Shown here one piece after another: positions 1-43,664 of a DNA stretch of 43,664 bases. The notes under the pieces were generated by a model. It saw only the letters and a program-made list of their open reading frames with translations, did not search any database and was not told where the DNA came from. The stretch comes from a virus: positions 1 to 43,664 of the IMG/VR virus record IMGVR_UViG_3300032087_001734, one strand, 5' to 3'. The position numbers and the translations under genes were made by a program. The first letter of the stretch is position 1. Each line of letters begins with the position of its first letter.

Positions 1-1102
1 TACTCTGTCTATGACTGTAGGCTCTGAAATCGTTACTCTTAACGGTATCGTGCTTGAAGCTGGTACAGACTACACTCCTGCATCTGGTAGCGTAACTCTA
101 GCGACTGGAGCTACTGCTGACGATGAAGTTAACGTATATGCTTTTGGTAACTTCCAAGTAGCTGATACGGTATCTAAGAGTCTTGGTGGTACTTTCGATG
201 CTAATGTTAACGTACTTGGTAACGTAGGTATTAACACTACGACACCTTCAGGTGAACTGCACGTTAAAGGCAGTGGTCATGTAGATTTGTTCCTACAAAG
301 TAGTAACTCTAATACCTCTAAAAGTACCATTATGTTTGGTGACACTGACTCATCGACTATTGGACGAGTAAGCTACGACCATAATATTGATGCACTCGAC
401 ATTAATACTAATGGTGCAAACCGTATGCGTATAGATGCCAACGGTAACGTAGGTATTGGTACTAGTAGTCCTAGTAGTAAACTTCACGTAAACGGAATAG
501 CTCGTGTAGATAACTATCTAAGTATGGGTAATAATGGATACATTCGTGGCGATGCTTCAGGTGAATTGAGATTACAGTCAGGAGTTTCTGGAACAACTGT
601 TTATAATTCCAGCAACGGTACAGAGCATATGCGTATTGACTCCGCTGGTCGTGTAACCATGCCGTATCAGCCAGCTTTCGAGGCTGTTAAAACATCTACT
701 CAAGGTATGGGCACTGCGGCAGAGCAGGTTTCATTCCAATCTACCACATTTAACGTAGGAGGTGGATACAACACCTCAACAAACTACTTCACTGCTCCTG
801 TTGCAGGAAAGTATATGTTTTACGTTAAAATATACACAGCCGTAGATAGCGGTAACGTCCGTGCTATCCATATGGTGTTTCGCAAAAATGGCAACAATCT
901 GCGAGATTTGACTACTGGTGGTAACACTGACGATGGCGGATTTTCCTACCACCCTTACTTGGGAGGTACTGTAGTAATGGATTTACAGGCAGGGGACTAT
1001 GTTGATGTTGTCCATCACGGAGGAGGTTTTGGAACCCTCAACTACCTTGGTTCTACTTCAGACCCGTGGCGTTCATACTTTGGCGGTATCCTAATAGGCT
1101 AA
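1..1102 (+). CDS. Tail fibre protein, C-terminal part (5' end outside window)
   Basis: The reading frame is open from the left edge (codons begin at base 2), so the ATG at 11 is probably internal. The text around residues 1-50 (GSEIVTLNGIVL, then VNVYAFGNFQVADTV) is a linker common in fibres of aquatic T7-like phages. Two copies of a GNVGI-T-PS-LHV motif follow near residues 70-90 and 145-160. The last roughly 140 residues, with YFTAPVAGKYMFYV, FRKNGN and a closing YFGGILIG, look like a C1q/TNF-type jelly-roll head, a plausible receptor-binding tip. The matching N-terminal part appears to be the open gene at 42392. Family recognition is from sequence motifs, and the receptor is unknown. Confidence 0.85.
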   Translation, partial: TLSMTVGSEIVTLNGIVLEAGTDYTPASGSVTLATGATADDEVNVYAFGNFQVADTVSKSLGGTFDANVNVLGNVGINTTTPSGELHVKGSGHVDLFLQSSNSNTSKSTIMFGDTDSSTIGRVSYDHNIDALDINTNGANRMRIDANGNVGIGTSSPSSKLHVNGIARVDNYLSMGNNGYIRGDASGELRLQSGVSGTTVYNSSNGTEHMRIDSAGRVTMPYQPAFEAVKTSTQGMGTAAEQVSFQSTTFNVGGGYNTSTNYFTAPVAGKYMFYVKIYTAVDSGNVRAIHMVFRKNGNNLRDLTTGGNTDDGGFSYHPYLGGTVVMDLQAGDYVDVVHHGGGFGTLNYLGSTSDPWRSYFGGILIG

Positions 1103-1119
1103 TCAAAAGGAAATAATTA

Positions 1120-1737
1120 ATGAATATTACAATCACACTGACAGACACCCAGTATAAGGGTCTACAGTATGCGGCATTGGATATTCAGAGCCTTATTGAT
1201 GAAGCATATAACGAAGAACTAGAGAGTCAGAGCTGTCAGTACGGTAACTACACTATCTTAAAGACAGGCGTAGTTATTAGTAATGCAACTGGCAGACGAC
1301 TCTCTGAGTTCAATAAGACTGGCTACCCAGCAGTAACCCTTAGAGAAGGCGATGCGTCTAAAACTAAAAAAGTCCATCGTCTCCTCGCTGAGTGTTTCTT
1401 AGATAAACCAGAAGGCTCTGAAGTAGTTAACCACTTAGACGGTAACAAAGAGAACTACTCTTTAGATAACTTAGAGTGGACGACACAATCTGAAAATATG
1501 AAACACGCTTGGGCTACTGGACTCAAGAAGACAACTGACCAGATGCGTGAGAACTGCAAAGCTATTGCCAAGATTAGAGGCAAGCAAAGTCGTAAACTTA
1601 CTTATGAAGATGCAGAAGACATACGCACAAAATACAAGACAGGTTCTTACCGATACAAAGATTTAGCAGATGAATACTCTGTGTCTATCTCAAGTATCAG
1701 TAAGATTATAAACAATATTTATTACTTGGAGGCATAG
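1120..1737 (+). CDS. HNH homing endonuclease with a tail-gene-like N-terminus
   Basis: This 205-residue protein has three parts. Residues 1-35 resemble the start of the next gene: both have ITLT-TQ--GLQYAAL. Residues about 40-130 form an HNH_3/NUMOD4-like nuclease with VHRLLAECFL, then VVNHLDGNKENYSLDNLEW, giving the expected His, Asn-His and Asn positions. Residues 155-205 look like a helix-turn-helix (YKDLADEYSVSISSISKI) that could position the enzyme on DNA. A ribosome site (aagga) precedes the ATG. The stop abuts the ATG of the next gene, and the GGAGG for that gene lies inside this one. It is probably a selfish free-standing nuclease that invaded the fibre cluster and duplicated or captured the host gene's start. 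Confidence 0.85.
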   Translation: MNITITLTDTQYKGLQYAALDIQSLIDEAYNEELESQSCQYGNYTILKTGVVISNATGRRLSEFNKTGYPAVTLREGDASKTKKVHRLLAECFLDKPEGSEVVNHLDGNKENYSLDNLEWTTQSENMKHAWATGLKKTTDQMRENCKAIAKIRGKQSRKLTYEDAEDIRTKYKTGSYRYKDLADEYSVSISSISKIINNIYYLEA

Positions 1738-2034
1738 ATGCCAACATATTCTATTACCCTAACAGAAACACAAGATTTGGGGCTTCAGTATGCGGCTTTA
1801 TCGCCTCAGGACTGGATAAATAATGCTGTTACAGAACGAGCACGTATTGCTAATGATGACGTAGTAAAGACTACCGTTGAATACTGCTTGGACAATGGCG
1901 TACAAGTACCAGCTACTCGTGAAGAGATTGTTGCGTATGCGTTTGCTAATGGTGTCGTTAAGACTGCGGAAGACCGTCAAGCGGAAGCTGAAGCGGCTAT
2001 GTTGGCTCAACAGGCACTACAGGAGGGGGCGTAA
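1738..2034 (+). CDS. Small tail-associated protein, conserved N-terminal motif
   Basis: This 98-residue protein begins MPTYSITLTETQDLGLQYAAL and contains PATREEIVAYAFANGVVKTA near residues 55-80, a pattern I associate with small proteins in tail-fibre clusters of aquatic phages. It has no membrane segment and ends in an alanine- and glutamate-rich helix. It directly follows the HNH gene, whose first 35 residues resemble it. Its function is unknown; a fibre-associated or structural role is inferred only from position. Confidence 0.7.
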   Translation: MPTYSITLTETQDLGLQYAALSPQDWINNAVTERARIANDDVVKTTVEYCLDNGVQVPATREEIVAYAFANGVVKTAEDRQAEAEAAMLAQQALQEGA

Positions 2035-2042
2035 GCCCTCTC
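2023..2042 (+). terminator. GNRA-loop hairpin over the end of the 98-aa gene
   Basis: GAGGGGGC, loop GTAA, then GCCCTCTC form an 8-bp stem with one G-T pair. It spans the stop codon at 2032-2034. No real T-run follows, so it may be a processing or mRNA-stability hairpin rather than a strong intrinsic terminator. Confidence 0.5.
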
Positions 2043-2062
2043 GTTACTTATAGGAGAAACTT

Positions 2063-3433
2063 ATGAGTAAATCACGCGCAAGACGCTTTGCGGATATTAT
2101 AAGCGGTGCTGAACAAGTACCTGCTGAATCTTTGGATAACGCTTCAGTTACAGCTATTTCAGACCAAGTAAACACTTCAACTGGTTTCTTTGACTTACCT
2201 TCAGGTACTACAGCGCAGCGGCCAGCAAGTCCTACTGACGGAGCTACTCGTTTTAACACTGACTCTGGCTCTGTAGAGTTTTATGATGGTGTTAATTGGC
2301 TAACCACTAACTTAATACCAGTAATAAACTCTATATCTGGGTCTATCTACTCTGGGGCATCCTCTTCTATATCGTTAAATTTGTCGAACGCTACTGACAA
2401 AATTACAGTAATCTTTAGTGAAAGTGGTGTAGCACTTGCAGAAGTAAGCGATGTAGCAGTAGCTTCTGGTATTGCCACTGTTTCTACACCTTCTGCTGTG
2501 TACGGTAAAACTGTAGGAAGTACAATAACAGTCACGTCTGCTAACCAAGATGGCACTCCAGCTAGTAACAGCGTCAGCACGACAATCAAAGCACTACCTT
2601 CAGGCGGTACAGTAAGTTCTGTTGGCTCTTACCGAGTACATACATTTACTTCGTCTGGAACACTTAGCGTCCCTTCAGGTTTCTCTGCTTCTGCTGAATA
2701 CCTTATTGTAGGTGGCGGCGGTGGAGGTGGCTACGACAACGGTGGCGGTGGCGGTGCTGGTGGTTTCTTAGAAGGCTCTACTTCAATCACTGCTAATAAT
2801 TACTCTGTGATAGTCGGTGGTGGCGGTGGTTATAACACTTCTGTCTCACAGGCTGGTGATGGCGGCTCAAGCTCATTTGCAAACATTACTGCTTTGGGCG
2901 GTGGTGGCGCAGGTTCTCAGACTAACTACGGACGCAACGGCGGTTCTGGTGGCGGTTCTGGTCACCCACCTCCAAGCCGTTCTTATGGTGGTTTAGGCAC
3001 TGCTGGACAGGGTAATAATGGCGGTGGCGCTCTATACGAAGGTCCTAACTATCCTGGCGGTGGAGGTGGAGGTGCTGGAGGCGCTGGCGAAACAGGTACA
3101 AGTTCTACTGACCGAGGCGGTGACGGTGGCGTTGGTAAGCAGTCTAATATAGACGGCAACAACTACTACTACGCTGGTGGTGGTGGTGGCTCTGCCCACC
3201 AAGGTGGTAACGATGGCGGTACTGGTGGCTTAGGTGGTGGCGGTGCAGGTGGCTCTAGTACTGCTGGTACAGCTTACGGTGGTGGCTCTGCTCGTAACTC
3301 TGGTGGTAATACAAGCAGTGCAACAGGTGCATCAGGCGGTGCTAACACTGGCGGTGGCGCTGGGGGCGGTTCACACACAACTCGTGGTGGTAATGGCGGT
3401 TCTGGTATCGTTATTATTCGTTACGTTATTTAA
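2063..3433 (+). CDS. Glycine-rich tail adhesin / fibre protein
   Basis: This 456-residue protein has an N-terminal module (residues 1-85) with STGFFDLPSGTTAQRPASP and GATRFNTDSGSVEFYDGVNW, a typical attachment module in aquatic phage fibres. Residues about 85-180 look like an Ig-like beta domain. From about residue 190 (YRVHTFTSSGTLSVPSG, then YLIVGGGGGGG) to the end it is a glycine-rich domain of the Gly_rich_2 type, closing with GSGIVIIRY. Long poly-Gly runs are spaced by short polar segments, as in polyglycine-helix adhesins. It is probably a receptor-binding accessory fibre. The start has a good site (aggag) 6-8 bases upstream of the ATG. Confidence 0.75.
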   Translation: MSKSRARRFADIISGAEQVPAESLDNASVTAISDQVNTSTGFFDLPSGTTAQRPASPTDGATRFNTDSGSVEFYDGVNWLTTNLIPVINSISGSIYSGASSSISLNLSNATDKITVIFSESGVALAEVSDVAVASGIATVSTPSAVYGKTVGSTITVTSANQDGTPASNSVSTTIKALPSGGTVSSVGSYRVHTFTSSGTLSVPSGFSASAEYLIVGGGGGGGYDNGGGGGAGGFLEGSTSITANNYSVIVGGGGGYNTSVSQAGDGGSSSFANITALGGGGAGSQTNYGRNGGSGGGSGHPPPSRSYGGLGTAGQGNNGGGALYEGPNYPGGGGGGAGGAGETGTSSTDRGGDGGVGKQSNIDGNNYYYAGGGGGSAHQGGNDGGTGGLGGGGAGGSSTAGTAYGGGSARNSGGNTSSATGASGGANTGGGAGGGSHTTRGGNGGSGIVIIRYVI

Positions 3434-3444
3434 GGAGAGTAATC

Positions 3445-3819
3445 ATGGCACATTACGCTAAAGTAATAGATGGTGTTGTTACTCAAGTTATAGTAGCAGA
3501 ACCAGAGTTCTTTGACACTTTTGTAGACACAGAAGCAGGTCGTTGGATTCAAACATCGTACAATACCTTTGGTGGAGTACACCACGGAGAAGATGGACAA
3601 CCTGATGGTGGCGTGGCATTACGTAAGAATTATGCTTGTATAGGCTTTACTTATGATGATGACCTAGACGCTTTTGTCCCTCCTCAACCATACCCAAGCT
3701 GGACTCTTAACGAAGACACTTGTTTGTGGGAAGCCCCTGTAGCTTATCCTGAAGGTAGTGATAAATACTACTGGGATGAAGAACAGCAGTCTTGGATTGC
3801 TTACCCTTCTGCGGAGTAA
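3445..3819 (+). CDS. Conserved aquatic-phage structural-type protein
   Basis: This 124-residue protein contains the strongly patterned segments HYAKVIDGVVTQVIVAE, RKNYACIGFTYDDDLDAFVPPQPYPSW and WEAPVAYP. I recognise these from many cyanophage and other aquatic phage genomes, usually next to fibres or virion proteins. It is rich in Trp and Tyr and acidic, with no signal peptide or membrane segment. It lies 11 bases after the adhesin gene with its own aggag site. No biochemical function is known to me; a virion or tail-tip role is inferred from context. Confidence 0.65.
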   Translation: MAHYAKVIDGVVTQVIVAEPEFFDTFVDTEAGRWIQTSYNTFGGVHHGEDGQPDGGVALRKNYACIGFTYDDDLDAFVPPQPYPSWTLNEDTCLWEAPVAYPEGSDKYYWDEEQQSWIAYPSAE

Positions 3820-3822
3820 CCT

Positions 3823-4050
3823 ATGGATGAGTCTCGTTTCGACAGGCTCGAACAAAAGATTGATAAGCTAACTGATGCTGTCACTAAGATTGTTCGAGTA
3901 GAAGAACAGCTCATCTCCAACAACAAACGTGTAGACCGACTAGAAGTTCGTATGGACGGTCTGGAAGACGACATAAAGAAACCTTATGAGCGTATCTTCT
4001 GGATTGCTGTAACGGCTGGTGTCGGTATACTCGCTTGGCTAGTGAGATGA
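3823..4050 (+). CDS. XhlA-like coiled-coil membrane protein (lysis-associated)
   Basis: In this 75-residue protein, residues 4-50 form an amphipathic coiled coil (FDRLEQKIDKLTDAV, then VDRLEVRMDGLEDD). A single C-terminal membrane helix follows (FWIAVTAGVGILAWLV, residues 58-74). This layout matches XhlA-type haemolysin/holin-partner proteins. It is the first of four small membrane genes and is closed by a hairpin terminator. It could be a holin accessory or a membrane anchor; the family call rests on architecture, not on catalytic residues. Confidence 0.55.
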   Translation: MDESRFDRLEQKIDKLTDAVTKIVRVEEQLISNNKRVDRLEVRMDGLEDDIKKPYERIFWIAVTAGVGILAWLVR

Positions 4051-4059
4051 CAACAATAG

Positions 4060-4083
4060 CTCCCCTTCGGGGGAGTTTACTTT
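4060..4083 (+). terminator. Intrinsic terminator with UUCG loop
   Basis: CTCCCC, loop TTCG, GGGGAG (4060-4075), followed by tttactttaa. The very stable tetraloop and T-rich tail directly after a stop codon support a terminator between the fibre cluster and the holin-like gene at 4101. Confidence 0.75.
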
Positions 4084-4100
4084 AATAAAGGACAAACGTA

Positions 4101-4535
4101 ATGTTAACAGAATTATTGCCCCTTATCGGTGGGGGAATCTTTGGTGCTATAGTAAAACTACTAAGCATGGGGATGCAGAACAAAGCCGATGAACGCAAGG
4201 CAATGTTTGATGCGTTTAAAGCACAGCAAGGGTCAATAGATTCTGCTAACAATATCGCAGTTACCAATAGTAGCTTTGCATTTACAAGACGTATTATCGC
4301 ATTATCAATTACAGCAGTTATTGTATTTCTAGCTGTAGCTCCGATTATGCAACCAGTAAACGTCTTACAAGAAATTCAGACAGGTGGAAGTTATCTCTTC
4401 GGCTTGATAGACACAACACAAGTAACACAGGAATGGGTACAGCTACATGGTAGTGTTGTACTGCCTGTAATTATACCTAGCTTCCAAGCGATTATTGGGG
4501 CATACTTTGGCGCAAGCATCGCAGGAGGAAGATAG
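4101..4535 (+). CDS. Three-TM holin-like protein
   Basis: This 144-residue protein has hydrophobic segments at about 4-22 (LLPLIGGGIFGAIVKLL), 65-84 (IALSITAVIVFLAVAPIM) and 117-139 (VVLPVIIPSFQAIIGAYFGAS). A charged helix lies between the first two (NKADERKAMFDAF). The closing IIGAYFGAS motif and topology resemble the 3TM holin family (GTA_holin_3TM), so it is the best holin candidate here. It follows a terminator and has its own aaagga site. It overlaps the next gene by one base (TAGTG), which suggests coupled translation. Confidence 0.6.
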   Translation: MLTELLPLIGGGIFGAIVKLLSMGMQNKADERKAMFDAFKAQQGSIDSANNIAVTNSSFAFTRRIIALSITAVIVFLAVAPIMQPVNVLQEIQTGGSYLFGLIDTTQVTQEWVQLHGSVVLPVIIPSFQAIIGAYFGASIAGGR

Positions 4536-4762
4536 TGCAAGACCAAGAAAAGAAATTTATAGGAAGCATACTGTATATCGGCATGCTTATTGTATGCTTT
4601 GTAGGAGGCGTACTGTACGAATATAAGTACAACCCAATTCCTATGCAACCTAAAGTTATTGAAGTACCAAAACTTATCGAAGTTCCAAGTGTCATTGAGA
4701 CTACTCGTGTAATAGAGAAAGAATGTACTCCTATTAAACAAGACAAAGGATGGTTTAAATGA
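4535..4762 (+). CDS. Small single-TM protein in lysis cassette (GTG start)
   Basis: This 75-residue protein starts at a GTG overlapping the previous stop, with AGGAGGA at 4523-4529. Residues 8-29 form one membrane helix (IGSILYIGMLIVCFVGGVLY). It is followed by a short, proline-rich segment with a repeated I-EVP pattern (VIEVPKLIEVPSVIE) and one cysteine. An N-in, C-out orientation with an extended periplasmic tail would suit a spanin-like or holin-partner role, but it is too short for a firm Rz call. It overlaps the next gene by 4 bases (ATGA). Confidence 0.5.
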   Translation: MQDQEKKFIGSILYIGMLIVCFVGGVLYEYKYNPIPMQPKVIEVPKLIEVPSVIETTRVIEKECTPIKQDKGWFK

Positions 4763-5133
4763 AAAGTGGAACAGAATCACAACTCAAAGACAGTATTGTG
4801 GTTTACTTTCTCAACTCAATGGTAGCACTAGCGGCATTGGGTACAGTAATCTACACTATTATGATTCCAAACGTAGACGCAGGGCTAGTAGCCGTTGTAT
4901 CATCTATCTCTACGTTGATTGGTAAGACAGTTCTTGACATTATGATGTCTCAGTCTGGTGCTGAGAAAGAAGACCCTATGACAAGCGTAGCTAAAGAAAT
5001 GCTAGACTTGTTGCGTATTAAGGGTGCTGAGAACGACCCATACCACCTTGATATTACAAAAGACAATGTTAAGATTAATAAAGGTAGCACGGTACTAAAT
5101 ACTGACCGTGACATCTTCGAGGCAGGAGAGTAA
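4759..5133 (+). CDS. Two-TM membrane protein, possible second holin
   Basis: This 124-residue protein has membrane helices at about 13-35 (VVYFLNSMVALAALGTVIYT) and 41-62 (GLVAVVSSISTLIGKTVLDI). A charged cytoplasmic-type tail of about 60 residues follows. Two helices with a charged tail fit class II holin topology, but T7-like phages also carry unrelated membrane proteins at this position. It is translationally coupled to the upstream gene, and the next gene follows after 2 bases. Confidence 0.45.
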   Translation: MKSGTESQLKDSIVVYFLNSMVALAALGTVIYTIMIPNVDAGLVAVVSSISTLIGKTVLDIMMSQSGAEKEDPMTSVAKEMLDLLRIKGAENDPYHLDITKDNVKINKGSTVLNTDRDIFEAGE

Positions 5134-5135
5134 TT

Positions 5136-5693
5136 TTGGAACCGATGACTATGAGCATCGTTGGTGGTGCTTTACAGTCTGGACTTAGTATTCTAAGTGC
5201 TAACGCACGTAATGCGGCTATTAAGCGACAGGCTGTTGAAAACCAACGTGCAACGCAAACTATTCTAGGTCAGCGTAGAGATATTACTATTGCTAACCTA
5301 TATGACAAAGCACAAGAACTTGGCGCACAGGTTGGTGCAGAACTAACTAACTTAGGCTTTGAAGAACGCAAAGCTGGTGCTAAAGTAGCGGCACAGACTA
5401 TCGAGAGTAACATCTACGGTATGACCGCTATGAAGCTACAGAACCAAGTTGAAATGGATGCCGCTATGATGGAGGACAGTATTGTCCAGAAAGGCGAAGC
5501 GGCAATGAAAGATATTCAGATTGGACTATCTAACGCTAAATACGAATACGAGTCAGGTTCTTACCAGAACTCTATGAACTACGCAAGTGCAGTTAACCAG
5601 ATGCAATCTAGCTCTGAGATTATTACAGGTGCTATTGGCGCAGGTATTAGCGGAGCACAGTCTGGTTATAATTTAAGTAAAGCATTTGCATAA
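5136..5693 (+). CDS. Internal virion protein, T7 gp14-like
   Basis: This 185-residue protein sits where T7 has gp14, the core protein that is ejected and forms an outer-membrane channel (T7 gp14 is 196 residues). A weakly hydrophobic Gly/Ser/Ala-rich N-terminus (MSIVGGALQSGLSILSANA) is followed by a long helical region and a Gly-rich end. I chose the TTG at 5136 because GGAGAG lies 5 bases upstream; the ATG at 5145 in the same frame is the alternative. Assignment is by position, length and composition. Confidence 0.7.
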   Translation: MEPMTMSIVGGALQSGLSILSANARNAAIKRQAVENQRATQTILGQRRDITIANLYDKAQELGAQVGAELTNLGFEERKAGAKVAAQTIESNIYGMTAMKLQNQVEMDAAMMEDSIVQKGEAAMKDIQIGLSNAKYEYESGSYQNSMNYASAVNQMQSSSEIITGAIGAGISGAQSGYNLSKAFA

Positions 5694-5702
5694 GGAGGAG
5701 TA

Positions 5703-7742
5703 ATGCCACAATTACAATATGCGGCTTCGCAGGGCATGATTGATACTCGTCCTGTACAGTACAATGTAAAGCCTAACCTAAGCGGTGCTAGGGCAATTGA
5801 GAACTTACAGAAAGCCCTTCAGGGCGCGTCTCAGTTTGGCGCACAGATTGGTCAGGACAACTTCCAAGAAGAAGCACGTAACCTTGAACTAAAAGTAGCG
5901 CAGAACAAAGAAGCTTGGGCTGGTATGAGCTATGCAGAGCGTAAAAACTCTATGGCTACTCTACAGTCTGAGCTTGTAGACAAATACGGTGAGGATACTT
6001 ACTACGGTCGTCAGCTTCGTAACGCTGGCTCTAAAGCTTTTGCGGCATTTGGCGCACAGCTACAGGCACAGGGCGTAGAAGAAGAGTATCTTGACAACCT
6101 GACATCTCAGAACCGTGGTATGCTACAGTTCGCTACCGATTGGAATGCGGCTCAGAACCAAGAAGAGCGTAACAACCTCCTTAATAAGTTTAATGAAAAC
6201 TTTGTAGCTCCTTACGAAAACTTTGATGATAAATGGTCGCGTCAGCTATACAACAATGGATTGAAAAGCTTTGCCCAGTACCAAGAAGCATTCGGTAAAA
6301 CTGGTATAGCTATTGCTGACGAAGCGGCTCTATCTTCTGTACTTGACTCAGCGGCTACTGCTGTATCTATGTATGGTACTGTAGATGCTGACTTGTATGG
6401 TGAGATGGTAGGTAAGCTGTCACAGATTTCTAACTTTGAAGAGAACAAGTCTAAGTACCTTACAAACCTTGGTAACCAGATTATCATGGGTATTGTAAAC
6501 TCAGCTAACGAAGCACCACGTACTTGGGAAAATGCTATTAACTTTGAGAACAAGCTTGCGGCATTTGCTAAAGTTGACCCTCGTGTTACTAACTCAGACG
6601 CTTACAAATCAGCTATGACTGCTGTACGTGGCTTTAAGTCTACTGCTAATACTCAAGACATTGCTTCACTACAGGCTCTTGTGCAGAATGACCGAGCTAA
6701 ACCTGAAGAAGTATCAATGCTATCATCTGCTCTTGTAGCTCGTGGTGCAATTACTCAGGAAGTAGCAGACAACATGGACTTCTTGAAGTCTGAGCGTATG
6801 ATTAACAAAAATGTTACTGCTGAAGCTTCTGAATATTACGTAGGTGGGGATATAGAGTCTCTACATGACCTAGTTAGTCGCGGTAAAGGTGCAACTGTTA
6901 AGAAAGTAATTACTGACAACCTTAACCTCGAATTTGCTACTATGGCAGAAGAGAAAGACCCAGTAGAAGCAATGACTGCTATTATGACTAAGGTTGCTGA
7001 ATATAAAGCAATGGGCTTTGATGTAGGTAGTATTGATGCTATTGACGCGGTACTCTCTGCTCCAAGTAACGGTGGCTTACAGACTGACCAAGATGCACAG
7101 AACTTTGTTGTGGCAATGAAGACAGCTATTGATAATGGCTACCAATCCTCTGCTATTACAGACCGAGCTATTGGTGACTACGTTGTATTGAAAGCGTGGA
7201 CTAAACTAGGCGTACAGGATATGGCTGGTAAGTATCAGTCGTGGAAGACTTCTGGTGCTCGTGTAGCTGATGCTGATGTAATGGAAGCTCTTGATGCTAT
7301 CATTGACCAAGATTGGACATTTGCTGAAGGTGTTGAGAAGAATAACTACCAACAGTTTAAATCAGCTCTTGCCGCTCCAATCCGTGCCGCTCTAAAAGCT
7401 GGCGTAGCTCTTGATGACATCAAAGATGAGTGGGATGATGCTATTTACGCTAATTATTTTGAAGCAGACCCATTCTGGGGTGGCGGTGGTCGTATCCTAG
7501 TACCAAAAGTAGGAAGGATTAATGACAAAGATGCGTACAATACAATTGCAGAGCATTTTGGTAGCGACTCTACTGTGCTTCCTGTCGATATTCTCAGTCC
7601 AAAAGGTAAATGGATGGTACTTCCAGCAGACGGAAGTGAACCACAGCTATACGACTTTGAGTACATGGAGTTCTTGGCGAAGACACGTATTGCTCCTACA
7701 CCTGAACAGCTTGAGAAGTACAAAGCAGGAGGATATAACTAA
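5703..7742 (+). CDS. Internal virion protein, T7 gp15-like
   Basis: This 679-residue protein follows the gp14-like gene with a strong aggagg site. T7 gp15 is 747 residues and forms part of the ejected trans-periplasmic tube. The sequence is almost wholly helical and rich in Ala, Gln and Asn, with no membrane segment or enzyme motif. Its N-terminus (QLQYAASQGMIDTRPVQYN) is of a type seen in core proteins of related phages. Order, size and composition support the call. Confidence 0.75.
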   Translation: MPQLQYAASQGMIDTRPVQYNVKPNLSGARAIENLQKALQGASQFGAQIGQDNFQEEARNLELKVAQNKEAWAGMSYAERKNSMATLQSELVDKYGEDTYYGRQLRNAGSKAFAAFGAQLQAQGVEEEYLDNLTSQNRGMLQFATDWNAAQNQEERNNLLNKFNENFVAPYENFDDKWSRQLYNNGLKSFAQYQEAFGKTGIAIADEAALSSVLDSAATAVSMYGTVDADLYGEMVGKLSQISNFEENKSKYLTNLGNQIIMGIVNSANEAPRTWENAINFENKLAAFAKVDPRVTNSDAYKSAMTAVRGFKSTANTQDIASLQALVQNDRAKPEEVSMLSSALVARGAITQEVADNMDFLKSERMINKNVTAEASEYYVGGDIESLHDLVSRGKGATVKKVITDNLNLEFATMAEEKDPVEAMTAIMTKVAEYKAMGFDVGSIDAIDAVLSAPSNGGLQTDQDAQNFVVAMKTAIDNGYQSSAITDRAIGDYVVLKAWTKLGVQDMAGKYQSWKTSGARVADADVMEALDAIIDQDWTFAEGVEKNNYQQFKSALAAPIRAALKAGVALDDIKDEWDDAIYANYFEADPFWGGGGRILVPKVGRINDKDAYNTIAEHFGSDSTVLPVDILSPKGKWMVLPADGSEPQLYDFEYMEFLAKTRIAPTPEQLEKYKAGGYN

Positions 7743-7743
7743 A

Positions 7744-8790
7744 ATGGATAATAATACATTTGCACAGGCTATTGCCGATGGTGAAGGGCTAGATGAAGCT
7801 CAACAGGCAATGGTTAAGAAACTGCTTGACTCTAACCTCACAGCTACAGATGGCTTTAAAGAATATGCAGTCCGTAATGGACTAGCAACTACTGAAGAAC
7901 TACAATACCCTGACCCTCAAGGAGCTTATGCGGCTTACATGATGGGTCGCTTTGTAGGTTCTGACAATAAAATGAAGGAGGCTCTGCGTAATCCAGAGTC
8001 TACCTTCCAAATGCTAAACCAACTGACACTTCCTTCTAAGAAACAGATGTTTAAACAGGAAGGCGAGCCAATGGCTTATGCGGCTTTACAGCTTGAGCAG
8101 TTTGATACACCTGAGAAAGTACAGGATGTACAGACTCGCTTGGGTGTAAACTCAGACGGTATAGCAGGACAACAAACACAGACAGCATTAGCTAACTTGA
8201 TTTCTGTATATGGACAAGATGCCCTACAGCAGAAGCCTAACAAACGCCAAGAAGAACGTATGGGTGGTTTCTACACTCGTAAAGATGGTGTAAAAGTCTA
8301 CAACTCTATTCAGGGTGACTTTGGTGACGCTCAGGGCTTTATCCAGCACCTAGCTTCGCGTGAAGGTGTTGTGTATCAGTCTTATAACGACTCTCTTGGT
8401 AAACTTACTGCGGGTGTTGGTCACCTGTTGACTGAAGAGGAGCAAAAAAAGTACCCTAAAGGTACTCAGATTCCTCAGAGTCAGGTACAGGTATGGCTGA
8501 AACAGGATACTTCTAAAGCTATTAAAGCGGCTAAGGCACAAGCAAAAGAGCTTGGTATCAAAGACAGTAAATTTGTAGAGGCATTGGCTTCTGTAAACTT
8601 CCAGCTTGGTACAGAATGGGCTACTAAGTTCCCTTCAGCTTGGGAAAACCTAAAAGCAAAAGACTACGTAGGTGCTATTGCTGAAGTACAATATGTAAAA
8701 GAAGGTTCTCGTACCAAATCAGATTGGAACAAACAGACACCAGAGCGTGTAAACGACTTTGTATCCGCAATCAAACAGCTAATGTCATAA
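7744..8790 (+). CDS. GH24 lysozyme with peptidoglycan-binding domain (virion lysozyme and/or endolysin)
   Basis: This 348-residue protein has a helical N-terminus, then a PG_binding_1-like segment at residues about 120-155 (VQDVQTRLGVNSDGIAG). A T4-type muramidase follows with Glu207, Asp216 and Thr222 in exact E-x8-D-x5-T spacing and a downstream GVGHLL. It would hydrolyse the glycan backbone of peptidoglycan. It lies between the gp15-like and gp16-like genes, where T7 gp16 carries an N-terminal transglycosylase, so it may act at DNA entry. No other endolysin is visible, so it may also serve lysis. The ATG at 7744 directly follows the previous stop and a ggaggat site; the open frame upstream of it overlaps the gp15-like gene and is not used. 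Confidence 0.85.
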   Translation: MDNNTFAQAIADGEGLDEAQQAMVKKLLDSNLTATDGFKEYAVRNGLATTEELQYPDPQGAYAAYMMGRFVGSDNKMKEALRNPESTFQMLNQLTLPSKKQMFKQEGEPMAYAALQLEQFDTPEKVQDVQTRLGVNSDGIAGQQTQTALANLISVYGQDALQQKPNKRQEERMGGFYTRKDGVKVYNSIQGDFGDAQGFIQHLASREGVVYQSYNDSLGKLTAGVGHLLTEEEQKKYPKGTQIPQSQVQVWLKQDTSKAIKAAKAQAKELGIKDSKFVEALASVNFQLGTEWATKFPSAWENLKAKDYVGAIAEVQYVKEGSRTKSDWNKQTPERVNDFVSAIKQLMS

Positions 8791-8799
8791 GGAGAGATA

Positions 8800-11700
8800 A
8801 TGGCAGAATTTAACCCCGATGACATTCAAATGGAGACGTTTGAAGACACAAGCACACCTCCAACCGAGTTTAAACCGAACCGTTTGAACGCTCTGGGGGT
8901 TGCTCTGACACAAGACAACCTCGCTGGTACTGTTTACAATATGTTTGACGACTTTAAAGACAGTACACGCTTTGACTACGACCCTAGCTTTAAGGTGTCA
9001 GACCGTTTGGACTTGTTCCAAAATGTTGACTCAGCCTACTGGGACGAAATGCAAGGTGCTAAAAGCGAGGCTCACCTCATGCACTTAGCTAAAGAGTATG
9101 GCGACTACTCCAAATCTGCTCAATACCTAGACAGCTTAGGTGTTGAGGGTATGGCGTACCGCCTTGCTTCTGTATTTGCTGACGTACCTCTTATCTCTGC
9201 CTTGCAGAAGGTAAGGGGCGTTGGTAAAGCGGCAGTGTTCCTAGACAAACTTAATGACTCATACGCTGGTCGTGCTCTTATTGCAGGTACTATCGAAGGA
9301 GCATTTGAGGGCGTTAAGCAGGTTACATCACCTGTAGAGCGTACTGAGCTAGATATGCTTATGGCTGTCGGTGTTGGTGGTCTTGTAGGTGGTCTATACA
9401 AAGCTCGTGGCTTTGATGCAGAGTCAGCGGATGCTGTTGCGTCTCCAGTACGTGAGGCTATCAACGAAGTTGGTGCTACAGGCGTTAAGGGTGAAAAGAC
9501 ACAGGCATGGGTATCTGACAAGCAGTTCAACGTAACAGCGGCATTCCAAGGCTCTCAGTCTCCAACAATGCGCTCTATTGGCGAACAGCTATTTAACGAT
9601 GTATTGAACCCTACACTTGGCGACTTTAAGGCTATTGAGATACGTGATAACGTCAAGTACGCTATTGATAATGCTTTCTCACTTAACTTTGACCCATTGT
9701 ACATGGAGTTTATGGAGAAGATGTATGGCAAGAAGTTTGCTATGCTTAACCGCCTAAACATCCAGAAGCAAGAAGAGTTCTACAACCTGATGGGTGATAT
9801 GTACTACGGTCGTAACAACCCTCTGATTGACTCAATGGATGATGCGTACAAAGCTAAAGTAGACAAAGCGTTCCAAAAGATGTCTGAAGATTCTTACGAC
9901 ATTATGAAGCGTAATGGACATACTAAGTTTAATGATGGTTCTATTGAGAAAACTGATGATTACCTACCACTACGTTGGGCTAAGGATAAAATCCAACAGC
10001 TTAACCGTGAAGGTGTCTTTAAGAAGTCAGACTTTAAGAAGGCTGTATTAGATGGTCTTCAGAAGAAGTTTCAGACTTTGGGTATTCAGGTAGATGCTAA
10101 GTCACTTGAGAAAGCGGCTAAGAAGTTCACTGATACAATGTACCGTCAGGACATCAAAGTAGGCGAGAAAGGTTACATCACTCAAGACAATGCAATGAAG
10201 AAAGCTCTACAGGAACTCCAAGAGTACCTAGAACTAACTGATGAAGAAGTTGCGTTGCTTAAGCAGTCTATGGATAAAGCTGACGAAGCGGGTGAGCGTG
10301 GTACTGCATCTGCAACCAAGCGTAGAACACCTCTCGACCTAGAAGGTAGTTACACAACCAAAGACGGTTTTGAGATTAAACTATCGGATTACATTGATAC
10401 TAACGTACAAGGTCTATGGCATCACTACTCTCACTCTATGGGTGGAGATACTGCACTGCGTAGAATGAATGTAAACTCTCGTAAAGAGCTTGCAAACCTA
10501 CGTAACAAAGTTGAAAAAGAACTAAAAGAAGCTAACGGTGGACTGCTTTCAAAAGAAGCTGAGACTGAACTAGCCAACTTTGACCAGACAATTGCACACC
10601 TACTTGGCATGACTGCTAAGGATGGTGCGGCTGATGACATCTGGAAAGCTACTCGTATGCTTAACAACCTTACTCGTGCATCTAAACTAGGTGCTACATG
10701 GTTTGCTATGAGTGCCGAGCTTGCTCGTGTATCTCACCGTATCGGTGTTAAGAATCTTGTTAAGAGTATGCCGTCATTGAAGCAGGTAATCAATGCTTAC
10801 CGTGGTAAAGACTTTGATGCTGTTTACCGTGAGCTACAGCTCCACGAGGCTCTTGGTGGTGAATTGAACCAGATGGTATCTATTGCTAAGTACGAAGACC
10901 TACTAGCAGGACAGGCACAGGGAACAGCTCGCTTCCTAGATAAAGCTGAACGCTTCTCTGATGTTGCTAACGAAGCTACAATGCTTGCTGGTGGTGTTAA
11001 GTCAGGTACATCTATGCTTGAATACTGGCACGCTATTGGTGCTCGTGTTAAGATGATGGATATGGCTCGTAAAGGCATGGACGACAAAGCTTACCGCTTC
11101 TTTGAGCAGTATGGCTTTGACCGTGAGATGGCTGACAAGATTGCAGGGCAGATGAATAAATTTGCCAGCAAAGACCCTAACTACCCACTACTTAACCTAG
11201 ACGAGTGGGAAGATGGTTTAGGTCATGCTTGGAGTCTTGGTGTACGCAGACAGTCTTACGAGTTGATACAGAAAACCAACTTTGGTGACAACATTGCGGC
11301 TCGTAGTATTACTGGTAACAAGATGGTAGGTGATACTGTACTTGGTTCACTATCAATGAACTTGAAGAACTACATGGTTGTAGCTTACAACAAGCAGTTG
11401 AGTAAAGGCATTGTGAATCTAGCTAAAGGCGGTAAAGACCGTATGGATGTAATGGGTAACTGGACGTACCAGACAGCCTTTGCATTGGTATCTTACACAG
11501 CTAAACAGTATATGCTACACGGCAACGACCAGAAGAAACTGGACGAAGCTCTAAGTTGGGAGCGTATTGCGGCTAATACATTTGGTATGACAACCTTTGC
11601 GTCATTCCTACCAAGTGCTATTGACGTAGTGGCAGAACCTCTTATGGATGAACCACTATTTAACGTCTACAGCCGTGGTCAACCAGCAGGTCTACCGACT

Positions 11701-11907
11701 ATTGCCCCTATGCAGTTCCTATCGGATGCGGCTACAGGCGCAGTTGGTGTAGGTAAATTGATTTCTCCGTGGGCTGATGCTTCGGAGGGCGAACTTAAAA
11801 AAGCTTTCAACTCTCTACCACTAGGGAATGCTATGTTTGTTAAGCAATTAACAGGTGAAATGGCAGAAGCCTTAGCGGAAGACAGCGGAAGCAGAGGATG
11901 GTACTAA
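8800..11907 (+). CDS. Large internal virion protein, T7 gp16-like without lysozyme domain
   Basis: At 1035 residues this is the longest gene in the window, just before the terminase genes as in T7 (gp16, 1318 residues). It is mostly helical, with charged coiled regions and several Gly/Ala-rich weakly hydrophobic patches (MLMAVGVGGLVGGLY near residue 190). Residues 330-720 are highly charged. I see no lysozyme motif in it; together with the preceding 348-residue lysozyme the total is close to T7 gp16. It probably forms the inner-membrane part of the ejection tube. A ggagag site precedes the ATG, and the stop overlaps the small terminase start (TAATG). Confidence 0.8.
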   Translation: MAEFNPDDIQMETFEDTSTPPTEFKPNRLNALGVALTQDNLAGTVYNMFDDFKDSTRFDYDPSFKVSDRLDLFQNVDSAYWDEMQGAKSEAHLMHLAKEYGDYSKSAQYLDSLGVEGMAYRLASVFADVPLISALQKVRGVGKAAVFLDKLNDSYAGRALIAGTIEGAFEGVKQVTSPVERTELDMLMAVGVGGLVGGLYKARGFDAESADAVASPVREAINEVGATGVKGEKTQAWVSDKQFNVTAAFQGSQSPTMRSIGEQLFNDVLNPTLGDFKAIEIRDNVKYAIDNAFSLNFDPLYMEFMEKMYGKKFAMLNRLNIQKQEEFYNLMGDMYYGRNNPLIDSMDDAYKAKVDKAFQKMSEDSYDIMKRNGHTKFNDGSIEKTDDYLPLRWAKDKIQQLNREGVFKKSDFKKAVLDGLQKKFQTLGIQVDAKSLEKAAKKFTDTMYRQDIKVGEKGYITQDNAMKKALQELQEYLELTDEEVALLKQSMDKADEAGERGTASATKRRTPLDLEGSYTTKDGFEIKLSDYIDTNVQGLWHHYSHSMGGDTALRRMNVNSRKELANLRNKVEKELKEANGGLLSKEAETELANFDQTIAHLLGMTAKDGAADDIWKATRMLNNLTRASKLGATWFAMSAELARVSHRIGVKNLVKSMPSLKQVINAYRGKDFDAVYRELQLHEALGGELNQMVSIAKYEDLLAGQAQGTARFLDKAERFSDVANEATMLAGGVKSGTSMLEYWHAIGARVKMMDMARKGMDDKAYRFFEQYGFDREMADKIAGQMNKFASKDPNYPLLNLDEWEDGLGHAWSLGVRRQSYELIQKTNFGDNIAARSITGNKMVGDTVLGSLSMNLKNYMVVAYNKQLSKGIVNLAKGGKDRMDVMGNWTYQTAFALVSYTAKQYMLHGNDQKKLDEALSWERIAANTFGMTTFASFLPSAIDVVAEPLMDEPLFNVYSRGQPAGLPTIAPMQFLSDAATGAVGVGKLISPWADASEGELKKAFNSLPLGNAMFVKQLTGEMAEALAEDSGSRGWY

Positions 11908-12155
11908 TGAGTAATAAAGCATCAATGGACACGCTTAACTCATTGCATGGTCAAGTCGCTAGTGTTCTAGCGGCTAACCTTGATGACCCTAAGACACTCG
12001 CTCTTGCTATCAAGTTCCTTAAGGATAATGATATTACAGCAGACATCTTAGAGTCAGAGTCAATGATGAGCTTGACCGATTCAATCAAACGTATCGCTTC
12101 TGAGGCAAACGATAAGTCGTACTCAGTTGAGGATATGATGGCTACAGCCCATTAG
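11907..12155 (+). CDS. terS: Small terminase subunit, T7 gp18-like
   Basis: This 82-residue, largely helical, acidic protein lies directly before the large terminase gene; T7 gp18 is 89 residues. It would recognise concatemeric DNA and load the packaging motor. The ATG at 11907 overlaps the previous stop (TAATG) and has agagga about 8 bases upstream; an ATG at 11898 would extend it by three codons inside the upstream gene. Pieces such as DPKTLALAIKFLKDNDIT fit the family. The call rests on position, size and helicity. Confidence 0.75.
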   Translation: MSNKASMDTLNSLHGQVASVLAANLDDPKTLALAIKFLKDNDITADILESESMMSLTDSIKRIASEANDKSYSVEDMMATAH

Positions 12156-12217
12156 GGCTTCTCTCAGGCGTTTTAACGGCATTAGGTAGGCTACCCTACT
12201 AGGTGACGTTAGAACGT

Positions 12218-12236
12218 CTCTCAGAGGCTCTCAGAG
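12218..12236 (+). repeat. Tandem CTCTCAGAG repeats before terL
   Basis: Two exact copies of CTCTCAGAG at 12218-12226 and 12228-12236 have 10-bp spacing and near-dyad symmetry. A third exact copy lies inside terL at 13180-13188. They fall in the 95-base gap between the terminase genes. A role is unknown. Confidence 0.5.
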
Positions 12237-12250
12237 CGTTAAGGAGACGT

Positions 12251-13948
12251 ATGACACAAGACGAAATTAAATTAGCAATTACAGACTTTAAGGTATTCCT
12301 AAAATACACATGGGAACACCTACGACTACCACCTCCTACTAGGATGCAATACTACATTGCTGACTACTTACAGGAAGGTCACAAGCGTTCACAGCTTGAG
12401 GCATTACGTGGTATCGGTAAAACATGGATTACAGGTGCATTTGTAGCATGGCGACTACTCCGTAATCCCAATGAGAAGATACTGATTGTCTCACAATCGG
12501 GTAGTCACTCAGACAACATCGCCATGTTCATTAGGAAACTAATTGATACAATGCCTATCCTAGAGCATTTACAACCACGAGCTGACCAGCGTAGCTCCGT
12601 TATCGCATTCGATGTGAACGGTGCAGAGGTATCGGTACAGCCGTCTGTAAAATCTCTAGGTATTACATCCCAGTTACAGGGTAACCGTGCCTCTCTACTT
12701 ATATCCGATGACGTAGAGGGTCAGCAGAATAGTGCGACAGAGAAGCGCAGACAAGACCTGCTGAACCAAGTAGCCGAATATGAGGCAATTCTTCAGACTA
12801 CTGACGATGCACAGATACTTGTACTGGGTACTCCCCAAACAAGCGAATCAATATACAACCGATTACGCGATAAAGGCTACGTAACTCGTATATATCCTGC
12901 TAGGTATCCAGATGATGTTTCTGCTTATAGTGGATGTCTTGCGGATTATCTATTAGAGGATATGGCTAAAGACCCTAGCCTTGTAAACAAGACAACTGAC
13001 TCACGTTTCAGTGACGAGGACTTGTTACAGAGGGAGTTGAGTTATGGACGTAGTGGTTTTAAACTACAGTTCATGCTTGATACTACACTTAGCGATGCAG
13101 AGAAGTACCCACTCAAGACAAAAGACTTGATAGTTACAGACCTGACTGCTAAGGATGCCCCTACAAAGCTCGTATGGAGCTCTCAGAGCCGCGATAGCAT
13201 CCACGATATACCCAACGTAGGGTTTACTGGAGATACGCTTCAGAGGCCGTCTGTGCAGGAAGCATACGGTGAGTACGAGGGTAGTATACTAGCTATTGAC
13301 CCTAGTGGTCGTGGTAAGGATGAGATGGGTTGGTGTATAGTCAACCATTTGCTTGGTAAAGTATTCATTCCTGCCTTTGGTGGTATGCACGGAGGTTACG
13401 TACAAGAGAACCTAGTGTTCCTAGCTGAGAAAGCAAAGGAATTCAATGTAAATAAGGTTGTAATTGAGAGTAACTTTGGTGACGGTATGTTTAACTCACT
13501 ACTAACACCTGTCCTCAATGCTATCTATCCTTGTGCAATGGAAGAGGTGAGAAGTAATATACAGAAAGAAAAGCGTATTATAGACACCTTAGAACCATTG
13601 ATGAACCAGCATAGGCTTGTATTTGATTACACAGCTTTAAAGGACGATGTAGCTTACGGATTGAGTGAGCCTAAGAACATATACTACAGCCTAGCGTACC
13701 AGCTTACACACATTACACATGAACGTGGAGCTTTGGTGCATGACGATAGGCTTGACGTATTAGCTTTAGGCGTACAGTTCTGGAATGACTACGGTATCTT
13801 GAAGCAGAATAGTGACCATGCTCTGAATATCTATAAGAAGAAGCAGGTAGAAGACGAATTGAAGCGTAGAGCTAACGTCTTTAGGAGTATGAACATGAAG
13901 AAATCCAAGGGTAATGTAGCTACTAAACGGCTAAAATCATTCAATTAG
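12251..13948 (+). CDS. terL: Large terminase subunit (ATPase-nuclease), T7 gp19-like
   Basis: This 565-residue packaging motor is close to T7 gp19 (586). It has a Walker A-like motif RGIGKTW at residues 53-59, a Walker B region around LLISDDVEGQ, and a coupling-type motif (ILVLGTPQT). A C-terminal RNase H-fold nuclease follows, with acidic residues in AIDPSGRGKDEMGW, VVIESNFGDGMF and HDDRLDVLALG. I chose ATG 12251 because AAGGAG at 12241-12246 precedes it closely; an in-frame GTG at 12203 would overlap the repeats and lacks a good site. No late gene follows. Confidence 0.95.
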   Translation: MTQDEIKLAITDFKVFLKYTWEHLRLPPPTRMQYYIADYLQEGHKRSQLEALRGIGKTWITGAFVAWRLLRNPNEKILIVSQSGSHSDNIAMFIRKLIDTMPILEHLQPRADQRSSVIAFDVNGAEVSVQPSVKSLGITSQLQGNRASLLISDDVEGQQNSATEKRRQDLLNQVAEYEAILQTTDDAQILVLGTPQTSESIYNRLRDKGYVTRIYPARYPDDVSAYSGCLADYLLEDMAKDPSLVNKTTDSRFSDEDLLQRELSYGRSGFKLQFMLDTTLSDAEKYPLKTKDLIVTDLTAKDAPTKLVWSSQSRDSIHDIPNVGFTGDTLQRPSVQEAYGEYEGSILAIDPSGRGKDEMGWCIVNHLLGKVFIPAFGGMHGGYVQENLVFLAEKAKEFNVNKVVIESNFGDGMFNSLLTPVLNAIYPCAMEEVRSNIQKEKRIIDTLEPLMNQHRLVFDYTALKDDVAYGLSEPKNIYYSLAYQLTHITHERGALVHDDRLDVLALGVQFWNDYGILKQNSDHALNIYKKKQVEDELKRRANVFRSMNMKKSKGNVATKRLKSFN

Positions 13949-14025
13949 TAAAACGTAGTAGTGGTGGGGCTTGTAGCCTATTTTAAAAGATAAGACTATC
14001 TAGGGGCGAAGATAACTTTAATATA

Positions 14026-14073
14026 TCTTTAAGATTCTTTAAGAGTCTTTAAGCATCTTTAAGCATCTTTAAG
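14026..14073 (+). repeat. Five TCTTTAAG octamers with exact 10-bp period
   Basis: Perfect TCTTTAAG copies start at 14026, 14036, 14046, 14056 and 14066, with 2-base spacers at, ag, ca, ca. An imperfect copy (ACTTTAAT) precedes them. All lie on one helical face. The array sits about 80 bases after terL, where T7 has short repeats beside its right terminal repeat. A related array lies at 23682-23759. It is a candidate genome-end, packaging or replication element. Confidence 0.85.
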
Positions 14074-14139
14074 CCACCACCTCTACTTCCCTTTCTTTAA
14101 TCGATGTCCGTAAAGCGGCATTGAGCCTACAACTGACAG

Positions 14140-14156
14140 GTTTGCTTTCGGCAAGC
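14140..14156 (+). terminator. Small hairpin downstream of terL
   Basis: GTTTGC, loop TTTCG, GCAAGC give a 6-bp stem with one G-T pair, without a clear T-run. It could be a weak late terminator or processing site. Nearby, tcgatgt occurs twice (14101 and 14161). Confidence 0.35.
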
Positions 14157-14245
14157 TTAGGTCGATGTTAGGTTTCCTTTCGCCTCGTTCTGGGGCAAGC
14201 TAAAAAATACTAAAAAAATCTGAATGGGTATCATCATAAATGCTT

Positions 14246-14545
14246 CGCGCGCAGTCCCCCGCACGCCTATGCACGCATGAGCACGCTCGCAGACGCATAA
14301 CGCGTACACACGCACGCCTACAGGCACACACACGCACACACATGAGCGCATCCGCACGCACCTACACGCACGCACGTAGGCACGCGAGAGGCGTTCTTTT
14401 TTGCACTCGAAGCCTCTTGACGCGACACGCACGCACACGCCTACGCGATACGCGAGCACGCCTACGCATACACACGCGAGCACACACACGGGCACGCACG
14501 CTAGCGCGAACGACCACGCGAGGGGAATTTTTTTTGCACGCTACA
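14246..14545. other. C/A-rich alternating purine-pyrimidine tract (Z-DNA-prone)
   Basis: About 300 bases are dominated on the + strand by CA, CG and AC steps (repeated GCACGC and ACACGC), with very little T. Strictly alternating purine-pyrimidine runs include 14300-14317 and 14324-14344. Two similar blocks interrupt it (14383-14417 and 14516-14548), each with a cacgcgag start, a T-tract, TGCAC and an AAGCC-like end. Open frames exist on both strands but look like composition artefacts. It lies between terL and the early promoter, inside the inferred genome-end region. Nothing in it matches a gene. Confidence 0.8.
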
Positions 14546-14600
14546 AGCCGCATGAATACTGGGCTTTTGAATTTATTTTAATTTTTTTTGCATCTGGGTG

Positions 14601-14629
14601 TTGACACTCAAAAGCAATGGGCGTAGCTT
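14601..14629 (+). promoter_or_regulatory. Candidate early host-type (sigma70) promoter with UP-like element
   Basis: A perfect -35 TTGACA (14601-14606) and a 17-base spacer lead to a weak -10 tagctt (14624-14629). The 40 bases upstream are very A/T-rich, resembling an rRNA UP element. It is positioned to start the early transcript, about 400 bases before the first early gene and 25-30 bases before the boxA. The -10 match is only three of six. Confidence 0.5.
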
Positions 14630-14663
14630 AGTAATGGCTGGAGCGGCAGACGCCCTTCACAAA

Positions 14664-14678
14664 CGCTCTTTAACAATT
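14664..14678 (+). promoter_or_regulatory. boxA-like antitermination element
   Basis: CGCTCTTTAACAATT contains the lambda/rRNA boxA consensus (CGCTCTTTA) and extends into the TTTAACAATT seen in gammaproteobacterial rRNA leaders. BoxA RNA binds NusB-S10 and makes RNA polymerase resistant to termination. It lies about 30 bases after the candidate early promoter start and before a hairpin. Confidence 0.6.
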
Positions 14679-14689
14679 CGGAATTAGTA

Positions 14690-14707
14690 GTGACCTGAAG
14701 GGGTCGC
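14690..14707 (+). promoter_or_regulatory. boxB-like hairpin after boxA
   Basis: GTGACC pairs with GGTCGC around the loop TGAAGG, giving a 6-bp stem with one G-T pair. The core CCTGAAG resembles lambda boxB (CCCTGAAGAAGGG), and it lies 11 bases after boxA. No N-like protein is evident, so similarity to a nut site may be partial or accidental. Confidence 0.35.
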
Positions 14708-15041
14708 TAGGTGACGCAAAGCAATGACGCGGGGTGTTCGCAAACGACAAGGCGCATGATTCTAGGTAATCAGCAAGGGGTCGGGAGGGGTAAACTCGAA
14801 GAGTGGCGCGGTGACTAGCGAAAGGATAGGGAGACGAAAATTCTGATAGAGCACAAGTTACACCCAAACCAAAGAGTTATCGGTTTTGTGGTTGGAACGC
14901 TACGTAACGCCAGACGGCTTGCGACTACAGCACACCCAACGATTGCATCCTAGACACTGCACACAAAATACACTCAGCGGTTATCGCAAAGCGTCTTAAT
15001 TCGAGGGCGTTTTGTCATAATCACAACAGGAGTAACACCTT

Positions 15042-15470
15042 ATGAACTACGCAAAAGCCGCTGTAATTTCAGACCAAGCTTTTGAAACCAACGATTGCAC
15101 AGTAAAAGCAGTAGCGATTGCTTGTAACGTTGCGTACCGTGTAGCACACAAAGCGATGGCAAACCAAGGTCGTAAAAACCGCCAAGGGTCATACGTACCT
15201 AACATTCACCGCGCTATTGAGTCGCTAGGTTACAAAGTGGAGCGAGTAGAGACTACCGCAAAAACTGTAACCACACTCGAAAAGGACTCGGCACTACGCA
15301 AAGGGCACTTTGTAGCCTACATCAGCCGCCACATTCTAGCCGTAAAAGACGGAGTAGTTGAGGATTGGTCGAAAGGTAGCCGCCGCCGTATCGAATCGGT
15401 TTATCGTGTAACGCCTAACGCGACTCGCAAAGAGCGCAAAGAGATGGCAAAAGCAGTCTTTAACAAATAA
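15042..15470 (+). CDS. C39/papain-like putative cysteine protease, first early gene
   Basis: This 142-residue protein has NDCTVKAVAIA (Cys19) near the start and GHFVAYISRHILAVKDGVVEDW (His97, Asp108) near residue 88-109. This is the Cys-His-Asp order of papain-fold C39-type peptidases. It also has the GRKNRQGSYVPNIHRAIESLG segment typical of a small phage family annotated as hypothetical. It has no signal peptide and a basic C-terminus. It is the first gene of the early transcript, with an aggag site. A host-takeover role is inference; the fold could be catalytically inactive. Confidence 0.6.
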   Translation: MNYAKAAVISDQAFETNDCTVKAVAIACNVAYRVAHKAMANQGRKNRQGSYVPNIHRAIESLGYKVERVETTAKTVTTLEKDSALRKGHFVAYISRHILAVKDGVVEDWSKGSRRRIESVYRVTPNATRKERKEMAKAVFNK

Positions 15471-15476
15471 TCAACA

Positions 15477-15492
15477 GGGGGCGAAAGCTCCC
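15477..15492 (+). terminator. GNRA-loop hairpin between early genes
   Basis: GGGGGC, loop GAAA, GCTCCC form a 6-bp stem with one G-T pair, followed by tttatttc. Its form and the following ttctggagtaa segment recur after the gene ending at 16011. It could be an intrinsic terminator/attenuator or an RNA-processing hairpin. Confidence 0.55.
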
Positions 15493-15514
15493 TTTATTTC
15501 TGGAGTAAATCCTT

Positions 15515-15754
15515 ATGTATATTTATAAAATTGAGCACGTTCGTTACCTTAATAACGGTGGTTTCCGTGAGTATCAGGAGTATTTTACAAGCCGTAAAAA
15601 GGCGCAGAAAGCTCTTGAAGGTTGGGTAGCTACTTTTGAATCCCGCGTAACTGAGCAAAATGCAAATTACGCATATTTCAACCCAAGTTCAAGCGATGAG
15701 GACGAAAACGTAAGTTTTATTTGTCGCAGAATTGTACGAGTTTTTGTGGAGTAA
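15515..15754 (+). CDS. Early protein of unknown function
   Basis: This 79-residue protein starts MYIYKIEHVRYLNNGGFREYQEYFTS and has an aromatic-rich N-terminus and a helical middle (RKKAQKALEGWVATFESRV). No motif is recognised, and there is no membrane segment or Cys cluster. The start is preceded by tctggagtaaatcct, the same ribosome-site cassette used by later early genes. Early position suggests host interaction. Confidence 0.6.
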   Translation: MYIYKIEHVRYLNNGGFREYQEYFTSRKKAQKALEGWVATFESRVTEQNANYAYFNPSSSDEDENVSFICRRIVRVFVE

Positions 15755-15759
15755 TTATT

Positions 15760-16011
15760 ATGCGAGTAATGACCAAGGCACAGATTGCCAAAGCAACTTT
15801 TGACCTGTTAACTACAACGGGCGAGTGTACGCTACCAACTAAGCATATTTGGCGAGTTGGTTATATTTACGCAGAGATTGTTTTGCGTGATTTTGGGCTA
15901 GTGACTAGAGCAGAATTTGAGCGAATCAATTTTGACCAACTCAACGAGGCTTTTGAAGCTTACCAAATTGAGCAAGATGAGCACTGGGCGAGGCGACAGA
16001 GCTTTTGCTAA
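15760..16011 (+). CDS. Early protein of unknown function
   Basis: This 83-residue protein begins MRVMTKAQIAKATFDLLTTTG. The ATG at 15760 follows gtggagtaattatt, the shared ribosome-site cassette; the open frame upstream of it overlaps the previous gene and is ignored. It looks helical and ends with acidic and aromatic residues (IEQDEHWARRQSFC). No family is recognised. Confidence 0.6.
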   Translation: MRVMTKAQIAKATFDLLTTTGECTLPTKHIWRVGYIYAEIVLRDFGLVTRAEFERINFDQLNEAFEAYQIEQDEHWARRQSFC

Positions 16012-16021
16012 ATAACCAAGC

Positions 16022-16037
16022 GAGGGCGCAAGCCCTC
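16022..16037 (+). terminator. GNRA-loop hairpin between early genes
   Basis: GAGGGC, loop GCAA, GCCCTC form a perfect 6-bp stem followed by tttaatt. It has the same architecture as the hairpin at 15477 and lies just before the next ribosome site. Confidence 0.6.
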
Positions 16038-16058
16038 TTTAATTCTGGAGTAATTATT

Positions 16059-16226
16059 ATGAAAGTTTTTACCTTTAAATTCCCAACCTATGAAAAATAC
16101 GTAGAAAAATTAAATCTAGCTGTAATGCGCCAGTGTGACGTTGTAGAAACTGAAGTTGGTTGTGTTTACAAGTATTTTGGCGAGTTGCATATCCTAGTAA
16201 ATCCAAAGCTTTTAAAAGAAATTTGA
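16059..16226 (+). CDS. Small early protein of unknown function
   Basis: This 55-residue protein starts MKVFTFKFPTYEKYVEKL, with the tctggagtaattatt cassette directly upstream. It is aromatic-rich with two cysteines. No family is recognised. A promoter-like element follows its stop, so it closes the first early cluster. Confidence 0.55.
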   Translation: MKVFTFKFPTYEKYVEKLNLAVMRQCDVVETEVGCVYKYFGELHILVNPKLLKEI

Positions 16227-16245
16227 AAGTTTTTTACAAAAACCC

Positions 16246-16275
16246 TTGACAAAGTGCCAGGGGTTTTGATAAGAT
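16246..16275 (+). promoter_or_regulatory. Sigma70-type promoter overlapping a dyad
   Basis: -35 TTGACA (16246-16251), an 18-base spacer and -10 TAAGAT (16270-16275, four of six). It overlaps an inverted repeat, AAAACCC (16239-16245) and GGGTTTT (16261-16267), which could act as an operator or as a terminator-like hairpin in readthrough RNA. It lies 30 bases upstream of the GP88-like gene. Confidence 0.6.
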
Positions 16276-16305
16276 GCTTTTAACAAATCACAACGGGAGT
16301 CGAAA

Positions 16306-16977
16306 ATGACAACTTTACTTTCAACATCAAGCGCAAAACTAGACAAGTCACAGAATGACGAGTTCTTAAATGTTATTCTGTATCTTGACCCACTTTTTGA
16401 CAAAGCAATGTGCCCTTGGGCGACAGCGGCTTGTCGTAAAACTTGTTTAATCAACAGTGGTCGTATGCCTATGCAAAACGCAAAGGACGCACGCAAAGCC
16501 CGCACAGCGTTTTATCGTTATGACCTTGTAAACTTCAAGCGTCAGCTTAAGGCAGAGCTTACACTGGCAGAAATCAAGGCTATGCGACAGGGCAAAAAGC
16601 TTGCGGCACGCCTAAATGGTACAAGTGACCAAGATTTTAGCGAGATTTACGCAGAGTTCCCAAATGTACAGTTTTACGAGTACACAAAAGGCGCAGAAAT
16701 GGTTGCAAAACTAGCCAAATTTGATAACGTACACGTAACATTCAGCAAAACCGAAGAGCACACCGAAGAGCAGGTGCTAAAAGTTCTTGACAGCGGCACA
16801 AATGTTGCGGTAGTATTCAAGGATGCAGTGCCAAAGGTTTGGGCAGGTGTCGAAGTTATCAACGGTGACCTACACGACCGCAGATTTGAAGACGACAAAG
16901 GCAAAATTGTTGGTCTGAAGTTCAAAGGTAACGCAAAACTTAAAGAATTTGCAGTGAAACGAGGGTTCGCAATATGA
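16306..16977 (+). CDS. GP88-like cysteine-rich-motif protein
   Basis: This 223-residue protein contains CPWATAACRKTCLINSGR near residues 36-53, i.e. C-P-x5-C-x3-C, which matches the phage family named Gene Product 88. The segments RKARTAFYRYD, RLNGTSDQDF and a TIM-barrel-like run (VQFYEYTKG, VHVTFSKTEE, VAVVFKD) follow. The clustered cysteines suggest metal or Fe-S binding, but no reaction is established for the family to my knowledge. A sigma70-type promoter lies just upstream and a ggag site precedes the ATG. Confidence 0.65.
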   Translation: MTTLLSTSSAKLDKSQNDEFLNVILYLDPLFDKAMCPWATAACRKTCLINSGRMPMQNAKDARKARTAFYRYDLVNFKRQLKAELTLAEIKAMRQGKKLAARLNGTSDQDFSEIYAEFPNVQFYEYTKGAEMVAKLAKFDNVHVTFSKTEEHTEEQVLKVLDSGTNVAVVFKDAVPKVWAGVEVINGDLHDRRFEDDKGKIVGLKFKGNAKLKEFAVKRGFAI

Positions 16978-17054
16978 ATATAACAAATTGGGACGCATTT
17001 TATTTGACAACAGCTTGTTTTTTAGTGTATCTTATACTTAAAACTTACGCATAA
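16974..17054 (+). CDS. Possible 26-residue membrane peptide
   Basis: An ATG overlaps the stop of the preceding gene (ATGA), and the frame runs to 17054. It gives a peptide with one hydrophobic helix (AFYLTTACFLVYLILKTY). GAGGG lies 8 bases upstream. Coupled overlap and a clean membrane helix favour a real gene, but the same DNA carries a promoter-like element, and a frame this short can arise by chance. Confidence 0.35.
   Translation: MNITNWDAFYLTTACFLVYLILKTYA
17004..17033 (+). promoter_or_regulatory. Sigma70-type promoter candidate
   Basis: -35 TTGACA (17004-17009), an 18-base spacer rich in T, and -10 TATCTT (17028-17033, four of six), with a further tatact just downstream. It would start transcription about 25 bases before the ATG at 17064. 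Confidence 0.55.
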
Positions 17055-17063
17055 GGGGTTGAC

Positions 17064-17606
17064 ATGAATATATTTTATTTAGACAATAACGCTACGGCTT
17101 GCGCCAAAGCACACTACGACAAGCACGTTGTAAAAATGATTTTAGAATACGCACAATTGCTTTCAACAGCGCACAGAGTCCTTGACGGTGAGGTGTGGAC
17201 TGACCTGACAGCAAACAAAAGACGCATAACACGTTATCGCTTGACACCAGACAAAGAGGGTGTATTATATAAGGCAACACACGTTAACCACCCAAGCGCA
17301 ATTTGGGTTCGTGAATCAAAAGCAAACTATAATTGGCTTTTTAGCCTTTTTGAGAAACTATTAGAGGAGTATACGTATCGATATGGTAAATTTCACAAAA
17401 CAGGTGAGCTTTCAGCTAGTCTTAAGGTAGCACCTGTTAATATTCCAAATGTAGGCACAACTGAAATGCCGCAAGCTATGCCAGACGAGTGCAAATTGCC
17501 AAATTCAATTGATGCTTATAGAAATTATTACTTGACAGCAAAGAAATCTATGCTATCATACACAAAACGAAACGCTCCAATGTGGGCTACGCTAGAAACT
17601 AAATAA
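17064..17606 (+). CDS. Conserved phage protein of unknown function (MNIFYLD family)
   Basis: This 180-residue protein has the segments MNIFYLDNNATACAKAHYD, KHVVKMILEYAQLLSTAHRV, THVNHPSAIWVRESKANYNWL and PQAMPDECKL. I recognise these as strongly conserved in many tailed phages, but without known function. Repeated His residues in the first half (HYDKHVV, STAH, THVNHPS) could bind metal. It follows a sigma70-like promoter and an aagggg site. It is not clearly a known glycosylase or nuclease. Confidence 0.65.
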   Translation: MNIFYLDNNATACAKAHYDKHVVKMILEYAQLLSTAHRVLDGEVWTDLTANKRRITRYRLTPDKEGVLYKATHVNHPSAIWVRESKANYNWLFSLFEKLLEEYTYRYGKFHKTGELSASLKVAPVNIPNVGTTEMPQAMPDECKLPNSIDAYRNYYLTAKKSMLSYTKRNAPMWATLETK

Positions 17607-17623
17607 TTTAAGGAAACTTTAAG

Positions 17624-17875
17624 ATGAACAATGTTAATATTTTGAATGCGATGATTGAGAACGGCAAAATCTGCAAAGTAGAATTTGTCAAGAAAGATGG
17701 AACAATTGGCACAGTGCATGGTCGTACAGGAGTATGGCGACACGCTAAAGGTCAACGTGTAACTAGCACAAAGCGTTATATCACGTTTTACGACTTCCAC
17801 AAGGGCTACCGTAGCGTTAACCGCAACACCATTGTGAGCGTTAACGGTTTGTCTCTCAAAATCAAGCATAAATGA
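17624..17875 (+). CDS. SH3-barrel-like small phage protein
   Basis: This 83-residue basic protein has CKVEFVKKDGTIGTVHGRTGV, then KRYITFYDFHKGYRSVNRNTI. The pattern is seen in phage proteins described as SH3 beta-barrel fold-containing. It may bind nucleic acid, but no function is established. It lies 17 bases after the previous gene with an aagga site. Confidence 0.6.
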   Translation: MNNVNILNAMIENGKICKVEFVKKDGTIGTVHGRTGVWRHAKGQRVTSTKRYITFYDFHKGYRSVNRNTIVSVNGLSLKIKHK

Positions 17876-17885
17876 GGTACAAATT

Positions 17886-18113
17886 ATGGATATTACAGTA
17901 TATGGTCGTGAGGGTTGTACTTATTGCGACAAAGCAAAAGATTACTTACGCAAAATGAATCTACCGTTTAATTACGTAGATATTAACGAGGACTTTGACG
18001 CGGCAATGGAGCTGAAAGAGAAGTTTGGTGCTTTTAAAACTGTACCGCAAATAGTTATTGACAACGAGTTGATAGGCGGTTATAGTGAGCTTACTTGGAT
18101 GATTGTAGATTAA
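17886..18113 (+). CDS. grx: Glutaredoxin
   Basis: This 75-residue thioredoxin-fold protein has the dithiol active site CTYC at residues 11-14, the cis-proline motif TVPQIVID near residue 52, and the GGYSEL glutathione-site loop near residue 64. It probably re-reduces the phage ribonucleotide reductase encoded at 29200-31860. It lies among early genes and overlaps nothing. Confidence 0.92.
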   Translation: MDITVYGREGCTYCDKAKDYLRKMNLPFNYVDINEDFDAAMELKEKFGAFKTVPQIVIDNELIGGYSELTWMIVD

Positions 18114-18124
18114 AGGAGAACAAC

Positions 18125-18430
18125 ATGGCTAAGTCAGGATACAAAAACCATTACGATACTATTGAAATTGAAGACGAAGAAAATGGTTTAATGTACGAGT
18201 TCGATGTCTATGTACGAGTTTTCATTCAACAACCTTGGGGTGGTAGTCCACACACTTGTGACAATCCGTACGATTACTATGGGTACACCGAGATTGAAGA
18301 GTGGGAGATTGATGGTGTAGTTTGTTTCGATGAGGACGGCAACGAACTAGAGTGTAGCGAGTCAGATATACCAATGCAGGTTATTGACGTCTTAGAAACA
18401 GCTATTAACGAGCTTGAATTTGAGGAGTAA
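18125..18430 (+). CDS. Acidic early protein of unknown function
   Basis: This 101-residue, strongly acidic protein has aromatic clusters (DNPYDYYGYTEIEEWEID) and four cysteines. The ATG at 18125 follows aaaggag; upstream codons in frame overlap glutaredoxin. Its high negative charge might mimic DNA or bind a host protein, but no family is recognised. Confidence 0.6.
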   Translation: MAKSGYKNHYDTIEIEDEENGLMYEFDVYVRVFIQQPWGGSPHTCDNPYDYYGYTEIEEWEIDGVVCFDEDGNELECSESDIPMQVIDVLETAINELEFEE

Positions 18431-18433
18431 ATT

Positions 18434-18640
18434 ATGAAATATCAAGAAGAACCAAAGAGCAATGTAAGTGAGTATGAGGTACTAGACGATGAGCGAGTTC
18501 TGGTGCGTAAGAAAGGCAACAAGAAACTGGAGATAAAACACATCTATCACAAAGGCACAATGGGTATCTTGTGTAACGATTTTGAAACCTTTATCGACTA
18601 CATGGATGCTAAAGAAACAACTTTTGAAGACGAGGCTTGA
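18434..18640 (+). CDS. Small early protein of unknown function
   Basis: This 68-residue acidic protein begins MKYQEEPKSNVSEYEVLDDERVLV and has a mixed beta/helix pattern. It is 3 bases downstream of the preceding stop with a gaggag site. No family is recognised. Confidence 0.55.
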   Translation: MKYQEEPKSNVSEYEVLDDERVLVRKKGNKKLEIKHIYHKGTMGILCNDFETFIDYMDAKETTFEDEA

Positions 18641-18643
18641 CAA

Positions 18644-18838
18644 ATGAGTAAATACTATGTTACAGTACAGGCAGTTGTTACCAATGCAGTAGTCGAAGAG
18701 ACTTACCTAATTGATGCAACAGATGTTGACACAGCAGAACAACGAGTAATAGATGGAGAAGGAGAACTTATCAATGAAGACATTATCGATTTTGGCACGA
18801 CAGTTAAAGAAAGCGTTGTCGAAGTTAAAAGTAAATAA
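18644..18838 (+). CDS. Small early protein of unknown function
   Basis: This 64-residue acidic protein starts MSKYYVTVQAVVTNAVVEETYLIDA. The alternation of Val, Thr and Tyr suggests a small beta domain. It is tightly packed between its neighbours. No family is recognised. Confidence 0.55.
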   Translation: MSKYYVTVQAVVTNAVVEETYLIDATDVDTAEQRVIDGEGELINEDIIDFGTTVKESVVEVKSK

Positions 18839-18848
18839 GGAGAATGGA

Positions 18849-19052
18849 ATGCAAAAACTAAGTCAGAAAGATATGGTATACAGCTACCTAGTAATGAACG
18901 GCTCAATTACGCCTCTTGAGGCACTAAACGAGATGGGTGTAATGCGATTAGCGGCAGTGATTCACGACCTGAAAAAAGAGGGTCTGAAAATCAACTCAGA
19001 AATTGTACGACACAAAACAAAACACTATGCAAAATACAGCTTGGAGGCATAA
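18849..19052 (+). CDS. Helix-turn-helix DNA-binding protein (HTH_39 type)
   Basis: This 67-residue protein is essentially one winged-helix domain: QKDMVYSYLVMNGSITPLEAL, then MRLAAVIHDLKKEGLKIN, then KHYAKYSL. The pattern matches the small phage helix-turn-helix family PF14090. The ATG at 18849 is in frame with a taaggag site; the ATG at 18844 is in another frame. It may regulate early genes; its target is unknown. Confidence 0.7.
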   Translation: MQKLSQKDMVYSYLVMNGSITPLEALNEMGVMRLAAVIHDLKKEGLKINSEIVRHKTKHYAKYSLEA

Positions 19053-19053
19053 C

Positions 19054-19242
19054 ATGAATATTTCAGACAAACTAAGCAAAGTAAACGAGTCATTCGAGGT
19101 TTCACGTATCGACAATGGCTACATGGTAGAAGTTCGTGGTCGTACACACGATGACGATTGGGATGGTGTAAAGATTTACGCAACTACACTGGCTATGGTT
19201 GAAAACCTACTTGATGAATGGAACGGAATGGAGCGAGACTAA
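19054..19242 (+). CDS. Small early protein of unknown function
   Basis: This 62-residue acidic protein contains FEVSRIDNGYMVEVRGRTHDDDW, a beta-hairpin-like pattern, and a helical C-terminus. A ggagg site precedes the ATG. It ends with a one-base overlap with thyX (TAATG), so the two are probably co-translated. Confidence 0.55.
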   Translation: MNISDKLSKVNESFEVSRIDNGYMVEVRGRTHDDDWDGVKIYATTLAMVENLLDEWNGMERD

Positions 19243-19922
19243 TGAGAGGGATTGAGTGTACACTTGTTGACGTAATGGGTAACGACCTGTCAACCGTAAA
19301 CTCTGCTAGGGTATCATTCAACAAAGAGTCAAGCTTTGAATTTGAACTAAATGAGGAGGGCTTCATCGTTGATGAAGTTCTCTCTGAAGCTGACACAAAG
19401 TTGATTAAGTACCTAGCCAAACATAAACACATGACACCATTTCGACACAATGGTATTACACTACGCTGTAAGTCGCCTATCTTTCTAGCTAGGCAGTTGG
19501 GCAAGCACCAAGCGGGGCTTTCTTGGAACGAGATTAGCCGTAGATACGTTGACTACACACCTGAGTTTTTCTTTACAGACTGGCGAGAGCGCCCAAAAGG
19601 GAGTGTAAAGCAGGGTTCTGGAGGCGTAGTAGGTAAAAACAAGATGTGGCGTGATTATTACTCACGGCATATTCAAGAGAGCCTAGCGTTATATGAAGAT
19701 ATGCTCAAAGATGGTGTAGCTCCTGAACTAGCTCGGATGGTACTACCACAAAGTATGTTGACAGAGTGGATTTGGACTGGTAATCTTATCTCATTCGCTC
19801 ATGTATACAAGGAACGTATCGCAAGCGGAGCACAACTAGAAGCTCAGGTCTTCGCTCAGAAGCTTGACGCAATCATTCGACCGCTATTCCCTGTTAGTTG
19901 GTCGGCTCTAGTGGACATTTAA
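19242..19922 (+). CDS. thyX: FAD-dependent thymidylate synthase
   Basis: This 226-residue enzyme methylates dUMP to dTMP using flavin and methylenetetrahydrofolate. The signature is present as RQLGKHQAGLSWNEISRRY (residues about 79-97, equivalent to the RHRxxSxNExSxR motif). The HMTPFRHNGITL segment precedes it, and the MLPQSMLTEW-type substrate region appears as VLPQSMLTEWIWTGNL. It would raise dTTP supply for replication. The ATG at 19242 overlaps the previous stop. Confidence 0.93.
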   Translation: MRGIECTLVDVMGNDLSTVNSARVSFNKESSFEFELNEEGFIVDEVLSEADTKLIKYLAKHKHMTPFRHNGITLRCKSPIFLARQLGKHQAGLSWNEISRRYVDYTPEFFFTDWRERPKGSVKQGSGGVVGKNKMWRDYYSRHIQESLALYEDMLKDGVAPELARMVLPQSMLTEWIWTGNLISFAHVYKERIASGAQLEAQVFAQKLDAIIRPLFPVSWSALVDI

Positions 19923-19941
19923 ACGGACATAAGGATTAACA

Positions 19942-20643
19942 ATGGCAAGACGTAAAGCAAAAAACGCCTTTAATGACAACAACTTAGTGCTAAAAGACAT
20001 TAGCCCATTAACGGACAACCAAGCGGCATTCTTTGACAACTACAAGTCGGACAAGAATCAGTTGCTACTAGGTTACTCTGGTACTGGTAAAACCTACATG
20101 GCTTGTTATAAAGCCTTCAAGGAGATTATGTCTGGCAGTGACTACAAACGAGTTGTCATTGTGCGTTCAGCAGTACCAACACGAGACATTGGTTTCTTGA
20201 AGGGTGACGAGGCTGAGAAAGGAGCAGTGTACGAGTTGCCATACTTCAAGGTATGCTCTGAGTTGTTTGGACGAGACGATGCCTACGGTATTCTAACCAA
20301 GCATGACGGCATACGATTTATGCTAACAAGTTTCATACGAGGCTTGACAATCGATAACAGTATTGTTATTGTGGACGAGTTCCAGAACATGACAGCACAC
20401 GAGGCAGACTCAGTGTTGACACGAGTGGGACACAATAGTAAGATTGTAATATGTGGTGACATCCTACAGCGAGACTTCACCAAACATTCTGAGAAGAACA
20501 TTGAGAAGTTCTTACAGGTAGTAGAGAGTATGCCACACAGGTTCGACTTCAACTACTTTGATGCAGATGACGTTGTACGAAGTGGTCTAGTCGGTGACTA
20601 TATCAAAACGAAACACGCTAAGTTTCCAAAGGGGTTTGAGTGA
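19942..20643 (+). CDS. phoH: PhoH-like ATPase
   Basis: In this 233-residue P-loop protein, Walker A is GYSGTGKTY near residues 44-52. Walker B is SIVIVDEFQNM, and VICGDILQRDF is the sensor region. The core matches PhoH-like proteins, which are common in aquatic phages; they are predicted RNA/DNA-dependent helicase-type ATPases, and their role in infection is unsettled. It is 19 bases after thyX with an aagga site. Confidence 0.92.
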   Translation: MARRKAKNAFNDNNLVLKDISPLTDNQAAFFDNYKSDKNQLLLGYSGTGKTYMACYKAFKEIMSGSDYKRVVIVRSAVPTRDIGFLKGDEAEKGAVYELPYFKVCSELFGRDDAYGILTKHDGIRFMLTSFIRGLTIDNSIVIVDEFQNMTAHEADSVLTRVGHNSKIVICGDILQRDFTKHSEKNIEKFLQVVESMPHRFDFNYFDADDVVRSGLVGDYIKTKHAKFPKGFE

Positions 20644-20843
20644 TGACATTTGAAGAATGGTTTAAACATACTGCATACACTGATAAAGACTGCGCTGAAG
20701 ACGCATACGAAGCAGGCATACAAGAAGGCATAGACCGTATGTATAGACTGTACGACATCTGTCCTGAATGTAAGTTGCCAAATGGTCAACACAAGATGGA
20801 CTGTGGGAGAGGGCGGCATATCTCTGTAGTGGAGGAAGAGTGA
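20643..20843 (+). CDS. Small protein with CPEC-like motif
   Basis: This 66-residue protein has a helical first half (EEWFKHTAYTDKDCAEDAYEAG). A Cys/His cluster follows (CPECKLPNGQHKMDCG), suggesting a small zinc site. The ATG at 20643 overlaps the phoH stop; a GTG one codon upstream is possible. It overlaps the next gene by one base. Confidence 0.6.
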   Translation: MTFEEWFKHTAYTDKDCAEDAYEAGIQEGIDRMYRLYDICPECKLPNGQHKMDCGRGRHISVVEEE

Positions 20844-20965
20844 TGACTGATTACGAATGGGAAACAATGATGGACTACTCTCCAGAAGAGCAGATGATTG
20901 ATACTTATGTAGAATGGGAGAAGATTTATGAGGCAAGACAAGCCAGTAATGATTATAATGGGTGA
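20843..20965 (+). CDS. 40-residue acidic protein
   Basis: The ATG at 20843 overlaps the previous stop (TGATG) and has ggaggaag upstream. The peptide MTDYEWETMMDYSPEEQM is very acidic and aromatic. The compact overlap chain and good ribosome site support it in spite of its size. Its function is unknown. Confidence 0.5.
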   Translation: MTDYEWETMMDYSPEEQMIDTYVEWEKIYEARQASNDYNG

Positions 20966-21110
20966 GTCAACTTTTAAACTTGTAGTGACCTGCACTGAGT
21001 TACTAGAGTTGATGAACAACGGCAAGCAGTTTTTTGAAGCAGAGACAGAGCAAGGTGACGTATTGATTCTTAACAAGGATTACGTCAGCATGGTATCGGA
21101 GGTAGAGTAA
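20928..21110 (+). CDS. Small protein upstream of RNA polymerase
   Basis: This 60-residue protein contains FKLVVTCTELLELMNNGKQFFEAE. The ATG at 20928 has gggagaag about 5 bases upstream but overlaps the previous gene by 38 bases; the in-frame ATG at 20958 would overlap by only 8 but lacks a site. Its stop directly abuts the RNA polymerase start codon. No family is recognised. Confidence 0.5.
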   Translation: MRQDKPVMIIMGESTFKLVVTCTELLELMNNGKQFFEAETEQGDVLILNKDYVSMVSEVE

Positions 21111-23639
21111 GTGGAAGCAATTGACCGACAGCACGAGCTAGAGCTGAAAGCTAATGACTATTCATATAACCGATTGATGAAGGAGATTAACAACCGAGTA
21201 CAATCAGGTAACGCAGACGAGCTTGCTGAAGGTAAATTGATTCTTGTACACAGCATTGACGCAGTAGCAAACAAGCTAAAAGAATACTTTGACAAAGACA
21301 TTCGAGGTAAGATGAAGGCGGCTAGGGACTTGATAGCGATTGAGTTCTCTGAAGCTCCCAAAGACCTAGCCTTCATCATACTGGCAACGATTGTCCGAAG
21401 CATCAGTAAAGACGTACAAGTACCAACAATCTCTATTATCAAACAGCTTAACAGGTCGATTTACGACAGCATACTGGTAAGACGTTTGGACAGGGACGAG
21501 AACAACACCTTCGGAGCATACGTAGACAAGCGTTACAGCAAACGTAGCGAAGCTTGGCGTAACCGTGAGAAGATGAAGATTGTTAGACGACAGGCTTCGA
21601 TGAATGACCCAGACCTTAGTGATGTTACCACCTACCTTGGCGGTGTATTGCTTGACTTGGTTATCAAGAGCGGTATCAACATCATTGAGACTAAGGTAGT
21701 CTACAGCAAAGGTCGTAAGACACAGTATGTAGTCTACACAGACGAGTGTTTCAAGATGGTACTCCAGAGTCGTGAGCGTCTACTGAATGATTACAGAAAG
21801 TTTCCTATCCTACTTGCACCACCTAAAGAGTGGGAGGGTTTTGAGGGTAGTGGAGGTTACTACAACGGTGACATCTACAAACTACCCATTATAAAAGCCC
21901 GTACAGGCTCTAGGAAGCTTCTGAGAGGGTTTTTCGAGAAGACTGACCCAACCATACTGTACGACATTCTAAACACGCTACAGGCGACTCCTTGGCGTAT
22001 TAACAAGAGAGTCTACGATGTCATGGAAAAGATATTCAATGACAATATGGTTGACCCAGAGAGTCCACACTGTAACCCGCAATTGGTCGGAGGTTTACCC
22101 TACAATGGGACGCTAGAGCCTGAAGACTTTATCAACATTCACAACTACGGTGAGTTGCAGACTGAAGGTAAATACAAAGGGCTACCTGTAGACAAGAAGA
22201 TGATGCGTAAATACTTCAAAGACCTTGAAGACCAACGTGACATTTGCTTGACAAACACTGGTAAGGCTATTATGCTCAACCTTGTTATGTATAACGCTAA
22301 GGAGTATGTTGATGAAGATGAATTCTACTTCAGCTATCAATACGATTTCAGGGGCAGGATTTATCCTATCCAACAACACCTGCAACCACAGGGCAAAGGC
22401 GAGGTTAAAGCCTTGCTTGAGTTCAAGAACGGTTGTAGAATTGAAACAGAGGAGGAACTACGATGGTTCTACATTCATGGAGCGAATTGCTATGGATATG
22501 ACAAACTACCGTACTCAGAGCGTATTGCGAAAATGCAGGAAAAGACAGCGGAGATTAAAGCAGTCGCGTCAGACCCAATGGCGAACCGCCAGCTCTGGAA
22601 AGACGCAGACGAGCCATTCCTATACTTGGCATGGTGCTTTGAAATGGCTGACTATCTCGCTGACCCTATGGGTTTTGTTTCTCGCATCCCTATCGCTCTG
22701 GACGCAACCTGTAGCGGAATCCAAATCTACTCTGGGCTACTCAGAGATAGAGACGGAGCAGTTGCCGTTAACGTCATTGGGGATACCCGTCAGGACATCT
22801 ACCAACGAGTAGCGGATAAGGTCAACGAGTTCTTAGAGCAAGGTGATTATCCAAAGGTGTTGACATATACAACATCGGATGGTAAGGTACATGAAGAGTC
22901 TACTGTACCTATCGCAGACAGCTTGAAAGGTAAGATTACCAGAAAGCTAACGAAGCGTAACACAATGACTCAACCGTATTCTGTAACCAAATATGGTATG
23001 TACGAACAGCTTAAAGCTGAACTTACAGAAATGGAGTACAACAACAAGAAGTTTTGGGTAGGTGACCTTTGGGCGGTAGCCAAGCTACTTACAGACCTTA
23101 ACGACAGAGCTATTGCAGAAGTTGTTAAAGGGGCTAGGGTAGGGCAGGAATACTTGAAGGAGGTTACAGCAGAGGTAGTTAAGAAAGGCAACTGGGTATT
23201 TTACACAACGCCTATCACTGGCTTCCCTGTTCTCCAGAAGTTACACAAAACTGAGGCTGAGAGGGTAATTACACCAATCGGTAAGCTGACGATAAGACGC
23301 TCTATCAACGAGCTGAATCCTCAGAAGATGGTTAACGGTATTGCTCCTAACTACGTACACAGCCTAGATGCTACGCTCCTAGCGAGTACGGTATTGAAGC
23401 TTAGGGAGGATGGCTGTAAAGACTTCCACCTTATACACGACAGCTACGGAGTTCCAGTTAACCAAGTAGTTAACCTAAACAAACGAGTCAGGGAGGCTTT
23501 TATTGAACTGTTCTTAGAAGACCCATTGATGAAATTTATTCAACAGGTGCATCCAGAGGTTGACAAGCGACCACAGGATGTTATGATAAACACTCTGTAC
23601 TTAGGAGAGGTGGCTGATAGTAGTTATATCTTCAGCTAA
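21111..23639 (+). CDS. Single-subunit DNA-dependent RNA polymerase, T7 gp1-like
   Basis: This 842-residue enzyme (T7: 883) transcribes the middle and late phage genes. Catalytic residues align with T7: Asp531 in LDATCSGIQ, Lys615 and Tyr623 in TKRNTMTQPYS, and Asp777 in LIHDSYG. YQYDFRGRIYP lies near residue 410. It starts at GTG immediately after the preceding stop, with ggaggtag upstream, so translation is probably coupled. Its promoter specificity is not known; candidates are listed at 31883 and 37135. Confidence 0.97.
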   Translation: MEAIDRQHELELKANDYSYNRLMKEINNRVQSGNADELAEGKLILVHSIDAVANKLKEYFDKDIRGKMKAARDLIAIEFSEAPKDLAFIILATIVRSISKDVQVPTISIIKQLNRSIYDSILVRRLDRDENNTFGAYVDKRYSKRSEAWRNREKMKIVRRQASMNDPDLSDVTTYLGGVLLDLVIKSGINIIETKVVYSKGRKTQYVVYTDECFKMVLQSRERLLNDYRKFPILLAPPKEWEGFEGSGGYYNGDIYKLPIIKARTGSRKLLRGFFEKTDPTILYDILNTLQATPWRINKRVYDVMEKIFNDNMVDPESPHCNPQLVGGLPYNGTLEPEDFINIHNYGELQTEGKYKGLPVDKKMMRKYFKDLEDQRDICLTNTGKAIMLNLVMYNAKEYVDEDEFYFSYQYDFRGRIYPIQQHLQPQGKGEVKALLEFKNGCRIETEEELRWFYIHGANCYGYDKLPYSERIAKMQEKTAEIKAVASDPMANRQLWKDADEPFLYLAWCFEMADYLADPMGFVSRIPIALDATCSGIQIYSGLLRDRDGAVAVNVIGDTRQDIYQRVADKVNEFLEQGDYPKVLTYTTSDGKVHEESTVPIADSLKGKITRKLTKRNTMTQPYSVTKYGMYEQLKAELTEMEYNNKKFWVGDLWAVAKLLTDLNDRAIAEVVKGARVGQEYLKEVTAEVVKKGNWVFYTTPITGFPVLQKLHKTEAERVITPIGKLTIRRSINELNPQKMVNGIAPNYVHSLDATLLASTVLKLREDGCKDFHLIHDSYGVPVNQVVNLNKRVREAFIELFLEDPLMKFIQQVHPEVDKRPQDVMINTLYLGEVADSSYIFS

Positions 23640-23678
23640 TTTCAAAAGAACAGACATTCAAGAGTAAACCCGAAACAA

Positions 23679-23718
23679 GACTCTTAAAGAATTCTCTAAT
23701 ATTTAATTAGAGAGAGTC
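23679..23718 (+). terminator. AT-rich hairpin after RNA polymerase gene
   Basis: TCTCTAAT (23693-23700), loop ATTTA, ATTAGAGA form a perfect 8-bp stem. Outer arms GACTCT (23679-23684) and AGAGTC (23713-23718) can extend it. It could be an early terminator, an RNase III-type site or an origin structure. Confidence 0.5.
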
Positions 23719-23759
23719 TTAGTAGTAGTTATCTTAAAGACTCTTTAAGATGCTTAAAG
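23682..23759 (+). repeat. Second phased TCTTWAAG octamer array (origin candidate)
   Basis: TCTTAAAG at 23682 and 23732, TCTTTAAG at 23742 and GCTTAAAG at 23752 are all in one 10-bp register. Read on the other strand, the last three share the cat and agt spacers of the array at 14026-14073. The site is AT-rich and lies directly after the RNA polymerase gene, where T7 has its primary replication origin. Confidence 0.7.
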
Positions 23760-23778
23760 CCAACTAAAGGAGACTATC

Positions 23779-24420
23779 ATGGCTAAAATTCAAAAACCAT
23801 TTGCTGTTAAAGGCACAAACATCACTTCACCTAAAGGCTCTGCGCTATGGTGTAAGTTCAAAGAACCAGACACTAAGTTCAACGTGAAAGGTGAGTATTC
23901 AACAGAGGTTGTCTGCGACCCTAATGACCCTGCTGTACAAGCGTACATCGCCAAGCTTGAAGAGCTACGTGACATCGCTTACAACGAGACTATCGAGACT
24001 CTAGGGGCGGCTAAAGCCAAAGGTGTACGCAAAGCTGAAGTGTACAAGGAAGAGATTGACCAGAACGGTAACGAAACTGGTAACATCATCTTCAAGTACA
24101 AACTGAAAGACCTTACTGACCGTCAGGCACGAGGCGATTCAGCAGAGATTGTTGTAGTCGATGCCAAGAAAAACAACCTTGGTGCTCAAGCTCCGCTTGT
24201 AGGTAACGGCTCAACTATCCGTGTTGTAAGCTACGCTAACCCTTACTTCATGGCTTCGCAGAAAGTTGTTGGTATCAGCCACATCTGGTCTAAGATGCAG
24301 ATTATCGAGCTGAACGAATACTCAGGCGGTGGCGGTGACGACTTCGATGAAGAGGACGGCTTCGAGGATGCACCTGCACCATTCGCTACTGACGACTTCG
24401 ATAGCGAAGACGACTTTTAA
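23779..24420 (+). CDS. Single-stranded DNA-binding protein, T7 gp2.5-like
   Basis: This 213-residue protein has an OB-fold-type body (SALWCKFKEPDTKFNVKGEYS, near residues 20-40). A very acidic C-terminal tail ends in phenylalanine (DDFDSEDDF), the hallmark of T7 gp2.5 (232 residues). The tail recruits polymerase and helicase. It begins the replication block after the intergenic repeats, with an aaaggag site, and overlaps the next gene by one base. Confidence 0.92.
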   Translation: MAKIQKPFAVKGTNITSPKGSALWCKFKEPDTKFNVKGEYSTEVVCDPNDPAVQAYIAKLEELRDIAYNETIETLGAAKAKGVRKAEVYKEEIDQNGNETGNIIFKYKLKDLTDRQARGDSAEIVVVDAKKNNLGAQAPLVGNGSTIRVVSYANPYFMASQKVVGISHIWSKMQIIELNEYSGGGGDDFDEEDGFEDAPAPFATDDFDSEDDF

Positions 24421-24830
24421 TGAGTCAGCAGGAATTTAGCGTTCCAATTAAGCTAGAGGTTGGGGTAAATAAAAAGAAAAACTATTACCTCAATCTCAAC
24501 GGCTACCGTAATTGGCAATTTCAGCTAAACAACCAGCTAAAGAAACTCTTTAAGATAACGGTTGCTGAAGATATACGACAGCTAACCCCAGTGGACGGTG
24601 TGTGCAAAGTGTCATACACCATCTACTACCCAACTAAAAGAGCTTTCGACATCGATAACATCGGTAGTGTTATCACTAAGTTTACACACGATGCACTTGT
24701 GGAGTTTGGAATCCTTGAGGACGACAACTACAACTTTGTAAGCGAGATTGTATTTAAGTACGGTGGCGTTGACAAAGAGAACCCAAGATGTGACGTAGTG
24801 ATTGAGGAATTAAAAGATGAACAGGAGTGA
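24420..24830 (+). CDS. rusA: RusA-like Holliday junction resolvase
   Basis: This 136-residue protein has the RusA pattern KRAFDIDNIGSVITKFTHDAL, then GILEDDNYNF and a basic/acidic end (NPRCDVVIEEL). The Asp residues in DIDN and EDDN match the metal-binding set. It occupies the slot of T7 endonuclease I (gp3), so it probably resolves branched concatemers before packaging. It overlaps the SSB stop by one base (TAATG). Confidence 0.85.
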   Translation: MSQQEFSVPIKLEVGVNKKKNYYLNLNGYRNWQFQLNNQLKKLFKITVAEDIRQLTPVDGVCKVSYTIYYPTKRAFDIDNIGSVITKFTHDALVEFGILEDDNYNFVSEIVFKYGGVDKENPRCDVVIEELKDEQE

Positions 24831-24834
24831 GTTT

Positions 24835-24981
24835 ATGGAGGCAATTACAAGTGACATGATGTATGACCTAGAGTGGCTAGAGTATTCAGAAGCCCTTGAC
24901 ATTGCCGACCGTATCTGGCGTGACGTTTGGGGTGCTGATACAGAAGAAGTTTATTTAGAGGAGATGGGGGATGAGCAATGA
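24835..24981 (+). CDS. 48-residue acidic protein
   Basis: The ATG at 24835 has AGGAG at 24823-24827. The peptide (MEAITSDMMYDLEWLEYSEA) is acidic, aromatic and probably helical. It overlaps the primase-helicase start by 11 bases. Compact packing supports it; its function is unknown. Confidence 0.5.
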   Translation: MEAITSDMMYDLEWLEYSEALDIADRIWRDVWGADTEEVYLEEMGDEQ

Positions 24982-26602
24982 AGTTGAAGGTGAGTTTCAG
25001 TATCATACTCAGTGCGATGCTTGTGGTAGCTCTGATGCTAGGGCTGTTTATTCTTCAGGTAGTTCCTACTGCTTTAAGTGCGGTGACTGGTCTAAAGAGC
25101 AAGATGGTGTATCTGTCTCAAAAACACGCAATGCGAGTGTATCTATGGACTTACTGAAGTATGAATATCAAGCACTAAACAAACGTAAAGTGCCTGAGAC
25201 TATTGCCAAGCAGTACCGCTACGGTATCGCACACGACAACAGCGGTAAGCTATGTCAGGTGGCAAACTACTTCAACAAGGACAAAGAAGTTGTCGCTCAA
25301 AAAATCCGATACGCAGACAAGACGTTCAAGTTTATCGGCAATGCAAAAGAAGCTTTGATGTATGGTCAACAGCTTTGGGGTAACACTGGCAAGAAGCTAG
25401 TTATTACTGAGGGTGAGATTGATGCCCTGTCAGTAGCAACAGCCTTTGACGGTAAGTATCCTGTAGTCTCGCTCAAGAACGGAGCACCAGCGGCTAAGAA
25501 AGAGATTTCAGCACAGCTTGATTGGATTAATGGCTACGAAGAAGTATACCTCTGGTTCGATAATGACGAGGCGGGTAGGAAAGCAGTTGAGGAATGTGTA
25601 AACTTACTCCCTGCTGACAAGGTACGTATTATTAGACACGCTGATTATAAGGACGCAAACGAAGTCCTAGTATACAAAGGTAAAGCAGGTGTCGTAAACT
25701 CCTTCTACAACGCTGAGAAATATAAGCCAGACGATATTGTAAAACCTAGTGACCTACTAGATACAGTTGCAGAACCTATTACCGTAGGCTTTCCGTACTA
25801 CTACGACAAGCTTACACAACTCATGTACGGAAGACGTTTCGGTGAGATTGTGGTTGTAGGTGCAGGTGTATCAGTTGGTAAGACTGACTTTGTGATGTCA
25901 CAGGTCGCACATGACGTACAGCAGGGCTGGAAGGTAGCAACCTTTATGCTTGAGCAGTCTACTAAAGAGACGCTCCTACGTACTGCTGGTAAGCTTGATG
26001 GCTGTCACTACCATCTGCCTAATGTAGAGTTTGATAAAGACAAACTATTAGGTACGGTAGAGTCGATAGATAATAACTTATTCATGTTCGACAACTTTGG
26101 TGCAAACGATTGGGATACAATCAGTGACAAGATTAGATACATGAAACACAACTACGGTTGTCGTATCTTCTACATTGATAACCTGACTGCACTGAACGCT
26201 ACCGCACAGGACGAGAGACGTAACCTAGATGCACTGATGGCTGACGTAGCAGGTATTGCTAAAGAGCTTGACATCTGGATACTGCTTGTGTCACACTTGA
26301 ATCCTCCCAAGTCGGGAGCGAGTCACGAGGCTGGCGGTAAGACTGAACAGAATCAGTTTACAGGTTCACGAGCAATTATGCGTTGGGCTTATGCGATGTT
26401 TGGTATTGAACGTAATACCTTACACGAAGACCCAGTTGAACGTAACAAAGGTTTGATTAGGATTCTTAAAGACCGTTTCTCTGGTTCAGCGACAGGTCGT
26501 ACAGTAGGATTTCAGTATGATAAAGATACTGGTATCGTACACGAACTTGATACTGACTTTGAGATTGAACCATCTGACGAAGGAGGCGACAGTGACTTCT
26601 AA
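24971..26602 (+). CDS. Primase-helicase, T7 gp4-like
   Basis: This 543-residue protein (T7 gp4: 566) has an N-terminal zinc ribbon with CDACGSSDA and CFKCGDW (residues 16-40). A TOPRIM domain follows with VITEGEIDAL and WFDNDEAG (about residues 145-200). The C-terminal RecA-type helicase has Walker A VSVGKTD (Lys304) and FYIDNLTAL as Walker B. It primes the lagging strand and unwinds the fork. Confidence 0.95.
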   Translation: MSNEVEGEFQYHTQCDACGSSDARAVYSSGSSYCFKCGDWSKEQDGVSVSKTRNASVSMDLLKYEYQALNKRKVPETIAKQYRYGIAHDNSGKLCQVANYFNKDKEVVAQKIRYADKTFKFIGNAKEALMYGQQLWGNTGKKLVITEGEIDALSVATAFDGKYPVVSLKNGAPAAKKEISAQLDWINGYEEVYLWFDNDEAGRKAVEECVNLLPADKVRIIRHADYKDANEVLVYKGKAGVVNSFYNAEKYKPDDIVKPSDLLDTVAEPITVGFPYYYDKLTQLMYGRRFGEIVVVGAGVSVGKTDFVMSQVAHDVQQGWKVATFMLEQSTKETLLRTAGKLDGCHYHLPNVEFDKDKLLGTVESIDNNLFMFDNFGANDWDTISDKIRYMKHNYGCRIFYIDNLTALNATAQDERRNLDALMADVAGIAKELDIWILLVSHLNPPKSGASHEAGGKTEQNQFTGSRAIMRWAYAMFGIERNTLHEDPVERNKGLIRILKDRFSGSATGRTVGFQYDKDTGIVHELDTDFEIEPSDEGGDSDF

Positions 26603-26759
26603 ACTTAAACGCGGCGAAAAGTATTGGACTTACTACCGAGACAAGGTATACCAGACTACTTGGGAGAATGATTTTACTGACAATGACCGAGTACGTGAGG
26701 GGCGTGTGTTCAAAACAAAGAAAGAAGCAGAAGCCGCTTTAAAAGAAAAGACATTCTAG
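26592..26759 (+). CDS. 55-residue basic protein (GTG start)
   Basis: The GTG at 26592 lies 5 bases after AGGAGG (26581-26586) inside the end of the primase-helicase gene. The product TSKLKRGEKYWTYYRDKVYQ is basic with Trp/Tyr clusters and ends in a Lys/Glu helix, suggesting nucleic-acid contact. No family is recognised. Confidence 0.55.
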   Translation: MTSKLKRGEKYWTYYRDKVYQTTWENDFTDNDRVREGRVFKTKKEAEAALKEKTF

Positions 26760-26785
26760 TTAAAACCGAATTTGAAGGAGACATT

Positions 26786-28636
26786 ATGATAGCAGTATTC
26801 GACATCGAAACTAACGGACTGTATGACCAGACCGACAAACTGCACTGTATCTCCATCAAGGTTGATGATGAGCCTACCTATGTGTATACATCGCACTGGG
26901 TTGAAGGTGCTGACGGTGACCTAGACGAAGCATACCAGATTCTTAATGACGCTGATTTGCTTGTAGGTCACAACATCATCAACTTCGATATACCTACGCT
27001 TGCAAAGCTAGGGTACGACCTGACTCATAAGGCAGTACACGATACTATCATTATGTCTCGCTTGACGTACCCTAATATCTTGTTGCAAGACGCTAACCGT
27101 AAATCAGTACCACCAAAGCTCAAAGGCTCTCACAGCCTGAAGGCTTGGGGCTACCGACTACGTAAGCTCAAAGGCGAGTTCGGTGCAGAGGAAGAACAGT
27201 GGGCGTTGCTCACACCAGCGATGGTTTCCTATTGCCGACAGGATACAGAAGTAACAGCAAAACTTTACGAGAAGCTACTGACTCGTAATATACCTGACGA
27301 AGCTATCAAACTTGAACAGGACTTTGCTAGGATTATCAGTAGACAGGAGAAATATGGTGTCTACTTCGACATGGAGAAAGCAAAGGCTCTCCACATTGAA
27401 CTCATTGAAGAGGTGGAACGAGCCGAGGAAAAGCTACTGGAAACCTTTACTCCTCTTAAAACGTGGACACCGAAGCCGTATCCTAAAATTCCGTTTAAAA
27501 AGGATGGAAGTAAGTCACAAGTATTACTTACTCAGGAAACGCTTGGATGCCATTACAATGATAAGGGCGAGTGGGGATACTACAAGGAAGTCCAGTTTAA
27601 TCCAAGTAGCCGTCAACACATTGCACGTTGGTTGTCAGAGGTCTACGGGTGGAAGCCTACTGAGTATACCGAAAAGGGAACGCCAATCATCAATGAGGCT
27701 ACGCTTGAGTCCCTTGAGTTTGAGGAAGGTAAAATACTGGCTCACTATTTCAACGTAGTTAAACTAAAAGGACAGCTTGCTGACGGTAAGAACGCATGGC
27801 TGAAGATGGTGGCTAAAGATGGTCGTATACATGGTCGCGTCAATACTCTTGGTGCTGTCTCTAGGCGTTGCACTCACTCAAATCCTAACATGGCTCAAGT
27901 CCCTTCTGGACGAGCATACAAAGGGCACGAGGCACGAGCGTTATTTAGTGTACCAACTGGTAAAAAGCTGGTCGGTTGTGACGCTGATGGTCTTGAGCTT
28001 AGAACTCTCAGTCATTATATGGCTAGGTTCGATGGTGGAAGGTATGCTGACGCAGTAGATAAAGGTGATAAGGATGCAGGTACAGACATTCATACACTCA
28101 ACCAAAAGAGTGCTGGCTTACCTACAAGGGATGATGCAAAGACTTTCATATATGCCTTCCTCTACGGAGCTGGAGACGGTAAGATTGGAAGCATTATTGG
28201 AGGAAGCGCAGATGCAGGTAAGAAACTCAAAGACAAGTTCTTCAAGAAAATACCTGCAATCAAGAGTCTTGTTGACCAAGTTGCAAAAGTGTATAGCGAA
28301 ACTGGTACACTGAAGGCACTTGACGGCAACCCTTACCATATCCGTTCAAGCCATAGTGCTTTGAACACACTCTTGCAGGGAGCAGGAGCATTGGTTATGA
28401 AATACTACCTTGTATTCCTTGACCGAAACCTTCAGCAGAAGTTTACCGCTGGTAAGCAGTTTGAGTTTGTGCTCAACGTACACGATGAGGTACAGATTGA
28501 GTGTGACGAGAGCATAGCTGAAGAGGTTGCACGCATTTGTGAATACACATTTGACGATGTAACCAAATACTTAAATTTTAGAATACCCCTAAGAGGCACG
28601 GCTGACATAGGCGACTCTTGGGCAGAAACACACTAA
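26786..28636 (+). CDS. DNA polymerase I family, T7 gp5-like
   Basis: This 616-residue replicative polymerase (T7: 704) has a 3'-5' exonuclease domain starting FDIETNGL (Asp6, Glu8). The polymerase domain has motif A CDADGLELR (Asp399), motif B KTFIYAFLYGAGDGKIG and motif C VHDEVQIEC (Asp567). The thumb region between TFTPLKTW and VQFNPSSR is shorter than in T7, so the thioredoxin-binding loop may be reduced. An aaggag site precedes the ATG. Confidence 0.96.
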   Translation: MIAVFDIETNGLYDQTDKLHCISIKVDDEPTYVYTSHWVEGADGDLDEAYQILNDADLLVGHNIINFDIPTLAKLGYDLTHKAVHDTIIMSRLTYPNILLQDANRKSVPPKLKGSHSLKAWGYRLRKLKGEFGAEEEQWALLTPAMVSYCRQDTEVTAKLYEKLLTRNIPDEAIKLEQDFARIISRQEKYGVYFDMEKAKALHIELIEEVERAEEKLLETFTPLKTWTPKPYPKIPFKKDGSKSQVLLTQETLGCHYNDKGEWGYYKEVQFNPSSRQHIARWLSEVYGWKPTEYTEKGTPIINEATLESLEFEEGKILAHYFNVVKLKGQLADGKNAWLKMVAKDGRIHGRVNTLGAVSRRCTHSNPNMAQVPSGRAYKGHEARALFSVPTGKKLVGCDADGLELRTLSHYMARFDGGRYADAVDKGDKDAGTDIHTLNQKSAGLPTRDDAKTFIYAFLYGAGDGKIGSIIGGSADAGKKLKDKFFKKIPAIKSLVDQVAKVYSETGTLKALDGNPYHIRSSHSALNTLLQGAGALVMKYYLVFLDRNLQQKFTAGKQFEFVLNVHDEVQIECDESIAEEVARICEYTFDDVTKYLNFRIPLRGTADIGDSWAETH

Positions 28637-28648
28637 TGGAGACGAATA

Positions 28649-28987
28649 ATGTGCTTACACAAAATCGAACAGAACGTACTACAGTGGTCGAACGACCGTG
28701 GAATCCTCAAGAACTCAACTGCAAGCCAGCAGTTCTTGAAACTCGTCTCCGAGATGGGCGAGCTGGCAGACAATCTTGCAAAGGGCAAGTGCGTCAAAGA
28801 CGATATTGGGGACTGTATGGTTGTGCTAACTAACATCGCTTACATGACCGATACAAACCTTACTGAATGCTTCCAAGTTGCCTACGATGACATCAAGGAC
28901 AGACGAGGATACCTCAACGAGAATGGTGTATTCATCAAGGATACTGACCCTGCTTATGTAGAGCAGTTGAGATTTGAAGGAGTATAG
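28649..28987 (+). CDS. MazG-like nucleotide pyrophosphohydrolase
   Basis: This 112-residue all-alpha protein has FLKLVSEMGELADNLAKGK and KDDIGDCMVVL, the E-x2-E plus D-x3-D metal site of the MazG/dUTPase-like superfamily. It probably hydrolyses a nucleoside triphosphate to the monophosphate; related phage enzymes clean up dUTP or alter alarmone pools. It sits between DNA polymerase and the DUF3310 gene. Confidence 0.8.
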   Translation: MCLHKIEQNVLQWSNDRGILKNSTASQQFLKLVSEMGELADNLAKGKCVKDDIGDCMVVLTNIAYMTDTNLTECFQVAYDDIKDRRGYLNENGVFIKDTDPAYVEQLRFEGV

Positions 28988-28988
28988 T

Positions 28989-29207
28989 ATGGTACAAGAA
29001 CAAGTAGGTGGTAGTCATTACGAAGCTATGGCTATCCAACCTTGGGAATACTTCACTGCCAATGCACCCGCTGAAGAGATAAGAGGTGCTTGTAAGCAGA
29101 ACGTACTGAAGTACATGAGACAAAAAGCAGATACCGTTGAAGACTTGAAGAAAGCTCGCTGGTATCTTAACGAATGGATTAAACTAGAGGAGAGCATGAA
29201 TGCTTGA
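28989..29207 (+). CDS. DUF3310 protein (T7 gp1.7-like nucleotide kinase family)
   Basis: This 72-residue protein has the family pattern GGSHYEAMAIQPWEYF, then CKQNVLKYMRQKADTVEDL and KKARWYLNEWI. T7 gp1.7 of this family phosphorylates dTMP and dGMP. The ATG at 28989 follows gaaggagtatagt; an in-frame TTG at 28974 is less likely. It overlaps nrdA by 8 bases. Confidence 0.85.
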   Translation: MVQEQVGGSHYEAMAIQPWEYFTANAPAEEIRGACKQNVLKYMRQKADTVEDLKKARWYLNEWIKLEESMNA

Positions 29208-30927
29208 TTTTGCTAAAGAGTTGCTTAAGAAGCATTATTGCCGTACAAATGAATCGATTGCTGACGCTTTCAAGCGTGCTTCTGATTGCTATGCTTCTGA
29301 CGGGATGCACAGCGAACGACTACAAGACTACCTTAAAAAAGAGTGGTTCATGTACTCTTCGCCAATACTTAGCAACGCTCCCGCACAAGGAGAACAACCC
29401 AAAGGCTTGCCTATCAGTTGCTTTCTGACATACGTACCAGACTCTATCGATGGTCTATGCCAGCATACAACAGAAGAGCGTTGGCTGTCTGTTAAAGGCG
29501 GTGGCGTAGGTGGTCACTGGTCAGATGTACGTAGTATATCCGATAAGACTCCAGGGGTTAACGGCTTCTTACATACAGTAGATGCTGACATGGTAGCCTA
29601 CCGTCAAGGTAAGACACGTAGAGGCTCTTATGCCGCCTACCTGAACGTAGACCACCCTGAGATTATTGAGTTCATCAAGATGCGTACTCCAACTGGAGAC
29701 TTGAATCGTAAGAACTTGAACCTGCATCATGGTATAAACATTACAGACGCATTCATCGAAGCGGTTAACGATGACCTTGAGTGGTCACTTGTAGACCCAC
29801 ATAGTGGAGAGATTACAGAAACCTTACGTGCTCGTCACATCTGGGAAGAGATACTTACTACTCGCTTCCGTACAGGTGAGCCTTACATCAACTACCTTGA
29901 TGAAGCTAACCGTCAGATGCACCCTGCACTCAAAGACATGGGCTTGAAGATTAACGGTAGTAACCTATGTAATGAGATACACCTACCTACTGACGAAGCT
30001 CGTTCAGCGGTATGTTGTTTGTCTTCTGTAAACCTTGCTAAGTTTGATGAGTGGAAAGACGACCCTGACTTTATAGGTGACCTTATTGAAATGCTTGACA
30101 ACGTGCTGGACTTCTTTATCGAACACGCACCGAATGAGCTGTCTAAAACTCGTTACTCTGCTCTTATGGAGCGTTCACTTGGTTTGGGGGCTATGGGTTT
30201 TCACGACTACCTAATGTCACACGGTATTCCGTTTGAGAGTAGCCTAGCTATCTCTGCTAACAAGCGTATGTTCCGTACAATTAAGGAGAAGGCTGTTGAA
30301 CGAACTAAAGAACTGGCTCAAGGCAGAGGCGAAGCACCCGATGCCAAAGGGTACGGAGTGCGAAATACACACCTTATGGCTATTGCTCCTAACGCCAATA
30401 GCAGTATCATACTTGGTGTATCTGCTTCTATAGAGCCTCGTGCTTCTAACTGCTACACACATAAGACTCGTGTAGGTTCTCACTTGGTTAAGAACCCTGC
30501 GTTGAAACCTGTGCTTGAAAGTTACGGTATGGATACAGATGAGGTTTGGGACAGCATCATGCAGAATGATGGCTCTGTACAGCACCTTGGTTTCCTATCG
30601 TCTGACGAGAAGGATACATTCAAGACAGCGTTTGAGATTGACCAGCACTGGGTAGTAGAGATGGCACGTAGTCGTCAGGAATACATCTGCCAAGGTCAGT
30701 CAGTCAACTTGTTCTTCCCTACTGGGGCTAACAAGAGCTATGTAAGTGCAGTACACAGACGAGCATTCAAGCCAGCAGATGATGTTGGTGTACCGCTTAA
30801 AGGTGTTTACTACCTACGTACTGAATCTAGCAAAAAGACAGAGAAAGTAAATGTAAAAATTGAACGTAACGCCTTGAAGGATGGTGTACAAGGTACACTA
30901 GATACTTGCTTGGCTTGTGAAGGATAG
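29200..30927 (+). CDS. nrdA: Ribonucleotide reductase class I, large subunit
   Basis: This 575-residue enzyme reduces ribonucleoside diphosphates. It shows GLPISCFLTY (first redox Cys), NLCNEIHLP (Asn-x-Cys-x-Glu active site), AVCCLSSVNL (second redox Cys), and a C-terminal CLACEG pair that passes electrons from glutaredoxin. It is shorter than cellular NrdA (about 760) and lacks an obvious ATP-cone, so overall activity control may be relaxed. nrdB follows 3 bases later. Confidence 0.95.
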   Translation: MLDFAKELLKKHYCRTNESIADAFKRASDCYASDGMHSERLQDYLKKEWFMYSSPILSNAPAQGEQPKGLPISCFLTYVPDSIDGLCQHTTEERWLSVKGGGVGGHWSDVRSISDKTPGVNGFLHTVDADMVAYRQGKTRRGSYAAYLNVDHPEIIEFIKMRTPTGDLNRKNLNLHHGINITDAFIEAVNDDLEWSLVDPHSGEITETLRARHIWEEILTTRFRTGEPYINYLDEANRQMHPALKDMGLKINGSNLCNEIHLPTDEARSAVCCLSSVNLAKFDEWKDDPDFIGDLIEMLDNVLDFFIEHAPNELSKTRYSALMERSLGLGAMGFHDYLMSHGIPFESSLAISANKRMFRTIKEKAVERTKELAQGRGEAPDAKGYGVRNTHLMAIAPNANSSIILGVSASIEPRASNCYTHKTRVGSHLVKNPALKPVLESYGMDTDEVWDSIMQNDGSVQHLGFLSSDEKDTFKTAFEIDQHWVVEMARSRQEYICQGQSVNLFFPTGANKSYVSAVHRRAFKPADDVGVPLKGVYYLRTESSKKTEKVNVKIERNALKDGVQGTLDTCLACEG

Positions 30928-30930
30928 AAT

Positions 30931-31860
30931 ATGTTAACTGAAATCAGCAGAACATACAAACCTTTGAAATACCCAATGGCTGAAGAGTATCGTCTTCAGT
31001 CAGAGGACATTCACTGGATTGTAAAAGAAGTAGAAATGAGTAAGGATGTTGAGGACTTTAAAGCCGCTTCCCTAGAGGAGCGTGAGTTTATTAAGAATAT
31101 ATTGTCCATCTTTACTCAGTCCGACTTCAACGTAGCGGCTGGCTACTTACCACTAATTAATACAATAAAGAACAACGAAGTTCGTGGTATGCTTACAAGC
31201 TTTATGGCTCGTGAGTTTATACATCAGGAAGGCTACGCTCACTTAAATGAGTCGCTAGGTTTCCCTGACAGCTACTACTCAGATTTCTTGGAACATAAGG
31301 AGACGTTGGAAAAAGATTCATACATGGCTGAGACTAAGAGTATGAACTTCGGCATTAACCTTGCTAAAGGTATTCTGCTTGAAGGTATCAGCTTGTTTGG
31401 CTCTTTCATCATGCTTAAGAACTTTGAGCGTGTTGGCAAATACTTAGGTACTTGTACAATTAACGAGTGGTCACTACGAGACGAGTCACTGCACGTTGAG
31501 GGTAACGCTTGGTTATTCCGTACTTGGTGTGACGAGAATCCAAACGAGGTCAATGACGCATTCAAACTAGACATATACTCTATGGCTCGTGAGATTGTAG
31601 ACCTTGAGAAGAAGTTTATCGACTTTGCATTTGGAGACTACCAACCACCTAAACTAGATAAAGAAGATGTCAAGGCGTACATTGAGTACATCGCTGACAG
31701 ACGACTACTACAACTTGGACTGAAACCTAACTTTGGGCGTTCAAAGAACCCACTACCGTGGATGGACGAACTTAATAACGGAAGCTCTCTGGCTAACTTC
31801 TTTGAGAAGCGTGTAACTGATTACTCGGTTGCTGGAATGTCAGGTGAATTTACATACTAA
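30931..31860 (+). CDS. nrdB: Ribonucleotide reductase class I, small subunit
   Basis: This 309-residue protein carries the di-iron and radical site: REFIHQEGYAH gives Glu-x2-His and a Tyr four residues on, as for the E. coli radical Tyr122, and LRDESLHVEG gives the later Glu-x2-His pair. The C-terminus (SVAGMSGEFTY) holds the tail that docks on NrdA. It partners the upstream gene and probably the phage glutaredoxin. Confidence 0.95.
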   Translation: MLTEISRTYKPLKYPMAEEYRLQSEDIHWIVKEVEMSKDVEDFKAASLEEREFIKNILSIFTQSDFNVAAGYLPLINTIKNNEVRGMLTSFMAREFIHQEGYAHLNESLGFPDSYYSDFLEHKETLEKDSYMAETKSMNFGINLAKGILLEGISLFGSFIMLKNFERVGKYLGTCTINEWSLRDESLHVEGNAWLFRTWCDENPNEVNDAFKLDIYSMAREIVDLEKKFIDFAFGDYQPPKLDKEDVKAYIEYIADRRLLQLGLKPNFGRSKNPLPWMDELNNGSSLANFFEKRVTDYSVAGMSGEFTY

Positions 31861-31882
31861 CGTGCAGATTAATGTTTAAAAT

Positions 31883-31943
31883 ATTGTACATTATGTGCAT
31901 AAAAGTGCTGGAATGTACAGAATATTGAACATTATAAGCACAA
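31883..31943 (+). promoter_or_regulatory. Tandem promoter-like 20-mers, candidate phage RNAP sites
   Basis: Two related 20-mers at 31883-31902 (ATTGTACATTATGTGC...) and 31924-31943 (ATTGAACATTATAAGC...) lie in the 93-base gap before the ClpP-like gene. A third relative is at 37135-37154. The first and third also share the upstream gtttaaaat. They do not resemble sigma70 promoters well. A phage-specific promoter or operator is inferred. Confidence 0.45.
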
Positions 31944-31953
31944 AGGAGACACT

Positions 31954-32538
31954 ATGGATATTGCAATCGAACTAGAAAAAATCTTTAACAAAGACAAGCC
32001 AAAAGACGTATGGGATGACCTAGTGCCTATCGTAAAGACTGACACTACAATTCACGCTTATGTATCAGATGAGATTGGCTCACCAGATACTTACGACAAG
32101 CTGTGCCATACACTAGATACTGCTGAAGATGGTGACAATGTACTACTTCATCTGAATACAGGTGGTGGATACATCGACTCAGCATTCAAGATTATTGCGT
32201 CAATTAAACGTAGTCGCGCCAAAGTAACGGCACGATTAACTGGCACAGTAGCTTCTGCTGGCACAATTATCGCTCTTAGCTGTGACGACCTAGAGGTTGA
32301 AGACTTCACCTCATTTATGATTCACAACTACTCAGGCGGTGCTGGTGGCAAAGGTCACGAGATTATTGATTACGTCAACTTCTCTGACAAAAACATTACA
32401 GCGACATTCAAGAAGCTCTATGCTGGCTTCCTGACTCCTCGTGAACTTACTGCTGTAATCAAAGGTAAAGATATGTGGATGGGTACTGAGGAAGTCCAGA
32501 AGCGTTGGGAAAAAATGAAGGAGACAGCTAATGGCTAA
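31954..32538 (+). CDS. ClpP-like serine protease
   Basis: This 194-residue protein has a ClpP/crotonase-fold with a plausible triad: Ser101 in TGTVASAGTII, His124 in FMIHNYSGG and Asp173 in GKDMWMGTEEV. LHLNTGGGYIDSAF (about residues 65-78) is the oxyanion-hole strand region. T7 has no such enzyme and needs no prohead protease, so its target (host or phage) is unclear. It follows tandem promoter-like elements and overlaps the next gene by 8 bases. Confidence 0.85.
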   Translation: MDIAIELEKIFNKDKPKDVWDDLVPIVKTDTTIHAYVSDEIGSPDTYDKLCHTLDTAEDGDNVLLHLNTGGGYIDSAFKIIASIKRSRAKVTARLTGTVASAGTIIALSCDDLEVEDFTSFMIHNYSGGAGGKGHEIIDYVNFSDKNITATFKKLYAGFLTPRELTAVIKGKDMWMGTEEVQKRWEKMKETANG

Positions 32539-33301
32539 AATTCTAATTATCGACATTGAGACTTCACCAATTATGGGTAAGGTCTGGTCACTATGGAAAC
32601 AAAACGTATCACTCGACCAGATTGAAGAAGATTGGTACATCATGTCTTACTCGGCTAAATGGCTAGGCGAAGATGACGTATTCTACGATGACTGCCGTGA
32701 GAATATCGGTAACGACATTGAGTTGCTATCAGGTATTCACTCACTGCTTGAGAAAGCTGACATCGTAGTAGCACACAACGGAGCTAAGTTTGACGTACCT
32801 AAAATCAATGCACGATTGATTCTCCAAGGCTTCAAACCACCAGCACCTTACAAAGTAGTTGATACAGTAAAGGTTGCTAAGAAGACTTTTGCATTTACAT
32901 CTAACAAGCTGGCATACCTCACAGGCGAACTGTGTGAAGACCAGAAGCTAGACCATGCTAAGTTTGCTGGCTGGAAACTCTGGAATGAGTGTATGGATGG
33001 CAACGAAGAAGCTTGGGACGAGATGATGGAATACAACATGATGGACGTAATTAGTCTTGAAGAGTTGTACCTGAAACTACTACCTTGGACTGACAACCAT
33101 CCAAACGTAACTGCTCAAGAAGACCATGAGACTATGTGCTGTCCTAAGTGTAGTTCACATAAGATTGTTAAGCGTGGTTTCCACTACACTAACAAAGGCA
33201 AGTATCAGCGTTACCAGTGTAATGACTGTGGTGGTTGGTCTTCAGAGACATACACAATCAATACTAAAGAAAAACGTAAGTCGCTACTGGCTTCACGATA
33301 A
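32531..33301 (+). CDS. RNase H-like 3'-5' exonuclease with C-terminal zinc ribbon
   Basis: In this 256-residue protein, residues 1-190 form a DEDD-type exonuclease: IIDIETSP (Asp, Glu), VVAHNGAKFDVP (Asp) and YNMMDVISLEELY (Asp). Residues 200-240 form a zinc ribbon (CCPKCSSH, then YQCNDCGGWSS), which resembles transposase/transcription-factor ribbons and may choose DNA or RNA targets. It is coupled to the ClpP-like gene. Substrate and role are unknown. Confidence 0.75.
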   Translation: MAKILIIDIETSPIMGKVWSLWKQNVSLDQIEEDWYIMSYSAKWLGEDDVFYDDCRENIGNDIELLSGIHSLLEKADIVVAHNGAKFDVPKINARLILQGFKPPAPYKVVDTVKVAKKTFAFTSNKLAYLTGELCEDQKLDHAKFAGWKLWNECMDGNEEAWDEMMEYNMMDVISLEELYLKLLPWTDNHPNVTAQEDHETMCCPKCSSHKIVKRGFHYTNKGKYQRYQCNDCGGWSSETYTINTKEKRKSLLASR

Positions 33302-33311
33302 GGAGAATATA

Positions 33312-33749
33312 ATGAGCTTACTTAAAGCATTTAAAAACGAGTCATCTGTACGTACTTTGGATTACATCAAGCGTGATTTCCAGACTGCATTTGAACAAAT
33401 CATTGAGGCTGGTCACGAAGACCAAGCCCTCTCTGTATCCACTCTGGTACAGTTCTACGCTGAGTATGGCGTTAGCTACATGACTATGATTTCAACGTCT
33501 CTTGAAGAGCCTCATGGGGCTTCTGAGACTATGAAGTTTATGAACAGCATCATTGCAGAGCTTGTTAACGCTTCTGGACTCCACTACTTCAACCTTGAAC
33601 GTGGGTTCTCAATCGTAGACAAAGCTGTACAGAAAGCACTAGATAATGGTGGTGTTGTAAGCCATACAGACGTAATGGCAATCATTGAAGAGATTGAAGC
33701 TTCTTACATCGAACCTGATGTAGAAGAAGAAACCTCAGAAGAGGAGTAA
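33312..33749 (+). CDS. Helical protein of unknown function
   Basis: This 145-residue protein starts MSLLKAFKNESSVRTLDYIKRD, is predominantly helical and has an acidic tail (EPDVEEETSEEE). The ATG at 33312 follows aaggag; the open frame upstream overlaps the exonuclease gene and is not used. It lies between two exonuclease genes. No family is recognised. Confidence 0.65.
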   Translation: MSLLKAFKNESSVRTLDYIKRDFQTAFEQIIEAGHEDQALSVSTLVQFYAEYGVSYMTMISTSLEEPHGASETMKFMNSIIAELVNASGLHYFNLERGFSIVDKAVQKALDNGGVVSHTDVMAIIEEIEASYIEPDVEEETSEEE

Positions 33750-33752
33750 ATT

Positions 33753-34517
33753 ATGATAGCCCTGATAGATGCCGATTCCCTACTATACAAAGTAGGATTC
33801 GCTATAGAAGACAAAGTTATTTGGAATGAACCTGAAATATTGGCTGGACTAGAGGAGACGCCTGATGTTGAGTATTACACAAATATGCCGCAGTGCATGG
33901 CAACTTTTGACCAGCTTGTTGCTAATGTTGTCTTTGCTACCGATTGCGATGACAGCTTGCTTGTATTTTCTGGTAGCTCCAATTTCCGTCTTGACCTACC
34001 AATTTCTTACAAAGAAAACAGGAAGGAATCGCGCAAACCTCTGGGCTACCAAGAACTCCTAGCATACGCTAAAGCGAACTACGAGACGATTACACCAGAG
34101 GGTATTGAGGCTGACGACTTGGTTGTTTACATGAAGACCAAAGACCCAGAAGATTATATCCTCTGTGCAATCGACAAAGATGTTCTGTATCAAACGGTTG
34201 GTACACATTACAACTACGGTAAAGATGAAGAAGTTACTGTAGATGACTTTGATGCTATTTGGTACGCATACTACCAGACTCTCACAGGCGACACATCTGA
34301 CGGCTACAAAGGAGCTAAGGGTATAGGCGACAAGAAAGCACGTAAGATTCTTGAAGACTGCGAAACTGAGTTTGAAATGTGGCAAGCAGTTGTCGAAGCT
34401 TATGAGTCTAAAGAGCAAACTGAAGACGAAGCTTTGTGGACAATGAGGCTTGCAAATATGCACCAATGGAACGGTTCTGAAATAGAACTATGGAATCCTC
34501 CTGTAGCCCCCGAATGA
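33753..34517 (+). CDS. 5'-3' exonuclease, T7 gp6-like (FEN family)
   Basis: This 254-residue protein has MIALIDADSLLYKVGF at the N-terminus and GIEADDLVVYM near residue 120. IDKDVLYQ follows, then TGDTSDGYKGAKGIGDKKA (about residues 180-200), the metal site plus helix-3-turn-helix of the FEN/5'-nuclease family. It would degrade host DNA and remove RNA primers. It closes the replication block and its 3' end overlaps a hairpin. Confidence 0.9.
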   Translation: MIALIDADSLLYKVGFAIEDKVIWNEPEILAGLEETPDVEYYTNMPQCMATFDQLVANVVFATDCDDSLLVFSGSSNFRLDLPISYKENRKESRKPLGYQELLAYAKANYETITPEGIEADDLVVYMKTKDPEDYILCAIDKDVLYQTVGTHYNYGKDEEVTVDDFDAIWYAYYQTLTGDTSDGYKGAKGIGDKKARKILEDCETEFEMWQAVVEAYESKEQTEDEALWTMRLANMHQWNGSEIELWNPPVAPE

Positions 34518-34526
34518 CGGGGCTTT
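34505..34526 (+). terminator. Hairpin at the end of the exonuclease gene
   Basis: AGCCCC (34505-34510) pairs with GGGGCT (34519-34524) around an 8-base loop spanning the stop codon, followed by ttcagg. It is moderate as a terminator because the T-run is short. Confidence 0.5.
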
Positions 34527-34529
34527 CAG

Positions 34530-34578
34530 GATAGTTACTTTTAATGAAAAGACTATCTTAGATAGCTTATAGCTATCT
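34530..34578 (+). promoter_or_regulatory. Two adjacent AT-rich dyads before the head genes
   Basis: GATAGT (34530-34535) and ACTATC (34552-34557) enclose an inner CTTTT/AAAAG pairing. Immediately after it, AGATAGCT (34560-34567), TAT, AGCTATCT (34571-34578) form a perfect dyad. Together with the upstream hairpin they make a regulatory-looking boundary between the replication and head genes. Confidence 0.5.
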
Positions 34579-34600
34579 ATTGACTTTAAAGGAGTCTCTT

Positions 34601-34765
34601 ATGAAAATTACACCTGCCGCTTTAGATGCTATTATCGAAGCTTTAGAGGTAAAATACCCCAACGAGTTGCCAAAAAAAGTTATCCCAGAGCATGAGATGT
34701 ACTTGCGTATTGGTAATCAACAAGTAGTGCAGTACCTTAGAGAAATGAGGGAGACACAGAAATGA
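34601..34765 (+). CDS. Small protein of unknown function
   Basis: This 54-residue protein starts MKITPAALDAIIEALEVKY and looks helical. The ATG at 34601 follows aaaggag; codons upstream in frame would run into the dyads. It overlaps the acetyltransferase gene by 4 bases (ATGA). Confidence 0.55.
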   Translation: MKITPAALDAIIEALEVKYPNELPKKVIPEHEMYLRIGNQQVVQYLREMRETQK

Positions 34766-35235
34766 GTATAGAAGTAGTCTTATATGATGACAAAGACGCA
34801 CATGAGTTGCGTGCTATGCTCAAAGAGTTCTCTCAAGAAATCTATGGATACGGCACGGCTAACTTAGAACAATTCCTTGCACAGCATTGGATTGTCTACT
34901 TAGCGAAGAAAGGCGATGAGGTAATTGGCTTTTCGAGCTTTATGTACAATACTTACTTTGGTCTACGTCCTCCCACAGTCGGCAATACTTACTTATATGT
35001 AAGACCCGCTTACAGGAGAGGTAGAGCATCTTATTTACTCTCCGTGCAAGCTGGCTATGTGAGTATTGACACCGACTTACCTCTTGAAGCTTATTATGCT
35101 TCTGACGATTCTCAGCTCCTCTCTAAGCGTATGAAAGGCGAACGCCTATACGAAGCTTGGAGTTATGAGCCAGAGGCTATGAAAGAAGCTTACAAAAATA
35201 CAACTCGTAATGATAAATTAAGGAAATTCACATGA
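34762..35235 (+). CDS. GNAT-family acetyltransferase
   Basis: This 157-residue protein has strand-helix alternation and a GNAT core: WIVYLAKKGDEVIGFSSFMY (strands 2-4), then TYLYVRPAYRRGRASYLL (strand 4 and the R-x-G-x-A/G acetyl-CoA pyrophosphate loop). Related proteins occur upstream of portal in aquatic T7-like phages. The acceptor is unknown. It overlaps its neighbours by 4 bases at each end. Confidence 0.75.
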   Translation: MSIEVVLYDDKDAHELRAMLKEFSQEIYGYGTANLEQFLAQHWIVYLAKKGDEVIGFSSFMYNTYFGLRPPTVGNTYLYVRPAYRRGRASYLLSVQAGYVSIDTDLPLEAYYASDDSQLLSKRMKGERLYEAWSYEPEAMKEAYKNTTRNDKLRKFT

Positions 35236-35534
35236 TTAAAGTAGAAATCGAAGCCGTTAAGGTTGAAATCGAACGTCTAATGAACGGCGGCGGTAAAGGC
35301 GGTGGTACTCAGGTTGTTGAGAAACCAGTATACACTCCACCTCCAGTAGCTCCACAGCCAATTGAAGCGGCTACTCAGGAAGACGCAGTTACCCCAGAAG
35401 AAGAAATGAAGCGTAAGCGTGAAGCACTTAAGTCTGGTACTAAATCTCTACAGATTCCTGTATCTGGCGGTGACGCTGGTACTGCACAGGTAGGTACTGG
35501 TGCTGGTGAGCGTACTGGTCGTAACCGTGGTTAA
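35232..35534 (+). CDS. T7 gp7.3-like virion assembly protein
   Basis: This 100-residue low-complexity protein has a Pro-rich middle (PVYTPPPVAPQPIEAATQ). Its C-terminus, RKREALKSGTKSLQIPVSGG, recalls the KKSL-x4-SGG end of T7 gp7.3 (99 residues), which also lies just upstream of the portal gene. T7 gp7.3 is needed for tail assembly. The call rests on position and the short C-terminal motif. Confidence 0.6.
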   Translation: MIKVEIEAVKVEIERLMNGGGKGGGTQVVEKPVYTPPPVAPQPIEAATQEDAVTPEEEMKRKREALKSGTKSLQIPVSGGDAGTAQVGTGAGERTGRNRG

Positions 35535-35549
35535 TTAAAGGATTAGACA

Positions 35550-37124
35550 ATGGCAGTAGATACTTATTCAGTTGAAGAACTCTTAGCAGAGAACTCTTCT
35601 TCTAAAGAGAAATTCTCTAAGCTTGATGCTGACCGTTCTGCTGTCCTAGATAGAGCTAGAGAATGTTCAAAGCTTACAATCCCTTCGGTTGTAACTGACG
35701 ATGGACATACTGAGTCTGATGACTTAGAAACACCTTATCAGGCTGTAGGTAGCCGCTTGGTTCACAACCTTGCGTCTAAGCTACTTCTAGCTCTATTACC
35801 ACCAAACACTTCATTCTTCCGTCTAATGGCTGACCCAGAGGTTGTTGAGCTTGTTAAGCAACAGCAACAGGGCGGCGCAGAAGAACTTGAGAAGAACCTT
35901 GTTACTATTGAACAAGAGATGATGAAGCAGATTGAACGCGAGGCTCTTCGTGTACCAATCTTTGAGGCTATCAAGTCTCTAATTATCGGTGGTAATGGTC
36001 TTCTATACAAGACAGCAACAGGTCTTAAATCTTACAAACTTGCTAACTTTGTAGTAGCTCGTGACTTCTCTGGTAACCCTACAGAAATTATCTGTAAAGA
36101 AGCGGTTACTAAAGATACACTACCACAGGACATCCTTGACCAGATGGCTCAAGACCCTGAGATTCAGGACGCTACAAAAGTTACAATCTATACTCGTGCT
36201 ATCAAGAAAGATGGCGTTTGGTATGAGTTCCAAGAAGTTGAGGGCATCCTTGTGGAAGGCTCTGACGTAACTTATACCGACCAAGAACTTCCGTTCATCC
36301 CACTACGCTGGACTTCAATCAATGGTGAAAACTATGGTCGTGGTCTTGTAGAACAATACCTCGGTGACTTCCGCTCACTTGAAGCTCTATACCAATTACT
36401 GCTTGAAGCCTCTTCAGTAATGTCGCGTGTAATCTTCGGTAAGCGTGCTGGTTCGGTATTGGATGTCGATGACATCAACGAAGCTGAGAACGGTGTATGT
36501 ATTCTTGGTGACCTAGAAAACGATATTACAACCCTTCGCGTTGACAAAGGTGCTGACCTACAAGTTCCTATGAACATGGTACAGGACTTGACTCGTAGAC
36601 TTGAGCAAGCGTTCCTAGTAGCCGCGGCTCGTGACTCTGAGCGTACAACTGCTACTGAAATCCGTTACATGGCGGCTGACCTTGAGAAATCTCTTGGTGG
36701 CGTATACTCAATCCTATCGCTTGAACTACAGCGTCCTCTAGCTTACCTACTACTAGGTCAGTCTAAAGTTGACGTAGCTTCACTAGGTATTGAGCTAGTT
36801 ATTGTAACAGGTGTAGAAGCACTTGGTCGTAACGTAGAACTTGACAAGATACGTCAGTTCAACCAACTCATTCAGGAATTAGGTTCTCCAGAAATTATCC
36901 TAAGCCGACTGAATGTGGCGGCATACATTGACCGTATCGCTAACAGCCTTGCTCTTGATACAACTGGACTTATTAAGTCTGAAGAACAATTACAGCAAGA
37001 ACAACAGGCGGCACAACAGCAAGCAATGCAACAGCAAATGATGATGCAAGGTGCTGGTGGTCTAATTGACGGTGCTACTGGTGCGGCTGGACAAGCAATG
37101 CAACAAGCAGTACAACAAGGTTAG
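35550..37124 (+). CDS. Portal protein (head-tail connector), T7 gp8-like
   Basis: This 524-residue protein (T7 gp8: 536) would form the dodecameric portal through which DNA enters and leaves. LLALLPPNTSFFRL near residues 78-95, and GLVEQYLGDFRSLEALYQL with ERTTATEIRY in the second half, are typical of the family. It has a Gln-rich C-terminal tail (QQEQQAAQQQAMQQQMMMQ). It is preceded by an aagga site and followed by a promoter-like element. Confidence 0.93.
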   Translation: MAVDTYSVEELLAENSSSKEKFSKLDADRSAVLDRARECSKLTIPSVVTDDGHTESDDLETPYQAVGSRLVHNLASKLLLALLPPNTSFFRLMADPEVVELVKQQQQGGAEELEKNLVTIEQEMMKQIEREALRVPIFEAIKSLIIGGNGLLYKTATGLKSYKLANFVVARDFSGNPTEIICKEAVTKDTLPQDILDQMAQDPEIQDATKVTIYTRAIKKDGVWYEFQEVEGILVEGSDVTYTDQELPFIPLRWTSINGENYGRGLVEQYLGDFRSLEALYQLLLEASSVMSRVIFGKRAGSVLDVDDINEAENGVCILGDLENDITTLRVDKGADLQVPMNMVQDLTRRLEQAFLVAAARDSERTTATEIRYMAADLEKSLGGVYSILSLELQRPLAYLLLGQSKVDVASLGIELVIVTGVEALGRNVELDKIRQFNQLIQELGSPEIILSRLNVAAYIDRIANSLALDTTGLIKSEEQLQQEQQAAQQQAMQQQMMMQGAGGLIDGATGAAGQAMQQAVQQG

Positions 37125-37134
37125 TTTAAAATCT

Positions 37135-37154
37135 ATTGAATATACGGTGCATAA
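37135..37154 (+). promoter_or_regulatory. Promoter-like 20-mer after portal
   Basis: ATTGAATATACGGTGCATAA matches the element at 31883-31902 at 15 of 20 positions and shares the upstream gtttaaaat (37124). It could drive the scaffold and capsid genes through the phage polymerase. Confidence 0.45.
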
Positions 37155-37197
37155 CGCCTTATATTTGACAAAATACAAACCATAAAGGAGACTCAAT

Positions 37198-37395
37198 ATG
37201 GCTAAGACTAAATCGCTATATGAACTCAAGCAAGACGGCTTGAAAAAAAAGAACCCAAATACAATCACTGACGCTGACTACTTCCTTCGTGATAAGGAAG
37301 AAGAAGCTAAAGCTGGTTACCCAAACTCTATTGACATGACACCAGCTCCAAAAGCACCAGCACGTAAAACAACGGCTAAAGCTGAAGAGGAGTAA
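37198..37395 (+). CDS. Small head-region protein of unknown function
   Basis: This 65-residue highly charged protein has a Lys-rich start (MAKTKSLYELKQDGLKKKNP) and an Ala/Pro/Lys tail (PAPKAPARKTTAKAEEE). It lies between portal and scaffold with an aaggag site. It is possibly a minor head or assembly protein. Confidence 0.6.
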   Translation: MAKTKSLYELKQDGLKKKNPNTITDADYFLRDKEEEAKAGYPNSIDMTPAPKAPARKTTAKAEEE

Positions 37396-37398
37396 TCC

Positions 37399-38220
37399 AT
37401 GTCTGAAGAACAAGTAGTAACTGGGGACGTAATCACAGATGCTCAAGGTGAGCCTCAACGTGAACTACGCCCTGAAGAACAGGAAGCTATCTCTCGTTAC
37501 CGTGAATCACAACAGACTCAAGAAGAGCGTGGTCAAGGTATGCCTGAAGGTTACAACGAAGATGGCACTCCACAGGAAGAATTGATTGGTGGTAAGTTTA
37601 AATCGCAAGACGACTTGCTAAAAGCCTATCAAGAACTTGAGAAGACAAACTCTCAGAAACAGGAAGAACCTAAACAAACTGAGCAGAAAGATACTCAAGA
37701 CAAACCAGCCGATGATGGCTCGTTCTCTGCCGCTAAATACGAACAAGAGTTTGTAGAGAGTGGTAGCCTTTCAGATGATTCTTATGCCGAACTAGAAGCT
37801 AAAGGTTTCTCTCGTCAGCAGGTAGATGCTTATATCAAAGGACAACAAGCATACGCCAGCTCACTACAGAGTGACATTTACTCTTCTGTGGGCGGTCAAG
37901 AGAATTATATTGAAACAATTAACTGGGCATCTGAGAATATGTCACCAGACATAATCAAAGACTACAATGATGCTGTTGACTCTATGGATAAAGATAGAAT
38001 CTTACGTACCCTAGAGTATATGTCGTTGAAGAAGGGACAATCAGCCCCTCGTGAAACTAGACGCTTAGAAGGTGATGCACCTGCGTCTGGTGTCCAACCA
38101 TTTACAAATAAGAATGAATGGCAACGTGCAATGACAGACCGACTTTACGGCAAAGACGCTAAGTACACTAATATGGTTGACCAGCGTTATCTTGCGGCAC
38201 GTAAGAAAGGCATTCTGTAA
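37399..38220 (+). CDS. Capsid scaffolding protein, T7 gp9-like
   Basis: This 273-residue protein is very acidic and rich in Gln and Glu. It has GKFKSQDDLLKAYQELEK near residues 58-75, a common scaffold motif, and a C-terminus (NEWQRAMTDRLYGKDAKY) typical of gp9-like scaffolds, which bind the capsid shell. It lies directly before the major capsid gene apart from a terminator and a tRNA. Confidence 0.9.
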   Translation: MSEEQVVTGDVITDAQGEPQRELRPEEQEAISRYRESQQTQEERGQGMPEGYNEDGTPQEELIGGKFKSQDDLLKAYQELEKTNSQKQEEPKQTEQKDTQDKPADDGSFSAAKYEQEFVESGSLSDDSYAELEAKGFSRQQVDAYIKGQQAYASSLQSDIYSSVGGQENYIETINWASENMSPDIIKDYNDAVDSMDKDRILRTLEYMSLKKGQSAPRETRRLEGDAPASGVQPFTNKNEWQRAMTDRLYGKDAKYTNMVDQRYLAARKKGIL

Positions 38221-38227
38221 CCAGTTA

Positions 38228-38272
38228 GTCCCCTTGGAGCTTTCGTCTCCTTTACTCCTTGGGGGCTTCTTA
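38228..38272 (+). terminator. Terminator-like compound hairpin after scaffold
   Basis: CCCC (38230-38233) can pair with GGGG (38261-38264). An inner GGAG/CTCC stem has loop ctttcgt, and the run cttcttaattt follows. It separates scaffold from the tRNA and capsid gene and may lower scaffold readthrough or process the RNA. Confidence 0.55.
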
Positions 38273-38288
38273 ATTTAAAGGAGTGGTC

Positions 38289-38364
38289 ACGTTTGTAGCT
38301 CAGTGGATAGAGCAACGGTTTGCGATACCGTAGGTCACAGGTTCAAATCCTGTCGAGCGTACCA
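38289..38364 (+). tRNA. tRNA-Arg (anticodon GCG)
   Basis: This 76-nt gene has a full cloverleaf. Acceptor ACGTTTG/CGAGCGT has two G-T pairs, and the D-arm is GCTC-AGTGGATA-GAGC. Anticodon stem ACGGT/ACCGT holds loop TTGCGAT (anticodon 38322-38324), and the T-arm is ACAGG-TTCAAAT-CCTGT. The discriminator is A and CCA is encoded. It would read CGC and CGT; CGT is used heavily in the structural genes. GCG is unusual because bacteria normally read CGN with ACG (inosine). It lies 218 bases upstream of the major capsid gene. Confidence 0.92.
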
Positions 38365-38582
38365 TTTTAAAACCTAACCTGTCCATAAGGACATTCATCA
38401 TAAACAACAGCGAAACCTGTTTAAACTACCATCCCTTGATGCTTGCATTTAGCCAGTATTCGGTAAGCCCTTAATCAGTATGATGCGCCCTGCTTTTGAG
38501 GACAACTTAAAGAGGAAAACTTAATAATAGCTAAAGTGATATTACACAATACACTAAATCCAAACATTTAAGGAAATATATC
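38365..38582 (+). other. Non-coding leader before the major capsid gene
   Basis: Over 200 bases hold no plausible gene. A small GTCC-ATAA-GGAC stem lies near 38380. The segment 38430-38510 has tRNA-like fragments but no foldable cloverleaf. The end is A/T-rich with aagga before the capsid ATG. It may carry a late promoter or a stabilising 5' UTR. Confidence 0.4.
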
Positions 38583-39545
38583 ATGGCTTTAACAGTAAAT
38601 AACATCGGTAACAACAACGGCACTCGTGGTCTTCCTACCGATATGGAAAACGCATTGGAAATCTACTACGGTTCAGTTCTTACTGCATTCGACCGTAAAC
38701 AGGTTTTCCTAGACCTTGTAACTACTAAGTCTATCGACTCTGGTAGCTCTATCTCTATCCCAGTAATCGGTCAGTCTTCTGACGCTGACACTAACACTCA
38801 CGTTCCTGGAACTGAGCTTACTATGTCTGCAATCGCAGTTAAAGAGCGTATCATCAACATCGATGCTCTTGAATACTACGCACTAGCAGTTGACAAGTTT
38901 GAAGAGAAAGTTCTTCACTTTGAAACTCGTGGCGAACTTGCGAAACAGGCTGGTGAAGCACTTGCAGTTAAAATCGACAAAGCTGTTGCGGCGGCGCTTG
39001 TTACTGCATCTCAGACTTCTGGTACTATCGGTGGCGCGGCTGTACAGGCTGACGGTACTGAAGTAAACAACGATGTTATCGATTCTGGTGCTACTCCAAA
39101 AGCTAAAGGCGATGCACTTATCGAAGCTGTATTCGCGGCATCTGCGGCTATGGAAGAAAAAGACGTTGCTGGTGAGAAATACCTTGTTGTATCTCCAGTA
39201 GTATACTCTTACCTTGCACAGTCTGACGCAGTGAACAAAGACATCACTTCTGGCGACAATGGCGGTATCAACAAAGGTACTGTTATGGAAGTTGCTGGTA
39301 TCCGCATCTACAAGTCTAACTACGTACCAGTAGATAGCGCTGTAGACGTTGGTGGTACTAACAAGAAACTGAAAGCTCTTCTATTCACTAGCGAAGCAGT
39401 TGCAGTAGCTAAATTGATGGACGTTACTTCTGAAGTTAACTACATCCCAGAACAGCTTGCTACTCTTATGACTACTTACTACTCTTACGGTATGGGTGTT
39501 CTTAAGCCAGCTTGTTCATGTGTTATCACTGGCGGTAACGCATAA
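38583..39545 (+). CDS. Major capsid protein, T7 gp10-like
   Basis: This 320-residue HK97-fold type protein (T7 gp10A: 345) starts near NNIGNNNGTRGLPTD. It has YYGSVLTAFDRKQVFLDLV at residues about 30-48, SISIPVIGQ and the E-loop-like segment that follows. Codon usage is strongly biased to C-ending and CGT codons, fitting very high expression. It is preceded by the tRNA and leader and followed by a strong terminator. Confidence 0.93.
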   Translation: MALTVNNIGNNNGTRGLPTDMENALEIYYGSVLTAFDRKQVFLDLVTTKSIDSGSSISIPVIGQSSDADTNTHVPGTELTMSAIAVKERIINIDALEYYALAVDKFEEKVLHFETRGELAKQAGEALAVKIDKAVAAALVTASQTSGTIGGAAVQADGTEVNNDVIDSGATPKAKGDALIEAVFAASAAMEEKDVAGEKYLVVSPVVYSYLAQSDAVNKDITSGDNGGINKGTVMEVAGIRIYKSNYVPVDSAVDVGGTNKKLKALLFTSEAVAVAKLMDVTSEVNYIPEQLATLMTTYYSYGMGVLKPACSCVITGGNA

Positions 39546-39566
39546 GGTTAGCTCCAACCTAAACTT

Positions 39567-39590
39567 GGGGAGTCCTTCGGGACTCTCCTT
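39567..39590 (+). terminator. Strong intrinsic terminator after capsid gene
   Basis: GGGGAGTCC, loop TTCG, GGACTCTCC form a 9-bp stem (39567-39588) with one G-T pair, followed by ttgtt. The position corresponds to the T7 terminator after gene 10. A smaller stem AGGTT/AACCT lies at 39545-39560. Confidence 0.8.
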
Positions 39591-39645
39591 GTTAACATAT
39601 ATGTTTATATGAGGACTCGGAGTGTGAACATATATATTAACAAGG
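39587..39645 (+). repeat. 20-bp inverted repeat overlapping the gp11-like ribosome site
   Basis: The arms at 39587-39606 and 39626-39645 match at 18 of 20 positions when one is reversed and complemented, with a 19-base loop. Each arm is itself near-palindromic (AACATATATGTT). The second arm contains the AAGG of the ribosome site for the gene at 39656, so a folded RNA could mask it. Confidence 0.7.
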
Positions 39646-39655
39646 AACAATTAAA

Positions 39656-40222
39656 ATGACAGAAATTGATGCTATCAACAGGATGCTTCGCTACATTGGT
39701 GAGCTTCCTATTCCATCTGATGTAAGTATTGATAGTCTTGATGAGGGTCACGAGGCTGTTCAAGCTCGTACAATTCTTAGCGAAACCCTCCGAGAAGAGC
39801 AAGAAAACAAATGGTGGTTTAATACATTTGACGTAACCTTTACTCCAGATACGGATGGTTACATTACTATGCCTCAAAACATTATTGCTTTTGAGAATAC
39901 AGATTACTTTATGGAAGGTGGTAACCTTTACAGCCGTGACGCTATGACAGGCATCTTTGAAGATGTAGTCGAGCTTACAGTTCGTTATGAAATTACCTTC
40001 GACAACATCCCTGACGTATTCCGTACCTATGTGGTATTGGTTGCGGCTAAACACCTTCATGTATACTTGAACGGTGACGAAACTACACAGAAAGAACTTG
40101 ACAACAAAGTTAACCTACAGCGTGTCAAAGTTGAACGTGAACATTTAAAACAATCTAAATTCAACCTTGTACGTGGTAACCGTCTAATCGATAGGGGTAC
40201 AAACCCTACAGCAATCATCTAG
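39656..40222 (+). CDS. Tail tubular protein A, T7 gp11-like
   Basis: This 188-residue protein (T7 gp11: 196) begins TEIDAINRMLRYIGELPI and contains VQARTILSETLREEQENKWWFNT, both typical of the gp11 gatekeeper ring that joins portal to nozzle. It follows the capsid terminator, and the inverted repeat may control its translation. The next gene starts 9 bases after its stop. Confidence 0.92.
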   Translation: MTEIDAINRMLRYIGELPIPSDVSIDSLDEGHEAVQARTILSETLREEQENKWWFNTFDVTFTPDTDGYITMPQNIIAFENTDYFMEGGNLYSRDAMTGIFEDVVELTVRYEITFDNIPDVFRTYVVLVAAKHLHVYLNGDETTQKELDNKVNLQRVKVEREHLKQSKFNLVRGNRLIDRGTNPTAII

Positions 40223-40231
40223 GAGGGCTAA

Positions 40232-42388
40232 ATGGCTAAAATTAACAAGGTTTACCCTCCTTTCTTCAATGGGGTGTCTCAACAGAACCCTGAATTGGTA
40301 CTTGATAACCAGTGCCGCGAGATGATTAACTGCGTGCCTAACTTGGTTCAGGGCTTGCAGAAACGTCCTCCACTCAAATATGTAACTCATAAAGACTACG
40401 CTACATATCCTGAGATGGAAACAGCTCGTGTATTCCACACCTACGACCGTGGTGAAGGCACTGAAGAATACATCATTATGGAAACTACTGCTAGTGCTAG
40501 TGAGCCTGTACAGGTTTACAATAAAGCTGGCGAGAAGATGAATGTAGAATACAACCCAACTAACGAGGCGGCTGTAAAAGCTTATTTGGCTCATGGTAAC
40601 CTAAAAGGTTTGACCGTACAAGACCGTACTTGGGTATTCTCTAAAGATGCTGTCGTAGACCTTGATTATAGCGTCACTACGCCCCTTAAGTCTAACTACA
40701 CTAAGGAAGCCTTCTACTGGCTCAAACGTGGCTCAGGCGACCGTTTTAACCCCTTCAACTACGGTGTCTATTTGAACGGACACGTTATTGCGTGTAACCC
40801 AGATAAACCTGCTATTGGTGGTACAGATGCTCAAGACCCCGCAACGGGCTTTGAGGATTCAAACTATGCGGCAAGCGACCTAGCGGCTAAGATTAATGCT
40901 TACTCTGATTATAACGCCTCTGTAAATGGTTCTATGATTAAGATTTGGCGTGATGGCTATGCTGACTTTACATTCAGTACATGGGACTCATGGGGTAACC
41001 AAGCGTCTGAAGGCTGGAAAGGCTCAGTCAACAAGATGACAGACCTACCTAAAGAGATGCCGTTTGCTGACACCTATGTAAAAGTATTAGGTGACGAGAA
41101 CAACACATTCACAGATTACTTTGTAAAGTGGAATGGCTCATCTTGGGAAGAGTGTCTTGACCCTGAAGCAGACCGTGGACAGCTAACAAATATGCCTGTT
41201 AAAATGGACAGGACAGCATTGGTTAACGGTGTAGCTACGTTTACATTTGACTTGATTGACTGGTCACTTCCTCGTGTTGGTAATATAGATAACAACCCAG
41301 ACCCTTCATTCCTAGACCGTCAGATTGCTGACATCTTCTTCTATAAGAACCGTCTAGGCATTGCGTCTGAGGATTCTGTATCTTTGACCGAAGCGGCTAA
41401 CTACACAAACTTCTATTCAACAACGGCTGTTGATATTGTAGATACTGATATGATTGATATTACAATTTCTACAAACCAAGCTAGTAAGATTTACTACGCC
41501 AAGCCTTTCAACAACTCGTTGTATATTTTCACTAAGTACGCTCAGTACGAATTGGTGAGTGAAGGTATCTTCAGTCCATCGACCGTTTCTCTGAGTAACA
41601 CTACAAACTACCCAATGGCGATTGATGTAGAGCCAGTAGTTGTCAACGACAGCTTATACTTTATCTCTACAACTGATAACCGCCAGCAACTACGAGAGTA
41701 CATCAAATCTGACAACCTAAGCGTTAAGGGTATCGACTTGAACGTAAGTACACCTACTTACCTCACACGCCCTATTAAAAAGCTTATTGCAGATGGTGTA
41801 TTGGGTTACGTCCTTTGCTGTACAGAAGAAGACTTTGTGTATCTGTACAACTTCGTAGAAGACGGAACTCAGCGTATCCAATCAGCTTGGAGTACGTGGG
41901 AGCTACTACAGGGCTTTGAAGACAGGTCTTCTGAGTTCTTTAATATTGGCTCTACCGTTCTTGTAGTCTGCAAAACAGACACCGACTACCGCTACCATCA
42001 GCTACAGCTAGACTATGTTGTACCTGATGATAATGTGGATACTACTTGGGATACTACTGAAGTAATTGAGTACCCTTATGAGTCAAGTGTCTTGCTCCCA
42101 GACTACTACCCGATGATTGGGGATGTCCGTACTCCTCTCAATAAAACACTTATTAAAAAAGTAACTATTGAGGGTGAAGGGCAGTTTGACGCAGATGTGT
42201 ATCGTAAAGACTACGACCGTACTTACTCAAAGACACACGACAAGTCGATGCGAGACCTTGACTTGCACGTAGCCTCTAAAGTAGGTAACGTAGACATTAC
42301 AATCAAAGACTCTTCTATAAACGATTTTAAAATATCTTCTATTGTTGTTGAGGGTCTACTTACAACAACATCCAGAGAAATGAGGTAA
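40232..42388 (+). CDS. Tail tubular protein B (nozzle), T7 gp12-like
   Basis: This 718-residue protein (T7 gp12: 794) begins KINKVYPPFFNGVSQQNPEL, the conserved start of gp12 nozzle proteins. It contains PSFLDRQIADIFFYKNRLG and the SEGIFSPSTVSLSNTTNYP beta-propeller region. It forms the hexameric tail nozzle. It is 9 bases from gp11 with an aggagg site, and the fibre gene follows 3 bases after its stop. Confidence 0.94.
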   Translation: MAKINKVYPPFFNGVSQQNPELVLDNQCREMINCVPNLVQGLQKRPPLKYVTHKDYATYPEMETARVFHTYDRGEGTEEYIIMETTASASEPVQVYNKAGEKMNVEYNPTNEAAVKAYLAHGNLKGLTVQDRTWVFSKDAVVDLDYSVTTPLKSNYTKEAFYWLKRGSGDRFNPFNYGVYLNGHVIACNPDKPAIGGTDAQDPATGFEDSNYAASDLAAKINAYSDYNASVNGSMIKIWRDGYADFTFSTWDSWGNQASEGWKGSVNKMTDLPKEMPFADTYVKVLGDENNTFTDYFVKWNGSSWEECLDPEADRGQLTNMPVKMDRTALVNGVATFTFDLIDWSLPRVGNIDNNPDPSFLDRQIADIFFYKNRLGIASEDSVSLTEAANYTNFYSTTAVDIVDTDMIDITISTNQASKIYYAKPFNNSLYIFTKYAQYELVSEGIFSPSTVSLSNTTNYPMAIDVEPVVVNDSLYFISTTDNRQQLREYIKSDNLSVKGIDLNVSTPTYLTRPIKKLIADGVLGYVLCCTEEDFVYLYNFVEDGTQRIQSAWSTWELLQGFEDRSSEFFNIGSTVLVVCKTDTDYRYHQLQLDYVVPDDNVDTTWDTTEVIEYPYESSVLLPDYYPMIGDVRTPLNKTLIKKVTIEGEGQFDADVYRKDYDRTYSKTHDKSMRDLDLHVASKVGNVDITIKDSSINDFKISSIVVEGLLTTTSREMR

Positions 42389-42391
42389 TAA

Positions 42392-43664
42392 ATGGAAACT
42401 CCTTCACGACATTCATTTACCCTTAACGGTTCTACGCGAGTCTTTCCGATTCCATCACCGATTAAGGGCGATAACTATTGTCGATTGGAAGTTGACGGCA
42501 CAATTATTAACGACCGTACTAAGTACGACATCGTAAACAACTCTATTGTCTTCGTGGACGCGGCTGATGTACCTGCGGGTAGTCAGCTTGACGTTCTCGT
42601 TGTACAATCAGAGGAAGCCATTGGTCAGCTAACAATCACAACAAACATTGATATTGTTGCGTCTAATATTGCAGACGTAAACACAACTGCTGATGACATT
42701 TCTAATGTTAACACTGTAGCAGGTAACATCACTGACGTTAACCGTGTAGCTACTTCAGCAGACAACTTAGACCGTGTACATACATCTATCGGCAACATTG
42801 ACCGAGTTGATACGTCTATCGACAAGCTAGACCGAGTGTACACTTCGATTGATAAATTAGACCGTGTACATACTTCTGTTGACAATCTTGACCGTGTTCA
42901 CACATCTATTGCTAATGTAGACCGTGTAAATACATCTATTGCGGCAGTTGATACTGTAGCGGCTGACCTTAATGAGCCTGTCTCTGAAATCGAGACTGTA
43001 TCTGGTAGCATTACCAACGTAAACACAGTCGGTACAAACATTGCTAATGTTAACACTGTAGCTGGTATTGATGCTAATGTAACAACTGTAGCAAACAACG
43101 ATACTAACGTAACTACTGTTGCAACTGATATTGCTAATGTTAATACAACTGCTGGCTCTATTGCAAATGTTAATACAACCGCAGGTTCAATCGCAAACGT
43201 AAACACAGTAGCCACTGATATTGCTAACGTAAATACTACCGCTACTAATATTGCTAACGTAAACACTGTTGCTGGTATCGATACCGATGTAACTACTGTT
43301 GCTACCAATAATGCTAACGTATCTACCGTTGCAGGTATCTCTAGCAATGTATCTACCGTTGCTGGTATTTCAGGTAATGTAACTACTGTTGCTACCAATA
43401 ATGCTAACGTAACATCTGTAGCAGACAATATGACTGGTCTGAATACTATTGTTACAAATATGACAGAAATCCTTAATGCTGATACTAATGCGGCTACCGC
43501 TACTACTAAAGCATCTGAGGCTTCTGCTTCGGCTGTGTCTGCGGCTCAGTCTGCGGCATCAGCGGCAAGTGTACTAGATAACTTTGATGACCGTTACCTT
43601 GGTGCTAAAACAGCAGACCCTTCTGTAGATAACGATGGTGACCCTCTAGTAGTAGGTGCATTGT
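42392..43664 (+). CDS. Tail fibre protein, N-terminal part (3' end outside window)
   Basis: 424 codons are open to the right edge. Residues 1-80 form a beta-rich attachment module (RHSFTLNGSTRVFPIPSP, then LEVDGTIINDRTKYDIVNN), a shorter analogue of the T7 gp17 N-terminus that binds the tail. Residues 93-356 are decapeptide repeats (see the repeat entry), then an Ala/Ser coil (ASEASASAVSAAQSAASAA) and FDDRYLGAKT, a common fibre linker. It lies directly after gp12 with a gaggt site. It probably continues into the open frame at window position 1. Confidence 0.88.
   Translation, partial: METPSRHSFTLNGSTRVFPIPSPIKGDNYCRLEVDGTIINDRTKYDIVNNSIVFVDAADVPAGSQLDVLVVQSEEAIGQLTITTNIDIVASNIADVNTTADDISNVNTVAGNITDVNRVATSADNLDRVHTSIGNIDRVDTSIDKLDRVYTSIDKLDRVHTSVDNLDRVHTSIANVDRVNTSIAAVDTVAADLNEPVSEIETVSGSITNVNTVGTNIANVNTVAGIDANVTTVANNDTNVTTVATDIANVNTTAGSIANVNTTAGSIANVNTVATDIANVNTTATNIANVNTVAGIDTDVTTVATNNANVSTVAGISSNVSTVAGISGNVTTVATNNANVTSVADNMTGLNTIVTNMTEILNADTNAATATTKASEASASAVSAAQSAASAASVLDNFDDRYLGAKTADPSVDNDGDPLVVGAL
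42668..43459 (+). repeat. About 25 decapeptide (30-bp) repeats in tail fibre
   Basis: Ten repeats (consensus I-x-N-L/V-D-R-V-H-T-S in the middle of this block; the first units are closer to I-x-N-V-N-T-V-A-x-N) run from residue 93 to 192. A 14-residue break (LNEPVSEIETVSGS) follows. Fifteen repeats (I-A-N-V-N/T-T-V-A-x-x) run from residue 207 to 356. Identical peptides are written with different synonymous codons. The pattern suggests a trimeric beta-helix or coiled shaft. Confidence 0.85.

Follow-up and report, generated by a model that had tools for sequence, protein, structure and literature searches.

Bacteriophage T7 is the textbook case of transcription-primed replication. Its secondary origins lie at phiOL, phi6.5, phi13, and phiOR, and to our knowledge no established rule for which T7 promoters become origins goes further than "promoter plus A+T-rich DNA." At the primary origin after gene 1, replication is described as starting from transcripts of the phage RNA polymerase (RNAP) (PMC5997990), and this origin is credited with an A/T-rich cluster (cited in PMC12839067). 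In T3, the annotated primary origin (5682-5758) follows promoter phi1.05, starts with the word CTTTAAG, continues into an A+T-rich centre, and ends in CTTTAAGaacatCTTTAAG (CTTTAAGAACATCTTTAAG) plus three bases.

In this work, we analyzed the whole virus record IMGVR_UViG_3300032087_001734 (43,664 bases; hereafter the window), a T7-like phage with two arrays of the word CTTWAAG, one after the terminase large subunit gene terL (array 1) and the other after the RNAP gene (array 2). We assign a probability of about 0.6 to the reading that these arrays are cis elements of T7-type transcription-primed replication origins, with origin activity and protein binding being what we infer from the sequence. 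The best reading of their positions is that array 2 would belong to the primary origin after RNAP and array 1 to a right-end (phiOR-type) origin.

Genome and Gene Landmarks

T7-type PHROG matches were found for the genes of a single-subunit RNAP (PHROG 414), a T7-type primase-helicase (PHROG 239), a DNA polymerase (PHROG 17), and a Gp2.5-like single-strand DNA binding protein (SSB; PHROG 112), as well as for connector, capsid, tail tube, and terminase genes. The contig is permuted, with terL followed by the inferred genome end and then by the early genes (Table 1). The RNAP is only ~27% identical to that of T7, and the nearest isolate RNAP genes are ~33% identical or less, so that the clade is known here from metagenomes only.

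No Rep-like initiator gene was found among the 20 main proteins (PHROGs) and 10 mostly unassigned ones (Pfam), with the small open reading frames (ORFs) covered partly. For candidates that may bind the box, Pfam gave no convincing DNA-binding family among the window ORFs, the only exception being a weak WYL_2 match at 17624-17872 that is under the Pfam cut-off. The DNA polymerase gene (26786-28636) itself also matches the DNA polymerase exonuclease subunit family PHROG 403, as does a separate gene at 32531-33301 (E 1e-106). A tRNA-Arg (anticodon gcg; 38289-38364) is located between the scaffold-like gene and the capsid gene, and 30-bp repeats in up to six copies occur near the record end (42761-43413), probably within a tail-fibre gene.

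Table 1. Features of the window around the two arrays and at the promoter-like sites.
Feature	Position	Strand	Evidence or remark
terL, terminase large subunit gene	12203..13948	+	PHROG 38, E 1e-99
phiOR-like phage-RNAP promoter-like site	13980..14003	+	27.4 bits; inferred +1 ~14003
Array 1, five CTTTAAG boxes, 10-bp period	14026..14073	+	~+24 to +70 from inferred start
Terminal-repeat junction element CTAAAAAATACTAAAAAAATCTGAATGGGTA	14200..14230	+	Conserved in relatives
Single-subunit phage RNAP gene	21111..23639	+	PHROG 414, E 2e-181
phi1.1-like phage-RNAP promoter-like site	23639..23662	+	33.3 bits, best in window; inferred +1 ~23662
Array 2, proximal CTTAAAG box	23683..23689	+	~+21; C, T, T, A, A, G invariant, central W variable (nine-genome alignment)
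A+T-rich centre separating the two box blocks	23690..23732	.	23680-23762 within the 0.12% least stable windows
Array 2, distal block: CTTAAAG, CTTTAAG, CTTAAAG, 10-bp steps	23733..23759	+	~+71, +81, +91
Gp2.5-like SSB gene, right edge of the origin-like gap	23779..24420	+	PHROG 112, E 5e-24
Third strong promoter-like site, before the DNA polymerase gene	26736..26759	+	31.9 bits; without boxes
Fourth, weaker promoter-like site, phi6.5-like position	34537..34560	+	16.8 bits; upstream of connector gene region

Box Arrays and Promoter-Like Sites

The original prediction, made from the sequence of the window alone, described five exact octamers with a strict 10-bp period after terL. We found precisely this in array 1, where TCTTTAAG starts at 14026, 14036, 14046, 14056, and 14066 with the spacers at, ag, ca, and ca, and Tandem Repeats Finder independently detects the array with period 10. 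For the second group (23682-23759), the predicted register of 0, +50, +60, and +70 stood, with TCTTAAAG at 23682 and 23732, TCTTTAAG at 23742, and GCTTAAAG at 23752, and the opposite-strand spacers read ca/ag/at as claimed (cat/agt type). The octamer type needs a refinement: because the final copy in array 2 is missing its first T and the central W is T in some boxes and A in others, what both arrays share is the 7-mer CTTWAAG and not a full octamer. This word is nearly its own reverse complement. A common phase of the proximal and distal blocks of array 2 was also considered; the Rayleigh statistic shows no peak between periods 9 and 12.5, and we make no claim of it.

Within the window, TCTTWAAG occurs 25 times compared with 5.25 ± 2.5 expected (none of 100 shuffles reached 25), and six pairs of CTTWAAG lie exactly 10 bp apart (mean 0.005 and maximum 1 in 200 dinucleotide shuffles). 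A third array was not found anywhere in the 43.7-kb window; the random scatter of arrays through the genome that the original prediction had named as evidence against itself is thus not observed. Single matches to the word at 1256, 10016, 24547, and 26464 are intragenic and look like background.

A promoter matrix built from relatives only and scanned over the 43.7-kb window returned just four strong sites (Table 1), the next best having 6.1 bits. Each array starts ~20 bp downstream of one of these sites, in agreement with the suggestion of a common cis element with common neighbours at both locations. The promoter strength of the sites at 13980 and 23639 and their start sites (~14003 and ~23662) are predictions from sequence. 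The site at 26736 provides an internal control: it has no boxes and the downstream stability is ordinary (33rd percentile), and therefore the boxes are not simply part of every promoter. No exact box is present at the 34537 site; the stretch 34537-34600 contains, after this promoter-like site, a TAGATAGCTTATAGCTATCTA inverted repeat and CTTTAAAGGAG.

Comparison With T7 and T3

Array 2 fills the gap between the RNAP and SSB genes, and T7 has its primary origin at the corresponding place. Like that origin (phi1.1A/B plus an A+T-rich region), array 2 follows the RNAP gene, has a promoter-like site directly upstream, and is of very low stability, and the two share CTT(W)AAG words and a central TTAATTAGAGA stretch. 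Unlike in T7, the boxes of the window form two blocks and are stricter in both sequence and 10-bp phase, and the gene after the origin region is SSB instead of 1.1/1.2. The T3 primary origin has the same succession of promoter, box, and A+T-rich centre, with distal boxes at ~+78 and +90 (compared with ~+21 and +71/+81/+91 for array 2) and a looser spacing (14 bp for the first two and 12 bp for the last two). The boxes of T7 phi1.1B are at +7, +19, +29, and +76. The predicted link between array 2 and a T7-like primary origin is supported in that the box occupies this position in the annotated T3 origin as well as in T7 phi1.1B.

Additional boxes were found at phiOL of T7 (+11 and +61) and T3 (+16, +64, and +75) and at phiOR of T3 (+13 and +67), and no exact box at T7 phiOR and phi13. 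Array 1 resembles the T7/T3 phiOR region in being located between terL and the junction AAAAATCTGA-TG..TA|TC at a similar stability percentile, and differs in having five phased boxes where T7 phiOR has none that is exact. Several other T7-like phages (CRP-143, EcoP_F, Emajogi, pEp12, PMBT23, ICP3, LUZ100, Lau218, and HTVC168P) carry no box downstream of RNAP. Within 110 nt of annotated promoters, we counted 15 boxes in T7 (2.1 expected), including three that can be reached from both phi1.1A and phi1.1B, and 13 in T3 (1.9 expected); these counts were reached in none of 20,000 random placements. In both genomes, CTTWAAG ranks first among 24 control words, namely, the symmetric heptamers of the same composition including CTTWAAG itself.

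The boxes are not new to the clade of the window phage, as the T3 primary origin, T7 phi1.1B, and T7 phiOL carry CTTWAAG; the best reading is that they represent conserved symmetric boxes of T7-type transcription-primed origins that were expanded here into helically phased arrays. The original prediction knew of no described element of this exact form. This holds for the open-access literature searched, in which we found no description of the box in T7-type origins (an older one is possible), although T7 and T3 do contain the box. The arrays are also similar to iteron-type plasmid/phage origins, in which phased direct repeats adjoin an A+T-rich region, and differ from these in that the boxes are promoter-coupled, symmetric, and very short, and that no initiator gene was recognised among the proteins searched.

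Some of the T7 boxes abut ribosome-binding sites or start codons (phi9, phi10, phi17, and phi1.1B +76) and may belong to translation leaders. If this applied to the arrays, the boxes would aid expression of the next gene in the manner of the TTTAACTTTAAG leader of T7 gene 10, an explanation that could draw on the several T7 boxes located 8-33 nt upstream of start codons (mostly beside the ribosome-binding site) and on the location of array 2 at 20-90 nt upstream of the SSB gene. We consider it very unlikely, given that array 1 is followed by ~970 bp without a plausible gene and with the terminal-repeat junction in between, that the T7 phiOL boxes are ~460-510 nt from the next gene, and that it is not obvious what a leader would gain from multiplied, helically phased boxes. 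A box beside both a ribosome-binding site and a start codon was found in neither array, and the phiOL boxes and those of phi1.1B from +7 to +29 do not lie against such elements either.

Conservation Among Relatives and Other Viruses

CTTWAAG boxes are present in 20 of the 23 distinct RNAP-downstream stretches compared (55-100% RNAP identity), typically as a proximal block, an A+T-rich centre, and a distal block, followed by the SSB gene. In the first set of relatives, the RNAP-SSB gap contains 49 such boxes (12/12 genomes) vs. nine for the next control word; in the enlarged set of 23 stretches, there are 69 vs. 11 for the runner-up. The region after terL has 35 (12/20 genomes) vs. six. Neighbouring boxes in the first set are spaced by 10 bp (n = 38) or 11 bp (n = 7), with none at 1-9 or 12-19 bp, and the enlarged RNAP set has one spacing of 12 bp. 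After terL, 8 of the 20 relatives examined have no box. Two relatives with 72% RNAP identity have kept the promoter and are missing the array, and in phages with 41-43% RNAP identity, genes occupy the RNAP-SSB gap instead.

Across a nine-genome alignment, the proximal box reads C-T-T-N-A-A-G throughout with A or T as the central base, while its surroundings drift. Between the window and contig L001, the central base is flipped in two distal boxes with the arms kept. Copy number varies among relatives, with six exact copies after terL in L010. Regular box spacing can come from tandem duplication without selection, and short-period repeats expand readily, which would agree with this variable copy number. 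Yet neutral duplication near promoters without any function is extremely unlikely, as the core is conserved, is retained through central T/A flips, and turns up again at matching promoter positions in T7, T3, and distant contigs.

The post-RNAP and post-terL stretches of relatives both open with a conserved 24-mer of the type ACTTCAAAAGAAAAGACATTCTAG. The two sites are alike within about seven of ten genomes, yet differ between genomes; for example, TTGCGCATGAAAGCCCCCTATAGA in G005 has 24/24 identity between its two sites and CTAGCAAGGACTGTCTAGATAAA in G009 has 22/24. Such site pairs behave as expected for two putative promoters read by one co-evolving RNAP. In addition, the contig L001/G001 has two different single-subunit RNAP genes (239-2683 and 5003-7525; 38 and 88% identical to that of the window).

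Among IMG/VR contigs, three CTTTAAG at 10-bp steps were found in 38, compared with 11 for 12-bp steps and eight for the reversed word at 10 bp. T7-like terL, RNAP, or connector genes occur on at least 17 of these 38 fragments, compared with 2/11 and 0/8, respectively; the 38 contigs are partly related to each other, so these counts are not independent. Post-terL arrays are also found in the distant T7-like contigs L100, L093, L162, and L172. Furthermore, in three contigs, arrays follow a promoter-like site ~1 kb before the connector gene, where T7 has phi6.5. We also considered an array for a host protein: three TCTTTAAG at 10 bp were found in only eight stretches when 85,000 genomes of bacteria and archaea were searched, which speaks against a host element of wide distribution.

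Two other occurrences were observed in this search. A separate group of near-identical virus contigs (L090, L094, L095, L096, L101, and L105), in which no window-like RNAP or terL was detected, shares a design of a CTTTAAG block, an A+T-rich centre, and a second block. The 48-kb virus contig L097 has about ten TTCTTTAAGG-type copies at 10 bp (~12450-12500), with distant helicase and DNA polymerase matches and no terL or RNAP match.

Array 1 and the Genome End

The sequence AAAAATCTGAATGGGTA at 14214-14230 is identical to that directly before the annotated terminal repeat of T3 and nearly so to that of T7, which has AAAAATCTGAGTGACTA there; the terminal repeat of the window phage thus probably starts at 14231. 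The original prediction placed array 1 at the inferred genome end and suggested that the arrays could link replication start to end formation, with the short repeats beside the T7 terminal repeats as an analogue. The array is indeed near this end, but ~158 bp short of the predicted terminal repeat, behind the phiOR-like promoter-like site. A packaging or concatemer-processing signal equivalent to the T7 short repeats SRL/SRR would be consistent with its location between terL and the terminal-repeat junction, which is also seen in the distant L100, L162, and L172 (terL identity near 45%), and SRL/SRR of T7/T3 are likewise short repeated 7-mers near the terminal repeat. Their word is CCTAAAG, with copies mostly ~13 bp apart and spread along the repeat flank, whereas neither CCTAAAG nor CTTTAGG occurs in 13940-15050, and homology of array 1 to SRL/SRR was rejected. 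Moreover, of the two arrays, the one after the RNAP gene, at a distance of 9.6 kb, is better conserved, and the box is missing after terL in the 8 of 20 relatives mentioned above. A role in packaging is accordingly highly improbable, the link to end formation is not supported in the form proposed, and the T7 short repeats are not the best analogue. Because related contigs have arrays both after terL and at the phi6.5-like place, what the array positions have in common is better described as a putative phage-RNAP promoter located where T7 has an origin than as the genome end.

Other elements were observed in this region. Between array 1 and the junction (14075-14200), there are two or three imperfect copies of a TTAGGTCGATGTTAGGTTTCCTTTCG-like element that are also present in the homologous stretches of L010, L011, and L019 and are possibly a packaging signal. 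A low-complexity stretch rich in ACGC/CACG (14240-14500) follows shortly after the predicted start of the terminal repeat. At the start of the early region (14590-14690), a sigma70-like promoter TTGACA...TAGCTTAGTAAT is followed by CGCTCTTTAACAATTC, which resembles the boxA antitermination element of ribosomal operons.

DNA Stability and Curvature

Ranked from the least stable windows of each genome, array 2 is at 0.12%, compared with 0.22% for T7 phi1.1B and phiOL and 0.07% for T3 phi1.05, and array 1 is at 1.3%, compared with 1.5% for T7 phiOR and 2.7% for T3 phiOR. Intrinsic curvature was rejected as a common property, as the wedge model gave a high value for array 1 only (98th percentile, and ~65th-76th for array 2).

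These values raise the possibility of a pure DNA-melting element, for which low stability from A+T content and TpA steps alone would matter, with CTTWAAG as a convenient word and the 10-bp step resulting from duplication. With respect to stability, the array regions rank in the lowest 0.1-1.3% of the genome, similar to T7/T3, TpA-centred words open easily, and the variation in array copy number is also compatible with this explanation. We nevertheless regard it as unlikely, as none of the 23 other symmetric words with this composition is enriched to a similar degree, the CTT/AAG arms stay constant where spacers and the central base change, and the spacing of 10 or 11 bp holds between copies with different spacers and opposite W.

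Proposed Origin Model and Implications

For the preferred reading of the arrays as elements of T7-type origins, the evidence in the window phage consists of sequence, position, promoter coupling, conservation, low stability, and the presence of the box in T7 and T3. The genome has the T7-type set of RNAP, primase-helicase, DNA polymerase, and SSB genes, and both arrays have a promoter-like site upstream and easily melted DNA downstream of it, at places that correspond to the T7 primary origin after gene 1 and to phiOR by gene order and the terminal-repeat junction. At such an origin, the phage RNAP would start at the promoter ~20 bp upstream and transcribe into the box region, which is among the parts of the genome that are easiest to melt. 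The transcript may then stay paired or pass to the phage DNA polymerase as the leading-strand primer, and helicase and SSB would enter the opened region. Because CTTWAAG is near-palindromic, has a central base that flips between T and A with the arms kept, and is repeated at one-turn spacing, it most likely either serves as the site of a symmetric (dimeric) protein or provides flexible TpA hinges in phase. In either case, the boxes could bend the region or hold it open on one face and thereby mark these promoters, unlike others, as origins.

The original prediction also suggested that one protein binds both sites on one DNA face, and the arrays may be compatible with this. A more specific version, in which CTTWAAG is the site of an undiscovered origin-recognition protein of phage or host origin, probably a symmetric dimer, that chooses the origin promoters, is possible but tentative.

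If this more specific version is true, more than a promoter and A+T content would be needed to define T7-type origins. Because CTTWAAG is enriched downstream of promoters in T7 and T3, stands at both ends of the annotated T3 origin, and is strictly phased in an uncultured clade, it represents a concrete candidate for the missing origin-choosing signal in T7-type phages.
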